Of a stretch of DNA of 64,000 nt, positions 1-64,000 are shown in pieces; position 1 is the first letter of the stretch; each line of letters opens with the position of its first letter. The notes below the pieces were generated by a model. That model worked only from the letters and a program-made list of their open reading frames with translations. It was not told the DNA's origin and did not search any database. The stretch comes from Thermoanaerobaculia bacterium (GTDB lineage Bacteria; Acidobacteriota; Thermoanaerobaculia; UBA5066), in NCBI GenBank assembly GCA_022071945.1, contig JAJVIN010000004.1, positions 1 through 64,000 of the forward strand. Reading direction: 5' to 3'. The position numbers and the translations under genes are program-made.

Positions 1-73
1 TTCCCTGGCCGTCCTGTCGACCCGCCTCAGGCGCCTTCGGCGGATGATGCTGATCAGAACCCTCTCTACACGG

Positions 74-110
74 GTGGATCACTTCTCACGAGCACACGTG
101 GATCACTTCT
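74..110. mobile_element. Probable IS21-family insertion sequence end (tandem terminal repeats)
   Basis: The 13-mer GTGGATCACTTCT occurs twice, at 74-86 and 98-110, with a 24-base period. Short direct repeats of this wording near the terminus are what I associate with IS21-type (istA/istB) elements. The element would lie mostly to the left, outside the window. The sequence directly after the second repeat continues into the C-terminal part of an antitoxin, so the element appears to have replaced that gene's 5' end. The transposase genes cannot be seen, so this rests on repeats and context only. Confidence 0.4.
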
Positions 111-121
111 GGCGAGCGTTG

Positions 122-247
122 AAGGTCGTGCGTCTCGTTGTTGTCGACGAGGCCCGGCCTCGGCCTGTTCCGGGCCGCATGAAGGGGCGGCTCGTCATGG
201 CTCCGGACTTCGATGAGCCGCTCGAGGACTTCGCGGAGTACCGGTAG
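122..247 (+). pseudogene. Truncated Phd/YefM-like antitoxin (C-terminal remnant)
   Basis: The last about 41 codons read like the C-terminus of a Phd-type antitoxin of a VapBC-like pair: a VDEARPRPVPGRMKG stretch followed by an acidic tail ending in DFDEPLEDFAEYR. This tail normally wraps the toxin. The N-terminal DNA-binding half is missing and replaced by the repeat-rich sequence at 74-110. A start codon at 44 gives an open frame, but its first residues come from the repeats and do not resemble an antitoxin. The stop lies 6 bases before the toxin gene, the normal spacing of a TA pair. Toxin neutralisation may therefore be lost, unless the short product is still made. Confidence 0.6.
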
Positions 248-253
248 TTCCCG

Positions 254-649
254 ATGGCCAAGCGCCTTCTTCTCGACACGCATGCCTTCCTCTGGTTCGT
301 CTCGGACGATCCGAGGCTGCCCGTGCCTCCACGAGAGGCGATCCTCGAACCGGAAAACAGCCGCTACTTGAGCGTGGCGAGCGTCTGGGAGATGGCGATC
401 AAGATCAGTCTGGGGAAGCTCCGGCTGGACGTCACCCTGGACGAACTCATCGAATCGGAAGCGACCGGCAACGGGATCTCCCTGCTTCCTCTCGAGCCGC
501 GCCATGCGATCTCGGTGGCGGCCCTCCCGTTTCACCATCCCGACCCATTCGACCGGATTCTCGTCTGTCAGGCCCGGGCGGAGAGCCTGATCGTGGTGAG
601 TGGTGACACGGCGCTGGATGCCTATCGCGTCGCGAGGCTGTGGGGATGA
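254..649 (+). CDS. PIN-domain toxin (VapC-like ribonuclease)
   Basis: This 131-residue protein is a complete PIN domain. It has the first acidic residue in LLLDTH near residue 8, the conserved glutamate in the SVWEMAIK helix, the third acidic residue in PFDRIL and the fourth in SGDTAL. Enzymes of this family are Mg-dependent endoribonucleases that cleave tRNA or rRNA. The wording LDTHAFLWF with VWEMAIKISLGKL is typical of the subfamily paired with Phd-type antitoxins, which matches the antitoxin remnant just upstream. The intact toxin beside a broken antitoxin is odd: either the toxin is silent or inactive, or another antitoxin covers it. Confidence 0.85.
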   Translation: MAKRLLLDTHAFLWFVSDDPRLPVPPREAILEPENSRYLSVASVWEMAIKISLGKLRLDVTLDELIESEATGNGISLLPLEPRHAISVAALPFHHPDPFDRILVCQARAESLIVVSGDTALDAYRVARLWG

Positions 650-784
650 ACGGGGGCTGCCAGCTCATGAACCCCTGCGTGACTGACGACCCAGTTCCCT
701 CCCCTCCCGCCGCTGGTTCCACCGCTCCTCACAGAGCCTCCTGCACCACCACACTGGTGTCAAAATGATGTCTCGAGGTCTGTC

Positions 785-1030
785 ATGGCGAGCTTGACGC
801 TCAAGAACATCCCGGAAGATCTTCACGCCGCGCTCAAGGCCGAGGCGGAGGCCCATGGCCGTAGCCTGACGAAGGAGGTCTATGTCCGCCTGCGCCTCTC
901 GATTGCCGAGAAGCGGACCGGCGACGCGAACGAGCACCTCCGCAAGGCCAGGAGTCTCCAGCGGCGGTTGAAAGGGCTCCATATCGACGATGACTTCCTT
1001 GCAGCCGCCAAGCGGGAAGGAAGGCCGTGA
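785..1030 (+). CDS. Ribbon-helix-helix antitoxin (FitA/VapB-like)
   Basis: This 81-residue protein begins with MASLTLKNIPEDLHAALKAEA, the Arc/MetJ ribbon-helix-helix signature in which one beta strand is followed by two helices. It should dimerise, bind its own promoter and neutralise the toxin through its C-terminal part (HIDDDFLAAAKREGRP). The stop overlaps the toxin start by four bases (GTGA at 1027-1030), so the two genes are translationally coupled. The 120 bases upstream have no gene and must hold the operon promoter and operator. The family is clear, but the exact subgroup (FitA versus VapB) is not resolved by eye. Confidence 0.8.
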   Translation: MASLTLKNIPEDLHAALKAEAEAHGRSLTKEVYVRLRLSIAEKRTGDANEHLRKARSLQRRLKGLHIDDDFLAAAKREGRP

Positions 1031-1437
1031 TCGTCGTCGATACCAACGTCCTGGCCTACTTCTGGGTGCCTGGGGAGTTCACCGAGGCGGCCCGGCGGCT
1101 CGCCACTCTCGACGGCGACTGGAAGGTCCCTCCGCTCTGGAGATCGGAATTCCGAAATGTTCTGGCGACCCTCGTCCGGAATGGCAGGATGAAGGAGGGA
1201 ACGGCCATCGACATCGTCCGGGCGGCCGAGAACCAAATGGTGGAAGGAGAATGTGCCGTCGACTCCGAAGCCATCCTCCGGCTGGCTGCCTCCTCAGGCG
1301 CGTCAGCCTATGACTGCGAGTTCGTCGCCTTGGCCACCGACCTGGATGTCGCTCTCGTGACTTCTGATCAGAAGCTGGTGCGCGCATTCCCTGGCCGCGC
1401 ACGCCTCCTGGCAGACTCCGTGAGGGAGGCCCGATGA
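1027..1437 (+). CDS. PIN-domain toxin (VapC-like)
   Basis: This 136-residue PIN protein starts with a GTG that overlaps the antitoxin stop. The acidic cluster is visible: MIVVDTNVLAYF (first Asp), LWRSEFRNVL (Glu), SAYDCEFVALA (Asp) and LVTSDQKL (Asp). The wording is of the VapC type that pairs with RHH antitoxins. It should be an RNA endonuclease inhibited by the upstream protein. Operon order is antitoxin first, toxin second. Nothing looks damaged, so this pair is probably functional, unlike the pair at 122-649. Confidence 0.85.
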   Translation: MIVVDTNVLAYFWVPGEFTEAARRLATLDGDWKVPPLWRSEFRNVLATLVRNGRMKEGTAIDIVRAAENQMVEGECAVDSEAILRLAASSGASAYDCEFVALATDLDVALVTSDQKLVRAFPGRARLLADSVREAR

Positions 1438-1504
1438 CCCTTCTCCGCGAGCTGCACCCTGAAGCCGCCATTCCAGGCGTCTATGTCTGTGAGGGACTCT
1501 AGGG

Positions 1505-4048
1505 TCACTTCAAGCCCTCGAACGTGAAGAGGTCCGAGAGCATCCGGCCGTACGAGTAGGCGTACGACCGGCCGTCGGGCGCGATTTGGACCGAGTAGAT
1601 GACATTGACGCCCGTTGCATCGCCCGGCATCAGCTCCTTCCACTTCTCCTCGCGGCCGGTCGCGAGTTCGTGGAGAACGACGTTCGCGGGAAGAGTCCGC
1701 CCGTGGCGAAGGTAGATCCACCCGTCCCGGGAGGCCGGGCCCACCACATCGTCGGTTGGGCCTATCCCGCCAAGCGTCTCCGGCTCGCCGCCATCGATCG
1801 AAAAGATCCGTGTCGCGCGGTCCGCGCTTCTGGCGAGGAAGCGTTTCGCGTCGAGCGGAAAGAAACGGACGATGCCTTCAGGCGTCAACGGGCGGGGATC
1901 GCCTTTTTCGGCGTCCACGAGGAACACACGGCCTTCTTTCCCCGCTGCGGCCGCGAGCATGAGGAAGCGCCGGCCGTCCGGGAGCCACTTCGCGAACCAC
2001 GGCCGGATGCCCGGGAAGTCATATGCCCTTGTCTCTCCGGCACCGGTCGGATACACCACGAGCCGGAACCCCCCGGTCGCTCGGATCGTCGCGAGGACAC
2101 GCTTGCCGTCGGGCGAGATCGAGTCTGGGGAGCCCTCCCCGAGCCGGATCGCGGGAGATCCATCCGTCGCTCGGATGCAGACGGCGTAGTTCACCCCGTC
2201 CCACGCGTTGCATTCCGTGAACGCGACCGTCTTCCCGTCGGCGGAGAGGTCATTGAGAAGGCTCCAGCCGTACCAGGTGAGGTCCCGCTCTGAGGCCGGC
2301 CCGCCCCCGGACGCCAGGATCTCGACGCGGTGGACGTCGTTCTTCAGCAGGACGCGCCCGTCACGCGCGACGTCGGCGAGCACCAGCTTTCCGGTCCCCT
2401 GGTAGAGGTCGCGCACGCGCCCGCGGAGGGAGACCGCGCGGAGACCCTCGCCCGCCGCCGTAAACCAGATCTCCTTTCCGTCGGGCGACCACGAGAGGCC
2501 CTGTACGCCCGAGAAGTCCGTCAGCTCCACCTTTCTTCCTGAGAGGTCGACGGTCGCGATACGGCCCCGGTTTTCGCCAGAGGATGGATAGTCCGCGAAA
2601 GCGATGAGACCGCCGTCCGGGGCGATTCGCGGGTCGCCGATCCAGCCCCGGCTCTCGTAGAGGAGCTTCCCGATAGGGTATTCGAGCCGCCGCCGGCCGT
2701 TCACGACCCTCACGATCGCGAGTTCCTTCCCGTCCGGAGAGAAGTCCGCGAATTCCACGTCCTCGAGGACCTCGCGGGGCGCGACCCCTCCGGCGACCGG
2801 GAGACGCGCGAGAGTCCCCGAGTGGACGAACGCTCCCGAGAACCGGGGTCGAAGCGACACGGCCATCTCCCCGGCCTGCGAAACGGCGAGGACCTCGGCG
2901 TCCGGGAGACCGAGGGGACGGGCGTCGGGACCGTCGCTCCTGCCGAGGAAGATCTCCTGCGGCCCCCCTTCCCACGCTGCCGTGTAGATCACGCTCTTTC
3001 CGTCCGCCCCGAATTTCCCGTTCCAGATCGAGCCGCGCCGAAACGTCAGCTGGCGGATCGCCGGGAGCGCCGCGGCGGGTTGCCGCGCGCGGAGTGCCCA
3101 GCCAGCTGCAAAAGCGGCAACGAGAGCGAGCACGACGGTGACACCCGCGAGGAGGCGGCGCGGGTCCCGCACGGCCAGCGTTGCCGCGGGGGCCGAGGTC
3201 TCGGTGAGCTCCGCGAGTCCGAACGCGACGTCGCGCGCCGAGTAGAAGCGCTCCTCAGGCTTCTTCTCGAGGCAGTGGAGGACGATCCGCTCGAGCCCTG
3301 GCCGGACGTTCCGGTTCGTCGCCGCAAGGTCCGGCGGCTCCTCTTTGAGAATTGCCGTCATCGTCTCCGCCGCGGTGGCACGCGTGAAGGCGCGCGTTCC
3401 CGAGAGCATCTCGTACAGCACGCAGCCGAAAGAGAAGATGTCCGAGCGGTGGTCGATGGCCTCGCCACGGACCTGCTCGGGAGACATGTAGCTCAGCGTT
3501 CCCATCACCGTGCCTGGCTCCGTGTGCCAGCTCTCCGTCGGCGCGCTCGTGTCGTCGGGGCCCTTCACCCGCGTCTGCTTGGCGAGACCGAAATCGAGAA
3601 TCTTGACGTGCCCGCCCTTCGTCACGAAGACGTTTTCGGGTTTCAAGTCACGGTGCACGATTCCCTTCTCGTGAGCCGCGGCGAGGCCCCTGGCGATCTG
3701 GATCGCGTATTCGACGGCCTTTCGCTGGGGAAGCGCGCCGGCCGAGAGCGCGCCTCGCAGCGTCTCGCCTTCGAGAAGCTCCATGACCGCGTAAACGGTC
3801 TCCTCGTGTCGTCCGAAGTCGAAGATCGCCAGGATGTTCGGGTGCGAGAGCGCGGCCACCGCACGCGCCTCGCGCTCGAAACGGGCGAGCGTCTGGGCGT
3901 TTCTCGGGAGCGACTCCGGGAGGACCTTGACCGCCACGTCGCGTTCGAGTTTTGGATCCCGGGCCCTGTAGACCTCCCCCATCCCGCCCGCGCCGAGGGG
4001 CGAGACGATCTCGTACGGGCCGAGGCGGGTGCCGGGCAGGAGCGTCAT
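1505..4048 (-). CDS. Membrane Ser/Thr protein kinase with C-terminal PD40/TolB-like propeller
   Basis: The 847-residue reading starts at the ATG before TLLPGTRLGPYEI. An in-frame ATG at 4090 would add 14 residues and overlap the upstream gene, so I prefer 4048. Residues about 10-280 are a PknB-type kinase: glycine loop GAGGMGEVY (19-27), lysine 41 in AVKVL, HRDLKPENV (132-140), DFG (152-154) and MSPEQ (188-192). A single membrane segment follows at about 299-318. The rest shows repeated blades such as FSPDGKELAI and SWSPDGKEIWF, typical of PD40/TolB repeats, probably extracytoplasmic. It lies 28 bases downstream of the lipoprotein gene and probably shares its transcript. The signal sensed is unknown. 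Confidence 0.88.
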   Translation of the reverse strand: MTLLPGTRLGPYEIVSPLGAGGMGEVYRARDPKLERDVAVKVLPESLPRNAQTLARFEREARAVAALSHPNILAIFDFGRHEETVYAVMELLEGETLRGALSAGALPQRKAVEYAIQIARGLAAAHEKGIVHRDLKPENVFVTKGGHVKILDFGLAKQTRVKGPDDTSAPTESWHTEPGTVMGTLSYMSPEQVRGEAIDHRSDIFSFGCVLYEMLSGTRAFTRATAAETMTAILKEEPPDLAATNRNVRPGLERIVLHCLEKKPEERFYSARDVAFGLAELTETSAPAATLAVRDPRRLLAGVTVVLALVAAFAAGWALRARQPAAALPAIRQLTFRRGSIWNGKFGADGKSVIYTAAWEGGPQEIFLGRSDGPDARPLGLPDAEVLAVSQAGEMAVSLRPRFSGAFVHSGTLARLPVAGGVAPREVLEDVEFADFSPDGKELAIVRVVNGRRRLEYPIGKLLYESRGWIGDPRIAPDGGLIAFADYPSSGENRGRIATVDLSGRKVELTDFSGVQGLSWSPDGKEIWFTAAGEGLRAVSLRGRVRDLYQGTGKLVLADVARDGRVLLKNDVHRVEILASGGGPASERDLTWYGWSLLNDLSADGKTVAFTECNAWDGVNYAVCIRATDGSPAIRLGEGSPDSISPDGKRVLATIRATGGFRLVVYPTGAGETRAYDFPGIRPWFAKWLPDGRRFLMLAAAAGKEGRVFLVDAEKGDPRPLTPEGIVRFFPLDAKRFLARSADRATRIFSIDGGEPETLGGIGPTDDVVGPASRDGWIYLRHGRTLPANVVLHELATGREEKWKELMPGDATGVNVIYSVQIAPDGRSYAYSYGRMLSDLFTFEGLK

Positions 4049-4076
4049 CGGCGATTCAGTGTTTTCGGAGTGAGGC

Positions 4077-5204
4077 TCATTCTCCCGCATCCTTTGCCGC
4101 CGCGCCCTCCGCGGCCGGGAGGCGCCACTTGAGACGGTAGACCCGTGCCGGAGCGAGGCCTGCCTCGAGCGCGGCCCGCACATCGTCCGCTCCCGGCGTT
4201 CCCTTGACCGTCCTGGGCAGCGCGGCGAAGGCGTCGATATCCAGCTTGCCGGTGGGTTCCAGACCTTCCGGCGACACGAGCACGGAGATCGGCTCGGGCG
4301 TGACCCAGCGCTCCAGAAGACCGTTCATCGCGCCCCAGATCCCCACGGACGGGGCGCTCCAGAGGTTCCCCTCGCCGTGACGGAATCCGGCCACCTCTTC
4401 CGCTGGCCCCGGCACCTCGACGGACAAGACCGCGGGAAACGGGTCGTAGACGAGGCGCGAGAGCTCATCGAGTGTGAAGGCCTCCTCCTCGGCGATCGAG
4501 AAGACCGAGGTCAAGGCGCCCATGGCGTCCTTCAGCGACTCCGCAAGAACCGCCTCCGCCTCGCTCACCGGGAAGCGCTCGTCGAGCTTCTCCCCGCCCA
4601 GCCGGTCGGCGAACACGTGAGCGAGGACGTCACGCGCTCTCTCCGGCCTGTCGTCGAGGTAGTGGTACACGGTAGCGGTGGCGCGCAGATAGTTCGTGGC
4701 CTGGCCGGCGAAACGCCCGAGCGCCTGGTTCACGATCTGGCGTTGTCTCGCGGTGGCGCGCAGCGTCCGCGCCGGGTGGATCTCGAGGGTTCGCTCCAGG
4801 CCGGAGGCGGCGACGAAGGCGCTCACGGGCACTTCCGAGAAGAGACGCGTCACCGCATCCTGGTCTTCCAGGAGGGCCGAGCGTTCGACCGTCCGGAGTT
4901 CACCCTTTTCCCACCCGAAGGTGACCCGCTCGCGCGGGGGAGAGAGCGGTCGCAACGCGCGAGCCCAGAAGTCGTCGTTGCGCAGGGCGGCTTCCCGCGC
5001 TGCCGAGATCCTGTCTTGAACGGGACGGGACTCGTCTTTCCCGCCCCGGATCCTGGTCGTCGCGAAGACCTGCAGGTGTCCAGCCTGGTCGAAACGGAGA
5101 AGGATCGATTCCCGGATGGGCGGCTCGGGGATGCACGAGACGACCATCGATGCCGCGACGGCAACGGCCAGCAGGCGGATGTGAGCGCGGCCAGGGCTCC
5201 TCAT
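4077..5204 (-). CDS. Predicted lipoprotein of unknown function
   Basis: The start is taken at the ATG giving MRSPGRAHIRLLAVAVAAS, a basic N-region and hydrophobic stretch ending in the lipobox VVSC; a start at 5228 is also open. The mature protein of about 350 residues has no domain I recognise. It contains a stretch beginning RATARQRQIVNQALGRFA and a C-terminal half rich in short beta-like segments. A membrane-anchored extracytoplasmic role is likely. It precedes the kinase at 1505-4048 by 28 bases and may be functionally linked to it, for example as a sensor partner, but that is only a neighbourhood inference. Confidence 0.6.
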   Translation of the reverse strand: MRSPGRAHIRLLAVAVAASMVVSCIPEPPIRESILLRFDQAGHLQVFATTRIRGGKDESRPVQDRISAAREAALRNDDFWARALRPLSPPRERVTFGWEKGELRTVERSALLEDQDAVTRLFSEVPVSAFVAASGLERTLEIHPARTLRATARQRQIVNQALGRFAGQATNYLRATATVYHYLDDRPERARDVLAHVFADRLGGEKLDERFPVSEAEAVLAESLKDAMGALTSVFSIAEEEAFTLDELSRLVYDPFPAVLSVEVPGPAEEVAGFRHGEGNLWSAPSVGIWGAMNGLLERWVTPEPISVLVSPEGLEPTGKLDIDAFAALPRTVKGTPGADDVRAALEAGLAPARVYRLKWRLPAAEGAAAKDAGE

Positions 5205-5226
5205 TTTGGTCAATTGTGCATCACCC

Positions 5227-5397
5227 ATGTTGACCAGCCTGGTCGACCGTCTCGGGTTCCTTTCATGGACCCCGGCCCGCCATCACGGTCAATTCCATCG
5301 CATGCTCGTGGCCCAGGCGCTCGTCGAGGGGCTGACGCTCGTGACCCGCGACGAGAAGATCGCCCGGAACGAGGTCGCCGTCCTGCGCATTCCCTGA
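5227..5397 (+). pseudogene. Eroded PIN-domain toxin fragment
   Basis: The segment ending MLVAQALVEGLTLVTRDEKIA matches the C-terminal third of VapC-type PIN toxins, where the usual wording is DPFDRMLVAQA...LVTRD. Here the motif reads GQFHRMLVAQA, so the metal-binding Asp is lost. The first 80 residues of the domain are missing, and there is no antitoxin beside it. The preceding residues do not look like a PIN domain. This is a decayed toxin gene, the third trace of PIN toxins in the first 5.4 kb. Confidence 0.65.
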
Positions 5398-5517
5398 GCC
5401 CGCGCGGATTGAGTGGTTCTTCGCCTCGCCCCAGACTCATTTAACCGGCCTTTCATCCGCCGTTCAATCGGTTCCCGAACGGCTGGCCCATCGTTTCCGC
5501 ACAAGAGGAAAAGAAGA

Positions 5518-6282
5518 ATGCTCCTGTGCGACTTTCACGTGCATTCGACCTGGTCCGACGGAAAGCTGACCATTCCGGAGATCGTGGAGCTGTTCGGGCG
5601 CTCCGGCCACGACGCCATCGCGATCACGGACCACGTTGTCAATACGGACACGCTGATCGGCAAGACGGCACACCGGTTGAGACTCTCCGTCACGAGGGAA
5701 GGGTTTGGTGCCTACCTGGCCGAGATCGAATCCGGGGCGAAGAGAGCCTGGGACACTTACCGGATGGTCGTTCTGCCCGGGGTCGAGCTGACGAGAAACG
5801 CGACGACCGGCGGAAAGTCGGCTCATGCGCTCGCCCTCGGCCTGACTGAATTCGTGCCGGCGGACGGGCCGATGGAAGAAGTGCTCGCGAGAGCCAGGGA
5901 CAAGCGAGCCATCACGGTTGCTTGCCATCCCAACGAGCAGTCGGGCTGGTTCGCCAACACCTTCTACCTCTGGAACAAGAAGAACGAGGTCACGCCGCTT
6001 CTCGATCTCTGGGAGGTCGCCTGCCGCTGGGACCTCTTCCCGCCGGTGGCGCGCGAGGGGTTCCACTTCGTCGGGAACAGCGACTTCCACCAGCCGAGGC
6101 ACCTCTACGCGTGGAAGACGCTCGTCGATGCGGAACGGGACCCGAAGGCAATCCTGGCCGCGCTGAAAAAGGGGGAACGCCTCGGCGTCACGCGGCTCGC
6201 TCCGCCGGTTCCGGAACCCGCCGGACTCAGTCCCGCGGAACTTGCCGGGTGCCCGTGCATCCCGGCCTTCACGGCGGCCTGA
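5518..6282 (+). CDS. PHP-domain metal-dependent phosphoesterase
   Basis: This 254-residue protein starts at an ATG preceded by an AAGAGGAAAAG purine run. Motifs of the polymerase and histidinol phosphatase (PHP) superfamily are in order: DFHVHSTWSDG near the N-terminus, AITDHV about residue 40, PGVELT about residue 85, ACHPNE about residue 135 and GNSDFH about residue 190. These supply the metal-binding His and Asp residues. The substrate is unknown; the family includes phosphoesterases acting on nucleotides or small phosphates. The glycosyltransferase gene follows 14 bases later, so the two are probably co-transcribed. Confidence 0.8.
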   Translation: MLLCDFHVHSTWSDGKLTIPEIVELFGRSGHDAIAITDHVVNTDTLIGKTAHRLRLSVTREGFGAYLAEIESGAKRAWDTYRMVVLPGVELTRNATTGGKSAHALALGLTEFVPADGPMEEVLARARDKRAITVACHPNEQSGWFANTFYLWNKKNEVTPLLDLWEVACRWDLFPPVAREGFHFVGNSDFHQPRHLYAWKTLVDAERDPKAILAALKKGERLGVTRLAPPVPEPAGLSPAELAGCPCIPAFTAA

Positions 6283-6296
6283 GAGGAGGACGGAAG

Positions 6297-7499
6297 ATGC
6301 TGGCTTTCCTGTTTTTCTCGGTCCTCGCCCTCTGCGGAACTCTCCTGATGACGGGCCTTTCTATCCGGGCCCTTTCGCACTTCCGGAGGCCGGACCCTTT
6401 CGGAGCAAGCCCGCCAGAAGAGGCGGGCGGTTCCCTGCCGGACGGTTCTTCTCCCTACCGGCCGGAGGTGTCGATTCTCAAGCCGCTCTGCGGGCTTGAT
6501 GACGGACTGGAAGAGAACCTCCGGTCGTTCGCGCGGCTTCAAGGCGCCAGGTACGAGGTGATCGGCTCGGTGGAACGCCCGGACGATCCGGCGGCCGAGG
6601 TGTTCAGGCGCGTGGCGGAGCAACACCCCGGCGCCAGGTTTCAGCTCGTCGTGGGGGGCGGTGGCTCCGGCCTGAATCCGAAGATCGCGAGGCTGATCGC
6701 GGCGTCCCGGATGGCGAGCGGAGACATCCTCTTCGTTTCGGATTCGAATGTCCGGTGTGCCCCGGAGGCCCTCGGCGAGACGCTATCGCCCATCAGACGA
6801 GGTGAGGCGGAAGCCGTGTCGAATCCGTTCGCCGGCCACGGGGCGAGAGACACCGGCTCTATCGTGGAAGCCCTGCATCTCCTCGGTTTCGTGATCCCGG
6901 GAAACCTCCTGGCCCAGGCGAGCGGAAGGCCCTGTCTCGTCGGAAAGTCCTTCGCGCTCAAACGAGAGGCACTCGAGCGAATCGGAGGCTTCGTGAGATT
7001 CCGCGACATTCTGGCCGAGGACCAGGCAATCGCGCTGGCGCTGGCCCAGACCGGAGCGAGAGTGGTCTACAGCCCTGTCGTCGTCGCCAACATCATCGAG
7101 AGGCGGTCGATCGCACGGGCCCTGGCGCGCCAGATCCGGTGGGGGAAGATCCGGATCTCGTTCTCTGTCTGGCTCTATGCGGGCGAGTTCCTGATGAATC
7201 CGCTCCCGCCGGCGATCCTGGCGTGTGTCTGTGGGATTCTGGCGGGGCTGCCGGCCGCGGTCGGCCTCTTCGTGCCCCTTCTCGTCGCCGGGTCACGAAT
7301 CGGTCAGGCGATCCTGCTGGATGCCGCCACGGGAGGGAGGCTCCCCGCACGCGGTTTCTGGGTGGTGCCCTTCGCGGACCTCCTCCAGTTTGGAGCTCAG
7401 TTCGTGCCGTTCTTCTCGCGCAGTGTCGACTGGAACGGGCACCGGGCGCGGCTCGGTCCGGGGACCATCATGATTCCACTCGAACCGATGGCGTCCTAG
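6297..7499 (+). CDS. Family 21-type glycosyltransferase (ceramide glucosyltransferase/HpnI-like)
   Basis: The 400-residue membrane enzyme starts at an ATG after GAGGAGGACGGAAG. An N-terminal membrane helix is followed by a GT-A domain: VSILKPLCGLDDGLEENL (nucleotide-sugar site), FVSDSNVR (the D-x-D equivalent), ILAEDQAIA (catalytic Asp) and a QIRWGKIR motif equivalent to the Q/R-x-x-R-W signature. Two or three C-terminal membrane segments follow. Members add glucose to ceramide, or N-acetylglucosamine to hopanoid precursors (HpnI). No hopanoid genes are nearby, so the acceptor is open. It is coupled to the PHP gene upstream. Confidence 0.8.
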   Translation: MLAFLFFSVLALCGTLLMTGLSIRALSHFRRPDPFGASPPEEAGGSLPDGSSPYRPEVSILKPLCGLDDGLEENLRSFARLQGARYEVIGSVERPDDPAAEVFRRVAEQHPGARFQLVVGGGGSGLNPKIARLIAASRMASGDILFVSDSNVRCAPEALGETLSPIRRGEAEAVSNPFAGHGARDTGSIVEALHLLGFVIPGNLLAQASGRPCLVGKSFALKREALERIGGFVRFRDILAEDQAIALALAQTGARVVYSPVVVANIIERRSIARALARQIRWGKIRISFSVWLYAGEFLMNPLPPAILACVCGILAGLPAAVGLFVPLLVAGSRIGQAILLDAATGGRLPARGFWVVPFADLLQFGAQFVPFFSRSVDWNGHRARLGPGTIMIPLEPMAS

Positions 7500-7578
7500 G
7501 GCGCCCTGGGGGAGGCGGCAAGGCAGGACCGAAGGGCCTGGTTTCTTCAGGGCCCCGCAGACGTACGAACGCGGCTCC

Positions 7579-8043
7579 TCACGGTTTGTGTCCGGATTCC
7601 GTGTTGAACACCTTGGCGGCCTGCCGCGTGACGGTCCATGTTCCGGAGGGGGCTCGAGAGAACGTGAAGATGTCGTACTTGCCCGATCGTTTACGGGACG
7701 GAAACGCGGCGACGGAAGCTGTTGAGTAGCCCCATAGCTCCGAGACCGGACGTATGAGCTCGAAGACCTCGAGGGCTTCGCGATCGAGCTCTCCGGATCG
7801 GGACTCGGACAGCTTGGTCACGTACTCGAGCGCGAAGGAGTCTTGCCTGGGGTCTCGCTCGTCATGCTCGATTCCCCAGACCAGAAGACAGGACGTGACG
7901 TCCACGGTCTTGCCAGACGGCAGGCGCTGCCTTGTGACGGGCTGCTCGAAGACCTGGCCGCCGCATCCGAGCGAGATGCTCAGGAGAACGGCGATTGCGG
8001 ACGATCGTGGTGCCCGGAACGCATCGCTTTTTCGATGGCTCAT
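7579..8043 (-). CDS. Small predicted lipoprotein, unknown function
   Basis: The 154-residue product has a basic N-terminus, a hydrophobic stretch (SSAIAVLLSISLGC) ending in a lipobox-like SLGC at about residue 27, and a mature part of about 127 residues. The mature part contains VTSCLLVWGIEHDERD and a TWTVTRQAA block near the end. I recognise no domain. The gene stands alone between the glycosyltransferase and a methyltransferase-like gene and may have been acquired independently. The start is the first ATG with a plausible signal sequence. Confidence 0.5.
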   Translation of the reverse strand: MSHRKSDAFRAPRSSAIAVLLSISLGCGGQVFEQPVTRQRLPSGKTVDVTSCLLVWGIEHDERDPRQDSFALEYVTKLSESRSGELDREALEVFELIRPVSELWGYSTASVAAFPSRKRSGKYDIFTFSRAPSGTWTVTRQAAKVFNTESGHKP

Positions 8044-8170
8044 GAGTGCTCCTGGCCCCGGGCGTCGAACTGGGTTTCGCGCCTGACGGGAGACTGAATT
8101 CTGGTCCTGACTTGGCCCGCGAATCTCTTCGAAGCAGGGATGGGCGTGCGCTCTCGTCGGGGCCCCTTTG

Positions 8171-8614
8171 CTAGAGCCATCGACGAGTTCGGGAGAACCA
8201 CACGGCCGCCTCTTCCGGGAACGCCCGCTTCAGCAGACGTTCTTCAGCCGGAATCACCCGGACGTGCAACAGGGTTGCCTGGATGACGGTCAGGAGCACG
8301 AACCAAACGGACCACGTCAACCACGCGAACCCGAGGATGAAGAGGACGTTCGCAACGTACATCGGATTCCTGGAGAAGTGATACGGACCGGTTGTCACGA
8401 AGGTAGAAGGTTCCCGGTTCGGTTCCATCTGGGCGTTGAAGCGAAGCATGGTCGCGATGGCCCAGAACAGCAGAACGGCAGCGGCGAGGAAAGTGACCGC
8501 AGCCGGGATGATCCGGAGCAAGAGTGGAACCTCGATGGAGGCAGAAAAACGCTCCTCGAGGAGAGCTGCGATCCCGATGGCGGCAAGGAGGGTCACTCCC
8601 GGATGGATCTGCAT
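8171..8614 (-). CDS. Isoprenylcysteine/phospholipid methyltransferase-family membrane protein
   Basis: The start is set at the ATG giving MQIHPGVTLLAAIG; a longer open frame to 8779 has no signal or domain content. The 147-residue protein has three to four membrane segments and the family signature TGPYHFSRNPMYV followed near the C-terminus by EERLLKRAFPEE. These residues bind S-adenosylmethionine and the phospho or carboxyl group in ICMT/PEMT-type enzymes. Bacterial members methylate lipids or unknown small molecules. No partner gene indicates the substrate. Confidence 0.75.
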   Translation of the reverse strand: MQIHPGVTLLAAIGIAALLEERFSASIEVPLLLRIIPAAVTFLAAAVLLFWAIATMLRFNAQMEPNREPSTFVTTGPYHFSRNPMYVANVLFILGFAWLTWSVWFVLLTVIQATLLHVRVIPAEERLLKRAFPEEAAVWFSRTRRWL

Positions 8615-8783
8615 CGTGGTCGAGAGCTGCCGTGCCGGCCACGCCGAGGCTCCTGCGAGTGGCGGAATACGAGCATCGAGGCCCCCCGGAGGACGGAATG
8701 CCGAGGAGTGTATCTCGGCAGCGACAGGTGGGACAGGCCGCGAAGCCCCCGCCTCCCCATCGAGCGGGCAGGCCGTCATGAGT

Positions 8784-9341
8784 TCAGAACCCCGTGACGA
8801 AACCGGCTCGAAACACCCAGGAACTGCCGTAGATGCCCCTGGCGTTGCCGGTGACGTCGTAGAGGATCTCCATGATCACGCTGCTGTGTCCGCCAACCGG
8901 CTGGCCGTAGCCTCCGCCCACGAGCACGGCCGATATGCTCTCCCGATCCGAGCCCGTGAAGCTGGTCCGAACCTCGTAGCTCGTCCAGTTCCACTCGGCG
9001 TGGGCGAACACCTGGTTCCAGACGAAGTACCTCCCGAAGATTCCCGTGCCGTAGTCCCACGAGTCGAAGCTCGGGTCGTACCGGCCGTCGTGGGTGTACT
9101 GGATGCGGGCGGACAGGCCGACCCAGAGCCGGTCCATCGGGAGGTAGCCGATCTGCGGCGCCAGCGAGACCCAGCTGACGTCTCCGATGCCGAAGCCAAA
9201 CGCCCCGCCGAAGGTGAACCGGCCGGGGCGAAAGGCCGCCGGGCGAGGCGGAGGGCCGCCCTGTGTCTCCGGCTCGGCGGCCGCGGCGGGGCAGGCAGAG
9301 AGTGCGGCAGCGAGGCACGTGGCCAGCAGGAGCGGTCTCAT
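8784..9341 (-). CDS. Small outer-membrane beta-barrel-like protein
   Basis: Starting at MRPLLLATCLAAALSACPAAAAEP (an ATG seven codons upstream is also open), the protein has a standard signal peptide ending near AAAA. The 165-residue mature part alternates hydrophobic and polar residues with many glycine and aromatic positions (FTFGGAFGFGIG, YFVWNQVFAHAEWNW) and ends in the aromatic FVTGF. A terminal phenylalanine is typical of outer-membrane barrels inserted by the BAM complex. It could be an eight-stranded barrel. Function unknown. Confidence 0.6.
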   Translation of the reverse strand: MRPLLLATCLAAALSACPAAAAEPETQGGPPPRPAAFRPGRFTFGGAFGFGIGDVSWVSLAPQIGYLPMDRLWVGLSARIQYTHDGRYDPSFDSWDYGTGIFGRYFVWNQVFAHAEWNWTSYEVRTSFTGSDRESISAVLVGGGYGQPVGGHSSVIMEILYDVTGNARGIYGSSWVFRAGFVTGF

Positions 9342-9392
9342 CTCCTTGATTCTCCGTCGCAAGACTATCGGCGGACGGGCGGCCAGAAATCA

Positions 9393-9426
9393 AGAACCCC
9401 GAACGGCCTGGGCCATTCGGGGTTCT
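9393..9426 (-). terminator. Rho-independent terminator after tRNA-Asn
   Basis: An 11-base perfect inverted repeat, AGAACCCCGAA (9393-9403) with TTCGGGGTTCT (9416-9426), encloses a 12-base loop. On the minus strand it is followed by TTGATTTCT. It sits 31 bases past the 3' end of the tRNA and would also insulate the gene at 8784-9341. Confidence 0.7.
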
Positions 9427-9456
9427 GGTAACTTGCTTGCCTCTGGGTCTCGAGCT

Positions 9457-9531
9457 TGGCTCCGCAGGTAGGACTCGAACCTACAACCTACCGGTTAACA
9501 GCCGGTTGCTCTACCATTGAGCTACTGCGGA
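9457..9531 (-). tRNA. tRNA-Asn (anticodon GTT)
   Basis: The minus-strand sequence folds as a complete cloverleaf. The acceptor stem is TCCGCAG with CTGCGGA, the D-arm contains GCTCAATGGTAGAGC, and the anticodon stem ACCGG/CCGGT closes the loop CTGTTAA with anticodon GTT, which reads AAC/AAU. The T-arm is GTAGG-TTCGAGT-CCTAC. A discriminator G and encoded CCA follow (CCA at 9457-9459). The length is 75 bases including CCA. Confidence 0.97.
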
Positions 9532-9623
9532 ACGATCAACCGCTCAAAGATCCGCGGGGGAGCCCCCCCGTGACGTGGACGCGCAGTCTACGGAGAAGGG
9601 TCCGGTCCGTCAAGGGTTCGATG

Positions 9624-9661
9624 GAAAAAAGGCGGGAGACCCCGCCGGGGTCCCCCGCCTT
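9624..9661 (-). terminator. Terminator after htpX
   Basis: GGCGGGAGACCCC (9631-9643) pairs with GGGGTCCCCCGCC, giving a GC-rich hairpin of 11 or more pairs. On the minus strand it is followed directly by a run of six T residues. It lies 27 bases after the htpX stop. Confidence 0.85.
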
Positions 9662-9688
9662 GTCCGTTAATCATTGAATCCGAGGCTG

Positions 9689-10606
9689 TTAGATCATCTG
9701 CTGGAGGCGCTGGATGCGGACCTCGAGGGGCGGGTGCGTCGAGAAGAGACGCATGATGCCCGTCGGGTGTCCCGAGATCTTCATCGTCTGGAACGCCCCC
9801 TGCTGTCCGCTTTCCGGGTCGACGATCGGGAACGTCCGCTGGAGAGCCTCGAGCGCCGCGATCATGTTTCCCCGGCCGGCCAGCTGGGCCCCGCCTTTGT
9901 CCGCCCGGAACTCACGGAACCGGGAGAAGAACGCCACGACCATCGTGCCCAGGATCGTGAACGCGATCTCCAGGACGAACGTCACGAGGTGGTACATCAG
10001 GTAGGAGATCCCGCCACCCTCTTCGTCCTCGCTGCGCGAGAAGAATCGGGTGATGACCCACGCCAGCACCCTGGCCAGGAACATCACGAAGGCGTTCACG
10101 ACACCCTGGACCAGCGTCATCGTCACCATGTCGCCGTTGGCGATGTGAGCGACCTCGTGGCCGAGAACCCCCTCCACCTCGTTTCGCCGCATCCGGCGCA
10201 GGAGGCCGGTCGAAACGGCCACGAGCGATCGGTTCTTGGTCGGACCCGTGGCGAAGGCGTTGACCTCATCCGAGTCATAGATGCCGACCTCGGGCATCTT
10301 CTTCAGGCCCGCCGCCTGCGCCAGACGGTAGACCGTCTGAACCAGCTCCTGGAGTTCTGGATCCATGGTGCGCGGGTCGATGACCTGAACGCCCATCATC
10401 CATTTCGCCATCACCTTGGAGAGCGCCAGCGAGATGAAGGCGCCGCCCATGCCCCAGACGAGGCAGAAGGCCAGAAGAGACTCGTAGTTGATGCCGCGGG
10501 CCGTCAGATACGGCCGCACGCCAAGGAGGTTCAAGACCAGGGAGATCGTGACCATGACGAGAACGTTCACGGCCACGAAGAGGAAGATGCGTTTCGCGAG
10601 TTTCAT
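9689..10606 (-). CDS. htpX: Membrane zinc metalloprotease HtpX
   Basis: This 305-residue M48B protease has two N-terminal membrane helices (residues about 5-30 and 45-62). The catalytic HEVAHI motif is near residue 150, with two further membrane segments and the third zinc ligand in FSRFREFRADKGGA. HtpX degrades misfolded inner-membrane proteins, with its active site facing the cytoplasm. The C-terminal FSTHPPLEVRIQRL is also a family signature. Length and domain order match the family (about 290-300). It is a single gene with its own strong terminator. Confidence 0.95.
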   Translation of the reverse strand: MKLAKRIFLFVAVNVLVMVTISLVLNLLGVRPYLTARGINYESLLAFCLVWGMGGAFISLALSKVMAKWMMGVQVIDPRTMDPELQELVQTVYRLAQAAGLKKMPEVGIYDSDEVNAFATGPTKNRSLVAVSTGLLRRMRRNEVEGVLGHEVAHIANGDMVTMTLVQGVVNAFVMFLARVLAWVITRFFSRSEDEEGGGISYLMYHLVTFVLEIAFTILGTMVVAFFSRFREFRADKGGAQLAGRGNMIAALEALQRTFPIVDPESGQQGAFQTMKISGHPTGIMRLFSTHPPLEVRIQRLQQMI

Positions 10607-10774
10607 GGCGATCCCTCCAAAATTTAGATCGTCACTCTCATTTCGTTGCGGAGCGTCCGGCGGTTTGGGTTGCGTCCCGGGCCGGCTCGCCTGCCGGCTC
10701 CTGCACGGACATGCCCGTGCCTTTCCGGCAGGGCCTGGCCCGCGTCATGCAAGAGCGAGACCCTTGACTGGGAG

Positions 10775-13237
10775 CTACGCCGCCTCGGCCCGGAGGCCCT
10801 CGAACTTCAGGATGACCAGAGTCTGGTCGTCCTCGGGCGGCCGATTCCGTGTGAACCGGTTGATCTCTCTCAGAAGCTCGGCGCGCAGGGTCTCGACGGA
10901 CCTGCGTCCTTCTCGTCTGAGCAGGGCCTCGAACCGTTCGAAACCGAAGGGATCGCCCTGGTCGTTCGTCGCCTCGATCAGCCCGTCGCTGAAGATGACG
11001 AGCTGGTCGTTGGGGAGAAGGCGCGTCGTGAGCTCCCGGAAAGGTTCTCGCCGGTGGACACCCAGGGGCAGGCCCCAGCACGAGAGAGGTTCGATCTCGC
11101 CCGTCGCGGACCGGAAGATGTAGGGGTCGAGGTGCCCGGCCGAGGAGAACCTCAGGATTCCGGTGTCCTGATCGAGGAGGCCGAAAAAGAACGTCATGAG
11201 CATCCGCCGGGGCGCGATCCTCACGAGCGTGTCATTCAAGACCTGCAGGACCCGGACCGGGTTCGAGTCGTACTCCATCTGCACGAGGAGCGCGGATTTC
11301 ACCATCGACATCACGATCCCGCTCGTGAGCCCGTGGCCCGCCACGTCTCCCAGGGCGATCGCAAGGGTGCCGTTTCCCGCTGGGATGAAGTCGTAGTAAT
11401 CGCCGCCGATCTCCGTCGCAGCCCCGTAGTGAGCGGCCAGCGCCAGGCCGGGAAACTCGGGCTCTCGAGGCGGCAGGAGCGCTCGCTGGATCCGGTTCGC
11501 GGCATCGATCTCGGCCTTCACCCGCTCCCGCTCCACGATGCGCCGGACGTGGGGGGCCAGGTCCTCGTACTCGTACGAGACGGTGCGGCCGGTCAGGACC
11601 CCGGGGACCGCGATGGCGAGGACCGCCACCACCGGGACCGCGAGGGCGGCGATGAGGCCCATCCTCGGCGTTCCCGAGGCCTCGAGCAGGACGGGGACGA
11701 GACAGAGAAGGAGTTTCGCCCCGAACGCGGCCGTCGCCGCGGCGAGGAGGTCGGCGGAATAGAAAACGGCGGCAGCGCCCAGAGCAAGACCGGCGGCCCC
11801 TGTCAACGTCCATGGTTCCGGCTGCAAGGGGGCCGAGAAGGAACCAAGAACCGCTGCCGCGACCGTCGCGAGGACGGGTCCAAGGATGCCGGCCTTCAGG
11901 TGCCGGGAGGCCCAGGCGAGACCGAAGAGGATGCCGGTCACCGTCAAGGCCAGAGAATCCGAGGCCGCCCGCAGGGGCGTCGAGAACGGACCTCCGACGG
12001 CCGACAGGATGATCTCGGTGTCTTCCCAGCGAGACAGCCTCGCCCACCCGAGAAGCGACGGGACGAGCGGGAGAGCGAGCGCGGACACCGCGATCGCCGG
12101 CGCGGCCAGGAACCCGAAGAGAATGGACCGGCCAACGGTCGCATTGAACGGGTCGAAGCGGACCAGGGCATCGAACGATGCGAGGCGGTGGCCCCACCTC
12201 TCCCGTGCGTAGCTCTCTCCGACCGTCCAGGCGAGAAAGACGAGGGTCGCCAGAGGGACGTCGAAGAAGAGGAACCGAAAGCCTCCCTGCGCCACGGCCG
12301 TCCAGAAGGCGTCCGTGCCGCCGAAGTTCATCCCGAACGAGAAATGGGGCGCGCTGAAGGCGTTCGCACCGACGGACAGCGCGAGGTACGCCAAGAAGAG
12401 GGCTCCTCCGGTCCGGACCCCCACTTCACCCGCGTGGTACTTCCGCAGGAACAGCACGAGGATCGCGAACAGAACGCCGTAGACGGCCGCCATCCTGCCG
12501 AAGACCCCGGCCAGCTCGAGCTGGTAGCGAAAGGCGCGTCCGTCCTTGTAGTCCTCGGACAGTTCCCAGCCGGTCCACCTGTCCCCGCTGAAGTAGAGGG
12601 CAACGTTGTAGACGAAGGAAGGGGGGAGCCCGGCGCGCTCGACCGAATACCGGAAGGCGTGCTCCGTCCGGGAGGCGAATGCCGCCGGCCTCACGGACTC
12701 GTAAACGGGGTTCGGAGCGCCCGGGAAGGTGTGTTCCGCCACGATCTGGTCGGCTTTCGGCCGCAGCTCGGCGGCCGTTGGCTTTGCGGCGCTCTCCTCG
12801 GGACGGAACCGCTTCCTGGCTCCGAGGACGGTGCCGTCGAAGCCGACGAGGACGTAGCCGTGCTCGGGGAACTTCTCGAGTCCTTTGCGAAAGTAGGTGA
12901 CCCGGTAGGAGCCCAGCCGGGGACCCAGGACCGGATCAGAGGCCGCGACACGGCGGGCGCCAGGATCCCGGGCGAGGTCTCCTTCGAGCGGGTAGTTGAC
13001 CCGCATGGCGATCACGACCCAGGAGGCCTCGACCGGGATTCCCCAGCGGCGGGCCTCGGCGTCCGCGATCCGGCGCACGTCCGCCCGGGTCACGCTGATG
13101 CCGCGGGGCTGGGCCGCATCGAAGTGCCGGAAGAGAAACACCAGGGCCGGCACGGCCAGAAGACCGAGGGCAAGAACGGCGGCCCAGGCTCGCTTCGAGA
13201 GATTCAACACGCCTCCTGGAGTACGCGTCAGGTCCAT
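10775..13237 (-). CDS. Polytopic membrane SpoIIE/PP2C-type protein phosphatase
   Basis: This 820-residue protein starts with a membrane helix (about residues 17-37), then has an extracytoplasmic region of about 200 residues, then eight or more membrane segments (about 240-545). A linker containing RVKAEIDAANRIQRALLPP follows, as is usual just before SpoIIE-type phosphatase domains. The domain shows EIGGDYYDF, IALGDVAGHG, FSSAGH, IFSDGL and PPEDDQTLVI, giving the aspartates that bind two metal ions. It probably dephosphorylates an anti-sigma-factor antagonist in a partner-switching pathway, but no such partner gene is nearby. The N-terminal region may sense an extracytoplasmic signal. Confidence 0.82.
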   Translation of the reverse strand: MDLTRTPGGVLNLSKRAWAAVLALGLLAVPALVFLFRHFDAAQPRGISVTRADVRRIADAEARRWGIPVEASWVVIAMRVNYPLEGDLARDPGARRVAASDPVLGPRLGSYRVTYFRKGLEKFPEHGYVLVGFDGTVLGARKRFRPEESAAKPTAAELRPKADQIVAEHTFPGAPNPVYESVRPAAFASRTEHAFRYSVERAGLPPSFVYNVALYFSGDRWTGWELSEDYKDGRAFRYQLELAGVFGRMAAVYGVLFAILVLFLRKYHAGEVGVRTGGALFLAYLALSVGANAFSAPHFSFGMNFGGTDAFWTAVAQGGFRFLFFDVPLATLVFLAWTVGESYARERWGHRLASFDALVRFDPFNATVGRSILFGFLAAPAIAVSALALPLVPSLLGWARLSRWEDTEIILSAVGGPFSTPLRAASDSLALTVTGILFGLAWASRHLKAGILGPVLATVAAAVLGSFSAPLQPEPWTLTGAAGLALGAAAVFYSADLLAAATAAFGAKLLLCLVPVLLEASGTPRMGLIAALAVPVVAVLAIAVPGVLTGRTVSYEYEDLAPHVRRIVERERVKAEIDAANRIQRALLPPREPEFPGLALAAHYGAATEIGGDYYDFIPAGNGTLAIALGDVAGHGLTSGIVMSMVKSALLVQMEYDSNPVRVLQVLNDTLVRIAPRRMLMTFFFGLLDQDTGILRFSSAGHLDPYIFRSATGEIEPLSCWGLPLGVHRREPFRELTTRLLPNDQLVIFSDGLIEATNDQGDPFGFERFEALLRREGRRSVETLRAELLREINRFTRNRPPEDDQTLVILKFEGLRAEAA

Positions 13238-13282
13238 ACGAGTTTCCGTACGAGGGTAGTGGACCTTCTGTCCGAAGAGAAA

Positions 13283-13306
13283 TCGCCCGGCGTTTCCGCC
13301 GGGCGA
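13283..13306 (-). terminator. Terminator after the M20 peptidase gene
   Basis: A ten-base perfect stem, TCGCCCGGCG (13283-13292) with CGCCGGGCGA (13297-13306), closes a four-base loop. On the minus strand it is followed by TTTCTCTT. It separates the M20 gene from the phosphatase gene at 10775-13237. Confidence 0.75.
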
Positions 13307-13376
13307 CGAGGTTCTCCTAGAGCTCTTCCTCAGCGCCCTGGAGACTGAGCTTGGAGCTCAGGAGGGCGAGGGGGCG

Positions 13377-14927
13377 CTACCGCTTCTTTGCCGGAGCCTT
13401 CTTGGCGGGCGGAGCTGCCTTGGCCTTGACGACCGGAGCCGGCTTCGCCTTGGCCTTCGTGGCGGGAGCCGCTTTCGCCTTGCCAGCAGCGGCGGGCTTG
13501 GCCTTGGCGGCCTTCTTTGGAGCCGGGGCCGCGGGGGCCGCCTTGCCGAGCCTGGCGACCTCGGCGAAGTAGCGGGCGAACGCCACGATGCCACCCGATG
13601 CCTGCTCCCAGTCGTAGTTTTCGTTAGGAGCGTGGTAGCCGTGTTCGGGCAGGGAGAGCCCGAGGAACAGGACGGGTGCCTCCAAGACCTGCTCCATCGT
13701 GATCACCGCGCCGATCGAGCCGCCCTCGCGGACGAAGACCGGCTCCTTGCCGAACGCAAACTTCATCGACCGCCTGACCGCGTCAGCCAGGGGACCCGTC
13801 GTCAGACCCTTGTAGGGCCCGAGACGGTTGGCACGCTGGACCTTGACGTCCGGGTTCTTGGACTTGACGAACTTCTCGATGGCCTTGCAGATTTTCTCGG
13901 GGTCCTGGTTCGGAACGAGCCGGCACGAGACCTTGACCTCGGCACGCGGCGGGATCACGGTCTTCAGTCCCGGCCCCGTGTACCCTCCCACGACCCCGTG
14001 GATCTCGAAGGTCGGCTGGGCCCAGATCCGCTTCATCAGATCGAGCGGGTCGTTGGTCCGCAGGGACTTGAACAGGTGGTCCTTCTTGAAGCCGGCGACC
14101 GTGAAGCCCGACTTCTTGAAGTCCTCGAGCTCCTTCTTCGTCGGGGCCACCACGTCCTCGTAGAACCCGGGGATCTTGACCTTTCCGGTCCGGGCGTCGA
14201 AGCACTCCGCGACGAGCTGCATGAGCTCGGCGATGGGGTTGCGGGCCGCCCCGCCGCAGACGCCCGAGTGCTGATCGGTCGTCCCGGTCTCGAGGGTGAA
14301 GAGGAATCCCTGCAGGCCGCGCAGCCCGGCGGGGGCCGCGGGCTTGCCGCGCGCGATCCAGATCGTGTCCGAGACGATCACGGAGTCGGTCTTCAAGGCA
14401 TCTCGGTTTTCCTTGATCCCCTTCTCGAAGTTCGGGGAGCCGATCTCCTCCTCGAACTCCCACAGGACGCGGAGGTTGACGGGGACTCCGGCTTCGCGCG
14501 CGGCCTTGATGCCGAAAAGGGCGGACAAGGCTGGTCCCTTGTCGTCCGTCGTGCCGCGGCCGAAGTACTTGTCGCCCTTCACCGTGAACGTGAACGGCTC
14601 GGTCTCCCACGGCTCGGTCTCCTTCGACGCCGGTTGAACGTCGAGGTGGTTGTAGACCGTCACCGTCGGCAGGGCAGGATCGTCACCCCACTGGCCGCAC
14701 ACGATCGGATTGCCCGCGTCCCCAGTGTCGATCGTCGAGGGCTGTCCGCCGAATTCGAGGATCGTGTCGCTGGCGATCTTCGCGAGATCCCGGATGTAGG
14801 GCTTCTTTGTGGGATCGTTCGAGATTGTCGGGATTTCGACGTACGTCTTGAGGAGCTCCTCGAACGATTGGCGATGCTTGTTCGCGAACGCGCCGAGGGC
14901 CTCCTTTGTGAGAGCTTCTTCCTTCAT
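13377..14927 (-). CDS. M20-family metallopeptidase with histone-H1-like lysine/alanine tail
   Basis: The 516-residue enzyme carries the M20 dinuclear zinc motifs: YNHLDVQP (His94, Asp96), GTTDDKG (about 125-131), EFEEEIGS (Glu160/161) and a C-terminal HAPNENY. The M20 catalytic and dimerisation domains cover about residues 20-455, the size of a bacterial carnosinase/CPG2-like dipeptidase. It should hydrolyse dipeptides or N-acyl amino acids in the cytoplasm, as there is no signal peptide. After residue about 460 comes a 57-residue tail of Ala, Lys and Pro with KAKAAP-type repeats, like histone H1 or AlgP tails. Its role is unknown; nucleic acid or membrane binding is possible. Confidence 0.85.
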   Translation of the reverse strand: MKEEALTKEALGAFANKHRQSFEELLKTYVEIPTISNDPTKKPYIRDLAKIASDTILEFGGQPSTIDTGDAGNPIVCGQWGDDPALPTVTVYNHLDVQPASKETEPWETEPFTFTVKGDKYFGRGTTDDKGPALSALFGIKAAREAGVPVNLRVLWEFEEEIGSPNFEKGIKENRDALKTDSVIVSDTIWIARGKPAAPAGLRGLQGFLFTLETGTTDQHSGVCGGAARNPIAELMQLVAECFDARTGKVKIPGFYEDVVAPTKKELEDFKKSGFTVAGFKKDHLFKSLRTNDPLDLMKRIWAQPTFEIHGVVGGYTGPGLKTVIPPRAEVKVSCRLVPNQDPEKICKAIEKFVKSKNPDVKVQRANRLGPYKGLTTGPLADAVRRSMKFAFGKEPVFVREGGSIGAVITMEQVLEAPVLFLGLSLPEHGYHAPNENYDWEQASGGIVAFARYFAEVARLGKAAPAAPAPKKAAKAKPAAAGKAKAAPATKAKAKPAPVVKAKAAPPAKKAPAKKR

Positions 14928-15019
14928 GCGCGCAAGTTTAACCGCGTCGCCCGCTTTTTATTCGCGAAGCACCCGAGGGAAGCTGGCGGGCCGCCCTGCC
15001 TGACCGTGCCCCCGGGCTG

Positions 15020-15487
15020 TCACAGACCGTCGGGTTGACCGTCTCCGGGACCGGACCGTGCCGGGCCATCCTCCCGCGCGGCGCGGCTCCGGCGCCTGCG
15101 GAACTGCCTCTCTTCCTCTTCCTTGTAGAGGTACTTGATGGCGTGCTTCTGGACGAGGAGGTTCGGCGCGTTATCGCGGTTGAGCTTGATGACGTCCTTG
15201 TCGTACCACTCGATCCAACCCCGGAGCTCCTCGCCATCCGTCAGGAGGACGACGATGGGCGTCCTCGACTGCATTTGCTTGAGGTAGTAGAAGGCTTCCG
15301 CGTTCGTCTGCTCCGGCGGGACCGGCTTGCGCGAGAGCTGGCCCCTCACCCCCGATGGGTCCCGTCTCACCTCCGAGAGGGAGGACCGGATGAGCTTTCG
15401 CGGACCGAGCTCGGCGCGCTCGCCCGTGATGGGAGCCGGGGCGCTGAGAGGTGGCTGATCGACTGTTGGTTTCTTGCCCGGAGGCAT
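15020..15487 (-). CDS. hfq: Hfq-like Sm-fold RNA chaperone with long N-terminal extension
   Basis: This 155-residue protein has an Hfq core at about residues 64-124: [21 protein letters not shown] (Sm1), [15 protein letters not shown], and the family-defining KHAI at 114-117. A canonical Hfq is 70-100 residues; here a 60-residue basic, proline-rich N-terminal extension and a charged C-terminal tail flank the core. The proximal-face glutamine near the start of the core appears replaced. Hfq hexamers bind U-rich and A-rich RNA and pair small RNAs with mRNAs. The ATG follows GGAGGAAGG. An alternative is a diverged Sm-like protein with another RNA target. Confidence 0.75.
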
Positions 15488-15604
15488 CGGTCCTTCCTCC
15501 GCTTCGGAGTCGTCGTTGGCGTGGGTCGAACGGTGGTGCGAGGCGAAAGTCTATCAGGCACTCCCGCCTTCGCAACCCGCTCGACCATTCCGGTTTTGCC
15601 GAAT

Positions 15605-16354
15605 TCAGCCTGCCCGGGGTGGTTCGCTCTTTTCGTGACCCTTGCTCGCGGCCTTGCGCGCGGCCTCGATGCCTCCCTCGAGCTCGTAGGCGAGGCAGCA
15701 TTTGAGCCTCCCGCACATCCCCGTGAGCTTCGAGGGATTCGGCGTAATCCCCTGCATCTTGGCCATCTTGATCGTGACCGGATGGAAGCCCCTCAGCCAT
15801 GTGGAGCAGCAGAGAGTCAGTCCGCAGGGGCCGATTCCTCCCATCATGCGCGTCTCGTCCCGTACGCCCGTCATGCGGGCCTCGACGCGTACCGAAAGCG
15901 CACTGGCGGCGTCCCGGGTGAGGTCCCTGAGGTGGACGCGCTCATCGGAGGAGTAGTGAAGGATGACCTTCCGGCGGTCGAACGAGGCCGTCGCGCGGAG
16001 GAACTTGATCGGGATGTCCTTGCCGATCAAGTACTGCCTCACGAAACGGTCCGCGCGCTCCTGCAGGGCGAGCCGCTCGGCGAAGTCGGCCATCTCCGCA
16101 TCGGAGGCGCGGCGGATCAGCCGCTTCGCCTTTTTCGACGAGCACGGCTTGGAAAGAACAGGATTCAGGGTGAGGACTTCGGCGATCTCCGGACCCGAGT
16201 CCGTCTCGACGAGGATGTGCGCGCCCTTTTCGAGCGGCACTTCGCCCGCGAGGACGATCGTCAGCTTGCCATCCTCGGCGTCAGCCAGCCTCACGCCAAC
16301 GAAGTTCCCGCCCGGATTGCGCGAGGTGCCTATGGAACAACCAGAACAACTCAT
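15605..16354 (-). CDS. ricT: PSP1-domain protein (RicT/YaaT-like)
   Basis: The start is at the ATG giving MSCSGCSIGTSRNPGG. Upstream extension would run into the divergent pgi gene. The 249-residue protein has the PSP1 hallmarks: a DAEMADFAERLALQERAD stretch, LHYSSDERVHLRDLTRDAA, and a cysteine cluster (GIGPCGLTLCCSTWL then GMCGRLKCCLAYE). In Bacillus, RicT with RicA and RicF forms a complex, carrying Fe-S clusters, that affects RNase Y-dependent RNA processing. The partners are not in the window. The neighbouring Hfq-like gene hints at an RNA-metabolism context. It is divergent from pgi with an 85-base shared promoter region. Confidence 0.85.
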   Translation of the reverse strand: MSCSGCSIGTSRNPGGNFVGVRLADAEDGKLTIVLAGEVPLEKGAHILVETDSGPEIAEVLTLNPVLSKPCSSKKAKRLIRRASDAEMADFAERLALQERADRFVRQYLIGKDIPIKFLRATASFDRRKVILHYSSDERVHLRDLTRDAASALSVRVEARMTGVRDETRMMGGIGPCGLTLCCSTWLRGFHPVTIKMAKMQGITPNPSKLTGMCGRLKCCLAYELEGGIEAARKAASKGHEKSEPPRAG

Positions 16355-16439
16355 GACGAACGGATTGTGGGATTTGGGCTCTTCGCGGTCAACCTGAGGC
16401 CCGAAGACTCCGGCTAAGATCTGTTCTGGAGGCCAGGCC

Positions 16440-18050
16440 ATGACCGTCTTTTCGTGGGAACGCTTCAAGAAGCTCTCGCTGGCGATTCCCGAGCTGCCCC
16501 TCTTCGTCGACCTCTCGCGGACCTCGCTTTCGGATGACGCTTTCGCGAGCGACCCGCTCGTCTCCTCCGCCTTCCCCGCGGCCTTCTCCGCCATGACGGC
16601 CCTCGAGAAAGGCGCCATCTCCAACCCGGATGAGGACCGGCGCGTCGGCCACTACTGGCTCCGAGCCCCGGGGCTCGCTCCGGAACCCGAGCTCACCGGG
16701 GAGATCGAATCGACCATCCAGGCCATCCTCGGCTTCGTCCGGCGGGTCCATGCCGGAGAGATCGCGCCCGAGAAGGGCGGCCGCTTCGAGAACGTCCTCA
16801 TCGTCGGAATCGGAGGCTCGGCCCTCGGACCCCAGTTCGTCGCCGACGCCCTCGGCTCCCCGACCGATCCCATCCGGCCCTTCTACCTCGACAACACCGA
16901 CCCCGACGGCATCGCCCGCGAGCTCGCCCGCATCGAGGCCGCCGGCGGGATCGGCAAGACCTTGACGCTCGTGATCTCGAAGTCCGGTGGAACCAAGGAA
17001 ACCCGCAACGGTCAGCTCGAGGCCGCCGAGGCCTACCGAAAAGAGGGCCTGTCGTTCGCGCGGCACGCCATCGCCATCACGCAGGAGGGGAGCGCGCTCG
17101 ACAAGACCGCCGTCGCCGACGGCTGGCTCGCCCGCTTCCCGATGTGGGACTGGGTCGGCGGACGCACTTCGGTCCTCTCCGCAGTCGGTCTCCTTCCGCT
17201 CGCTCTCCAGGGGATCGACGTGGAGGGCCTGCTCGACGGAGCGGCCGCCTGCGACGCCCACACGCGCAAGGCCGAAGTCGCGGCCAATCCGGCCGCGCTC
17301 CTCGCCCTGGCCTGGTACCGCGAGAGCGGAGGCTCCGGACAGCGCGACATGGTCATCCTCCCCTACAAGGACCGGCTCCTCCTTCTTTCCCGCTACCTCC
17401 AGCAGCTCGTGATGGAGTCGCTCGGGAAAGAGAAGGACCTCCATGGCAAGACGGTCAACCAGGGCCTCGCCGTCTACGGAAACAAGGGCTCGACGGACCA
17501 GCACGCCTTCGTCCAGCAACTTCGGGATGGTGTTCACAATTTCTTCGTGACGTTCATCGAGGTCCTGAAGGACCAGAAGGACGGGCGGCCGTCGCTCCAC
17601 GTCGAGAAGGGGGTCACTGCCGGGGACTACCTTCTCGGATTCCTTCTCGGAACCCGCGAGGCACTCGCGCAGAAGGGGCGCGGCTCGATCACCTTGACGG
17701 TCGGGGACGTCTCGGCCCGCTCGATCGGGATCCTCATCGCGCTCTACGAGAGAACCGTTGGCCTCTACGCGCTCCTGACCGGCATCAACGCCTATCACCA
17801 GCCGGGCGTCGAGGCCGGGAAGAAGGCGGCGGCGGAGGTTCTGACCCTGCAGGCGGCGGTCCTGAAGGCCCTTCGCGCCGAGCCTTCCGCGCGCCGGACG
17901 GCGGAAGAGGTCGCGCTCGCCGCGGGCAAGCCAGAGGCCACCGAGACGGTCTGGAAGCTCCTGGAACACCTGGCGGCCAACCCGGACCACGGGATCGTGA
18001 AGGTGGCCGGGGCCGATCCGTTCTCGGCGCGCTACGGCTGTTCAGGATAG
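16440..18050 (+). CDS. pgi: Glucose-6-phosphate isomerase
   Basis: This 536-residue protein matches the family throughout. [14 protein letters not shown] (about 120-133) and [13 protein letters not shown] (about 179-191) form the sugar-phosphate site. [15 protein letters not shown] and the C-terminal [13 protein letters not shown] give the catalytic residues, including the active-site His and Lys. It interconverts glucose-6-phosphate and fructose-6-phosphate in the cytoplasm. It is a single gene, divergent from ricT. Gnd is also encoded in the window at 36621-38078. Confidence 0.96.
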
Positions 18051-18082
18051 GGGAGAGGGTTTTCGGGAGCGACGGACGGGCC

Positions 18083-21000
18083 TCAGATCTTGCGCACGTC
18101 CTCGATGGCCAGCAAGTGGTCGAGCCACTGGCTGGCGAGCTTCTCCTCCACCCCGTTCTGCGTGAGTCGCTCGTTGAGGTGGCCCCAGTCCATCCGGTCG
18201 AGCGGCTGGTCTTGGTTGAAGCACGAGAAGACGTAGGACTCTTCACCCGTGACCGGGTCGATGTGCCGCTGAAGGCACTGGGCGCAGATCTCCTTCATCA
18301 TGCACTGCATCGGCGAGTTGATCGACCCGATCGCGGTGTGGCACGGGTTCATGTAGGGCGAGAGGACTCCGTGCCGAGCCGCGGCGACGGCCGCCATCAT
18401 CCGATCCGAGCCGATCGCGATGAGGCGCGTCGCCTCCGGGAGCGGGATCCGGATCTCGCCGAGCTCGCCCTTGGCATAGGCCAGCATCGCCTGAACGATG
18501 TTCCCGACAAAGGAGACGTCCTGAGGACGCCGTGCCGGGATCGCCGGCGGACCGTCCACCGCGAAGACGATGACGTCTGCTCCGGCCTCGATTTCTTCGC
18601 GCTTGTAGAAGTCGTCCGCCTTCTTGTAGCCGGCGAAGTACAGAACCCTGTTTCCTCTCTCGCGAGCCGCGCGCCCGATCGAGAAGAGGACGGCGTTCCC
18701 GAGCCCGCCGCCGCACAGGACAACCGTCTCGTTGCGGGGAAGTTCCGTCGGCGTTCCGGTCGGGCCCATGACGATGACGGGCTCTCCCGGCCTGAGGGCA
18801 GAACAGAGCTTCGTCGATGTGCCGAGCTCGAGGGCGATCATCGACAGGAGCCCCTTCTCCTTGTCGACCCACGCTCCGGTCAGGGCGCACGGCTCGATGA
18901 GCATCGGGATCTCTTGCCCGTTCTTCGTGACCCGCGAGGCGTGCGTCTCGTAGTTCTGGAAGCGGTAGAACTGACCGGGCTCGAAGTTCCGGGCAGCCTG
19001 CGGGGCCTTCACGATCACTTCGACGATCGTCGGGGTGAGACGGTCCACGCGGACGACCTCGGGAAGGAGAAGCTCCCGCATCTCCTTCGAGAAGCGAGCC
19101 CACTTCTCATCTCTCTGGCCCTGCCCGGAAAAGCCAGACTCCAGGAACGCGTCGAGCTCGGGAAGGAAGAGCTCCCGGATCCGTGGCGCCCCGTCGCGCG
19201 CGGAGGCCATCGCCTTGACGACCGAGCCCGCGTAGACGGGGTGGTTGTCCCCGAAGTAGGAGACGAATCTCCCGTTTCGCTCGTAGCCCGTGAAGAACGC
19301 GCCCGCCCCATCGTCCCTCTGTCGAAGCACGAGTCCGCTCTCCGTCCGCTCCACGAGGTGGGGCCGGAAGAACTTGTCCTTCCTGTCGAGCGGGATGCTG
19401 CCGGGGTGCTCGCGTCCGTACGTGACGTTGGGAGAGGTGCCCGCCGCGATGAGGAGCGTCCGGCAGGGGAGAGTGACGGTCGAGCCATCCCGGCGCTTGA
19501 AGACGGCGGCCTCAATCGAGCCGAACTCGTCGGGGAGGCACTCGACCGGCTCGAGGTTCTCCGCGAAGACAACGCCTTCCTCGAGTCCCTTGGCGATCTC
19601 TTCGTGGTTGAGGCGATAGGCCGGGGACTCCTCCATCGAGCGCCGGTAAGCGATCGTGGATCCGCCCCATGCCCTCGTCATCCCCAGGAAGTTCGGGGTC
19701 TTGCCGGCTGCGGCGGCGCGGGCACGCTCCTCCCGGACGGCCCGCCCGTGCTCGAGCATTCGCGAGAGGGTGGCTTTCTCGCCCGGCGTCATCCAGGCCT
19801 CGACCTTCTCCCTGCCTATCTCCGCGACCAGCGCTTCGTGGCGCGCCAGGACCTTCTCGACGAGGATCGGGTAGTAGGCCAGTGATTCCGTGGCCGTGTC
19901 GATGGCGGTCAGTCCCCCGCCGATGACCACGACGGGGAGCTCGACGTGGAGGTTGGCGAGCGCGTGTTCCTTGAACGCTCCGGAGAGCTGGAGCGCCATC
20001 AGGAAGTCGGAGGCCTGTCGCACGCCGCGCAGGAGGTTGTTCCTCAGGCCGACGAGAGTCGGTTTTCCCGCGCCCGCGGCAATGGCGACGTGGTCGAAGC
20101 CGAGATCGAACGCCTGTTCGAGAGTCAGGGTCCCGCCGAACCGGACGCCGCCGACGATGGAGAGCGTCCGGCGCCGGGCGAGATTCAGATAGAGGAGATC
20201 GAGGAAGTTCTTGTCCCACCGGACAGTGATGCCGTACTCGGAGACCCCGCCGAAGCCGGTCAGGACCCGCTGATCGAGACGGTGATGGAGCTCGGTCACG
20301 TCGCGGACGGGCCTCGGCGGCAGCGCGGCTGAACCCGTCAGCTCCTCGGGCAGCGGCTCGATCTTCAGGCCGTCGATCGCGATGACGCCGAAACCCTCAT
20401 TGAGAAGATGGTGCGCCAGCGTGTATCCGGCAGGTCCGAGCCCGACGACCAGGACGTTTTTTCCGTTGTACGGGAGCGGGAATGGCCGCTTGCGGTTCAG
20501 AGGATTCCAGCGCGTCAGGAGAGACCAGATCTCGAATCCCCACGGCATCTTCAGGACGTCTGTCAAGACGCCCGTCTCGACCTGTGGGATGTCGACCGGA
20601 TCCTGCGTCTGGAAGATGCACCCCTTCATGCAGTCGTTGCAGATCCGGTGCCCCGTGCCTGGAAGCATCGGGTTGTCGACCGCGATGAGGGCGAGGGCTC
20701 CGAGAGAGTCGCCCTCACGCCTCAGGATGTGCATCTCCGAGATCTTCTCGTCGAGAGGACATCCGGCGAGCGGAATGCCGAGCGGGTTGGTCTTGAATCC
20801 GCCCTCCTTCTTCACGAAGCCCTTGGAACAGGAGTCCTTCCCCCGGTCGTGGCAGAGGAGGCAGTAGTGGGTCTCGCCGGTCACTTCCCGTGGGCTCTTT
20901 CTCGGGTCTGTCAGCTGGAAACCGTCCCGGAGCCGGAAATGGTGCGGGTCGCCCTGACGGACTTCGGGGAGGGACGGGTCGGGGCGAATCGTCTCGACGA

Positions 21001-21748
21001 GCCTGTCGAACTTGAACGGCTTCGGAGCCCAGAGAGACGGCCAGTGTTCCGTGCCGGCGCGGTCCTGGGGGGAGTGCTTCAGAAGAGCGGCGTAGCGATC
21101 GAAGATCTCGGTCCAGGCGGCGAGGAGCTCCGCGTCCGAGCCTGAGCCAGGCAGACCGGCGGCTCCCGCCCTGGGTCTCAGCACGGAGAGCCGTTCATTG
21201 GCCGCCTCGATGGAGTAGGGGGTGTCCTTGGCCCGAGGCGTGGCGAGCGCGACGGTCAGGGAGTGCAGATCGAGGCCAGCCCGGGCAACGGAGAGTTCCT
21301 CATCGCAACCCTCATCGCCTTCCCTGGTGAGGAAACGAACAAGAGCCGTGCCTTCGTTGCAGACGGTCGCGGGGTCGAGCCCCGAGAGCGAATCGCTCGA
21401 CGGGAACTTCTTGAGTGTTCGCTTCTGGAACACTGTCCAGCGGAACTTGAAGAGGACGGACTCGTCCGAGGCCGTCGCGAGAAGCGCGGCGCGATCCTCT
21501 TCCACCCCGAACAGGGTCGCGATGAAACGAGAGAGCGGACGGGAGGCATCCACGAGGATTGCCGAGAGGGCGCTCTCGTCGAGCTCCTCTCCGGCCCGGA
21601 ATCGCTCGAAACGCGCGGAGAGCGGAGCGTCTTCCGCCGCGAGAGCCTCCCGGAAGACCCGGTCGAGGTCCTGCAGGCGGAAGGGGTCGTGGAGATCTGC
21701 GGTGGTGAAGCCGGGGAGGAGAGGCGGACAGGTTCCGTCGGACGCCAT
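18083..21748 (-). CDS. Giant multidomain Fe-S flavoprotein oxidoreductase (GltD-like plus PyrK/FNR-like)
   Basis: The start is at MASDGTCPPLLPG, giving 1221 residues. An N-terminal region of about 280 residues is unassigned. Cysteine-rich motifs then follow (CLLCHDRGKDSCSKGF, CNDCMKGC). A GltD-like NAD(P)H/FAD domain has VVGLGPAGYTLAHHL and VVIGGGLTAIDTATE. After about residue 880 comes a ferredoxin-reductase/PyrK-like module with FEPGQFYRFQNYE, LCGGGLGNAVLFSIG and a C-terminal CMMKEICAQCLQRH cluster, probably 2Fe-2S. The enzyme should move electrons between NAD(P)H and another carrier; the substrate is unknown. Known relatives are annotated only as FAD-dependent oxidoreductases, as far as I recall. 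It is a single gene. Confidence 0.75.
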   Translation of the reverse strand: MASDGTCPPLLPGFTTADLHDPFRLQDLDRVFREALAAEDAPLSARFERFRAGEELDESALSAILVDASRPLSRFIATLFGVEEDRAALLATASDESVLFKFRWTVFQKRTLKKFPSSDSLSGLDPATVCNEGTALVRFLTREGDEGCDEELSVARAGLDLHSLTVALATPRAKDTPYSIEAANERLSVLRPRAGAAGLPGSGSDAELLAAWTEIFDRYAALLKHSPQDRAGTEHWPSLWAPKPFKFDRLVETIRPDPSLPEVRQGDPHHFRLRDGFQLTDPRKSPREVTGETHYCLLCHDRGKDSCSKGFVKKEGGFKTNPLGIPLAGCPLDEKISEMHILRREGDSLGALALIAVDNPMLPGTGHRICNDCMKGCIFQTQDPVDIPQVETGVLTDVLKMPWGFEIWSLLTRWNPLNRKRPFPLPYNGKNVLVVGLGPAGYTLAHHLLNEGFGVIAIDGLKIEPLPEELTGSAALPPRPVRDVTELHHRLDQRVLTGFGGVSEYGITVRWDKNFLDLLYLNLARRRTLSIVGGVRFGGTLTLEQAFDLGFDHVAIAAGAGKPTLVGLRNNLLRGVRQASDFLMALQLSGAFKEHALANLHVELPVVVIGGGLTAIDTATESLAYYPILVEKVLARHEALVAEIGREKVEAWMTPGEKATLSRMLEHGRAVREERARAAAAGKTPNFLGMTRAWGGSTIAYRRSMEESPAYRLNHEEIAKGLEEGVVFAENLEPVECLPDEFGSIEAAVFKRRDGSTVTLPCRTLLIAAGTSPNVTYGREHPGSIPLDRKDKFFRPHLVERTESGLVLRQRDDGAGAFFTGYERNGRFVSYFGDNHPVYAGSVVKAMASARDGAPRIRELFLPELDAFLESGFSGQGQRDEKWARFSKEMRELLLPEVVRVDRLTPTIVEVIVKAPQAARNFEPGQFYRFQNYETHASRVTKNGQEIPMLIEPCALTGAWVDKEKGLLSMIALELGTSTKLCSALRPGEPVIVMGPTGTPTELPRNETVVLCGGGLGNAVLFSIGRAARERGNRVLYFAGYKKADDFYKREEIEAGADVIVFAVDGPPAIPARRPQDVSFVGNIVQAMLAYAKGELGEIRIPLPEATRLIAIGSDRMMAAVAAARHGVLSPYMNPCHTAIGSINSPMQCMMKEICAQCLQRHIDPVTGEESYVFSCFNQDQPLDRMDWGHLNERLTQNGVEEKLASQWLDHLLAIEDVRKI

Positions 21749-21891
21749 CCGGAGAGGATACGGGAGAACCCATGGGCAGGAGAGACCGCCGGCGCCCCGA
21801 GGGACGGACGCCTGGAGGGTCCGTTGAACTCCCGGCGAGCCGGAGGAAGACCTCGACATCAGCGTCTCGAGATGTCCGATACTCCGTGCTC

Positions 21892-23028
21892 ATGAGTGCG
21901 GCGCTCGAGAGTGGCGAAGTGGGTTCGCGGATCGCAACCCTGCCCGATGCGCGCCGCTGGCCGAGTCGGGTGAGAGCCCGGCAGCTTCTCGTCCGTTACA
22001 CCAGACGGCTCGGTGTCGCGCTTCTCCTTGCCCTGGGGGTCGCGCTAATGCTCCGATCGGAATGGACTCAGGGTTTCGGCTCCGTTCTCGGAAGAACTGC
22101 AACTCTGGCGCTCGCCGGCGTCCTCGCCTTCTCGATCTCGGAGCAGTGGCCGCGGCGGTTGCCTCGTTGGCTCCCCCGATGGGTGCTTCAGGTCGTGGCC
22201 ACCGGCGCCGCGATGCCTTCGACCACTCTGGTCGTCTACATTCTGTCGACCGAGGCCGGGGCACCGCCTTTCTGGCAGGACAGAGACCGGATGGAAGGTT
22301 TCATGACGCTGACCTTCCTCGGCATCCTCTTGGCCCCGTGGATGGCCCTCGGCGCTCTCGTGCGGGCCAGGGAGTCCTTCGCCCGGGATCAGGCGCTCGC
22401 TTTCGAGCTGGAACGCAGCCATCTCGAACGAGAGGCCGTGGAGGCCCGGCTCCGGCTTCTGGAGGCCCAGGTGGCGCCTCACTTCCTCTTCAACACCCTG
22501 GCGAACATCCAGGCGCTGGTCGACGCGGGGTCACCGCGAGCCTCGGCCGTGCTGCGAAGTCTCGTCGTCTATCTCCGCGCCGCCGTTCCGGAGCTCGGAG
22601 CCCCGGCGAGAACAGTCGCCCGCGAGCTCGATCTCGTCAGGGCCTATCTCGAGCTCATGCAGATGCGAATGCCCGACCGGCTCCGGTTCGAGCTCTCGGT
22701 CGAGGAAGCGGCGCTCGTCGTCCACTGTCCGTCCACGGCTCTCCTGACGCTCGTGGAAAACGCGGTCCGGCACGGGATCGACCCGGCCGAGGAGGGTGGC
22801 CTGATTTCGATCCAGATCGAGAGGAAGGATGGGCTCTGTCTCATGCGGGTGAGCGACACCGGCGCAGGGTTCAAAGACGGCGTCTTGAACCTCGGAACGG
22901 GCCTCTCGACACTCTCGGAGAGGCTTCGCCTCATGTTCGGAGAAAACGCCCTGCTGCGAATCACGGCGCGGGAACCCCGTGGTGTCTGCGCCGAGCTTCA
23001 GATCCCGGTGAACGAGGAGGCGAAGTGA
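21892..23028 (+). CDS. LytS/YehU-type sensor histidine kinase
   Basis: This 378-residue protein has four or so membrane segments (about residues 40-165) and a coiled-coil linker. The His_kinase family box QVAPHFLFNTLANIQAL holds the phosphorylated His, and the ATP-binding part has ENAVRHGI and DTGAGF. The ATG at 21892 begins MSAALESG. It overlaps the response regulator by four bases (GTGA). The pair is a standard LytS/LytTR two-component system. The absence of a large sensor domain suggests it senses a membrane or small-ligand signal. Confidence 0.88.
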   Translation: MSAALESGEVGSRIATLPDARRWPSRVRARQLLVRYTRRLGVALLLALGVALMLRSEWTQGFGSVLGRTATLALAGVLAFSISEQWPRRLPRWLPRWVLQVVATGAAMPSTTLVVYILSTEAGAPPFWQDRDRMEGFMTLTFLGILLAPWMALGALVRARESFARDQALAFELERSHLEREAVEARLRLLEAQVAPHFLFNTLANIQALVDAGSPRASAVLRSLVVYLRAAVPELGAPARTVARELDLVRAYLELMQMRMPDRLRFELSVEEAALVVHCPSTALLTLVENAVRHGIDPAEEGGLISIQIERKDGLCLMRVSDTGAGFKDGVLNLGTGLSTLSERLRLMFGENALLRITAREPRGVCAELQIPVNEEAK

Positions 23029-23825
23029 CTCCCGGGCGGCCAACCGCTCTGATTGCCGAGGATGAGCCGCTCTTGCGCGAGGACCTCCGCCGCAAGCTGG
23101 CCGAGGCCTGGCCCGAGCTTCAGATCGTGGCCGAGGCGCGCAATGGGCGTGAGGCCATCCAGCTCTTTGAAGAGACCGCACCCGCCATCTGCTTCCTGGA
23201 TGTTCTGATGCCCGGCCTCACGGGAGTCGAGGCCGCGAGCTACATCGGAGGCCGGGCTCACGTCGTGTTCGTGACGGCTTTCGATCACTACGCCGTCCAG
23301 GCCTTCGCGCAGGGGGCGCTCGACTACATCCTCAAACCCGTCGAGGCGTCCCGGCTCCAGACGACCGTCGCCCGGCTGAAGTCCCGCCTCGAGGCTGCCC
23401 AGCCCGCCATCAACACGGTGGAACTCCTCCGGCAGCTCACGGAGGAGCTTGCCCGGCTCGGTGGGGCTCTCCGTGGGCCCGAGAGCGGTCCCCTGCGCTG
23501 GATCCATGCGCAGGCCGGCCAGGTCGTGCGAGTGATCCCGGTCGATGAGGTGGACTACTTTCGCTCCGAGGCGAAGTGCACGGTCGTCGCCTGGCGCGAG
23601 TCGGGCCAGCCGCGCGAAGCGGTCGTCAGGACTTCCCTGAGGGACCTCGTCTCGCGGCTGGACCCAGCCCGTTTTGCCCAGGTTCACCGGTCCGTCGTCG
23701 TCAATCTCGACGCCATCAGGCTGGTGAAGCGCCAGGACAACGATCGGGCGGACATCCACTTGAAGGGGCGCCTCGAGACGCTGCCGGTGAGCAGGGCCTA
23801 CCTGCACCTCTTCCGCTCGATGTGA
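23025..23825 (+). CDS. LytTR-family response regulator
   Basis: This 266-residue protein starts with GTG overlapping the kinase stop. Receiver domain residues are visible: LIAEDEPLL (acidic pocket), FLDVLMPG (phospho-acceptor Asp) and FVTAFDHYAVQAF with DYILKPVE (conserved Lys). A linker of about 40 residues leads to a LytTR DNA-binding domain: VIPVDEVDYFRSEAKCTVV, VRTSLRDLVSRLDPARFAQVHRSVVVNLDAI. It should bind paired direct repeats upstream of target genes after phosphorylation by the coupled kinase. No target is evident here. Confidence 0.92.
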   Translation: MTPGRPTALIAEDEPLLREDLRRKLAEAWPELQIVAEARNGREAIQLFEETAPAICFLDVLMPGLTGVEAASYIGGRAHVVFVTAFDHYAVQAFAQGALDYILKPVEASRLQTTVARLKSRLEAAQPAINTVELLRQLTEELARLGGALRGPESGPLRWIHAQAGQVVRVIPVDEVDYFRSEAKCTVVAWRESGQPREAVVRTSLRDLVSRLDPARFAQVHRSVVVNLDAIRLVKRQDNDRADIHLKGRLETLPVSRAYLHLFRSM

Positions 23826-23925
23826 CGTCCGCCATTCGTCCTGCCGGGGCGCACTTCGTCGCGAAGGACCGCCGTCCGTCGCAACTCGGGTCCGAACAGC
23901 GTCCGGTTCGCGCATGCTGGGCACC

Positions 23926-24435
23926 ATGAGTGAAACAACGTGCGGGTTCCAGGTTCCGTCACCGAGGCAGGAGAGCATTCGTGAGATGGCGGGAGCGGGG
24001 AGGCTCTCGACGGCGAGAATCTACATCCTGCGAGCCACATACCTCCTCATCGTCGCCGGCCTGGGAGTCGACATCTGGCCCCGGCTCCTCCTTTCCCCGC
24101 TCTCACCCGGTCTGGCGCAGGGAGTGGTCCGGAGCCTCCTGGCCGCTGTCACGCTGATGGCGGCCATCGGGATCTGGCAGCCCGTGAAGATGCTCCCGCT
24201 GCTCTTGTTCGAGCTCTCGTGGAAGTCGATCTGGCTCGCGGCCGTGGGTCTGCCGGTCTGGTTCACGGGATCAATGGACCCCGCGACGTGGGAGACCTTC
24301 AAGGCGTGCCTGTTGGGCCTCATCATCTTCCCGCCGGTCATACCCTGGAGACTCGTGAGGTCCGAGCTCGCCGGGGCCGCCGGGAGTCCCTGGAAACACG
24401 AGATGATCCCTCCGCAAACCCGCGCGACCACCTGA
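23926..24435 (+). CDS. Small integral membrane protein, unknown function
   Basis: From MSETTCGFQ (an ATG at 23914 is also possible) the product has 169 residues with four predicted membrane segments, including YLLIVAGLGVDIWPRLLL, LLAAVTLMAAIGIWQ and LLPLLLFELSWKSIWLAAVGL. It contains MDPATWETFKACLLG and ends in a short hydrophilic tail. I do not recognise a family with certainty; the pattern resembles DoxX-like or DUF membrane proteins. It lies 100 bases after the LytTR gene and 43 bases before the DUF4386 gene, possibly forming a short operon. Confidence 0.55.
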   Translation: MSETTCGFQVPSPRQESIREMAGAGRLSTARIYILRATYLLIVAGLGVDIWPRLLLSPLSPGLAQGVVRSLLAAVTLMAAIGIWQPVKMLPLLLFELSWKSIWLAAVGLPVWFTGSMDPATWETFKACLLGLIIFPPVIPWRLVRSELAGAAGSPWKHEMIPPQTRATT

Positions 24436-24478
24436 TCTCCGTGGCCGGAGAGAGTCGCTGGCGACGGAGGAGGATCCG

Positions 24479-25192
24479 GTGATGGACAACCCGAACAAGA
24501 CGGCCCGGATCGCCGGGCTCCTGTATCTGCCGGTGGTGGTGGCGGGACCGTTCCAGCTGATCTACGTTCCGAAGAAGCTGTTCGTGCCGGGCGACGCGAC
24601 GGCGACGGTCCACAACATCCTGGCCCACGAATCGTTGTTTCGCGCCCACATCCTGACGGGCCTGGTCAGTGAGCTCTTCTTTCTCGCGGCGGTCCTGACG
24701 CTCTACAGGCTTCTGAAAGAGAAGGGTCCGGCGCTTGCGAGCGTGATGGCACTCCTGATTCTCATCACGGCGCCCATGGCCTTCATCGGACTCGCAAACG
24801 AGGTGGCGACCCTCGCCTTCGTGAAGAACCCGGGGATTCTCTCCGTCTTCGACAAGCCTCAACGCGATGCGCTCGCCACGCTCTTCATCAGCATGGATCG
24901 GCACGGAGCCCTCGTCGCCGAGATGTTCTGGGGCCTGTGGCTTTTCCCGCTCGGAGTGCTCCTCTTCCGTTCAAGGTTCGTTCCGCGATTCCTGGGTGTG
25001 TGGATTGTCGGCAATGGACTGGCCTATGTGGTTCTCAGTCTGACGGGACTCCTTCTGCCCGAAGCCCGCGGCGCGGTCTTCAAAGCAGCCACTCCGCTGT
25101 TCATGGCCGAGGCGGTCCTGATGCTCTGGCTCGTGTTCGCGGGGGCACGCGTTCCGTCCGGAGATGCCGGGGCCGGGAGCGTCACTTCATGA
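24479..25192 (+). CDS. DUF4386 integral membrane protein
   Basis: The start is GTG 24479 or ATG 24482, just after GGAGGAGG. The product of about 237 residues has six membrane segments and begins NPNKTARIAGLLYLPVVV, the typical opening of DUF4386 proteins, followed by AHILTGLVSELFFLAAVLTLYRLL and ISMDRHGALVAEMFWGLWLFPLG. The function of DUF4386 is not known. The last 11 bases overlap the convergent gene at 25182-25964. Confidence 0.8.
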   Translation: MMDNPNKTARIAGLLYLPVVVAGPFQLIYVPKKLFVPGDATATVHNILAHESLFRAHILTGLVSELFFLAAVLTLYRLLKEKGPALASVMALLILITAPMAFIGLANEVATLAFVKNPGILSVFDKPQRDALATLFISMDRHGALVAEMFWGLWLFPLGVLLFRSRFVPRFLGVWIVGNGLAYVVLSLTGLLLPEARGAVFKAATPLFMAEAVLMLWLVFAGARVPSGDAGAGSVTS

Positions 25193-25964
25193 TCTTCAGC
25201 AGGGAAAGAACGATCTCGAGGACGATGAGAAGGACGATCGCGGCCTCGAGGATGTACATCCGGCGGTCGCGCGCGACGTCCAGGACGAGCTCGAGAGCCT
25301 CCTGAACGCTCTTCACCTTTGACTCGAGGGCACGGTAACGGTCCTCCAGGTCGAACTCGGCCTTCAGCTCGCGGTAGATCTGGTCCATCGCGAGGTCATC
25401 CCAGATGGCGTCGGGCTTGTCGAGGAGGTGAAGGACGGAAAGGACCTCGTTCCTCACGCCGATCGCCTCGCCGATGAAGCGGTGGAGAGGCCGGACGCGG
25501 TAGGGAACCGTTCCCCTCGCCTCGAGCTGGTCGACGAGGGCGGATGTGTGGGCATAGAGCTTCTCCACGATCGACTCGTAGTACTCCATCGCCGCGCTCT
25601 GAGCGACGGTGAGGGCCACGATGCTGGCTCTCTCGATCGTCATCCGGTCCACGACGAGGACCCCGTTCGTCAGGTCGATGGGCTGGCCGCTCCGCTCCTT
25701 CACGAGGTAGTCCTCTCGCGTCACCTGGAGGTTGAGCCCCGGGAGCCGCTCGTAGAGCCGGGAGAGAATCGATTGCCTCCTCTCCTGCGGGACGTCCTGG
25801 AAAACGACGGCCCCGAAGGGGAAGACGAAAACGTTGCCTGGCCCTTCCGTCGCCCGCAACTCATGAGGGTGGATACGGCCCTCGGGGAAGGCCGAGGCGA
25901 TGTCCTTCAGAAGGAAGTTCTGCTCGAACGCGAACGCGGAGAACGAGTGCGCGGCATCGGACAT
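25182..25964 (-). CDS. RMD1/DUF155-family protein with C-terminal membrane anchor
   Basis: This 260-residue protein has the DUF155 layout. An N-terminal domain includes VFVFPFGAVVFQDVP. A central helical region contains QSAAMEYYESIVEKLYAHT, a LLDKPDAIWDDLAMDQIYRELK stretch (near residue 190) and DLEDRYRALESKVKSVQEALELVLD (coiled coil). A single C-terminal membrane helix (about 235-257) ends the protein. Eukaryotic members (RMD1, RMD8, mitochondrial RMND1) support mitochondrial translation; bacterial roles are unknown. It ends inside the 3' end of the convergent DUF4386 gene. Confidence 0.8.
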   Translation of the reverse strand: MSDAAHSFSAFAFEQNFLLKDIASAFPEGRIHPHELRATEGPGNVFVFPFGAVVFQDVPQERRQSILSRLYERLPGLNLQVTREDYLVKERSGQPIDLTNGVLVVDRMTIERASIVALTVAQSAAMEYYESIVEKLYAHTSALVDQLEARGTVPYRVRPLHRFIGEAIGVRNEVLSVLHLLDKPDAIWDDLAMDQIYRELKAEFDLEDRYRALESKVKSVQEALELVLDVARDRRMYILEAAIVLLIVLEIVLSLLKIMK

Positions 25965-26041
25965 GCGCCGATGCTAGATCAGGGGAAGGAGAGGGGCGAG
26001 ACCGGGCGGCGGTGCGTTGTTCGGAGCAGGGTCGGCCCCCC

Positions 26042-27124
26042 TCACCGCTGAATGCGAGCCGAACCGCCCCGGGCGAAGGCCCGGACCTCCTCGAGCGTCG
26101 CCATCGTCGTGTCGCCGGGGTAGGTCGTCAGGAGCGCGCCGTGCGCCCATCCCAGCCGGAGGGCCTGCTCCGGCGGTTCGCCCGCGAGCAAGCCGTAGAA
26201 GAGGCCGGATGCGAATCCATCGCCTCCTCCGACGCGGTCGAGCACGTCCAGCTCGATCGCCGGCGCGGTATAGGTCTTTCCCGAGACCCATGCGACGGCG
26301 CTCCAGCCATGGCGATTGGTGGAACGAACCTCGCGCAGGGTGGTCGCGACGGCCTTGACGCCCGGGAAGCTGGCGGTGACGGCATCGATCATTCCGAAGA
26401 AGGCGCCGGGGTCCAGCTTCGAAACCGATGCGACCTCGGGTCCCGCGATGCCCAGCCCCCGCTGGAGGTCCTCCTCGTTGCCGACGATGACGTCGGCGTG
26501 AGACACGATCCTCCGCAGGACCTCCGTGGCGCGATCCGCTCCGCCAGAGGCCTTCCAGAGCTTCTCTCTGAAGTTGAGGTCGAACGACGTGACGGCACCG
26601 GCGGCACGGGCCGCCTGCATCCCCTCGATGATGAGTTCGCCAGTCGAGCGAGAGAGGGCGGCGAAGATGCCGCCACTGTGGAACCACCGGACTCCCGCCG
26701 AGAAGAGCGCCTTCCAGTCGACGTCCCCGGGCGCGAGTCGGGCCGCGGCCTCGTTGGCCCTGTTGTAGAAGACGACCGGAGGCCGCACTCCGAAGCCGCG
26801 GTCGCTGTAAACGGCAGCCATGTTCGGGCCGGTCACGCCATCGTGGACGAAACGCTTGTAGAGACCCGTGACCCCCATCGCGCGGACCCGCTCCTCGATC
26901 AGTCCCCCGATGGGTGAATCGACCATCGCGGAGACGATGGCGGTCTTCATCCGGAAGGCGTCCGCGAGGTTCGCCGCACAGTTGAACTCGCCGCCACTGA
27001 CGTGGATGTGACACTGGGTGGCCTTGCGGAACGGCACGAGTCCAGGGTCGAGCCGGTGGACGAGGGCGCCGAGGGAGACGAAGTCGAAGGTCCCGGCCGG
27101 TGGGATCGCGAGGGGTGCGTTCAT
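26042..27124 (-). CDS. kdgK: 2-keto-3-deoxygluconate kinase (PfkB family)
   Basis: The start is at MNAPLAIPPAGTFDF, where ATGA overlaps the upstream gene's stop. The 360-residue PfkB kinase has VSGGEFNCAANLA (sugar-binding region), SFDLNFREKLWK (about residue 190), VGNEEDLQRGLG and the catalytic DRVGGGDGFASGLFYG, whose Asp is the base. It phosphorylates 2-keto-3-deoxygluconate (KDG) to KDPG, the joint step of galacturonate, glucuronate and unsaturated uronate catabolism. It is co-transcribed with the LarA-like gene, and the divergent operon holds a UxaE-like epimerase and ExuT, supporting the uronate role. Fructokinase or ribokinase activity is the alternative. Confidence 0.82.
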   Translation of the reverse strand: MNAPLAIPPAGTFDFVSLGALVHRLDPGLVPFRKATQCHIHVSGGEFNCAANLADAFRMKTAIVSAMVDSPIGGLIEERVRAMGVTGLYKRFVHDGVTGPNMAAVYSDRGFGVRPPVVFYNRANEAAARLAPGDVDWKALFSAGVRWFHSGGIFAALSRSTGELIIEGMQAARAAGAVTSFDLNFREKLWKASGGADRATEVLRRIVSHADVIVGNEEDLQRGLGIAGPEVASVSKLDPGAFFGMIDAVTASFPGVKAVATTLREVRSTNRHGWSAVAWVSGKTYTAPAIELDVLDRVGGGDGFASGLFYGLLAGEPPEQALRLGWAHGALLTTYPGDTTMATLEEVRAFARGGSARIQR

Positions 27125-28395
27125 GAGTGTCCTCTTGCTGGTTGTGCCGCGCTGCGGACCTTGTAGAGCCGTTCTCCGGCTCTCGGGACCACCAGGATCC
27201 CTTCGCCCTCCCGGCCCATGAGGGAAGGAAGGTCGATCGAGGCGGGGTCGAGGTAGGAGAGGTTCAGCCGGCGGCACCGGTCCTCGGGGATGGCGGTGGC
27301 GAGGGTGACGGTGACCCGGGGCGTTTCGACTCCCGTCGCGGCGTCGTACGTGCCGAGCCCCTTCATGTGGGTCGAGTGCGCGAGAACACCGCCAGGAAGG
27401 TGACGGAAGCGGTCCCACTGAGCCAGGAAGTAGTCGCGGCAGTGATAGCCGATCTCCTCGATGGCACGACCGTGCGTGAAGCTGACCTCGGAGAGCCGGG
27501 GAGCGAAGATGACGACTTCACCCCCGTCCGCCACGGCGGGCTCGACCTTGTACATCCCCTTTGCAGCCGTCCAGAGGTCCTCGTACATTGGCGGCATCAC
27601 GGAGATGACCCTCTCGTAGGGTTTCTCGACCCACGTCACGTGGACGCGGGACGAGAGGCTCGCGGCCTCTACCCACGCTTCGTGGGGGCTCCCGAAGAAG
27701 AGGCCCTGAAGTCCCAGCTCGGTGACGACGGCGGCCAGGCAGACCTTGGGTCTGCCGATGAGGGCGGCCGCCTCGTCGATCAATGCCCGGACCGGCGTGT
27801 AGCCCGAGCCGATGACCTCGTAGCTCGAGAGAAGGGCGCCGAGCCAGTGCGTCAGGTTGATCACTTCCGGACCCGCGATTCCGGGGAAGAAGTACTTGTT
27901 TCCTCCGGAGAACCCGACGACCTCGTGGGGGAAGACGGGTCCGCAGACCAGGATGGCGTCGTAGTCGAGGACGAGCCGGTTGACGCGAACGGGAACACCT
28001 TCGTTCAGGCGTCCTCCCGTGATGGCGGAAACATGACTGGCTGTCAGCGTCCCGACTGTGGCGAGGGCCTCCGGGCTGGAGCTGTGGTTGAACACCCGGC
28101 TCGCCCCGGCCCAGCCGTTTCGGACCGGCCGTCCCAGGAGCCGGGAGAGCGCCTCGTCCGGCATGGGGCGGTGAGTCCCGAGCGCGACGAGGTAGTCGAG
28201 GGCCGCAAGCCGGGGGGCGAGGAGGTCGTCGAGGAGATCCACGACGAGCGGCAGGGGCATGGTCCGCGTGCCGTCGGGAACCAGGACGAGAATGCGGCGC
28301 CACTCGTGGTCGAGTGCGCCGGCCGCCGCCGCGACGATCTCTCGTACCTCCTCGCCCGTGAGAGGCCGGTTCTCCTCCCCGTGCCCGATCTGCAT
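27121..28395 (-). CDS. Lactate-racemase-like protein (LarA/DUF2088 family)
   Basis: The start is at MQIGHGEENRPLTGEE, giving 424 residues; a much longer open frame upstream has no domain content. LarA N-terminal features include VPDGTRTMPLP (the D-x-T-R-x-x-P motif near residue 45) and ALGTHRPM. The GGNKYFFPGIAGPE segment near residue 170 matches the lysine that carries the nickel-pincer cofactor in LarA. Homologues in this superfamily racemise or epimerise various 2-hydroxy acids. The neighbours suggest a sugar acid substrate. It is first in the operon with kdgK (ATGA overlap). No larB, larC or larE genes for making the cofactor are seen in the window. Confidence 0.78.
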   Translation of the reverse strand: MQIGHGEENRPLTGEEVREIVAAAAGALDHEWRRILVLVPDGTRTMPLPLVVDLLDDLLAPRLAALDYLVALGTHRPMPDEALSRLLGRPVRNGWAGASRVFNHSSSPEALATVGTLTASHVSAITGGRLNEGVPVRVNRLVLDYDAILVCGPVFPHEVVGFSGGNKYFFPGIAGPEVINLTHWLGALLSSYEVIGSGYTPVRALIDEAAALIGRPKVCLAAVVTELGLQGLFFGSPHEAWVEAASLSSRVHVTWVEKPYERVISVMPPMYEDLWTAAKGMYKVEPAVADGGEVVIFAPRLSEVSFTHGRAIEEIGYHCRDYFLAQWDRFRHLPGGVLAHSTHMKGLGTYDAATGVETPRVTVTLATAIPEDRCRRLNLSYLDPASIDLPSLMGREGEGILVVPRAGERLYKVRSAAQPARGHS

Positions 28396-28456
28396 CTGTC
28401 GCTCCCGGCGGAGGGACTCGCGTTTCCTCTCCGGGAAACGCCTCCGCGTCTCCTTC

Positions 28457-28485
28457 ACGATGCCAATGGACTTACCACTTGTCAA
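28457..28485 (-). promoter_or_regulatory. Promoter with FadR-type operator for the LarA-like/kdgK operon
   Basis: Reading the minus strand, a perfect -35 box TTGACA (28485-28480) is followed after a 17-base spacer by the weak -10 CATCGT (28462-28457). The spacer holds TGGTAAGTCCA (28477-28467), a near match to the FadR-family operator T-N-G-T-N-N-N-A-C-N-A. A perfect inverted repeat ACTTGTCAAGT (28477-28487) overlaps the -35. A repressor bound here would block RNA polymerase. Confidence 0.5.
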
Positions 28486-28574
28486 GTCCCTGATCTGTTT
28501 GGCGCGGTGAAGCGGCCATTTGTAACGCTTTTCCCCTAGTTCGGTCAGCTCACATATATTCAGCGTGCAGAAAT

Positions 28575-28585
28575 TGGATTTACCA
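28575..28585 (+). promoter_or_regulatory. Operator-like site upstream of the SDR/uxaE/exuT operon
   Basis: TGGATTTACCA sits 67 bases before the SDR start and 14 bases after a TATATT that could be a -10 box. It shares the TTACCA half with the sites at 28467-28477, 39948-39958 and 58949-58959. The left half deviates from the FadR consensus at one position. Confidence 0.4.
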
Positions 28586-28651
28586 GTTATGCTCGCTCGG
28601 AGCGGACCAGGGACCCACCTGACGTTCCCTGGGAGGCGGGAAGGAAGAGCG

Positions 28652-29434
28652 ATGAACCACCCGTTCGGTCTTGGCGGCAAGGTGGCCGTGGTCATCGGAG
28701 GCACGGGCGAGCTCTGCGGGGCGATGGCGGAGGGTCTGGCGGCGGCGGGCGCCGAGACGGTGCTCGTGGGCCGGGATGCCGGCAAGGCGGAGTCCCGTCT
28801 CGGTCGGATAACGGCGGCCGGCGGAAGGACCTCATTCGTCCCGTGCGACGTCACGTCGAAGGCGAGTCTCTCCGGGCTTCTGGCTGAGGTCCTCTCGCGC
28901 TGTGGTCACGCAGACATCCTGATCAACGGGGCCGGGATCAATTCGCCCCGGCCGTTCCTCGAGATTCCAGAGGAAGAGATCGACCGGATCTTCAGCGTCA
29001 ACACGAAGGCGGTCTTCCTGGCCTGCCAGGTCTTCGGGAGCTACTTCGTGGAGCGGGCCAGGAGCGAGAAGAAGGGCGCGAGCATCATCAACGTCGGTTC
29101 GATGTCGGGCCTGACGCCTCTCTCGAGGGTCTTCACCTACTCCGCGTCCAAGGCCGCGGTCCACAACATCTCGAAGAACCTTGCCAGGGAATGGGCCCCG
29201 CTCGGCATTCGCGTCAACGTCCTGGTGCCCGGCTTCTTCCCCGCGGAGCAGAACCGAAAGGTCCTCACCCCGGACCGGGTGGCCTCGATCCTGGGGCACA
29301 CGCCGATGGGACGGTTCGGGGAGGCACGCGAACTCGTCGGGGCGACTCTCCTCCTCGCCTCGGAGGAGGCGGGCTCGTTCATCACGGGGACGGAACTCGT
29401 CGTGGACGGCGGTTTTCACGCAACCAGCATCTGA
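28652..29434 (+). CDS. SDR-family reductase, probable D-mannonate/fructuronate oxidoreductase
   Basis: This 260-residue short-chain dehydrogenase has the cofactor motif [12 protein letters not shown], the INGAG segment, an NVGSM serine and the catalytic YSASKAAV Tyr/Lys pair. The [15 protein letters not shown] segment resembles SDR-type UxuB enzymes of uronate clusters (Bacillus YjmF-like), which reduce fructuronate to mannonate. Its neighbours, a UxaE-like epimerase 13 bases downstream and then ExuT, fit that step. The alternative is a gluconate or KDG dehydrogenase, as SDR substrate is hard to assign. The ATG follows an AAGGAAG purine run. Confidence 0.72.
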
Positions 29435-29447
29435 TCGCGGGAGACTC

Positions 29448-31385
29448 ATGCGAGACACACGTGCCATTAACCAGTTTCTCGTCACGTCCGGGCACCGGAT
29501 CAGCGACAACCCTGCGGTCTCACCGGATCTCTGTCTCGACCCGCCAGCCATGAAGGAGGCGATCCGGCAGGAACTGTCTCGTCTCGTGGAGTTGACGGCG
29601 CCGAAGGGCGGTGGTGCCAGCCACGGCCTGTACCGGATCGCGGCGGGGCGCATCGATCTGTTCCCCGCCTCGGAGCTGGTGGTGGCAGAGTGGCGGCTCT
29701 TCGTCGTCGAGGACAGGGTGACGGGGGATGCAGGCCTTCTCGTGCAGGGGGCGCTCCCGATTCCACTCCCGGGCGCCGCGCCCCTGGGGATGTCGATGCA
29801 GTTCGTTCCTCTTCTGTGGGACGGACTCGCGGCACTGAAGAACCTCATCCTCGAGGACGACCCGGGCAGCACGGTCTTTCCCGTGGCTCGCGGTACGCTC
29901 TCGCGCTCGAGCATCGGCGTCGGCGCTCGCTTCACGACGCTGCACTGGCCGGCGGTTGCCTGGGTGATGAAGGAACTGGGCCTCTCCCTGACGGCGAACC
30001 AGAACTCGATTCCACGCGAGCTGGTCTACGACGTCGACGCGATGCTGGAGGGACGGCTCGCCCACGTCCCCTTCCCCTTCATTGGCGGGGCGGTCCCGGA
30101 AGGGCACCAGGGGCAGTCGGTCGAGGGGATGACGCATGCCGCGGTGATCGCCTATCTCAAGACGGGCCTTCACCACAGGCGTATCCCGTGGGGCTTCAAC
30201 GCCGACCACCAGCCGATCGGAGGGCGCTTCGACGCCATCGAGGAGGAACTCGCGCGAGGCTGTGCGTTCGCGAGCTACATCACGTTCGACCTCTCTCCCG
30301 AGCTGGCGCTCACGCCGCCGCTTTCGAGCGGTCACGAGGTCGAGGAGGCCTTTTCGGCGCTCTCCGAGCCGCTGCTCTTCTCTCGGGTCCTGGCTCGTCT
30401 CCGGCCGCTCGGACTCGGAGTGGAGCCAGCGCAGGCGCGACGGCTCTTCGTGACGCTCCTTCCGGCGATGCGGAAGCTGAAGCGGCGGGACGAGGCCTAC
30501 ACGCGCGTGAGGAGGGAACTCTTCACGACCGCGATCGGGCGCCGTTACTTCCGCGAGCTGTCGATCGACGAGCTTCCTGGCCGCACCTCCGCCGAGACGC
30601 TCGCGTTCTGCCTCGCCCTGGCCGAGGCGATGGGGGTCGAGTTCGACTACGTCGCTCCTGCGATCGGGTTCCAGAAGAACTTTCCCTTCGAGGACAACGA
30701 GGAACTCCGGAAGATCGTCACCTCTCTCTACCGCGTCGCGCGCGCTTTCGGCGTCTCGATCGGATTCCACTCGGGGAGCGGGAAGTCCGCCGAGAACTAC
30801 CGGGTGGCCGGAGAAGTGACGCGCCAGGCTCTCGAGATCAAGACCTCGGGCCGCTACACCTACGAGATGGGGGTCGCCCTCTGGCGCTCGAGGAACGAGT
30901 CCGACCAGGCACTCTGGCGGGACTGGTACGCCTTCACACGGGAACTGGCCGTCGAAGGCGCCTTCTCGGAGGATCCCGTGCGGCAGAAGTTCGCCCGCGA
31001 CTTCATCCGGCACGCGCTCGCGTTCGAGGGGATCGATGAAGGCCGGGCCTTCGATTCCTCGGAGAGTCTCCGGGCGGCCCTCTCCGCGCTGCCGCTGTCG
31101 CCGGACCACATGTACTTCTTCGAGTACAACTTCCTCTTCGTCCTCGCCGCCGGTGGGAATCCCGGAGCGCTGGGGGATCACGGCGTCGCGGGGTACGCGC
31201 AGCGTGCGAGGTTCTACCGGGTCAGCGACGAGGCGAGATTCCTGTACGCGAAGGGGGTTGCCTCGTACCTCCTCTTCCTGGTCGAGGAGACCGGACTCTC
31301 GGATGCGTCCCGGGTTGCGGCGGCTCGGGAGAGGCTGCTGGCGCTTCCCGACCATGACGCCTTCGAGCGGGACCTCGTCGTCTGA
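29448..31385 (+). CDS. uxaE: UxaE-like tagaturonate epimerase-family protein
   Basis: This 645-residue soluble protein matches motifs I associate with tagaturonate epimerase: WGFNADHQPIGG (about 248-259), GFHSGSGKSAENY (about 439-451), and a TSGRYTYEMGVALW block. UxaE interconverts tagaturonate and fructuronate, letting galacturonate enter the glucuronate branch. Thermotoga UxaE is shorter (about 480 residues by memory), so this protein has an extra N-terminal region of about 150 residues. The context is strong: it follows a fructuronate-reductase-like SDR and precedes the hexuronate transporter, while UxaC is encoded at 59278. The identification rests on motif memory and context; activity is unproven. 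Confidence 0.6.
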   Translation: MRDTRAINQFLVTSGHRISDNPAVSPDLCLDPPAMKEAIRQELSRLVELTAPKGGGASHGLYRIAAGRIDLFPASELVVAEWRLFVVEDRVTGDAGLLVQGALPIPLPGAAPLGMSMQFVPLLWDGLAALKNLILEDDPGSTVFPVARGTLSRSSIGVGARFTTLHWPAVAWVMKELGLSLTANQNSIPRELVYDVDAMLEGRLAHVPFPFIGGAVPEGHQGQSVEGMTHAAVIAYLKTGLHHRRIPWGFNADHQPIGGRFDAIEEELARGCAFASYITFDLSPELALTPPLSSGHEVEEAFSALSEPLLFSRVLARLRPLGLGVEPAQARRLFVTLLPAMRKLKRRDEAYTRVRRELFTTAIGRRYFRELSIDELPGRTSAETLAFCLALAEAMGVEFDYVAPAIGFQKNFPFEDNEELRKIVTSLYRVARAFGVSIGFHSGSGKSAENYRVAGEVTRQALEIKTSGRYTYEMGVALWRSRNESDQALWRDWYAFTRELAVEGAFSEDPVRQKFARDFIRHALAFEGIDEGRAFDSSESLRAALSALPLSPDHMYFFEYNFLFVLAAGGNPGALGDHGVAGYAQRARFYRVSDEARFLYAKGVASYLLFLVEETGLSDASRVAAARERLLALPDHDAFERDLVV

Positions 31386-31414
31386 AGGGATCCGGGACGG
31401 AACGGAGAAACGTG

Positions 31415-32719
31415 ATGGAGCAGAATGTCGGAGACCGTGCGCAGGGTGTGATGGGCCGCTACCGGTGGGTCATCTGCAGCCTCCTCTTCCTGGCGACCAC
31501 GATCAACTACATCGACCGCCAGATCCTTGCCCTCGTCAAGGAATTCCTCGACAAGGAGCTGGGCTGGACGAACGAGCAGTTCGGGATGGTCAACTCGGCG
31601 TTCCAGGGAGCCTACGCTGTCGGGCTCCTCTTGTTCGGCTGGTTTGTCGACCGGTACGGTACGAAGATCGGCTACGCGGTCTCGCTCGTCCTCTGGAGCC
31701 TCGCCGCGATCGGACACGGCGCCGTCGGCTCGGTTCGGGGCTTCTTCGCCGCCCGGGTCGCCCTGGGGGTCAGCGAAGGGGGCAACTTCCCGGCGGCCAT
31801 CAAGGCCGTCGCTCTCTGGTTCCCGAAGCGGGAGAGAGCCTTCGCGACCGCCCTCTTCAACTCCGGGACGAACGTCGGCGCCATCATCGCGCCCGCGCTC
31901 GTGCCCGCCGTCGCCCTTGCCTTTGGCTGGCGCTGGGCCTTCATCCTGGCCGGCGCGGCGGGCTTCCTCTGGCTCCTTCTCTGGATCCCCTTCTATGACG
32001 TTCCCGAGAGGCGGAAGAACCTGGATCCCGCCGAACTCGATTTCATCAGGAGCGACAGGGATGACAACGGCGGCAGCGGAACACCGATGGGCTGGGGGGC
32101 GGCACTGAAGCTCCGGCAGACGTGGGCCTTCATCGTCGCGAAGTTCATGACCGACCCCGTCTGGTGGTTCTTCCTGATCTGGCTTCCGGACTACTTCAAG
32201 AAGACCCGAGGACTGGAGATCAAGCGCAGCTGGGTCCATCTCGTGACGATCTACGCGATCGTGACCGTCCTCTCGATTGCGGGCGGGTGGCTCACGGGGT
32301 ACCTGGCCCAGAAAGGCTGGAGCGTCACCCGCGCCCGAAAGTCCGGGATGTTTCTGTACGCCCTCTGCGTTCTTCCTGTTCTCGGTGCCACGAGCGTCGG
32401 GGACTGGCCCGCGGTCCTCTTGATCGGCCTCGCCGGGTCCGCGCACCAGGCGTGGTCGGCCAACCTGTTCACGACCGTGTCGGACATCTTCCAGAAGAAG
32501 GATGTCGGGACCATTGTCGGGATCGGCGGGATGGCGGGCTCGATCGGAGGGATCCTGTTCCCATGGTTCTCCGGGAGGATTCTCGACCGGTTCCCGGCCA
32601 CTCAAGGCTACGCGCTGCTCTTCGCGATGTGCGCTTCGGCGTACCTGATCGCCTTCGGCATCCACCACGCGCTGGCTCCCAAGCTCGAACCGCTCGGGGA
32701 GAGAGGACCGGCGAGCTGA
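31415..32719 (+). CDS. exuT: Hexuronate transporter, MFS family (ExuT-like)
   Basis: The start is taken as ATG 31415 (GTG 31412 adds one residue). The 434-residue protein has twelve membrane segments and MFS anion:cation symporter hallmarks: TTINYIDRQILALV, LFGWFVDRYGTKIGYAVS (the cytoplasmic loop motif), LGVSEGGNFPAAIKAVALWFPKRERAFATALFNSGTNVGA, and VSDIFQKKDVGTIVGIGGM in the second half. These match ExuT galacturonate/glucuronate permeases, including the residues around helices 1 and 4 that bind substrate. It imports monomeric uronates with protons. It is last in the SDR-uxaE-exuT operon. Confidence 0.88.
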   Translation: MEQNVGDRAQGVMGRYRWVICSLLFLATTINYIDRQILALVKEFLDKELGWTNEQFGMVNSAFQGAYAVGLLLFGWFVDRYGTKIGYAVSLVLWSLAAIGHGAVGSVRGFFAARVALGVSEGGNFPAAIKAVALWFPKRERAFATALFNSGTNVGAIIAPALVPAVALAFGWRWAFILAGAAGFLWLLLWIPFYDVPERRKNLDPAELDFIRSDRDDNGGSGTPMGWGAALKLRQTWAFIVAKFMTDPVWWFFLIWLPDYFKKTRGLEIKRSWVHLVTIYAIVTVLSIAGGWLTGYLAQKGWSVTRARKSGMFLYALCVLPVLGATSVGDWPAVLLIGLAGSAHQAWSANLFTTVSDIFQKKDVGTIVGIGGMAGSIGGILFPWFSGRILDRFPATQGYALLFAMCASAYLIAFGIHHALAPKLEPLGERGPAS

Positions 32720-32794
32720 GAAACGGGAGGGGCGTCATCAGGAGGGGGCGGCTGGGTTGACCGGGAGAGCCCATGCCACAGATTTCAGCGATCT

Positions 32795-32814
32795 CATATG
32801 ACCTGGGTCATATG
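32795..32814. promoter_or_regulatory. Perfect 20-base palindrome upstream of nap genes
   Basis: CATATGACCTGGGTCATATG is a perfect inverted repeat with nine-base arms around TG. The second arm also belongs to another palindrome, GGTCATATGACC (32806-32817), so TCATATGACC occurs twice with a 14-base period. It lies about 160 bases before napD and is probably an operator for a nap regulator. I cannot name the regulator; it is not the usual NnrR/DNR wording (TTGAT-N4-ATCAA). Confidence 0.6.
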
Positions 32815-32976
32815 ACCTCTGTCCTTGGCCGCCTAGGATTCCAACGTTTCGGGACTTGCCCTCGACGGCGAGAACCGGAAGGGCTCGATGGCGCAATTTG
32901 ATCGGCGGGTCGCTAAAGCGGAGAGGCCGCCTGTGCGGTGGCTGACGGCTTCGTTCGGGATTCCGGCCGGTGAGAG

Positions 32977-33312
32977 GTGGAAGCCAGAGTGACAGGTGAC
33001 CCCCTTCCTTCGTTGACAGGGCGCGCGGACCGTCCCCCCCGCCACTATTCCGGGATCCTGGTCACCGCGATTCCGGGCCTTCTCGACGAGGCGAGATCCA
33101 GCGTCGCGGCTCAGCCGGGCGTGGAGGTTCGGGAGTCCGACCCCGCTACCGGCCGCTTCGTGGCCGTTCTCGAGGCGGCTGACCGACAAGGGCAAGAGGA
33201 CGGGCTGAGGGCGCTGTCGGCGCTGGCCTCCGTCGCCTCGGCCGACCTCATCACCCACTTCATCGACGACGAGGAGTCGACACCTCAGTCCCCGGAGGAG
33301 GAGATGCCATGA
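32977..33312 (+). CDS. napD: NapD-like chaperone for periplasmic nitrate reductase
   Basis: This product of up to 111 residues (GTG 32977 or GTG 32989) carries the NapD core. [21 protein letters not shown] is the first strand-helix unit, followed by GRFVAVLEA and a final strand [12 protein letters not shown]. NapD binds the Tat signal of NapA and holds back export until the Mo cofactor is inserted. It overlaps napA by four bases (ATGA), giving coupled translation. The usual NapD is about 85-90 residues, so the extra N-terminal residues may be untranslated if the second GTG is used. Confidence 0.85.
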
Positions 33313-36300
33313 CGGGATCGAGACGGGAGTTCATCAAGTCGAGTCTGGCCGCGGCGACCGCCGCGATCGCCGGGTTCCCAGGCTTTAGCCTTGCGGCCGC
33401 GAAGGACCCGCAGAAGGGCTGGGTCTGGGACAAGGGAGTCTGTCGCTTTTGCGGCGTGGGCTGTGGCATCGAGGTCGCCACGAAGTCCGGCCGCGTCGTG
33501 GGCATTCGCGGGGACGCCAAGAGCCCCGTCAACCGCGGGCTCCTCTGCGTGAAGGGCTATGCGAACGCGGAGATCCTCTACGGCGAGGACCGGCTCAAGA
33601 CTCCCATGCTCCGGATGAAGGACGGGAAGTTCGACAAGAACGGTGACTTCACGCCCGTCAGCTGGGAGCGAGCCTTCGAGGAGATGGAGCGCCAGTGGAG
33701 GAAGGCCCACGGCGAACTCGGTCCCACCGGAGTCGGTGTCATGGGGTCCGGGCAGTACACGATCCAGGAAGGCTACGCCGCAAGCAAGCTCGTCAAGGCG
33801 GGCTGGCGTTCCAACAACCTGGACCCCAACGCGCGCCACTGCATGGCCTCGGCGGTCGCTGCCTTCATGCAGACCTTCGGGGTCGACGAGCCCTCCGGCT
33901 GCTACGACGACATCGAGCTGACGGACACCGTCGTGCTGTGGGGCGCGAACATGGCCGAGATGCATCCCATGCTCTGGGCCCGCATCGTCGACCGCAAGTT
34001 GAAAGCGGGGAAGGCCTACCAGGTCGTGAACCTCACGACGGTCAGAAATCGATCGTCGGAGATGGCCGACATGGAGATCGTCTTCGCCCCGAACGCCGAC
34101 CTCGCGATCCTGAACTTCATCGCTCGCGAAATCGTCGCCCGCGGCGTCTGGGACAAGGAGTTCGTCGAGAAGCACTGTGTCTTCGCGGCGGGCGTCACCG
34201 ACATCGGTTACGGAATGCGTCCGACGGGGAAGTTCGCCCTCGCCTCCGAGCAGGACGTGCAGGCACGCGAAGTCGAGGTCGTCCTCTCGAAGGAGGAGGC
34301 CGTCGGCATGGGACTCGATCCCGCGGTCGAGCACCGCGTCAAGCAGGCGTCCGCGGGTGATCCCGGGAAGCACTGGACGATCGGGTTCGAAGAGTTCAAG
34401 AAGGGTGTCGAGCCGTACACCCTCGACTTCGTGGCGGCCGTCGCGAAGGGCGATCCCGACGAGCCCCTCGACGCGTTCAAGAAGAAGCTGCAGCAGCTCG
34501 CGGATTGGTACGCCGAGAAGGCCCACAGGGTCGTCAGCTACTGGACGATGGGGTTCAACCAGCACGTCCGTGGGACCTGGGTGAACGAGCAGGCCTACAT
34601 GGTTCACCTGCTCATGGGCAAGCAGGCCAAGCCGGGCAATGGCGCCTTCTCGCTGACCGGGCAACCCTCGGCGTGCGGGACGGCCCGCGAGGTCGGGACG
34701 TTCTCTCACCGCCTCCCCGCCGACATGGTCGTCGACAACCCGCAACACCGCGCTCACGTCGAGGAGCACTGGAAGCTCCCCAAGGGAACGATCAACCCCC
34801 AGATCGGCAGCCACATCACGAAGATGATGCGCGGCCTGGAAGACGGATCCCTGAAGTGGCTCTGGATCCAGGTCACCAATCCCTTCCAGTCGACGGCGAA
34901 CGCCAACCACTGGATCAAGGCCGCGCGGGAGAAGGACGCCTTCATCGTCGTCAGCGACGTCTACCCGACGCTCTCGGGAAAGGTCGCCGACCTGCTTCTG
35001 CCCTCGGCGATGATCTTCGAGAAGTGGGGCGGATACGGGAACTCGGAGCGACGCACCCAGCTCTGGCGTCAGCAGGTGAACCCGCCGGGCGAGGCCAGGA
35101 CGGACCTGTGGCAGATGATGGAGTTCTCCAAGCGCTTCAAGCTGACGGACGTCTGGGGCGGGCAGAAGGTGCCGGGCCTGAAGTCCGACGGATTCGAGGA
35201 CGGCAAGCTCCCCGATGTTCTCGAGGCGGCCAAGGCGCTCGGCTACAAGCCCGAGACAACCCTCTACGAGGTGCTCTTCGCGCGGCCCGAGAACAAGAAG
35301 TTCGCCTGGCCGGACAAAGTCGCCGGAAAGGCTCGGAACGCCACGGTTGCGGCCGGAAAGCTGGACTGGTTCCCGGAGAAGGCGCTCTTCGAGGAATACG
35401 CGGGGTTCGGGCGCGGCGAGGGCCACGATCTGGCGCCCTTCGACGTCTACTACCAGCCTGAGGTTCGCGGGCTGAGATGGCCCGTCGTCAACGGCAAGGA
35501 GACCCCCTGGCGCTTCAACGAGGAGTACGACCCCTACGCGGCCAAGGGCAAGGGTTTCGACTTCTACGGCAAGGCGATGAAGAAGATCCCGTCCGGCGAC
35601 CTGAAGGGTGTGACGAACCCGGAGCCGGTGGCGCTGCCGGGCAAGGCCAAGATCTTCTTCCGCCCCTACGCGGCTCCCGCCGAGCGGCCCGATTCGCAGT
35701 TCGACCTCTGGCTCACGACCGGCCGCGTTCTCGAGCACTGGCATTCGGGGTCCATGACGCGAAGAGTCCCCGAACTCCACGCGGCCGTCCCCGAGGCGGT
35801 CCTCTTCATGCACCCCGAGGATGCCAAGAGCCGCGGCCTGGCCCAGGGGGACCTCGTCTGGATCGAGTCGCGCCGGGGAAAGATCAAGGTCCGTGTCGAC
35901 CTCCAGGGCCGGAACAAGCCGCCGAGAGGAACCGTCTTCGTCCCCTGGTTCGACGAATCGGTCTTCATCAACAAGGTCACGCTCGATGCCACCTGCCCGA
36001 TCTCGAAGGAGACCGATTTCAAGAAGGCGGCCGTCCGGGTGACCAAGGCCACGGTCCTTCTCCTGGCCGCGCTACTTTCCCTGCCTCTGTTCGCGGCCAC
36101 CCAGACGGCGAAGGCTCCCAAGCCGGCTCCCAAGACGGTGGCACCAGTTTCCGACCGGGACCTCTCGCTCTACCCGGGCAGCGTCTTCGAGGTCCCGGCA
36201 CCATCAGGGGCGAAGGCGGATACGTCCGGGCCGGGAGACAAGAAGCGGTTGGCGCGGCCCTTCCCGATCTCCCCTCCACGCATTCCCCACGGCATTGCCG

Positions 36301-36518
36301 ACCTCGACCCGATCACCGTCGCCGGCAATCAGTGTCTCGACTGTCACGCGCCGGATGCCGGGGAGGCGGCCGTGTCGAAGAGCCACCTCATCGACTACAG
36401 GAACTCGCCGGACAAGGCCGGGACGACGCTGGCGGGCGCCCGCTATGTCTGCACGGCCTGCCACGTCTCGTTGACGGACGCCCGGTCCCTGCGGAAGAAC
36501 GACTTCCGGTTTCCCTGA
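33309..36518 (+). CDS. napA: NapA-NapB fusion: periplasmic nitrate reductase catalytic subunit joined to diheme cytochrome c
   Basis: This single 1069-residue frame encodes two Nap subunits. The NapA part has a Tat signal ([10 protein letters not shown]), the 4Fe-4S ligands Cys45, Cys48, Cys52 and Cys80, Cys178 (NARHCMAS) as Mo ligand, and the usual C-terminus [18 protein letters not shown] at about 913. It runs without a stop into [19 protein letters not shown], a perfect NapB-like signal sequence. A NapB part follows with its distal-His motif RIPHGI and heme sites CLDCH (1009-1013) and CTACH (1048-1052). NapB normally is a separate protein. A GTG at 36039 could also start NapB alone. Either a true fusion, a processed polyprotein or a lost stop codon. 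No napC, napG or napH is nearby. Confidence 0.85.
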
Positions 36519-36525
36519 ACTCCAA

Positions 36526-36555
36526 AGAGGGGCAACCTCGTGGGGTTGCCCCTCT
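36526..36555. terminator. Hairpin between napAB and gnd (convergent)
   Basis: AGAGGGGCAACC (36526-36537) pairs with GGTTGCCCCTCT (36544-36555), a 12-base perfect stem with a six-base loop. It lies seven bases after the NapAB stop. No T-run follows on the plus strand; on the minus strand TTT follows. It could end transcription from both convergent genes. Confidence 0.55.
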
Positions 36556-36620
36556 CACACCCTGCATCCGCTCCCGGAGGCACCCGCGGCGGTCCGGCCA
36601 GACGTCCAGGGCACCGCGGT

Positions 36621-38078
36621 TCAGACGCTGTAGGCGGACGAGGCCGTCTCCCCTCCGCGTCCCGTCCAGTTCGTGTGGAAGAACTGGCCCCGCGGACGAT
36701 CGATGCGCTCGTACAGGTGCGCGCCGAAGTAGTCGCGCTGAGCCTGGAGGAGATTCGCGGGAAGCCGCGCGCTCTTGTAGCCGTCGAACCAGGTCAGCGC
36801 CGTCGCGAACGAGGGGACCCAGACGCCCCCGAGAACGGCCGCCGAGACGACCCGGCGCCACGCTTCCTGAGCCTCCTCGACCTTTGACCGGAAGTACGGG
36901 TCGAGAAGGAGGTTCGGAAGGTCCGGGGTCGCGTCGAAGGCCTCCTTGATCTTCCCCAGGAAGGCCGAGCGGATGATGCATCCGCCGCGCCACAGGAGGG
37001 CGATACTCCCGTACTTCAGATCCCAGCCGTGTTCCTTCGCCGCGGCGCGCATGAGGGCGAATCCCTGCGCGTAGGAAACGAGCTTCGAGGCGTAGAGGGC
37101 CTTCTCGAGGTCGTCGACGAAGGCGGCCCTGTCTCCGGAGAAGGCCGGCTTTTGTGAGGAGAAGACCTTCGAGGCCGCGACACGTTCGTGCTTCATCGCG
37201 GAAAGGCACCGCCCGTAGACGGCCTCGCTGATCAGGGTCAGCGGCACGCCGAGATCGAGCGCGGCCACGCTCGTCCACTTGCCGGTCCCCTTTTGCCCGG
37301 CGGTGTCGAGGATCCTGTCCACGAGAGGGCTTCCGTCCCCGTCACGAAAACCCAGGATGTCCCGGGTGATTTCGATCAGGTAGCTGTCCAGGTCTCCCTG
37401 ATTCCAGCGGGCGAAGACCTCGTGCATCTCCGGGGCCGTCATTCCGAGAAGCTGGGACATGAGCTGGTACGCCTCGCAGATCAGCTGCATGTCGCCGTAC
37501 TCGATCCCGTTGTGGACCATCTTCACGAAGTGGCCCGCGCCGTCCGGGCCGACCCAGTCGCAGCAGGGTGTCCCGTCGTCGACCTTTGCGGCGATCGCCT
37601 GGAAGATGGGGGCAACGTGGGGCCAGGCGGCCGGCGAGCCGCCAGGCATGATCGACGGCCCGAGAAGCGCGCCTTCCTCGCCGCCGGAGACGCCGGTCCC
37701 GATGAAGAGAAGCCCCTTCGCCTCCAGGGCCTTGGTCCTGCGGATCGAGTCCGGGAAGTGGGAGTTCCCTCCGTCGATGACGATGTCCCCGGGTTCGAGA
37801 TGGGGCAGGAGCTGGTCGATGAAGTCGTCGACGGCGCTGCCCGCCTTGACCATCAACATGACACGGCGCGGTCTCTTCAGCGACGAGACGAGGTCCGCGA
37901 TTGAGCGGGTCCCGATGATGTTCTTCCCCTTCGCACGGCCCGAGGTGAAGGCGTCCACCTTGCTCACGGTCCGGTTGTAGACCGCGACGGTGAAGCCGTG
38001 GCTCTCCATGTTGAGAACGAGGTTCTCGCCCATGACGGCGAGGCCGACGAGACCGATGTCTGCGAGTTCATTTGTCAC
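36621..38078 (-). CDS. gnd: 6-phosphogluconate dehydrogenase, decarboxylating
   Basis: The start is the GTG preceded by GGAGGAAACATC, giving 485 residues. The NADP fold begins IGLVGLAVMGENLVLNMESHG, with VYNRTVSKVD after it. IDGGNSHFPDS, FIGTGVSGGEEGA, GHFVKMVHNGIEYGDMQ and TGKWTSVAALDLGVP form the substrate and catalytic sites, and the C-terminal GRGGETASSAY closes the family match. It oxidises 6-phosphogluconate to ribulose-5-phosphate and CO2, with NADPH, in the pentose phosphate pathway. The longer open frame upstream lacks a good start. It is a single gene, convergent with napAB. Confidence 0.96.
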   Translation of the reverse strand: MTNELADIGLVGLAVMGENLVLNMESHGFTVAVYNRTVSKVDAFTSGRAKGKNIIGTRSIADLVSSLKRPRRVMLMVKAGSAVDDFIDQLLPHLEPGDIVIDGGNSHFPDSIRRTKALEAKGLLFIGTGVSGGEEGALLGPSIMPGGSPAAWPHVAPIFQAIAAKVDDGTPCCDWVGPDGAGHFVKMVHNGIEYGDMQLICEAYQLMSQLLGMTAPEMHEVFARWNQGDLDSYLIEITRDILGFRDGDGSPLVDRILDTAGQKGTGKWTSVAALDLGVPLTLISEAVYGRCLSAMKHERVAASKVFSSQKPAFSGDRAAFVDDLEKALYASKLVSYAQGFALMRAAAKEHGWDLKYGSIALLWRGGCIIRSAFLGKIKEAFDATPDLPNLLLDPYFRSKVEEAQEAWRRVVSAAVLGGVWVPSFATALTWFDGYKSARLPANLLQAQRDYFGAHLYERIDRPRGQFFHTNWTGRGGETASSAYSV

Positions 38079-38152
38079 GATGTTTCCTCCAGGAATGAGG
38101 GGGCTTACCGGGGCTGTGCGCCAGTTCTGTGGATGAGAAGGCGAGTCCATCC

Positions 38153-38292
38153 ATCCTCCCCTTGGGAAGGGGAGGATGCGCGTGAGCGCAGGAGGGGTCA
38201 CTCGCTCGCCTTGGTTGTTCAGGCTTCGATTTGTTCGACGTCATCAGACCCCTCCGCCTCTGCCGAGGCACCTCCCCTTCGTAAGGGGAGGA
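38153..38292. repeat. Intergenic palindromic repeat element
   Basis: About 140 bases with three nested inverted repeats lie between gnd and the GH105 gene. ATCCTCCCCTTGGGAAGGGGAGGAT (38153-38177) and CCTCCCCTTCGTAAGGGGAGG (38271-38291) are local hairpins, and GGAGGGGTC (38191-38199) pairs with GACCCCTCC (38247-38255). Elements with paired CTCCCC/GGGGAG hairpins are common REP or MITE-like repeats in GC-rich bacteria. No other copy was seen in this window. Confidence 0.6.
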
Positions 38293-38341
38293 GAGGCGAG
38301 CAGGTCTCCCGGGCCGTCTCCTCGAGCGGGGGCTTTCGGAG

Positions 38342-39736
38342 TCACGGCTTTGCCACCGGCTTCTTGACGCGCCAGTGAAACGTGTTGAGCTTCTTTTCCA
38401 CGTCGAAGGTGCGGAGCATCGTCATCACTTCGGCGCCGGCCATCAACGTGGCGCCATAACCCTGCATCGCGCCGAGGTCGGTGGGACGGTTGTAGTAGTA
38501 GACGGCGTCGTAGGCGGCCGTCGTCCCGACGCAGATCCCCTCGATCTGTCCGTCGGACCGGACCCGCCGGGCCACGGCCTGCCATCCCGTCTGGGCGACC
38601 GGGGCCCAGGCCGTCGAGAGCCAGCCCCGGTTGACGCCGCGTGCGATGGCAAACGTGAACATGGCCGAGGCGGACGTCTCGAGATAGCTGTCTGTTCTGT
38701 CGAGAAGCTGATGCCAGAGCCCCGTTCCGCCCTGTACGGCTCCAACGCCCGCCACGGCGCGCCGGTACTGCTCGAGGACTTTCGCCCGGTCGGGGTGGTT
38801 CTCGGGCATCACCGAGAGGAGATCCGCCATCGACATGAGCATCCAGCCCGCCCCGCGGCCCCAGAAAAACTTCGGATCGACCGGCAGCGCATTCTCGAAC
38901 CACGAGTGGTCGTAGAGGCCGGCATCCTCGTGGAAGAGGCGCGCCGACATCCCGATGACCTGGCGGGCGGCATCGTCGAACCACTTCTGCTCTCCCGTGG
39001 CCGCCCCCATCTGCGCCAGAAACGGAATGCTCATGTAGGCGTCGTCGATCCAGAGAGAGACCGGCTGGGGCCGGGGCCGGCACAGAGTGCCGTCCGGAAG
39101 CCGCGGCTGCCGTTTCGTGATGTGCTCGACGACGAGGTCGATTCCCTCCCGGTAGCGCGGGTCCTTCTTCCTCGCCTGCGCCCGGACGAGCGCGGCGCCG
39201 ATCGCCCCGCAGTCGTCGAGTTCGTGCATGTCGATGAGGCGCCTGTATCCGTTCTTCTGTGGGCCGAACTCCTTCGCCTGCGCGCGGAAGTGCGGGAGGT
39301 GCTGGAAGATGAAGTCGAAGTTCTTTTCGGTGTAGGCGGCGAAGCGAGCATCCCCCGTCACCTCGGTGACCTGGACCATCCCGGAAAGGACGACGCCCAT
39401 CGAGTAGGTCCAGTCGATGAACTCGCCCTTGCGCGTGTCGATCCCGGCGTTCTTGCGGGGCTTCGAAAAATCGGTGATCGGCGCGCCGGTCTCCACGTCG
39501 ATGATCGTGTAGGGTGTCGAGCGTTCGAAGTGCTCTCGAATCCGGTCGAGCACGGCCTTGATCTCACTCTCGGAAGGAAGGGTGTAGTCGACTCCGGGGG
39601 CGAGGGACGGCTGGGAGAACGACGGATCACTTCGTCCCGTCGACGCGACCGGGTCGGCCGCGGGCGCCTGCGCCAGGAGCAGAGAGGGGGCGGCCAGGAC
39701 GAGCAAGAGGCCGGCGAGCGGGAGCGAGAGTCGCAT
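38342..39736 (-). CDS. Secreted GH105 unsaturated uronyl/rhamnogalacturonyl hydrolase
   Basis: The start is at MRLSLPLAGLLLVL, after AGGAG. A signal peptide ends near LLLAQA. The 464-residue enzyme is an (alpha/alpha)6 barrel: DWTYSMGVVLSGMVQ, MHELDDCGAIGAAL, LWIDDAYMSIPFLAQMG (catalytic Asp) and FFWGRGAGWMLMSMADLL. GH105 removes the unsaturated galacturonosyl end left by pectate or rhamnogalacturonan lyases, releasing 5-keto-4-deoxyuronate. It would act in the periplasm on products of the PL10 domain at 41648-44644. The gene is divergent from the GH43 gene, sharing a 238-base promoter region with an operator-like site. Confidence 0.88.
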   Translation of the reverse strand: MRLSLPLAGLLLVLAAPSLLLAQAPAADPVASTGRSDPSFSQPSLAPGVDYTLPSESEIKAVLDRIREHFERSTPYTIIDVETGAPITDFSKPRKNAGIDTRKGEFIDWTYSMGVVLSGMVQVTEVTGDARFAAYTEKNFDFIFQHLPHFRAQAKEFGPQKNGYRRLIDMHELDDCGAIGAALVRAQARKKDPRYREGIDLVVEHITKRQPRLPDGTLCRPRPQPVSLWIDDAYMSIPFLAQMGAATGEQKWFDDAARQVIGMSARLFHEDAGLYDHSWFENALPVDPKFFWGRGAGWMLMSMADLLSVMPENHPDRAKVLEQYRRAVAGVGAVQGGTGLWHQLLDRTDSYLETSASAMFTFAIARGVNRGWLSTAWAPVAQTGWQAVARRVRSDGQIEGICVGTTAAYDAVYYYNRPTDLGAMQGYGATLMAGAEVMTMLRTFDVEKKLNTFHWRVKKPVAKP

Positions 39737-39947
39737 CAAGGGCTCCTGATTCTTCAAGTGGTCATTCCACATTGATATCTTGGCGGAGATGTTGTCCGCT
39801 CTCCGGTGGTGAGATGCTGGCGCGCCGGGAGCCGAACGATGCTCGCACAATCGGGCCCGGATTGTTTTCCCGTGTGGGTTCTCCTGGTCGGATTGACCGG
39901 TCGCGCCATGCGTGAGGGATCCTAGCGTACGATCGATTCTGGCGCAA

Positions 39948-39958
39948 TGGTATTACCA
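39948..39958. promoter_or_regulatory. FadR-type operator between the GH105 and GH43 genes
   Basis: TGGTATTACCA is a perfect inverted repeat (TGGTA-T-TACCA) and a full match to the FadR-subfamily consensus T-N-G-T-N-N-N-A-C-N-A. It lies 212 bases before GH105 (minus strand) and 17 bases before the GTG start of GH43 (plus strand). It fits a uronate-responsive repressor such as the one at 62825-63595. Confidence 0.55.
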
Positions 39959-39974
39959 ATGATAGACTCATGCC

Positions 39975-41645
39975 GTGCCTCCCCGGATCGGATCCGTCTC
40001 TTTCGCGACCCCGGCTCGCAGGGGTTCCGGGCTCGCGTCCGCTCTCTGGGTGAGCCTTCTCCTCGGGCTGGCCAGCACTTCCTGCGGGACGCCGCCGCCG
40101 CGGTCGAAGAGTCCCGCGGCCGCCCGGGACGGCGACACGTACCGAAATCCGATCCTCTTCGCGGATTGGTCCGACCCCGACGTCGTCCGGGTGGGGGAAG
40201 ACTTCTGGCTCGTGGCGTCGAGCTTCCATGAAGTGCCCGGCCTGCCGGTTCTGCACTCGAAAGACCTCGTCCACTGGGAACTTGCGGGGCACGCGGCGTC
40301 CCGGCTTCCCTCGCCCCGCTACGACGTGCCGCGGCACGGTGGAGGCGTCTGGGCGCCCTCCATCCGCCACGACGGGGACGTCTACGAGGTCTGGTACGGC
40401 GATCCCGACCTCGGCCTCTTCGCGACGCGGGCCCGTGATCCTCGTGGCCCGTGGGAGCCACTCCGGCAGGTTCAGGAGGCGCGGGGCTGGATCGATCCCT
40501 GCCCGTTCCGCGACACGGACGGGTCGCGCTGGGTCGTTCACGCCTGGGCGAAGAGCCGCGCGGGCTTCAATGGAGTCCTCACGGTCCGTCGTCTCTCGCC
40601 GGACGGTCTCTCCGTGGTCGGCGAGGGGGTGAACGTCTTCGACGGGGGCACCGAACACCCGACGATCGAGGGACCGAAGCTCTACCGCCGGGGCGAGTGG
40701 GTTTACATCTTCGCTCCTGCCGGAGGTGTGAAGAACGGCTGGCAAACGGTGTTGAGGTCGAAGAGTGTCCTGGGGCCCTACGAGGGGCGGATCGTTCTCG
40801 ACCAGGGAGGCACGCCCACGAACGGACCGCACCAGGGTGGCCTGGTCGACACTCCGTCCGGTGAATGGTGGTTCGTCCACTTCCAGGACCGGGGAGCGTA
40901 CGGCCGCGTCACGCACCTCGAGCCGGTCTCCTGGCGCGACGGCTGGCCCGTGATTGGCGAGGATCCGGATGGCGACGGCAAGGGTCAGCCGGTAGCGGTC
41001 TTCAAGAGACCAGACGCTGGCCGCGGCTCGGCCTCGGTCGCGCCCCAGGTGTCCGACGAGTTCGACGGGACGTCCCTCGGTCCGATGTGGGCCTGGAACG
41101 CGAACCCTCGCCCGGATTGGGCCTCTCTCACGGCACGGCCGGGATTTCTCCGGCTCATCCCCGTGCGAAAGACGGAGGACGCGCCTGCCTCGATCGCTCA
41201 TGAACCGAACGTGCTCCGGACACGCCTCTCCTCCGAGCGCCTCGTCGCGACGGCGCTCGTCGAGTTGAACGGCACGTCGAGGGGCGCCGAGAGTGGCCTC
41301 GCGGTCCTCGGGTTGGACGTCGCCTACGTCGCCATCGCGAGAACCGAGAACGGATGGGAAGAGATCTTTGCCACCGGCGCCGGCGTTCTGAAGGACGGCG
41401 TGGAGCGCGTTGTCGAAAGGCGGCCGATACCGTCCGGCAGACTCCATCTTCGCGTCACGGTCGAGCCGGGAGCCCGGCTCCGCTTCGCGACGAGCGAGGA
41501 CGGCACGAACTTCACACCAATCGGAGGAGAGGTCGTCGCCCGCGAGGGAGCCTGGGTCGGAGCCCGACTCGCGCTCTTCACGCGGCCCCTTCCCGACCCG
41601 AAGCCGCAAGACGTCACGGACGTGGAGTTCTTTCGGGTGGAGTGA
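39975..41645 (+). CDS. GH43-family glycosidase lipoprotein with C-terminal beta-sandwich
   Basis: The start is the first in-frame GTG. A signal ends in the lipobox-like LASTSCG. The 556-residue protein has a five-bladed propeller of GH43: ILFADWSDPDVVRVGEDFWLVAS (catalytic Asp), GWIDPCPFRDTDG (pKa-modulating Asp) and TIEGPKLYRRGEWVYIF (acid Glu). From about 355 comes a C-terminal sandwich (SDEFDGTSLGPMWAWNANPR), like the GH43 xylosidase accessory domain. It would trim arabinose or xylose from pectin side chains in the periplasm. The stop is two bases before the next gene, so it is in an operon with the CE8-CE12-PL10 gene. Confidence 0.83.
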   Translation: MPPRIGSVSFATPARRGSGLASALWVSLLLGLASTSCGTPPPRSKSPAAARDGDTYRNPILFADWSDPDVVRVGEDFWLVASSFHEVPGLPVLHSKDLVHWELAGHAASRLPSPRYDVPRHGGGVWAPSIRHDGDVYEVWYGDPDLGLFATRARDPRGPWEPLRQVQEARGWIDPCPFRDTDGSRWVVHAWAKSRAGFNGVLTVRRLSPDGLSVVGEGVNVFDGGTEHPTIEGPKLYRRGEWVYIFAPAGGVKNGWQTVLRSKSVLGPYEGRIVLDQGGTPTNGPHQGGLVDTPSGEWWFVHFQDRGAYGRVTHLEPVSWRDGWPVIGEDPDGDGKGQPVAVFKRPDAGRGSASVAPQVSDEFDGTSLGPMWAWNANPRPDWASLTARPGFLRLIPVRKTEDAPASIAHEPNVLRTRLSSERLVATALVELNGTSRGAESGLAVLGLDVAYVAIARTENGWEEIFATGAGVLKDGVERVVERRPIPSGRLHLRVTVEPGARLRFATSEDGTNFTPIGGEVVAREGAWVGARLALFTRPLPDPKPQDVTDVEFFRVE

Positions 41646-41647
41646 GG

Positions 41648-44644
41648 ATGCGCGCGCGCCGCACCACGTCTCCGCTCGCCGCCGCGCTTGTCGTCGTCCT
41701 GACGATGTCGGACGCCGCGACGGCCGCCACACGCCCCGAAGGCGTGGATCTCGTCGTCGCGCGAGATGGAAGCGGCGACGTCACTACGGTCCAGGCGGCC
41801 CTCGATGCGCTCCCCCAGGTGGCGTCCCGAACCCGAGTGGTCCTGGTGAGGCGCGGCAGCTACCGGGAGAAGGTCTTCATCACCAAGAGCCGGCTGGCCC
41901 TCGTCGGCGAGGATCGCGACGCGACGCGAATCGAGTTCGACGTCCTTCGCCGCGACTGGCGAGCGTCACATCCCGATGACTGGGGCGCCGCCGTCGTCAA
42001 CATCGGCGATGACGTCACCGATCTCATCCTCGCGAACCTGACCATCAGGAACGACTACGGGTCTCGCAATGGCGGCGATCACGACCACCAGTTCGCTCTC
42101 CGCTCGGGCGGGAACTCGTCACGTATCGCTCTCGTCCACGTGAACGCCCTCTCGGACGGCGGAGACACCGTGAGCCTCTGGAATCCGTTCGGCGGGATGA
42201 CGTACTACGCCTCGTGCACATTCGAGGGTTGGGTCGACTTTCTTTGCCCTCGAGGGACCGCGTACGTGACGAGCAGTGAGTTCGTCGCCCACAGCCCGAC
42301 GGCGGCGATCTGGCACGACGGCAGCAAGGACCGCGACCACAAGATGGTGATCCGGTCGTCGCGCTTCGACGGCGCTCCCGGGTTTCCGCTCGGCCGCAAC
42401 AACCGCGACGGACAGTTCTATCTCCTCGATTGCGTGTTCTCCGCGAACATGGCCGACAGGCCGATCTACCAGCCTTCCGCGCCCGAAACGTACGCGTGGG
42501 AACCGCGCTCCTATTTCGACGGTTGTCACTCCGACGGCGGCGACCTGGCCTGGATCGCGAACAACCTGAGAACCGCGGATTTCGCTCCGGCGCCGTCAGA
42601 GATCACGGCCGAGTGGACCTTCTGCGGCCAGTGGGATCCCGAAGGCATGATGCCCGCCGTCCTTCCGTTCGCCGCCTTGCCGCGACCCAACGAGCGGGCC
42701 AGGAACGTCCCGCTGTTCGGTGTGCGGCTTCGCTGGGCCGCGGCCCGGGGCGCTCGCTCCCACGAGCTCTTCTTCGGCCCGGGCGACGGTCCGCCGCTCG
42801 TGTCCCGTCTCGAGGGCACGGCTTACGACACGGGCCCGCTCGCGCCAGCGACGCGTTACTCGTGGCGAGTGGATGCGATAGGGCCGGGCGGGCGTGTTGG
42901 CGGAAAGACCTGGACGTTCGAGACGGCGGCCGCTCCCTCCCGGATCGCTCTCGCGGGCGACTCGACCGTCACCGAGCGGCAGGGCTGGGGGACGGGTTTC
43001 GCGTCGCATCTGCGGCCTGGCGCCGTCTGTTCGAATCACGCGCGGGGGGGACGCAGTTCGAAGAGCTTCGTCGACGAGGGGCACTGGAAGAAGGTGCTCG
43101 CGGAGCGGCCGGATTTCGTACTGATCCAGTTCGGGCACAACGACGCTCCCGGGAAGGGGCCCGAGCGAGAGACCGATCCCACGACGACGTACAGAGAGAA
43201 CCTTGCGCGAATGGTCGACGAAGCGCGCGCGGTGGGAGTCCGTCCGGTCCTTCTGACGCCTCTGACGAGGCGTTACGTCGACGAGGTGGGGTGCATCCGG
43301 TCCGATCTGGGCGCCTATGCCGAGGGAGTCCTGGCGGTGGCGGCAGAACGTCGCGTCCCGGTCATCGACCTGCACCGGCTCTCCATCGAGGTGCTCGAGA
43401 GGATGACGCCCTCGGAGGTGGCTGCGCTCGGTGTCCCGAAGGAAGACGGTACTCTCGACCGAACCCATCTCTCCCCGCTCGGGAGTGTCCTCTTCGGTGG
43501 TCTCGTGGCGGAGGAACTCGCACGCGTCGTCCCGGAGCTGCGATCGGCGGTCAGACCGGCCGGTCCGGTGGAAGCCCCGTCGGCCGGAGTGGCGTCTGAC
43601 GACGGCGCGGCCGAGTCGGAGGACCATGGGGTCCGAAGGCTGGCGGAGCGACTCGACCGCCCAGTGGCCTTCTTCTCGACGAGCGAAGCGGCCCGCATCG
43701 GAGAGAACCTCCTCCTCTGGCAGAGGTCGAACGGCGGTTGGCCGAAGAACATCGACATGGTTCGGCCGCTCGGCCTTGCCGGCCGCGAGAAGGTCTTGCG
43801 AGGCCGGCGTCGAGAAGACACCACGATCGACAATGGAGCCACATACACGCAGATCCGCTTCCTTGCGCGCCTCCACGAAGTTGCGAGAGACGGCCGCTTC
43901 AAGGCTGGGGCGCTCGCGGGTATCGACTTCCTCCTGAGGGCTCAGTACCCGAACGGAGGCTGGCCACAGTTCTTCCCGCTGAGAGAGGACTATTCCCGGT
44001 TCATCACCTTCAATGACGGGGCGATGGCCGGGGTCCTGGCTCTCCTGCGCGATGTCGCGGCCGGACGGGGCTTCGACTTCGTGGATTCCGCTCGCCGGAC
44101 TCGGGCGGCCCTGGCCGTCGAGAAGGGCACCGCGGCGATCCTCGCGACCCAGATCGTCGTCAACGGCAGGAAGACCGCGTGGGGAGCACAGCACGATGCG
44201 GTCTCCCTCGAGCCTCGTCCGGCGCGAGCCTTCGAGCCGGCCGCCCTCGCATCCTCGGAGAGCGTCTCGGTCCTCCGGTTTCTGATGAGTCTCCCTTCGC
44301 CCTCGAAGGGTGTCCGAGACGCCATCGAAGCCGGGGTCGACTGGCTTCGCTCCGTCAAGATCCCGGGCCTGAGAATCGCGCGCGCGGACTCTCCGTCGCT
44401 TCCGAAAGGCTGGGACGTCGTCGTGACGCCCGACCCGGCGGCCCCACCAACCTGGGCGCGTTTCTACGAGATCGGAACCAACCGGCCGCTTTTCGCGGGA
44501 CGCGACGGAGTTGTCCGGTCGAGCCTCGCCGAGATCGAGCACGAGAGACGGACAGGCTACGCCTGGTATGTCGACTCGCCCGCCGCCCTTCTCGCAACCG
44601 AGTACCCCGCGTGGAAGGCAAAGCTCCTGAAGGAGGCCCCATGA
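41648..44644 (+). CDS. Three-enzyme pectin-degrading protein: CE8 pectin methylesterase, CE12 acetylesterase, PL10 pectate lyase
   Basis: This 998-residue secreted protein (signal about residues 1-27) has three catalytic modules. Residues about 30-335 are a CE8 beta-helix: DGSGDVTTVQAALDALP at the start and GWVDFLCP with nucleophile Asp197. Residues about 335-425 look like a fibronectin-III linker. Residues about 430-630 are a CE12 SGNH esterase: GDSTV (438-442), GHND (497-500) and DRTHLSP (Asp604, His607). Residues about 660-998 are a PL10 lyase: SNGGWPKNIDM, ATYTQIRFLARL, FYEIGTNRPLFAGRDG with the catalytic Arg. It would demethylate, deacetylate and cleave polygalacturonate in one protein. 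It sits in an operon between GH43 and Gfo/Idh/MocA genes. Confidence 0.88.
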   Translation: MRARRTTSPLAAALVVVLTMSDAATAATRPEGVDLVVARDGSGDVTTVQAALDALPQVASRTRVVLVRRGSYREKVFITKSRLALVGEDRDATRIEFDVLRRDWRASHPDDWGAAVVNIGDDVTDLILANLTIRNDYGSRNGGDHDHQFALRSGGNSSRIALVHVNALSDGGDTVSLWNPFGGMTYYASCTFEGWVDFLCPRGTAYVTSSEFVAHSPTAAIWHDGSKDRDHKMVIRSSRFDGAPGFPLGRNNRDGQFYLLDCVFSANMADRPIYQPSAPETYAWEPRSYFDGCHSDGGDLAWIANNLRTADFAPAPSEITAEWTFCGQWDPEGMMPAVLPFAALPRPNERARNVPLFGVRLRWAAARGARSHELFFGPGDGPPLVSRLEGTAYDTGPLAPATRYSWRVDAIGPGGRVGGKTWTFETAAAPSRIALAGDSTVTERQGWGTGFASHLRPGAVCSNHARGGRSSKSFVDEGHWKKVLAERPDFVLIQFGHNDAPGKGPERETDPTTTYRENLARMVDEARAVGVRPVLLTPLTRRYVDEVGCIRSDLGAYAEGVLAVAAERRVPVIDLHRLSIEVLERMTPSEVAALGVPKEDGTLDRTHLSPLGSVLFGGLVAEELARVVPELRSAVRPAGPVEAPSAGVASDDGAAESEDHGVRRLAERLDRPVAFFSTSEAARIGENLLLWQRSNGGWPKNIDMVRPLGLAGREKVLRGRRREDTTIDNGATYTQIRFLARLHEVARDGRFKAGALAGIDFLLRAQYPNGGWPQFFPLREDYSRFITFNDGAMAGVLALLRDVAAGRGFDFVDSARRTRAALAVEKGTAAILATQIVVNGRKTAWGAQHDAVSLEPRPARAFEPAALASSESVSVLRFLMSLPSPSKGVRDAIEAGVDWLRSVKIPGLRIARADSPSLPKGWDVVVTPDPAAPPTWARFYEIGTNRPLFAGRDGVVRSSLAEIEHERRTGYAWYVDSPAALLATEYPAWKAKLLKEAP

Positions 44645-46002
44645 CCCGCGACGATGACCGCTTCGTCAGTAGCCCTGTCACCCGTCGCGCCTTCCTGGGC
44701 GCGGCGGGCGCAACAGCAGTTTCGGCCGCTGCCTCGTTCTCGGCCCCGGTTTCGGGCGGGAACGCGAAGGTCCGCTACGCCATCGTGGGCGCCGGGCACC
44801 GTGGAAGCGGCATGTGGGGGGCCGAAGCGCTCAAGCGCCATGCCGACACCCTCGACCTCGTCGCCCTCTGCGACCTCAACCCGGAGCGGGCCGAGGCCGC
44901 AAACGCCCTCATGGGGACGAAGGCGCCGGTCTTCACGGATCTGGACCGGATGCTCTCCGAGGCGCGTCCGGAGAAGGTGGCCGTCTGTACCGTGGATGCC
45001 ACGCACGCCTCGGTCATCACCAGACTTCTCGACCGGGGAGTCGAGGTCGTCACCGAGAAACCGATGGTGACCGAGGTGGACCAGCTCCAGAGCATTCTGG
45101 AAGCAGAGAAACGCAGCCGGAAGAAGGTCGCCATGGCGTTCAACTACCGGTATTCCCCGAAGAACGAACTGATCTGGCAACTCCTGCGGAACTCGGACCT
45201 CGGACGAGTCACCTCCGTGGACTTCTCGTGGTACCTCGACGTGACGCACGGAGCGGACTACTTCCGCAGGTGGCACAGGCTCAAGGCAAAGAGTGGTTCC
45301 CTCTGGGTCCACAAGGCCACCCATCACTTCGATCTCGTGAACTGGTGGCTCGGGGCGGACCCGGTCGAGGTCTTCGCTGCCTCCTCCCTTCGCCGTTACG
45401 GGAGGAACGGGAACCTGCGCCACAGTCACTGCCGCGAGTGTCCACACAGGGGCAAGTGCGAGTTCTTCTTCGACCTCACGAAGAACCCACGCTTGATGGC
45501 TCTCTATGCGGGGCCGGTGGGCTCGGACGGCTACCATCGCGACGGCTGTGTCTTCCGCGAAGACTGTGACATCTACGACACCATGGCGGCCGTGATCACC
45601 TACACGAGCGGAGCCTCGATGAGCTACTCCCTCAATGCCTTCATGCCATTCGAAGGGTTCCGGCTCGCCTTCAACTGCGAGAAGGGGCGGATCGAGGTGC
45701 GCGACTGGGAGCGACAGGGGTGGGAGGTCCCGTACGAGACGGAGATCCTCGTGGCCCGGAGCTTCCAGAAGGAGCCCGAGCGAATCACGCTCCAGAGGAG
45801 AGAGGGCGGGCATTCGGGAGGAGATCCTCGGCTGCTCGACGCGGTCTTCGGGAAGAACCCGGTGGCAGATCAGCTCCGTGTTCCGGACTCGCGGGCGGGC
45901 GCCATGTCGTGTCTGACCGGAATCGCGGCGCGGACGAGTTCCGAATCCGGCAAGCCCGTGAAGATTGCGGGGCTCCTGCCTGCGGCCGGGCTGGGGACGT
46001 GA
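44641..46002 (+). CDS. Tat-exported Gfo/Idh/MocA-family oxidoreductase
   Basis: This 453-residue protein starts at an ATG overlapping the previous stop (ATGA). The Tat signal is clear: TRRAFLGAAGATAVSAAASF. A Rossmann fold follows: VRYAIVGAGHRGSGMWG, then VVTEKPMVTEVDQL, which contains the EKP lysine of the family. A cysteine-rich insertion, HCRECPHRGKC and later GCVFREDC, may bind a metal or Fe-S centre. These enzymes oxidise or epimerise sugars with a tightly bound NAD(P). A periplasmic location would suit action on pectin-derived sugars. The substrate is unknown. Confidence 0.8.
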   Translation: MTRDDDRFVSSPVTRRAFLGAAGATAVSAAASFSAPVSGGNAKVRYAIVGAGHRGSGMWGAEALKRHADTLDLVALCDLNPERAEAANALMGTKAPVFTDLDRMLSEARPEKVAVCTVDATHASVITRLLDRGVEVVTEKPMVTEVDQLQSILEAEKRSRKKVAMAFNYRYSPKNELIWQLLRNSDLGRVTSVDFSWYLDVTHGADYFRRWHRLKAKSGSLWVHKATHHFDLVNWWLGADPVEVFAASSLRRYGRNGNLRHSHCRECPHRGKCEFFFDLTKNPRLMALYAGPVGSDGYHRDGCVFREDCDIYDTMAAVITYTSGASMSYSLNAFMPFEGFRLAFNCEKGRIEVRDWERQGWEVPYETEILVARSFQKEPERITLQRREGGHSGGDPRLLDAVFGKNPVADQLRVPDSRAGAMSCLTGIAARTSSESGKPVKIAGLLPAAGLGT

Positions 46003-46195
46003 CGAGCACCCGATGGGCGTAGCCTGGAGACCCTGCGTCGGCTCCCTGGTTCCGGCCTGCGGAGTTGATGCCCGCTACGGTGATGCGGACCAGGCTGACC
46101 TCGACGGGGCCGTTGCGTCCATTTTGAGTTCACTCTTTCAAGAGTTGCGGGATTAGACTAATCGGGTCACCGCTGGAAATTCCGAGGAGGATCAG

Positions 46196-49100
46196 ATGCC
46201 GCGTCTTACGCGCCTCGCCGTTGTCCTCAGCCTGCTGCTGGCCAGCTCCCAGCAACTCCTCTCACAGACGCCGCCGAAGGACCTCGTCAAGCTACCGGGC
46301 ATGAAGTCCGGCGGGACCGTGACGAGGGACGGAAACGGGATCCCCGCCATCTGGGGGGCGACTTCCTACGACCTCTTCTTCCTGCAGGGCTACACGCAGG
46401 CAGGCGACCGGCTCTTCCAGATGGACATGAGCCGGAGGCAGGCCTCGGGGACCCTCGCCGAACTCCTGGGCCAGGGCGCTCTCTCGTCGGACGTCCAGTT
46501 CCGCACCTTCGGACTGAGGAGAGCAGCCGAGCGTTCGATGGCGGTCCTCACCGCGGAAACGCGGGAGGCTCTCGACGCCTACGCGGCCAGCGTGAATCTG
46601 TGGGTGACGACGCACGCGCTGCCGCCGGAGTACGGCGCTCTCTCCTTGACGAAGTTCGAGCCGTGGACCCCGCTCGACAGCGTGACCATCGGCAAGCTCT
46701 TCGCCCTGAGCCTCTCTTTTGACGACGAGACCTCGGCGACCGTGGCGCTCCTCACCTACGTCGCCGCGGGCAAGCAACTCGGCTTCGACGGTACCAAGCT
46801 CTTCTTCGAGGACCTCTGGAGAGCGGCTCCGTTCGATCCCTTCACCACGCTTCCGGTCCCCGGTACCGCCTCGGGCCGGGTCGCCGGGGGCGAGGACTTT
46901 CCTGGACTCTCCACGACTCGTCTCGCTGCGATTGACCGGGCGGCGGAGGAGATGCTGGCCAACGGCGCTCTCGAGGCTCTCCTCGGCTACCAGCAGAAGG
47001 CCCGCGAGGTCCCGATGCTGAAGGACATCATGGATGGGGTCCACCTGGCGGGCTCGAACGAGTGGGCCGTCAGCGCGAGGCTGTCCGCGACGGGGCAGGC
47101 CCTCGTGGCGAACGACCCGCACCTCTCGCTCGGAACGCCCGCGATCTGGTATCCGCTCTCTTTGCGCGGCGGGAAATACAACGTCTCAGGAAACAGCTTC
47201 GCGGGCACCCCGTTCGCGATCCACGGGCAGAACGAGAAGCTGGCGTGGGGCTCCACGGTCAACTACATGGACGTGACCGACTGGTACAGCGAGAAGGTCG
47301 TCCCGGCGCCCGGCACGGCCTCCGGGCTCGGCACTCTCTACAAGGGGAAGGTCGAGGAGATCGTCGCGATCCCGCAGGTCTACAAGATGAACGTGCCCGG
47401 TACCGCCACGAAAGACAACATCGTCGTCGTCCCCCCGGGAGGCTCGATCCCGGCAGTGACCCTGATCGTCCCGAGACGTGACAACGGCCCCATCGTCAGT
47501 CTCGACATGGCGACGGGAGCCGCGATCAGCGTCCAGTACACCGGCTGGAGCGCCACGCGCGAACTCGACGCGATCCGCAAGCTGGGGCTCGCCCAGACGA
47601 TCGAGGAGTTCCGAGGCGCCCTGCAGAACCTGGACACGGGCTCGCAGAACTGGGCCGTCGCGGAGACGAGCGGCCGCATCGCCTACTTCACGAGTGCCGA
47701 GATGCCGCTGAGAGAAGACCTCCAGGCCAATACCGTGGCTGGTGTTCCACCCTGGATCGTTCGGGACGGCACCGGCGGCAACGAGTGGATGGCGCCGGCC
47801 GCCACTCTACCCGCGGATCAGGCCGTGCCGCACCAGATCCTGCCGTATGCCGAGATGCCCCAGTCCATCGAGCCGGCCCAGGGCTGGTTTGCCAACGGAA
47901 ACAACGATCCGAACGGAGTCACGATCACCAACAACCCGCTCGGCCGCCAGAGAGCGGGAGGCGGCATCTATTACCTCCGCGGGATCGGCTATGACGGTTT
48001 CCGCGGCGCCCGCATCGCCCAGGTCATCAAACAGAAGCTCGCGGCCAAGGGGAAGCTGACGCGGGCGGACATGAAGGAAGTCCAGTCCGACAACGTCCTG
48101 ATCGACGCCCAGGTGTTCGTGCCGCACATCGTCCAAGCGATGACGAACGCGAAGCTGACGGGCGCGACGCCCGCGCTCGCGGCGTTTGCGAAGAACCCCG
48201 CGGTGGTCGCGGCCGTCGAGCGCCTCGGCAGCTGGGACTTCTCGACTCCCACGGGTCTGAAGGAAGGCTGGGACGCGGGCAAGCCCGCGGGCTGGGAACC
48301 GACGGCGGCGCAGGTGCGGGCGAGCACCGCCGCCACGATCTACGCCGCCTGGAGGGGCCAGGTCCTCGCCAGAACGATCGACGCGACGCTCAGCCCCGCG
48401 AAGCTCCCTGGTCCGACCTCAAGCCTTGCTGTTTCGGCGCTCAGAAACCTGCTCGAGAAGTTCGCCACGCGAGGCGGGACCGGCGCCTCCGGAGTCAACT
48501 TCTTCGTCGTTCCGAATGTGCCCCGGGCCGAGGACAGGCGGGACATCATCCTCCTCGAGAGCATTGCGAACGCCCTTGCCCTCCTTTCGAGTGACGCCTT
48601 CGCTCCCGCCTTCTACAAGTCGACCAGCCTGGACGACTACCGCTGGGGCAAGCTCCACCGGATCGTCTTCTCACACCCGCTCGGAGACACCTTCAGCGTG
48701 CCATCGGCGGGCGGGGCTTTCCCGCATCCGCTCGGCAGCGCGCTTCCGGGGATCCCGCGACAGGGCGGAATGGGGGTCGTCGACGCCTCCAACCACAGCT
48801 CCCGGGCCAACACTCTCAACGGATTCATGTTCGCCTCGGGTCCGTCTCGGCGCTACGTGGGTGAGATGGTTCCCGGTGGGATCCTCGGCGAGAACGCTCT
48901 CCCTGGCGGTGTCAGCGGAGTTCTCGGGAACCCCAACTACCTCAGTCTCCTGCCGATGTGGCTGACGAACCAGACCTACCCGGTCGCCACCCAGTCGGAG
49001 CAGGCGGTCCTGTCTCTGGGTCGTGTCTCGGCGGAGGTGACCTGGAAATCGCAGTACAGGGGTCAGGGAGGGTATGCGCGCTCTGTCCTTCAGGGCGACA

Positions 49101-49780
49101 ACGCGGCGTATTTCTACTTCTCCGGCTCCGGGAATGCCGAGGTCGTGGTCAAGGTGCTGGACCCCGGTGGTGACAAGCCTTATCTCCTCTTCTACGGCGG
49201 CCTGACGGACTACGAGTTCACCGTGACGTTCACGAACACCGCCACGGGCAAGCGCGTCAGCTTCAACCGGCCCGCGGGCAGCGCCGCGGGCGGGGCCAAC
49301 ACCGCGGACCTGCCGCCGGTCGTGGCTCAGGCGGTCTACTGGAGCAAGGACGGGGAGACGTCCGAACCGGCCGGCGAGGCGCGCACCGTCCGGATGGAAG
49401 GCCTCGAAGGCCGGACGCCGAAGAGCCTGGATAACCCGGAGAGCCCCCTCGCGGCCGCGGAGATCCCGCTTTCGAGTGGCCGCATCGGCGTGAGCGTGAC
49501 CTGGAAGGACCCGTACTCCGGCAAGACGGGAGACGCGGTTCCCCTCGCGATGGCCGACGCGTTCGGGAGCTTCCACTTCGGCAATCCCGCCAGTCCCGAG
49601 GTCTTCGCGAAGGTCCTCGACTTCGGACCCGGCACCCCCTACGTCCTCTTCTTCGCGGGCCTGACGGACTTCGAGTACACGATCACGTTCCGGAACACGA
49701 AGACTGGACAGACGGTGCCCTTCAAGAAGGAGGCCGGAAGCTACAACGGCGGCTGGGACGCCAAGACGATGGGCCGCTGA
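46196..49780 (+). CDS. Penicillin-acylase (Ntn hydrolase S45) family protein with tandem C-terminal beta-domains
   Basis: This 1194-residue exported protein has a signal ending about LLSQ. The S45 fold covers about residues 35-900. GSNEWAVS at 286-293 supplies the nucleophile Ser287, exposed by self-cleavage into alpha and beta chains, with FAIHGQNEKLAWGSTVN after it. The activity could be amidase, N-acyl-homoserine-lactone acylase or peptide amidase. From about 935 to the end there are two repeats of about 100 residues, both opening with GRxxxxVTWK and ending with YVLFF/YLLFY-GxLTDxE. These modules may be cell-surface binding domains. It sits in the pectin region, but its own substrate is unknown. 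Confidence 0.83.
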   Translation: MPRLTRLAVVLSLLLASSQQLLSQTPPKDLVKLPGMKSGGTVTRDGNGIPAIWGATSYDLFFLQGYTQAGDRLFQMDMSRRQASGTLAELLGQGALSSDVQFRTFGLRRAAERSMAVLTAETREALDAYAASVNLWVTTHALPPEYGALSLTKFEPWTPLDSVTIGKLFALSLSFDDETSATVALLTYVAAGKQLGFDGTKLFFEDLWRAAPFDPFTTLPVPGTASGRVAGGEDFPGLSTTRLAAIDRAAEEMLANGALEALLGYQQKAREVPMLKDIMDGVHLAGSNEWAVSARLSATGQALVANDPHLSLGTPAIWYPLSLRGGKYNVSGNSFAGTPFAIHGQNEKLAWGSTVNYMDVTDWYSEKVVPAPGTASGLGTLYKGKVEEIVAIPQVYKMNVPGTATKDNIVVVPPGGSIPAVTLIVPRRDNGPIVSLDMATGAAISVQYTGWSATRELDAIRKLGLAQTIEEFRGALQNLDTGSQNWAVAETSGRIAYFTSAEMPLREDLQANTVAGVPPWIVRDGTGGNEWMAPAATLPADQAVPHQILPYAEMPQSIEPAQGWFANGNNDPNGVTITNNPLGRQRAGGGIYYLRGIGYDGFRGARIAQVIKQKLAAKGKLTRADMKEVQSDNVLIDAQVFVPHIVQAMTNAKLTGATPALAAFAKNPAVVAAVERLGSWDFSTPTGLKEGWDAGKPAGWEPTAAQVRASTAATIYAAWRGQVLARTIDATLSPAKLPGPTSSLAVSALRNLLEKFATRGGTGASGVNFFVVPNVPRAEDRRDIILLESIANALALLSSDAFAPAFYKSTSLDDYRWGKLHRIVFSHPLGDTFSVPSAGGAFPHPLGSALPGIPRQGGMGVVDASNHSSRANTLNGFMFASGPSRRYVGEMVPGGILGENALPGGVSGVLGNPNYLSLLPMWLTNQTYPVATQSEQAVLSLGRVSAEVTWKSQYRGQGGYARSVLQGDNAAYFYFSGSGNAEVVVKVLDPGGDKPYLLFYGGLTDYEFTVTFTNTATGKRVSFNRPAGSAAGGANTADLPPVVAQAVYWSKDGETSEPAGEARTVRMEGLEGRTPKSLDNPESPLAAAEIPLSSGRIGVSVTWKDPYSGKTGDAVPLAMADAFGSFHFGNPASPEVFAKVLDFGPGTPYVLFFAGLTDFEYTITFRNTKTGQTVPFKKEAGSYNGGWDAKTMGR

Positions 49781-49793
49781 GACGTCTGGAGCC

Positions 49794-51800
49794 TCACCCG
49801 AGGTCCGGCCCAGATCCTGAGGGGCCGGACTTCGGGGAGGTCACCCTCACGACCAGGAACGTGACATCGTCCTCGAGCGGGCAGGTTCCGCGAGAGCGCT
49901 CGAGAGCGACTCCGAGAGCTTCGATGACGCCCGGGACGGTCGGGGAGAGCGCCGCCGCGCCGAAGAGCCTGGCGGCCCCTTCGTAGCCCAGCTCTCCCCC
50001 TCCGGGCATTCGGAGTTCGCCGAGGCCGTCACTGGCAAAGAGAAGCGTGTCCCCGGGGTCGAGTGTGGTCTGTCGCTCCACGTAGGTTCCTGTCAAACGC
50101 GTGCCGAGTGGAAGGCCTCCGGCGCCGAGTTCCTCGACGGCGCCCGAGGCGGCGCGGTGTACGAGAACAGGCGGCATCGCGGCCGAGGCGACGCGGGCCT
50201 GGTGTGGCGTGATCCTCGCGAGCGCGAGGCACATCTTCAACCTCGGGAGGTTCATCTCGGCAAGGGCACGGCCGCACCGGTCGAGGAGTTGGGGCAAAGG
50301 GTCGCCGGCCGGGAGCGCCGTGAAGAGCGCCTTGGCGGCCGCGACGAGAATGCCCGCCGCCATGCCGTGCCCCGTGGCGTCCCCGAAGGCGACGAGAAGC
50401 GTGCCGTCACCTTCTGTCCGCATGTCGTAGAAGTCGCCCCCGACCTCGGCCGCCGTGTGTGTCGATGCGGCCACCGTGAGCCCGGGGAGCCGGGGGAGGA
50501 CGCGGGGGAGCATCGAGAGCTGAAGCTCCCGCGCCTGTGCAAGTTCGCGCCCCTTCCGTTCGTTCTCCACTTCCGCGAGGCGCGAATGACCGTACGTCCT
50601 GGCGAGGTAGAAAGACATTCCGGCCGCGGAAGCGAGGATCCCGAGGATGTAGACGGCGCGGATTCCCGCGACCGACTCGAGGAGCCCGGTGACGACCAAG
50701 ACCTGCAGCACGATCGTGAAGCCGAAGATCGCGAAGCTGACCGTGAAAAACCTGGCGCCTTGCCTCGACACGGTGCGGCCACTCCGTTCGATCCGTGCGA
50801 CCTCGAAGATGACGGCTGCAAACAGGGGAATCCAGAGGTAGCCGGAGCCAGCCAGCCAGGCGTACGACGCGACGAGCAAGACCAGGCTTGCCGCTGCGAA
50901 GGGCCGCCAGCTTCCCGGGTACGGCCGCGTCCGGACGGCGTAGTAGGTCAGGAGGCCGAAGAAGATGGCCAGGACGGGGAGCCCCTGGGCGAGGAGATCG
51001 AGCCCGTTCTGCAGGGACTCGGTCGGGATCAGGTCCTCGCGGTACTCCCGCAGAACGATCAGGGCGAAGGCCGCCATCTCGACGGCGTAGAAGAGGTTCT
51101 CCCGGACGCGGGTGTCGGACCAGAAGAGCGCGAGGTGGAGAAACGCCAGGAACGCGGGGAGCGCGACGACGGCGCCCCTGAGGCCCTTGAGCCACGACGG
51201 GTCTGCCTCCGCCGGGGTTCGCGACGGGTCGGCGATTGAGAGTTCGAAGCCGATGCCCTCGGGCGGGGGCTTCACACCTGCCGGGTAGAAGTACCGGATG
51301 GCGAGGAGGTGTCTCGGACCCGTGAACGTCACGAGACTCGCCTCGAGCCGGCGCGAGGGGAGTTCGGGCGTCGCGGCGCCACGACCCGTGGCGGCACCAC
51401 GACCCGTGGCGACACCGCGACCGGCGGCGAGGACGAGCTGACCGTCGAGAAAGACGTCGGCGGCTCCGCGTGTCTCCAGGCGTAGGGCCAGCACACGGTC
51501 TTGAAGCGCTGGCTCGATCAACAGGTGCCGCCGGAACCACCCGACCCCGGCCCAGTCTGCGGGGACGGCCCCCGGGGGCATCCTCGGGATCACGGGCTTC
51601 CAGCCCGAGTCGTCATGCGCAACGGCTTCCCTTCCAGCGCCGTCTCCGGGCGCGAAGCGCCACGCTCGGGTCAGAAAGATGCCGTCCGCTCCGAGGATGG
51701 ACGAGGCCCTGATTTCCGCCGGCTTCGGCTCCTGCGCCCGGGACGGAAGCCCGGAAATGGAAAGGAGCAGAACGAGGACGGGGAGGACCTTCACGCGCAT
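49794..51800 (-). CDS. SpoIIE/PP2C phosphatase with signal peptide and extracytoplasmic sugar-binding-like domain
   Basis: This 668-residue protein starts with a signal peptide (residues 1-22). Residues about 45-195 resemble a GH2-type sugar-binding jelly roll: DDSGWKPVIPRMPPG, GVGWFRRHLLIEP and ADVFLDGQLVLAAG. Seven or so membrane segments span about 205-395, then a coiled coil. The phosphatase domain (about 430-655) has EVGGDFYDM, VAFGDATGHGMAAGI, LFASDGLGEL and CPLEDDVTFLVV. It lies 13 bases from the convergent penicillin-acylase gene and 31 bases beyond the GH28 gene end on the same strand. The architecture suggests a surface carbohydrate-linked receptor feeding a phosphatase pathway (inference). 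Confidence 0.78.
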   Translation of the reverse strand: MRVKVLPVLVLLLSISGLPSRAQEPKPAEIRASSILGADGIFLTRAWRFAPGDGAGREAVAHDDSGWKPVIPRMPPGAVPADWAGVGWFRRHLLIEPALQDRVLALRLETRGAADVFLDGQLVLAAGRGVATGRGAATGRGAATPELPSRRLEASLVTFTGPRHLLAIRYFYPAGVKPPPEGIGFELSIADPSRTPAEADPSWLKGLRGAVVALPAFLAFLHLALFWSDTRVRENLFYAVEMAAFALIVLREYREDLIPTESLQNGLDLLAQGLPVLAIFFGLLTYYAVRTRPYPGSWRPFAAASLVLLVASYAWLAGSGYLWIPLFAAVIFEVARIERSGRTVSRQGARFFTVSFAIFGFTIVLQVLVVTGLLESVAGIRAVYILGILASAAGMSFYLARTYGHSRLAEVENERKGRELAQARELQLSMLPRVLPRLPGLTVAASTHTAAEVGGDFYDMRTEGDGTLLVAFGDATGHGMAAGILVAAAKALFTALPAGDPLPQLLDRCGRALAEMNLPRLKMCLALARITPHQARVASAAMPPVLVHRAASGAVEELGAGGLPLGTRLTGTYVERQTTLDPGDTLLFASDGLGELRMPGGGELGYEGAARLFGAAALSPTVPGVIEALGVALERSRGTCPLEDDVTFLVVRVTSPKSGPSGSGPDLG
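51379..51432. repeat. 18-base tandem repeat inside the phosphatase gene
   Basis: Three 18-base units follow each other: CCACGACCCGTGGCGGCA (51379-51396), CCACGACCCGTGGCGACA (51397-51414) and a diverged third copy (51415-51432). They encode a GRG-ATGRG-type loop between residues about 122 and 140 of the extracytoplasmic domain. Slippage would change the loop by six residues without a frameshift. Confidence 0.8.
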
Positions 51801-51831
51801 CGCCCGGCCCGTATCGTACGTGAGCGATGCG

Positions 51832-53253
51832 CTAGTTCGCCGGAGTCGCCCGCGGGGGCGCCGCCTTCTCCTTGGCAGGGGCTGGGAGGAACGTCACGTT
51901 CTCGAGGTCGATGTCGACTGTCCCTTCGATCCGGTTCCCTTTCTCGAGGTCGCGGAACGTGCTGTCCTTGACCAGCAAGCCGCGGAGCGGCGAACCGGCG
52001 AGCGCCCGGAGAAACAGCGCATGGACGGCCCTGCCGGCCGTCATCCGCTCGACCCTGATGTTTCGCACGGTGGGGGAGAAGGAGCCGGAAGCTCCCTCCT
52101 CGTAGAGCATGTCGATGTCGATGGCGTTCCCGGCCTGCCCGATCGTCACGTCCCTGACGAAGACGTTCTCGATGACGCCTCCGCGCATGGCGTTTGTCTT
52201 GATGCGGAGGCCCCGTTCCAGGTCGGGGCTCGACATCTCGCACGACTCCACGAAGACATTCCGGGCGCCGCCGCTGATCTCGCTGCCGATCGTCACGCCG
52301 CCGTGCCCGGCCTTCATCGTGCACCGGCGGACGACGACGTCCTCGACCGGGGTGGCGAGCCGCCGGCCGTCAGCATTCCGGCCCGACTTCAGCGCGATGC
52401 AGTCGTCCCCCGTGTCGAAGAGGGAATCCTCGATCAGGACGCCGGTCGACGATTCGGGGTCGCACCCGTCGTTGTTCGGTCCGTGAGAGACGATCTTCAC
52501 CTTCCTGACCGTGACGTTCGTCGAGAGGACCGGATGGATGACCCAGAACGGGGCATTGGTGATCGTGACCCCCTCGATGAGGATGTTCTTGCACCTGTAG
52601 GGTTCGATGAAGGAGGGCCTGAGACGGTTCCCCTCGGCGAAGACGCGGTCCTGGACCGGGACGCCGTCCTCCGCCATCTTGAGCAGCCGGTTCCGGTCCC
52701 GGTGCTGACCCTCCGGACCCTTTTCCTTCCAGGGCCACCAGTGTTGAGGAGAAGCGCCCCCATCCAGCGTTCCCTCTCCGGTGATCGCGATGGAGTCCTC
52801 GCCGAGCGCGTAGATGAGGGGCGAGTAGCCCATCAGCTCGACACCCTCCCAGCGGGTCAGGACGGGTGGAAGGTACAGGGCCGGGTCGGTCAGGAACCGG
52901 ATGACGGCGCCCTTGGCGACGTGGAGTTCGACGCGGCTCTTGAGGTGGATCGGCCCGGTGACGAAGGTGCCGCCGGCAACGACGACCCGGCCGCCGCCGG
53001 CCTTCGCGCAGGCCTCGATCGCCTTCCGGAAGGCCGCCGTCGCGATCGTCTTCCCGTCACCCTTCGCTCCGAACTTCGTCACGGGGAAATCACGCTCGGG
53101 GAAGACGGGAGCCGATACCCTGGCGAGGATCTGCGGCAGACGCGTCCAGGGATCGGTTTCGAGGCGATCGGTACCCTGCGCGAAGGCGACGGACGCGGAG
53201 AGGAGACACGCCACGAGGGCCGGAGAAGCGGCTCGGCCGCGACGGAGGATCAC
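51832..53253 (-). CDS. Secreted polygalacturonase (GH28)
   Basis: This 473-residue protein has a signal peptide ending near SVAFA. The beta-helix has all GH28 catalytic motifs: HGPNNDGCDPESS (first Asp), TGDDCIALKSG (two Asp residues), GHGGVTIGSE (His) and ERGLRIKT (substrate-binding Arg/Lys). It cleaves alpha-1,4-galacturonan by inverting hydrolysis. TGDDCIALKSGRN is the usual exo- and endo-polygalacturonase wording; exo or endo mode cannot be decided. It is last in the TonB receptor-DUF4861-kduI operon, with ATGA overlap to kduI. Confidence 0.92.
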   Translation of the reverse strand: MILRRGRAASPALVACLLSASVAFAQGTDRLETDPWTRLPQILARVSAPVFPERDFPVTKFGAKGDGKTIATAAFRKAIEACAKAGGGRVVVAGGTFVTGPIHLKSRVELHVAKGAVIRFLTDPALYLPPVLTRWEGVELMGYSPLIYALGEDSIAITGEGTLDGGASPQHWWPWKEKGPEGQHRDRNRLLKMAEDGVPVQDRVFAEGNRLRPSFIEPYRCKNILIEGVTITNAPFWVIHPVLSTNVTVRKVKIVSHGPNNDGCDPESSTGVLIEDSLFDTGDDCIALKSGRNADGRRLATPVEDVVVRRCTMKAGHGGVTIGSEISGGARNVFVESCEMSSPDLERGLRIKTNAMRGGVIENVFVRDVTIGQAGNAIDIDMLYEEGASGSFSPTVRNIRVERMTAGRAVHALFLRALAGSPLRGLLVKDSTFRDLEKGNRIEGTVDIDLENVTFLPAPAKEKAAPPRATPAN

Positions 53254-54089
53254 AGCTCGTCCAGCGAAACGCCCTGCATGTCCTCGAACTCCTGGTTCTC
53301 GCCGCCCATGCTCCAGACGAAGGCGTACCGGCTCGAACCGGCCGCGAAGTGCATCGACCAGGAGGGAGAGAGGACGGCCTGCAGGTTGCGAACGACGAGG
53401 TGACGGGTTTCGCCGGGACGGCCCATGAAGTGGAAGACGGCGGCCCCGGGCTCCATGTCGAAGTAGAGGTAGATCTCGGTTCGTCGCGTGTGCCGGTGAG
53501 GGGGCATGGTGTTCCAGACCGAACCCGCTTCGAGATCCGTGATTCCCATGACGAGCTGGCCGCTCGGCGGACCGCCCGGGTGGATGTAGCGCCGGAGGAC
53601 CCGGACGCTGGCGTGCTCCTGGTCGCCAATCCGGAAGGTCTGGGCCGCCGCGACGGCGACCTTGGCGGTCGGGAAGTCCGCGTGGCAGGGGTGGCTCATC
53701 AGATAGAAGAGGGCGGGAGTCGTCTCGGTGGAACTCTCGAAGCGGATCTGGCGTGAGCCGCGGCCCACGTAGAGCCCCTCGCGATGCGTCAGGGAATGCG
53801 GAGTCCCGTCGACCGTCACGGTTCCGGACCCGCCGAGGTTGAAGACACCGAGTTCGCGCCGCGCGCAGAAGAACGGCGCCCGCAGCTCCGGTGGAGCTCC
53901 GAGACTCAGGGGCTCCGCGAGCGGGACGGCGGAACCGGCGATCGTTCGCTCGGCTTCCCAGTGCAGCAGACGGATCTCTCCGCGAGCGAAGAGGTCATCG
54001 ACGAGGAAGGCAGCGCGTAGCTCCGCGGCCGTCATCGTTTCGGCGCGGACGGGATCGACGAGGAGCCGGTTCTGCATGGGAGCCCTCAT
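53250..54089 (-). CDS. kduI: 5-keto-4-deoxyuronate isomerase
   Basis: This 279-residue cupin enzyme (start at MRAPMQNRLL; Met at 54077 also possible) has the KduI signatures. These are WEAERTIAGSAVP in the N-terminal half, PPHRHTRRTEIYLYFDM (zinc-ligand histidines), VVRNLQAVLSPSWSMHFAAG and YAFVWSMGGENQEFEDM at the end. It converts 5-keto-4-deoxyuronate, released by lyases and GH105, to 2,5-diketo-3-deoxygluconate. KduD then reduces this to KDG. It overlaps the upstream and downstream genes by four bases each, so its stoichiometry is probably fixed by coupled translation. Confidence 0.95.
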   Translation of the reverse strand: MRAPMQNRLLVDPVRAETMTAAELRAAFLVDDLFARGEIRLLHWEAERTIAGSAVPLAEPLSLGAPPELRAPFFCARRELGVFNLGGSGTVTVDGTPHSLTHREGLYVGRGSRQIRFESSTETTPALFYLMSHPCHADFPTAKVAVAAAQTFRIGDQEHASVRVLRRYIHPGGPPSGQLVMGITDLEAGSVWNTMPPHRHTRRTEIYLYFDMEPGAAVFHFMGRPGETRHLVVRNLQAVLSPSWSMHFAAGSSRYAFVWSMGGENQEFEDMQGVSLDEL

Positions 54090-55330
54090 TCTGTGATGAC
54101 TTCGATTTTCAAGGGGGAGCGTACGCGTCTGGCGAAATCCGCGATCGCTCGATCCCAATCTTCCACGGTCCGGATCTCGCCTCCCTTGTCCCACGCCGAT
54201 CCGGCCCAGTGGACGGCCGGCCGCGTCGCGGAGGGATTGCCGATGGCGAGGACGTTGCCGTCGGCCTCGACGATCTCGGACAGAGAAGATGGGTCCACGA
54301 CGAGGGCGAGACCGAGGTTGCCGTTGTCTCCCTTGAGCGCCTCCCAGGTCCGGATGGTCCCGCTCGGCCTGTCGGTCTTCACCGAGGCCACGGCGGCCTT
54401 CTTGAGACCAGCTGCATGCGCGAGGGGAACGCCGCCGCTCTCGTAGAAGCTCTCGAAGCGGTTGAAGCGGGAGCCGGCGTCGAGGGTGACGCGCTTGACC
54501 TCGGAGACCCGGGTGCCGGCGGCGTCCCACGCCTCGTAGATCAGCTCGAAAACGAGGCGGATTGGGCCTGCCGCAAGGACGCGGGAGAGGCGGAAGTTCT
54601 TCGAGGGGAAGAGACGGCCGTCCTTCCAGATGCCGCTCCCACCGTTTCCGCGGGACTTCCCGGCGGAGTAGAGGTCGGCACCTTCGCCGTTGTCCCGGTG
54701 GTAGTCGTCGACCATGTACCAGTCGTTGATGACGAGGCGAGAGGTCTTCTTGCACCAGACGTCGACCGTGCTGCTCGTCAGGGGTTCCTGCTGCCAGGTT
54801 TCGAGGGCGGTCCCGTACATCCGGTGGGCGACGAGGTCGTTCTCCCAGGCGAAGTCGTCGAAGCGCTCCCTCACGAACCGGCCGTAGACCCGGAAGTCCT
54901 CCTTGCGGTACGGGGCGCGCTTGCCGGGCTCGAGGAGGAAGATCTTCGTTTCGCCGGGTCCGAAGCTGGACTGGAAGACGAGGGTGTCTGGCTTGCCGTC
55001 GCCGTCGGAGTCGACGGCCTGAGACAGGATGGGTTTGCCGGTCGACGCGTCCACGACGGCAAGAGTTGGCAGGCTGGTCGTTGAAAGGGCCGTCGCGGCC
55101 CCGGATGGGACCGCGACGGTTTCGTTCGGACGTGGAACGGCGAGCGGGTTCGTCACGACAACTCGGATGGGTGCACTTGCCAGAAGTGAACCGGGAGGGA
55201 GCATCAGGCCTGCCGCGACGACGAGGCAAGAGACGGCCCGCGCCTTTCCTTTTCCCACGGCCCTCAGGGCGACGGGACGAGAGAAGAGCTGGAGGTTCAC
55301 GAGCCTCGCGGGTCCAAACGGGGCTGTCAT
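54086..55330 (-). CDS. DUF4861 exported protein of pectin-utilisation loci
   Basis: This 414-residue protein starts at an ATG overlapping the TonB receptor stop (TGATG). After a signal-like VVAAGLMLPPGSLLASA the mature part has ETVAVPSGAATAL, a DGKPDTLVFQSSFGPGE segment, AWENDLVAHRMYGTALE and NGEGADLYSAGKSRGNGGSGIWKDG. These match DUF4861, a family repeatedly found in Bacteroidetes and other pectin-utilisation loci. Its enzymatic role is not settled; the conserved acidic and histidine residues suggest a carbohydrate-active or lyase-like function. It is co-operonic with kduI and GH28. Confidence 0.75.
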   Translation of the reverse strand: MTAPFGPARLVNLQLFSRPVALRAVGKGKARAVSCLVVAAGLMLPPGSLLASAPIRVVVTNPLAVPRPNETVAVPSGAATALSTTSLPTLAVVDASTGKPILSQAVDSDGDGKPDTLVFQSSFGPGETKIFLLEPGKRAPYRKEDFRVYGRFVRERFDDFAWENDLVAHRMYGTALETWQQEPLTSSTVDVWCKKTSRLVINDWYMVDDYHRDNGEGADLYSAGKSRGNGGSGIWKDGRLFPSKNFRLSRVLAAGPIRLVFELIYEAWDAAGTRVSEVKRVTLDAGSRFNRFESFYESGGVPLAHAAGLKKAAVASVKTDRPSGTIRTWEALKGDNGNLGLALVVDPSSLSEIVEADGNVLAIGNPSATRPAVHWAGSAWDKGGEIRTVEDWDRAIADFARRVRSPLKIEVITE

Positions 55331-58300
55331 CAGAAGCTGAACTTGGCTCCAATCTGCCAGTCGCGGGGGTTGTTCCGTTGCTCGCGGAAATAGCCGAAGG
55401 TGGCGCTGCGGGGGTTCGTGTCGGGGTTCCACCAGACGGTGTAGTTGAGGGCGTTGATCGCCTCGAACCGGAGCTGGAGCTCGATGTCGTTCACGATGCG
55501 GAACGTCTTCGAGATGCCGATGTCGAGGAGGTGGAGGTCCGGGTAGCGAGCGCTGTCGATGGTGGACGGGAACGTCCGGACGTTCGCCTCTCCGAGAGCG
55601 ATGCGCGGGTCGGCGATGTTGCCCTGGGCGTCGGGCAGGTAGAAGCACGAGGTGTTCCAGGCGGGCCGGTCGAACCCGCCGATGGCGCCGTTCTGGTTCG
55701 AGAAGTCCGTCGAGATGGACTTGGGGTCGCAGTCGGGGTTGAAGTAGAGGTTGTTCCAGATCGGAACGCCGCTCGAGAAGCTGGAGTACCAGAGGATGGG
55801 CTGGCCCATCTGGTACTGATAGGCAGCGGTGACCTGCCAGCCGCCGAAGAGGGCGTCGAGGAGGCCGCTCCAGCCGCTCCCCCACTTCCGGCCCTTGCCG
55901 AATGGGAGCTTGTAGATGCCGGCGAGGGTGGCGCGGTGCGGCCGGTCGTCCGGAGAGATCCTCTTTTCGAGGTTCGTGTCGGAGGGGTTCAGGTACCCGA
56001 GTTGATCCAGCAGCTTGGACCAGGTGTAGGTGACGAGGATCGACGAACCCTCGCTGAACTGCTTCTGCAGGGAGATCTGGAGGGCGTTGTAGGAGTCGGA
56101 GCCGTTGTACTCCTCGATCGCCACGCGGCCGAACTCGGAGTGGGGCCTCAGGAGCTGGCTGCGCTGGATCGTCGAGCCGTTGTAGCTCGTGCCGGGCAGC
56201 AGGCCTCGATAGGGGTTCGTGACCGCCTGGCTGAGGTAGGCCTCGACCGCCGTGTCGCGGACGGGGCTCGTCGAGAGGTACTGTCGCGGAATGGCGTTGA
56301 TGTCGCGGCGGACCGGGAGGTTGCGTCCCTCGCTGCCGACATAGGCGACGTCCAGACGCCAGTTCTTCCCGAGGTCCTGCATGACGCCGAGGGACCAGCG
56401 CAGGTAGGTCGGATTCTCGCGGTCCTGCTGGATGATGGAGGTCGTCGTCGAGACGAGGTCCCTTCCATTGAAGGTGGCGAGCCCGAGCGAGGATCCCGTC
56501 GGAGCCGTCAGTCCGTTCGGGAAGGGATTGTTGAGATCAGCAATGAAGGTCGCGCCGTTGTTCTCGGTGGAGACGAGGAGTGTCGGCTGGGAGAAGCCGG
56601 TCTGGTTGATTGCGTCAAAGAAGTAGGGGAATGAGAAGAGGCCGGCGCCGCCGCGAAGGACGGTCTTGTCTGTCAGGACGTAGGAGAGGCCGAGCCTCGG
56701 GAGGACCTTGGCGTTCGTGTCCCACGTGGAGCCCTCGCCATACAGGAGACCGCCCCGAACGAAGAACTGGTCGACCGGGATCTCTGGGATCGGAGCCCTG
56801 GCGTAGGCGGCCTGGGCCGCGGCCTCGACCGGGTTCGAGCTGAGCCGGTCAAAGCCGTAGATGTTGCGGTCATCGGACTCGGTGAGGCCCTGGTCGACCT
56901 CGAGCCTGAGCCCGGCATTGATCGTGAGCTTCTTTCCGACGCGCCACTCGTCGTTGACGAAGAGCGCGTGACCGATCTGGCTGTAGTCCCCCGCGGTATT
57001 CCAGTCGATGAGGCTGTTGCCGCCGGACGTCGGGATGCCCAGAAGGAACTGGGCCAGGGCCTGACCGGTCTGTATGGCGGCGCTGTTGCTGGCGCGGGTG
57101 TAGGCCCCGGTGAAGTTGTACCGGCCGGCCAGGTAGCCGTCGTCCGTCCTCCACCAGCGCTGGTAGCGGAAGTCATAGCCGGCCCGGACGGTGTGGTCCT
57201 TGAGGAGCCACGTGATCGACGGGGCCGCGGCGTAGTTGTAGAAGGGCCGGTTGAACCCGCGCGTGTAATCGGAGCGCTGCGCGCCAAGGGTGGCGAAGCC
57301 GGAGATGTCGAACCGGGGCAGGTAGTCGTACCCCCGGAACAGGGAGACCGTCTGGGCGTTGAATCCGAGGGACGCGGGGTCGAAGGTGTCGGACGGACTG
57401 CGGCGCTCGCCGAACTTCGAGTAGGACAGGCGGAGCTCGCCGAGGAGTGACGGAGAGAAGGTCCCCGTGTAGCCGAGCGTCGATCCGAAGTTGTCGCGAG
57501 TGTCCACGCCCTGGGTGACGGCGAAATCGCTGACGACGCCGGCCCAGTTGTACCGGTCCTCCAGTCTCTGGTTCCAGTAAGCGTTCACGAAGAGCTGGTG
57601 CCCGCTTCCGAGGCTCTGGTCGAGGCGGATCAGCGCCGCGTTGTAGTCGTAGTCGCGGTCCTGGGGGGAGTAGTAGTTGTTCGACTGGTCGGACCGGCCG
57701 GCCTGATTGGCGAGCGGGTAGTACTTCAGGAGGGCGAGGGCGATAGGGTTCAGGCGGTTCGCCGGGATCACATTGTTCGGGAACGCCGTCCGGTTCGTGG
57801 TCCCCGTCAGCGGGTCGTAGATCCTGATGCCGAGCGAGAGGAGCTCGGAAAAGTCGCCGGTCCTCATCTTTTCTGTGGGTACCGTGTAGGTCGCGGGTTC
57901 GCCCGTGAGGTCCTTCAGCTTCTCGTAGGAGATCATGAAGAAGGTGGAGTCCTTGATGATGGGGCCCGCAACCATCGCGGAGAACCGGTCGTACTCGCGG
58001 CTGACGTTCTCCTGGCCGGCCCTGTGCTGGAACGGGGACTTCGCGGTTCTGTCGCTCGAGCGGTTGAAGTAGGAGGCGGAGCCGTGGAAGGAGTTGGTCC
58101 CGCTCCTCAGAGCGAGGTTGATGACCGCGCCGGCCGTGTGTCCGGACTGAGCGTCGAAGGCGTTCGTCTCGACCTTGAATTCCGAGATGGCCTCGGACGG
58201 GGGGGAGAACCCGACGCGGCGGTCGGAGACGATGTTGGGGGCGCCGTCGAGGGTGAAGTCGTTGCCGCCCCTCACGCCGTTGGCGATGACGCCCCCGAGG

Positions 58301-58839
58301 TTCGCGTTGTCACCCGGGCGCGAGAAGTGAAGGTCGGAGGCCTCGGAGATGCCGGGCGCGATCCGGCTCAGCATGTAGGCGGTGCCGTCGGCGAGAGGCA
58401 GCTCCTTGATCTGTTCACGGGTGACGACTTGTCCGGTCACCGGGGACGTCTGATCGAGCAGGGGAGCGGCTCCGGTCACGATGATCTCCGACGTGACACC
58501 CATCTTCACGACGAGGTCGACGGTCAGCACGTCGCCGACCCTCACGGGTACGGCCTTGCGAGAAACCGGAGGAACCCCGGTCAGTCTCGCCGTCACGTCG
58601 TACTTGCCCGGGTTGAGGTAGGGGACCCGGTAGAAGCCTTTCCCGTCCGTGATCGTCGACGCGGCGACGTTCGTTTCCACGTTCGTGACGGTGATGCTCA
58701 CCCCGGGCAGCTCCAGGCCCGAGTCGTCGATGATTCGCCCCTTGATCGTGCCGCGGACGTCCTGTGAGAGCGCGATCGAGGAGATCCCCAAGAGGAAGAG
58801 ACAGAGGATCGGGGTGAAGGAACTGATCCGCGGTTTCAT
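55330..58839 (-). CDS. TonB-dependent receptor, Oar-like, with N-terminal CarboxypepD_reg-like domain
   Basis: This 1169-residue outer-membrane protein has a signal ending at ALSQ. A carboxypeptidase-regulatory-like beta-sandwich (about 27-115) contains GTIKGRIIDDSGLELPGV and NPGKYDVTARLTG. A plug domain (about 125-235) holds EIIVTGAAPLLDQTSP and a GGNDFTLDGAPN segment. A long beta-barrel follows and ends in GAKFSF. Oar-like receptors of Acidobacteria import larger substrates with TonB energy. First in the operon with DUF4861, kduI and GH28, it probably imports pectin oligomers. It has its own promoter region with an operator-like site (58916-58959). No SusD partner is present, as is usual outside Bacteroidetes. 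Confidence 0.9.
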   Translation of the reverse strand: MKPRISSFTPILCLFLLGISSIALSQDVRGTIKGRIIDDSGLELPGVSITVTNVETNVAASTITDGKGFYRVPYLNPGKYDVTARLTGVPPVSRKAVPVRVGDVLTVDLVVKMGVTSEIIVTGAAPLLDQTSPVTGQVVTREQIKELPLADGTAYMLSRIAPGISEASDLHFSRPGDNANLGGVIANGVRGGNDFTLDGAPNIVSDRRVGFSPPSEAISEFKVETNAFDAQSGHTAGAVINLALRSGTNSFHGSASYFNRSSDRTAKSPFQHRAGQENVSREYDRFSAMVAGPIIKDSTFFMISYEKLKDLTGEPATYTVPTEKMRTGDFSELLSLGIRIYDPLTGTTNRTAFPNNVIPANRLNPIALALLKYYPLANQAGRSDQSNNYYSPQDRDYDYNAALIRLDQSLGSGHQLFVNAYWNQRLEDRYNWAGVVSDFAVTQGVDTRDNFGSTLGYTGTFSPSLLGELRLSYSKFGERRSPSDTFDPASLGFNAQTVSLFRGYDYLPRFDISGFATLGAQRSDYTRGFNRPFYNYAAAPSITWLLKDHTVRAGYDFRYQRWWRTDDGYLAGRYNFTGAYTRASNSAAIQTGQALAQFLLGIPTSGGNSLIDWNTAGDYSQIGHALFVNDEWRVGKKLTINAGLRLEVDQGLTESDDRNIYGFDRLSSNPVEAAAQAAYARAPIPEIPVDQFFVRGGLLYGEGSTWDTNAKVLPRLGLSYVLTDKTVLRGGAGLFSFPYFFDAINQTGFSQPTLLVSTENNGATFIADLNNPFPNGLTAPTGSSLGLATFNGRDLVSTTTSIIQQDRENPTYLRWSLGVMQDLGKNWRLDVAYVGSEGRNLPVRRDINAIPRQYLSTSPVRDTAVEAYLSQAVTNPYRGLLPGTSYNGSTIQRSQLLRPHSEFGRVAIEEYNGSDSYNALQISLQKQFSEGSSILVTYTWSKLLDQLGYLNPSDTNLEKRISPDDRPHRATLAGIYKLPFGKGRKWGSGWSGLLDALFGGWQVTAAYQYQMGQPILWYSSFSSGVPIWNNLYFNPDCDPKSISTDFSNQNGAIGGFDRPAWNTSCFYLPDAQGNIADPRIALGEANVRTFPSTIDSARYPDLHLLDIGISKTFRIVNDIELQLRFEAINALNYTVWWNPDTNPRSATFGYFREQRNNPRDWQIGAKFSF

Positions 58840-58915
58840 GGCGCCTCCTGTTGCCTCGTACTGCCGGATGTGAATCGGGGCCCTAGCGTTCCCCGGGGTG
58901 ATTTGCTCTGGAGAT

Positions 58916-58959
58916 TCGTATCACCACAGCTTTTCCCGTGTCAAGTAGTTGTTTTACCA
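58916..58959 (-). promoter_or_regulatory. Promoter and FadR-type operator of the TonB/DUF4861/kduI/GH28 operon
   Basis: On the minus strand a perfect -35 TTGACA (58944-58939) is followed after 17-18 bases by a weak -10 near 58920. The start codon is 80 bases further on. Four bases upstream of the -35 sits a full match to T-N-G-T-N-N-N-A-C-N-A: TTGTTTTACCA on the plus strand (58949-58959). A perfect -35 beside a repressor-type site also occurs at 28480-28485. Confidence 0.5.
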
Positions 58960-59124
58960 ATTCTCGCGCCGAGCCTTCGTCTGGAGGGGACGTGAGGGGG
59001 GGGAGAGGGGTCGCTGGCCTGATCTTGGAGGTCAGGGAGAGGGAGGGCGGGTGCTCGGAATGGGGCTTTGCGAGGAGGTGCCGTCCCGCGAGGGAGGCTG
59101 TCGCTCCGGTTTGTCTGGTACTAA

Positions 59125-59135
59125 TGGTCAGACCA
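59125..59135. promoter_or_regulatory. Perfect FadR-type palindrome in the TonB-uxaC intergenic region
   Basis: TGGTCAGACCA is a perfect inverted repeat (TGGTC-A-GACCA) and a full FadR-family consensus match. It lies 286 bases upstream of the TonB receptor start and could be a distal operator for that operon. An additional GGTACT lies just before it. Confidence 0.5.
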
Positions 59136-59155
59136 ACCGGAGTCTCGGAGTGCCC

Positions 59156-59200
59156 GATGCGCGCCCGCCTGATGCGCGCCCGCTTGATGCGCGCCCGCCT
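59156..59200. repeat. 15-base triple tandem repeat
   Basis: The unit GATGCGCGCCCGCCT occurs at 59156-59170, 59171-59185 (one mismatch) and 59186-59200. It is intergenic, between uxaC and the TonB operon promoter. No coding or binding function is evident. Confidence 0.85.
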
Positions 59201-59277
59201 CTCCCGTCTGGGCTTACGGAGCCGGCCAGCGGGCAGAACGGCCGCGCGGGAGGACTCCCGTCCTCAGCGGGCGCGTC

Positions 59278-60723
59278 TCAGGCCGCCCGCCTCCCGGCCG
59301 TCCGGCCAAGCCGGCCGAGCGGGATGCCGAGATAGGCCCTGGCATTGAAGAACGAGACGTCCTCCACGAGCCGGCCGAGGAGGGGAAGGTCTCGGGGCAG
59401 GAGGCCCTTCTCGACGTCGTTCCCCAGGATCTCGCAGAGGAGGCGGCGGAAGTACTCGTGCCGGGAGTACGACAGGAAGCTCCGTGAGTCCGTCACCATC
59501 CCGATGAACCGGGCCAGAAGACCCATGTTCGAGAGGGCGCCGATCTGCTTCTCCATCCCATCCTTCTGATCCAGGAACCACCATGCCGAGCCGTACTGGA
59601 GCTTGCCAGCGACGCTCCCGTCCTGGAAGTTGCCCGTCATCGTGGCGAAGAGCTCGTTGTCGCGGGGATTGAGATTGTAGAGAACGGTCTTGGCGAGCCG
59701 GTCGTTCTCGTCGAGCCTGTCGAGAAAGCGGGCGAGCGATTCCGCCTGGGGGAAGTCTCCGATCGAATCGAATCCGGTATCGGGGCCGAGGATGCGCCGC
59801 ATCCGGCTGTTGTTGTTCCGGAGGGCTCCGAGGTGGTACTGCTGCACCCAGCCCCTCCCGTGGTCCATGAGCGCCAGCTCGTGGAGAAGGGCGGAGCGGA
59901 AGAGGGACGCCTCCCCGCGCTCCGCAGCCTCTCCCCGCCGGAGCTTCGTGAAGGTAGCCGAGACGGAGGACTCATCCCACGAGTCCGCCTCGATGCGGGT
60001 CAGGCCGTGGTCCGAGGCCCGGCACCCGGCCTCGTGGAAAGCCCGGTGCCGGCGCTCGAGGGCCTCCAGGAAGGTTCCCCACGATCCGATGGCGAGACCC
60101 GAGGCGGCTTCGAGCTGCTCGACCCACGCGTTCCAGGAGGCCGGATCGTCGATGGCACCCGCCCTGTCGGGGCGGTAGGTCGGCAGAACGATGGTGTCGG
60201 GGTCCTCACGCCTGGAGAGAGCCGCGTGATGGGAAAGCCCGTCGACGGGGTCATCGGTCGTGCACACCGTCGCGACGCGGAACTGCCGGAGGAGACCCTG
60301 AGCGGAGAACTCGGGCCTCGAGAGCTTCAGGTTCGTCCGTTCCCAGATCGCGCCCGCCGTCGAGCCGTCGAGCAGGAGATCGATGCCGAACGGGCGCTTG
60401 AGCTCCATGTGGGTCCAGTGGTAAAGGGGATTTCGCAGGGTTGACGGAACGGTCCGGGCGAAGGCCTCGAACTTCTCGCGGTCGGTCGCGTCTCCGGTGC
60501 AGTAGCGCTCCGGGACGCCATTCGTTCGCATCGCGCGCCACTTGTAATGGTCGCCCTTCAGCCAGATCTCCGTGATCGTCTCGAAGCGGTGGTCCCCGGC
60601 GATCTCCGCCACGGGAAGGTGGCAGTGATAGTCGATGATGGGCAGGTCACGCGCCCAGCCGTGGAAGAGCTCCGAGGCCACGGGCGAGGAGAGGAGAAAG
60701 TCGTCGTGGATGAAGGGCTTCAT
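59278..60723 (-). CDS. uxaC: Glucuronate/galacturonate isomerase
   Basis: This 481-residue amidohydrolase-superfamily enzyme has the family opening FIHDDFLLSSPVASELFHGWA and DYHCHLP (metal His residues near 33-36). TTDDPVDGLSHH, LDRLDENDRLAKTVLYNLNPRDNELFATM and GMVTDSRSFLSYSRHEYFRRLLC follow. UxaC isomerises galacturonate to tagaturonate and glucuronate to fructuronate in the cytoplasm. It is the last gene of the gntR-SDR-fucD-uxaC run, 45 bases after the dehydratase gene. Its downstream partners, the UxaE-like epimerase and a reductase, lie 30 kb away at 28652-31385. Confidence 0.95.
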   Translation of the reverse strand: MKPFIHDDFLLSSPVASELFHGWARDLPIIDYHCHLPVAEIAGDHRFETITEIWLKGDHYKWRAMRTNGVPERYCTGDATDREKFEAFARTVPSTLRNPLYHWTHMELKRPFGIDLLLDGSTAGAIWERTNLKLSRPEFSAQGLLRQFRVATVCTTDDPVDGLSHHAALSRREDPDTIVLPTYRPDRAGAIDDPASWNAWVEQLEAASGLAIGSWGTFLEALERRHRAFHEAGCRASDHGLTRIEADSWDESSVSATFTKLRRGEAAERGEASLFRSALLHELALMDHGRGWVQQYHLGALRNNNSRMRRILGPDTGFDSIGDFPQAESLARFLDRLDENDRLAKTVLYNLNPRDNELFATMTGNFQDGSVAGKLQYGSAWWFLDQKDGMEKQIGALSNMGLLARFIGMVTDSRSFLSYSRHEYFRRLLCEILGNDVEKGLLPRDLPLLGRLVEDVSFFNARAYLGIPLGRLGRTAGRRAA

Positions 60724-60768
60724 GCCGGACCTCCTTGGAGGATCGAAGTGAGGACGAGCGTGGTGCCG

Positions 60769-62055
60769 TCAGTCCTGCCAGGCGGCGCCGCCGGGGAATT
60801 CGTGGGCGTCCAGCGAGTCCGCCTTCATGGCGGCGCTGGTTCCGGGAGCGGCCGGGGCGAGATACCGGGCGCGGATCACGCGGCACGGATCGATGAAGTG
60901 CTCGTGGAGGTGGTCGACGTACTCGCAGATCTGGCCCGAGCCCATGCCGCCGAGCGCGATGGCGTCGAAGAAGGAGAGGTGCTGCACGTACTCGCACAGG
61001 CCGACGCCGCCGCCGTGGGGGCAGACCGGGATTCCGAACTTGGCCGCCATCAGGATGACGACGAGTGCCTCCGAGATCCCGGCCATCCGGCAGGCATCCA
61101 CCTGGGCGAACGAGAGGGCGCGAGCCTCGAGGAGCTGGCGGAAGACGACGCGGTTCTGGCAGGCCTCTCCCGTCGCGACGCCGATCGGCGCCACGGCGCG
61201 CGCGATCTGCGCGTGGCCGAGGATGTCGTCTGGGCTCGTCGGCTCCTCGATCCAGTACGGATCGAAACGGGCGAGGGCCGAGACATGCCTGATCGCCTCC
61301 GCCGTTTCCCAGCACTGGTTGGCGTCGAGCATGAGACGGTTGGACGGGCCGATGGCGTCTCTGACGAGCGCGACCCGGCGCACGTTCTCCGCAAGGTCGG
61401 TTCCGACTTTGATCTTGAAGGCCGTGAAGCCCTGGGCGAGAGCCTCGCGACAAAGCCTCTCCACCTTCTCGTCCGGGTATCCGAGCCAACCCGTGGATGT
61501 GGTGTACGCCGGGAAGCCTTCCTCCAGGATGGTCTTCTCCCGTTCCCTTCTCCCCTCCGATCTCTCCGCGAGGAGCGAGATCGCCTCCTCTGGAGTCAGG
61601 ACGCCCGTCACGTACGAGAAGTCGAGGGCGGAGACGAGGTCTTTGGGGGCCAAGTCGACGAGGAACTTCCAGAGGGGCTTTTCGGCCTGACGAGAAGCCA
61701 GGTCCCAGACGGCGTTGACGAGGGCGGCCGCCGCCATCTGAAGGACGCCCTTTTCAGGGCCGAGCCATCGCAGCTGCGTGTCCCGTGTGAGGTCGAAGAG
61801 GAGTGAGCGCATGCCGGCCGGGAACTCGCCGAGCTCCCGCCCCTCGACGTGGCGCGCCAGAGCCTTCACCGCCGCCACGCAGATCTCGTTGCCGCGTCCG
61901 TTCGTGAAGGTGAGGCCGTGTCCGGTGCGCCCCGAATCCGTCGTCAGCGTGACGTACGTCGCCGAGTAGTCGCCCTGGTTGAGGGCGTCGGACCCGTCTC
62001 TCTGCCTCGATGTGGGAAAGCGGATGTCGCGGACCTTGACGGTTGCGATTCTCAA
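60769..62055 (-). CDS. Enolase-superfamily sugar acid dehydratase, L-fuconate dehydratase-like
   Basis: The start is a TTG that overlaps the upstream stop (TTGA), giving 428 residues. It matches the FucD branch: RQRDGSDALNQGDYSATYV, GFTAFKIKVG (catalytic Lys pair), MLDANQCWE, WIEEPTSPDD, ATGEACQNRVVFRQ and VCPHGGGVGLCEYVQHL, which carries the catalytic His. These residues supply the metal ligands and bases that remove water from an acid sugar. L-fuconate, L-galactonate or related 6-deoxy acids are candidates; rhamnogalacturonan side sugars could be the source. The operon is shared with a KduD-like SDR and UxaC. Confidence 0.83.
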   Translation of the reverse strand: MRIATVKVRDIRFPTSRQRDGSDALNQGDYSATYVTLTTDSGRTGHGLTFTNGRGNEICVAAVKALARHVEGRELGEFPAGMRSLLFDLTRDTQLRWLGPEKGVLQMAAAALVNAVWDLASRQAEKPLWKFLVDLAPKDLVSALDFSYVTGVLTPEEAISLLAERSEGRREREKTILEEGFPAYTTSTGWLGYPDEKVERLCREALAQGFTAFKIKVGTDLAENVRRVALVRDAIGPSNRLMLDANQCWETAEAIRHVSALARFDPYWIEEPTSPDDILGHAQIARAVAPIGVATGEACQNRVVFRQLLEARALSFAQVDACRMAGISEALVVILMAAKFGIPVCPHGGGVGLCEYVQHLSFFDAIALGGMGSGQICEYVDHLHEHFIDPCRVIRARYLAPAAPGTSAAMKADSLDAHEFPGGAAWQD

Positions 62056-62828
62056 CTCAGGACTCCCGCGGCCAGGAGCCCGCCATCCACGACGAGCACA
62101 TCGCCATTGATGAAGCTCGCCGCGTCGGAGGAGAGCAGGACGCAGGCCCCCTGAAGCTCCTCGACCTTTCCGTAGCGCTTGAGTGGCGTGCGCCTGACGA
62201 ATTCGCGTCCGCGCTCGGTGCCGTCGAGAAGCTCTTGATTGAGAGGTGTCCGAAAGACACCGGGGGCGATCGCGTTGACGTTCACCCCGCGCGGACCCCA
62301 CTCGATGGCGAGGGACCGCGTGAGCGCCGCGACGGCGGCCTTGCTCGCGTCGTAGGCGGCGACCTCGAGGAGTCCGACGAAGGAGGCGAGCGAGGCGATG
62401 TTGACGATCCGGCCGGAGCCCCGCTCCAGCATGTGCCGCCCGAAGACCTGGCAGCACCTCAGAGTGCCGGTGAGATTCGTGTCGATGATCCGGTTCCAGT
62501 CGTCCTCGAGAAGATCGAGCGCCGGCCGTCTGCGCGTCGTGGCGGCGCAGTTGACCAGAATGTCGACTCTTCCCAGGGTGGCAAGGCAGCCGGCGAGGGC
62601 AGACTCGAGCGAGTCGCGCCGGGTCACGTCGGCGGTGATCCGCGTGGTCTTGCGGCCGAGGCCCTCCACTTCGGAAGCGGCGCTCTCGACTCCCTGACGC
62701 GTCCGCGAGATCGGAATCACGTCGGCGCCCGCCATCGCGAGGCCTCGGACGAGGCCGAGACCGATTCCGGAGGTGCCGCCCACGACGGCCGCGACCTTCC
62801 CCGAGAGGGAGAGGCCCGGCAGGCTCAC
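62052..62828 (-). CDS. SDR-family dehydrogenase (KduD-like)
   Basis: This 258-residue classical SDR has VVGGTSGIGLGLV (cofactor site), ILVNCAATTRR, NIASLASFVG (catalytic Ser region), YDASKAAVAALT (Tyr/Lys) and FINGDVLVVDGG. The wording is closest to KduD or gluconate 5-dehydrogenase. KduD reduces 2,5-diketo-3-deoxygluconate to KDG, the step after KduI. It overlaps the regulator stop (ATGA) and the dehydratase start (TTGA). The neighbour L-fuconate-dehydratase-like gene leaves an L-fucose-pathway dehydrogenase as an alternative. Confidence 0.68.
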   Translation of the reverse strand: MSLPGLSLSGKVAAVVGGTSGIGLGLVRGLAMAGADVIPISRTRQGVESAASEVEGLGRKTTRITADVTRRDSLESALAGCLATLGRVDILVNCAATTRRRPALDLLEDDWNRIIDTNLTGTLRCCQVFGRHMLERGSGRIVNIASLASFVGLLEVAAYDASKAAVAALTRSLAIEWGPRGVNVNAIAPGVFRTPLNQELLDGTERGREFVRRTPLKRYGKVEELQGACVLLSSDAASFINGDVLVVDGGLLAAGVLS

Positions 62829-63595
62829 TTCTTTCTCCTCGGGCGAGGCGCGAGGGCGGTTTCCTTCGGCCCGGCGGCGGGATCCTCCTCGGCGGCCTGT
62901 GCCATTCGGGCCATGTTGAGGTGGTCGCTCATCTGACGCCGTGCCTCGTCGGGGTTCCGGTCGCGGATGGCCTTGTAGATCCGCCGGTGGAGCTCGGCCG
63001 ACTCCCTGAGGTCACGGGCCCTCTCGACCGTCGTGCGCCGGTACTCGAAGACGAGCTCGGCGACAGTGTCGATGAGGGTCGCCAGGACGGCGTTTCCCGA
63101 GCCCGCGGCCACCGCCCGGTGGAACTGCAGGTCGTGCACCAGAAACGTCTGCGGGTCGTCCAGAGTGGCGAACATGCTCGTGACCTCGTCGGCGATGCGG
63201 GCGATGTGCTCGGGCGTCGCTCTCTCGGCGGCCAGCCCCGTCGTCCCGACCTCGAGAACCCGGCGCGCCTCGAACATCTCGTCCCGCGTGAAGCCGTGGA
63301 GGGCGGCCAGGAACCGGAGCGGCCCATCGCCCAGCTTCGGCGGCCCGTCGGCGATGTAGGTGCCGGAGCCCTGTCTCGCCTCGATGACGCCCATCGCCTG
63401 AAGCGTCCGCAGACCGGAACGCAGCGACGGGCGGCTCACCTGAATCTGCAGGGCGAGGTCACGCTCGGCCGGGAGCCGGTCGCCCGGACGCAGGCTGCCA
63501 TCCTCGATGAGTCGCCGGACGTGCTCCACCACCTTGGCCCCGACCGCCCCGCCCTCTTTTGGCTTCTTGGCCCCTGAGGTCTGACCTTTTTCCAT
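62825..63595 (-). CDS. FadR-subfamily GntR transcription regulator
   Basis: The start is at MEKGQTSGAKKPKEGG after GGAGGATTC, giving 256 residues. The winged helix-turn-helix has VVEHVRRLIEDGSLRPGDRLPAERDLALQIQVSRPSLRSGLRTLQAMGVIEARQGSGTYI (about 24-83), typical of GntR. The C-terminal FCD all-helical domain has FEARRVLEVG, HDLQFHRAVAAGSGN and LHRRIYKAI with metal-type histidines. FadR-type FCD regulators bind sugar acids or carboxylic acids and repress catabolic operons. It is first in the operon with KduD-like SDR, FucD-like and UxaC, so it is probably autoregulated. It is a likely reader of the TGGT-NNN-ACCA sites in this window. Confidence 0.87.
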   Translation of the reverse strand: MEKGQTSGAKKPKEGGAVGAKVVEHVRRLIEDGSLRPGDRLPAERDLALQIQVSRPSLRSGLRTLQAMGVIEARQGSGTYIADGPPKLGDGPLRFLAALHGFTRDEMFEARRVLEVGTTGLAAERATPEHIARIADEVTSMFATLDDPQTFLVHDLQFHRAVAAGSGNAVLATLIDTVAELVFEYRRTTVERARDLRESAELHRRIYKAIRDRNPDEARRQMSDHLNMARMAQAAEEDPAAGPKETALAPRPRRKK

Positions 63596-63854
63596 GAATC
63601 CTCCAAAGTGGTTCGCTCCATGAATAGCATTCGGGGTGCCGGGAGTCAAGCACGAAGGCGAAGCCGGAGAGACGATCCCGCCCCGCGCAAGCCGGTTCCC
63701 GTGAGGCTCCCTGCTCGACTTCATCATTTGTAAAGCGGGGCTGTGACGTGCTGGCCGATGTCAGGGGTCCGGTATCCACAGTCGAGACACAGCGAGGCGA
63801 ACGCGCCCGATGTGGTTGCCATCAGGCCTCGTTTCCTGCCGGTCGTTTTCAAAA

Positions 63855-63872
63855 AGGTCGGACCACTATAGA
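63855..63872 (+). promoter_or_regulatory. FadR-type operator with overlapping -10 before the partial SDR gene
   Basis: AGGTCGGACCA (63855-63865) is a near-palindrome that departs from T-N-G-T-N-N-N-A-C-N-A at the first base only. It is followed directly by TATAGA (63867-63872), a good -10 box, and lies 20 bases before the ATG at 63885. The site would occupy the spacer of a promoter reading rightward. Confidence 0.45.
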
Positions 63873-63884
63873 CTTCCCGCCATC

Positions 63885-64000
63885 ATGAACATCCCCGACC
63901 TGTTTCGTCTCGATGGCCGCATCGCCCTCGTCACGGGTGCGACCGGAGGGCTCGGCGGCGCGATGGCGGAGGCACTGGCCGCCGCGGGGGCCGACGTCGT
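63885..64000 (+). CDS. SDR-family dehydrogenase, 5' part only (KduD-like)
   Basis: The reading begins MNIPDLFRLDGRIALVTGATG, continues GGLGGAMAEALAAAGADVV and runs off the window at 64000. The T-G-x-x-x-G-x-G cofactor motif is intact. The opening resembles KduD-type 2-deoxy-D-gluconate 3-dehydrogenases. It is divergent from the GntR gene with a 289-base gap that carries an operator-like site. If it is KduD, the SDR at 62052-62828 may serve another step. Confidence 0.6.
   Translation, partial: MNIPDLFRLDGRIALVTGATGGLGGAMAEALAAAGADV

Follow-up and report, generated by a model that had tools for sequence, protein, structure and literature searches.

The closest described relatives of the protein reported here are the canonical Hfq proteins (TIGR02383; E. 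coli, Caulobacter 6gwk), which have the same Sm/Hfq fold, fall in the same Pfam families, and supply its top Foldseek matches. Uracil recognition on the proximal face of Hfq is ascribed to Gln8 and Phe42 (PMC5379935). Aquifex aeolicus Hfq has an N-terminal tail of only a few residues that reaches the neighboring rim site, and it keeps Gln8, Phe42, Lys56, and His57 (PMC5379935). Burkholderia Hfq2 is a second, longer Hfq beside the canonical one, its added part being a C-terminal glycine-rich tail (PMC7074383). The cyanobacterial Hfq-related proteins (PF21979/NF047718; 3hfo, 3hfn) have a divergent Hfq fold and a possible protein-binding role.

The window, a 64,000-nucleotide stretch of DNA from a Thermoanaerobaculia bacterium of the phylum Acidobacteriota, encodes a member of a second, divergent Hfq family that exists beside the canonical Hfq of the same genome. 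As in Burkholderia, the second protein is the longer one, but its added part is an N-terminal arm bearing a conserved motif, and we use the working name HfqN, not Hfq2, because this part is N-terminal. Relative to canonical Hfq, HfqN keeps D40, K56, and, in many members, H57, but differs by E8, a polar residue at position 42, the loss of R16, changes at Y25/I30, scores below TIGR02383, the long arm, and a ricT/holB rather than a miaA gene context. Unlike Aquifex Hfq, it does not retain the full set of Gln8, Phe42, Lys56, and His57, and unlike the cyanobacterial proteins it falls below NF047718 and has the motif-bearing arm. In titles and the beginnings of abstracts from the literature on Hfq extensions, Hfq paralogues, Acidobacteriota, and RicT, subscription papers being outside the scope, we found no description of this family. 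Acidobacteria figure in an Hfq tree in PMC7074383, the available part of which does not describe the HfqN form, and the available part of PMC9029176 mentions them only in a count of sRNAs.

hfqN is a genuine gene whose extension, translated from the ATG given in Table 1, belongs to the coding sequence and is conserved. Codon 1 has a strong ribosome-binding site (GGAGGAAGG upstream), and the only in-frame ATG, GTG, or TTG codons are 1, 40, 47, and 72; codons 40 and 47 are inside or after the conserved motif, and codon 72 is inside the core helix. An internal start at about residue 60, which the sequence-only reading had raised against itself, therefore cannot explain the extension away, the stretch between codons 47 and 72 being free of start codons. 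That reading had called the roughly 60-residue extension basic and proline-rich, which the translation bears out (12 Pro and 11 Lys/Arg against 6 Asp/Glu in residues 1–60), and the charged C-tail that it saw is present in residues 124–155. Its remark that such an extension is unusual for Hfq agrees with the four residues given as the usual length in PMC6561178. Conservation of the extension in Acidobacteriota homologues, which it had put forward as a check, was found for the motif and the linker that follows, about half of the 60 residues, but not for the first ~28 residues, which are clade-specific; identity in the pre-motif segment was 0.23–0.46 against three related loci (L006, L007, L009).

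Table 1. Positions of hfqN, its parts, and other features (window coordinates unless a contig is named)
Feature	Position	Strand	Basis or remark
hfqN, coding sequence of the divergent Hfq	15020..15487	-	155 aa plus stop, ATG start; Pfam PF21979, PF17209
Ribosome-binding site GGAGGAAGGA, just 5' of the hfqN ATG	15491..15500	-	Sequence context GCGGAGGAAGGACCG-ATG
hfqN residues 1–28, weakly conserved leading segment, found in the window's clade only	15404..15487	-	Alignment
hfqN residues 30–43, conserved N-terminal motif	15359..15400	-	Family consensus RKLIRPSLxExK
hfqN residues 44–60, variable linker with conserved end K-x-x-P-P-E-Q	15308..15358	-	Alignment
hfqN residues 61–123, Hfq/Sm core, helix and five strands, W94-Y95-D96, K114-H-A-I	15119..15307	-	Pfam, AF2, Foldseek, core alignment
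hfqN residues 124–155, C-tail, basic then acidic; predicted helix 125–136, then disordered	15023..15118	-	AF2 model
ricT (yaaT, PSP1 domain), directly upstream of hfqN	15605..16354	-	PF04468, 49.1 bits; start taken at MSCSGCS
M20 peptidase, next gene downstream of hfqN, 92 bp gap	13377..14927	-	Pfam
Canonical Hfq of the genome	G000:C1:48221-48409	-	Locus L001:1456-1716(-)
tRNA gene	9460-9531	-	Rfam RF00005, 76.4 bits
820-aa protein	10775-13237	-	

Profile matches and predicted structure together show that the core of HfqN has the Hfq fold. The window protein matched Hfq_1 (PF21979, which we take to be a Pfam family centered on cyanobacteria) with 35 bits over residues 73–120, and Hfq (PF17209) with 33.4 bits over residues 71–123 (35 bits in the whole-genome search), the cut-off being 27 in both cases; with K-H-A-I at residues 114–117, the Hfq core and KHAI box of the sequence-only reading stand. 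It scored below the cut-offs of TIGR02383 (32.1 vs 61.7 bits) and NF047718 (28.6 vs 52 bits). An AF2 monomer model gave the Hfq fold over residues 63–136, with pLDDT 83–96 over residues 71–130 and low confidence over the N-terminal 60, and all 50 rows shown from a Foldseek search of the PDB were Hfq or Hfq complexes at probability 1.00.

The surfaces of this core are altered throughout the family. We aligned 180 unique HfqN cores (194 before identical cores were merged, with L090 omitted) with 21 canonical Acidobacteriota Hfq sequences and with E. coli Hfq. The proximal uridine pocket of canonical Hfq (Q8, F/Y42, K56, H57) is altered in HfqN: all 21 canonical sequences have Gln at position 8, where all 180 HfqN cores have Glu, and position 42, Phe or Tyr in 21/21 canonical sequences, is mostly Asn, His, Asp, or Ser, although K56 is kept in 179/180 cores and H57 in 112/180. 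The rim arginine patch (R16/R17/R19) is not conserved either, R16 being replaced by Met in 166/180 cores and R17 by Gln or Asn in most, while position 19 is Lys or Arg in 170/180; Y25/I30 of the distal face are changed as well. By contrast, W38, Y39, D40, and K45 are each invariant (180/180). Because Gln8 and Phe42 are replaced, we infer that HfqN should not bind U-rich tails as canonical Hfq does, although some RNA binding may survive, given the retention of K56 and, in part, H57. The sequence-only reading had drawn attention to the extension because the N-terminus of Hfq borders the RNA-binding proximal face; the extension is real, but the RNA-binding residues of that face are themselves altered family-wide. 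In a tree of 112 thinned HfqN sequences, the 21 canonical sequences, and the E. coli sequence, HfqN formed one group with no canonical member inside (modest local support of 0.65, 77 columns).

The hallmark of HfqN is the motif R-K-L-I-R-P-x-L-x-E-h-K, which usually stands 2–5 residues past the start Met, with a variable linker between it and the core. In the window protein, residues 30–35 read RKLIRS, with Ser at position 35, and the protein thus carries the full family signature of an N-terminal R-K-L-I-R-[PS] together with W38-Y39-D40, E8, and K45. Relatives were found by scanning a genome collection with patterns from the window protein, the motif not among them, and the best 80 of 135 stretches were used. 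R[KR][LF][IV]R[PS] preceded the core in 81/81 proteins, that is, the window protein and these 80 (L002 and L090 both denote the window's locus, and the 81 close loci include L002); in most of them 2–5 residues separate the motif from a start codon that has a ribosome-binding site. Among 32 sequences of less than 80% identity, R30 and R34 were conserved in all, L32 and I33 in 31, and P35 in 30, and no linker column before K54 was conserved at 80%. The motif is under purifying selection, pN lying far below pS in close pairs (0.03 vs 0.22 for L006/L007; 0.14 vs 0.79 for the window and L006).

We also inspected the motif in 114 HfqN loci, which came from 113 members of a broader set of 297 Acidobacteriota genomes. 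It was present in its strict form in 90/113 genomes and 54/61 families, and several more carried close variants, for example RKLIRT, RKLFRP, and RKLIPP. We prefer this strict count to a relaxed count of 104/113, because at least one match in the latter arose by chance (L192, in upstream read-through) and another is doubtful (L114). Of the 91 loci that were measured, 74 had a start codon no more than 6 aa from the motif; the spacing from motif to core ranged from 21 to 70 aa, with a median of 31. The motif is not essential to every HfqN, since about ten of these 113 genomes lacked it or had it in unrecognizable form, among them all three sampled f16 genomes and several f31 genomes. Clear absences occurred in some members of families f5, f16, f20, f31, and f64. 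A 25-aa consensus-like motif peptide compared with solved structures gave one match, which was meaningless (E 1.1). The motif offers a direct handle by which a binding partner can be sought.

When the whole genome was searched with PF17209, two genes matched, hfqN and a 61-bit one on another contig. The latter encodes the canonical Hfq, an 86-aa protein with no extension, next to a gene read as miaA from its sequence. It may go unnamed by automatic annotation because, at 58.1 bits, it is just under the TIGR02383 cut-off of 61.7. Reading hfqN as an Hfq with an extension, as had been done from the window, was right as to the type of core and missed this separate canonical protein.

Presence of the two types was scored in 297 evenly drawn Acidobacteriota genomes, for which at least 90% completeness had been requested. 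The HfqN family profile matched 198 of them at E-values up to 0.001 and 196 below 1e-10, PF17209 matched 252, and the classes were split at a gap in PF17209 E-values between 4.7e-14 and 2.4e-9. Both types were present in 90 genomes, HfqN only in 106, canonical Hfq only in 60, and neither in 41, giving totals of 196 for HfqN and 150 for canonical Hfq. HfqN is thus widespread in the phylum, where it coexists with canonical Hfq or replaces it, and its standing as the widespread, unnamed, N-armed second Hfq of Acidobacteriota is well supported. Acidobacteriota are a large phylum whose RNA biology is little known. If HfqN is their commonest Hfq (196 vs 150 of 297 genomes), an entry of 'Hfq present' in a survey cannot be equated with an E. 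coli-like sRNA chaperone. The paralogue pairs allow a clean comparison, in one cell, of two Hfq rings with different surfaces. Cultivable carriers of HfqN include a Geothrix species and Acanthopleuribacter pedis. The close relatives (best 80 of 135) came from records of Acidobacteriota classes or genera with three exceptions: L024 (Acidimicrobiia), L034 (uncultured bacterium), and L064 (Bacillota), the last of which appears to be misbinned, its sequence and histidine kinase neighbor matching Holophagaceae. For plasmid-borne relatives, the matches were seven weak ones in Azospirillum, at 33.8% identity over residues 53–117.

The gene directly upstream of hfqN is ricT, on the same strand and separated by 117 bp; its product scores 180.4 bits against NCBIfam NF041131 (cut-off 70). 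The RicT-like identity proposed from sequence was therefore correct, whereas the placement two genes from hfqN was not, the genes being directly adjacent. PF04468 was found in 129/297 genomes. Among the 187 of 196 HfqN genomes with coordinates, 92 held both HfqN and RicT, so that co-occurrence is not obligate, and in 49 of these 92 ricT lay directly upstream of hfqN, on the same strand and within 2.5 kb. This adjacency count is more reliable than neighbor labeling, which misses a ricT lying more than 600 bp upstream. ricT is thus a frequent upstream neighbor of hfqN, and RicT is a plausible functional one. As a universal docking partner of the motif, RicT is ruled out by co-occurrence, about half of HfqN genomes having no PF04468; nor is it the motif's general partner, because the many HfqN genomes with no RicT match include the motif-bearing, Holophagaceae-like family f33, which is absent from the 129 PF04468 matches. 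Some genomes have RicT and no HfqN.

The order tmk-holB-ricT-hfqN recurs in several families (L122, L126, L127, L135; tmk and holB are names read from the protein sequences). Bryobacter-like loci have holB upstream of hfqN, and in Holophagaceae loci (L033–L082) a PAS/histidine kinase gene is directly upstream, in 30 of 80 close loci. The M20 peptidase gene downstream of hfqN was not a recurrent neighbor among the clusters listed. In five loci (L124, L128, L145, L154, L166) there are ~600 bp extra between ricT and hfqN, room for a small gene. The host genome has RNase Y and RNase E/G. A search of it for the YlbF/YmcA family (RicA/RicF, PF06133) gave no match, so the host RicT may work without its Bacillus partners.

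Although the existence, spread, and motif of HfqN are well supported, its mechanism is a reasoned guess. We favor, at about an even chance of being correct, the view that HfqN is an Acidobacteriota Hfq paralogue with a job of its own, an adaptor ring with docking arms. Its core would form the usual ring, so that six motif-bearing arms would project. Each arm would dock a partner protein via L-I and the amphipathic S-L-x-E-I-K, with the Arg and Lys residues giving specificity. The RNA- or protein-binding surface of the ring would have been rewritten, and the ring would bring RNA-processing or translation machinery to its cargo, acting as an adaptor and not as a standard sRNA–mRNA matchmaker. 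This view is favored because the arm looks like a docking peptide and because AF2 monomers do not confidently place the motif on their own core. In two such models the motif was not docked on its own core and the N-terminal arm had low confidence, docking on a neighboring subunit being invisible to monomers; a short helix is predicted to follow the motif. A flexible arm of variable length, a basic-hydrophobic motif, and a short helix form a combination typical of a docking peptide, and a linker of 21–70 aa suits a flexible tether. The uridine-binding residues of canonical Hfq are, moreover, swapped in HfqN for other strictly conserved residues. Cyanobacterial Hfq, acting via a protein partner (PMC12288463), is the closest functional precedent for such a rewired ring. 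A bolder form of the proposal is tentative and rather doubtful: HfqN would be a phylum-level adaptor ring and not an sRNA chaperone, its six motifs would all draw in a single core machine of RNA processing or translation, and riboregulation in the 106 of 297 genomes where it is the sole Hfq, about a third, would follow another principle than in the Hfq model organisms.

The strongest rival to an adaptor ring, unlikely on balance, is that the basic motif is an RNA-binding arm. It would take the place of the missing rim arginines and fill out the lateral RNA site, either on its own subunit or on a neighboring one, and HfqN would be an RNA chaperone whose positive patch has moved to the N-terminus. 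Rim residues R16/R17 are indeed Met/Gln in most HfqN proteins while the arm brings R-K-x-x-R, K56 is almost always kept, and the N-terminal tail of Aquifex Hfq covers the neighboring rim site and contacts RNA (PMC5379935). The Leu and Ile of the motif, however, are nearly as conserved as its Arg residues and a short helix is predicted to follow, which fits protein docking better than an arm that is purely basic; the range of linker lengths is loose for a fixed rim site; and f17 sequences replace the second Arg (RKLIPP, RKLISP). It seems improbable that the ring, like that of cyanobacteria, has abandoned RNA and instead binds membrane machinery, for example the type IV pilus motor. Although the window protein scores slightly higher with PF21979 than with PF17209, and cyanobacterial Hfq is unlikely to bind RNA and binds the C-terminal extension of PilB (review PMC12288463), the window protein is far below NF047718, the PilB-like protein of the host (L219) ends with no evident C-terminal extension as judged by eye in this one genome, and the genes that recur beside hfqN (tmk, holB, and ricT) have nothing to do with pili.

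There is likewise only a slim chance that HfqN belongs, as a dedicated subunit, to an RNA-processing complex built on RicT, where it would replace RicA/RicF (YmcA/YlbF). B. subtilis RicT binds RNase Y and requires RicA and RicF (PMC10470536), the host has RNase Y with YlbF/YmcA not found, and the ricT-hfqN order is kept in the 49 genomes noted above, but the shared location with tmk and holB may reflect nothing more than inherited gene order, and the absence of RicT from about half of HfqN genomes, f33 included, together with the occurrence of RicT without HfqN, weakens any RicT-centered mechanism. Finally, an annotation artefact, with a spurious extension and translation beginning inside the reading frame, has practically no chance of being the explanation: codons 48–71 hold no start, codon 1 has its strong ribosome-binding site, and the motif is conserved family-wide under purifying selection, so that for the motif this idea is refuted by the sequence evidence.

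Several minor observations concern other genomes and the rest of the window. In genomes of family f20 (G007, G022, G115, and others) the HfqN profile gave, besides the main match, additional weak ones (E 1e-13 to 1e-17), which may be canonical Hfq or a third copy. Near hfqN, a scan for promoters and terminators stayed near chance level, and Rfam gave no match at the gene itself; the tRNA gene in Table 1 was the sole Rfam match in the window. The 820-aa protein has a C-terminal SpoIIE phosphatase domain preceded by many hydrophobic segments.
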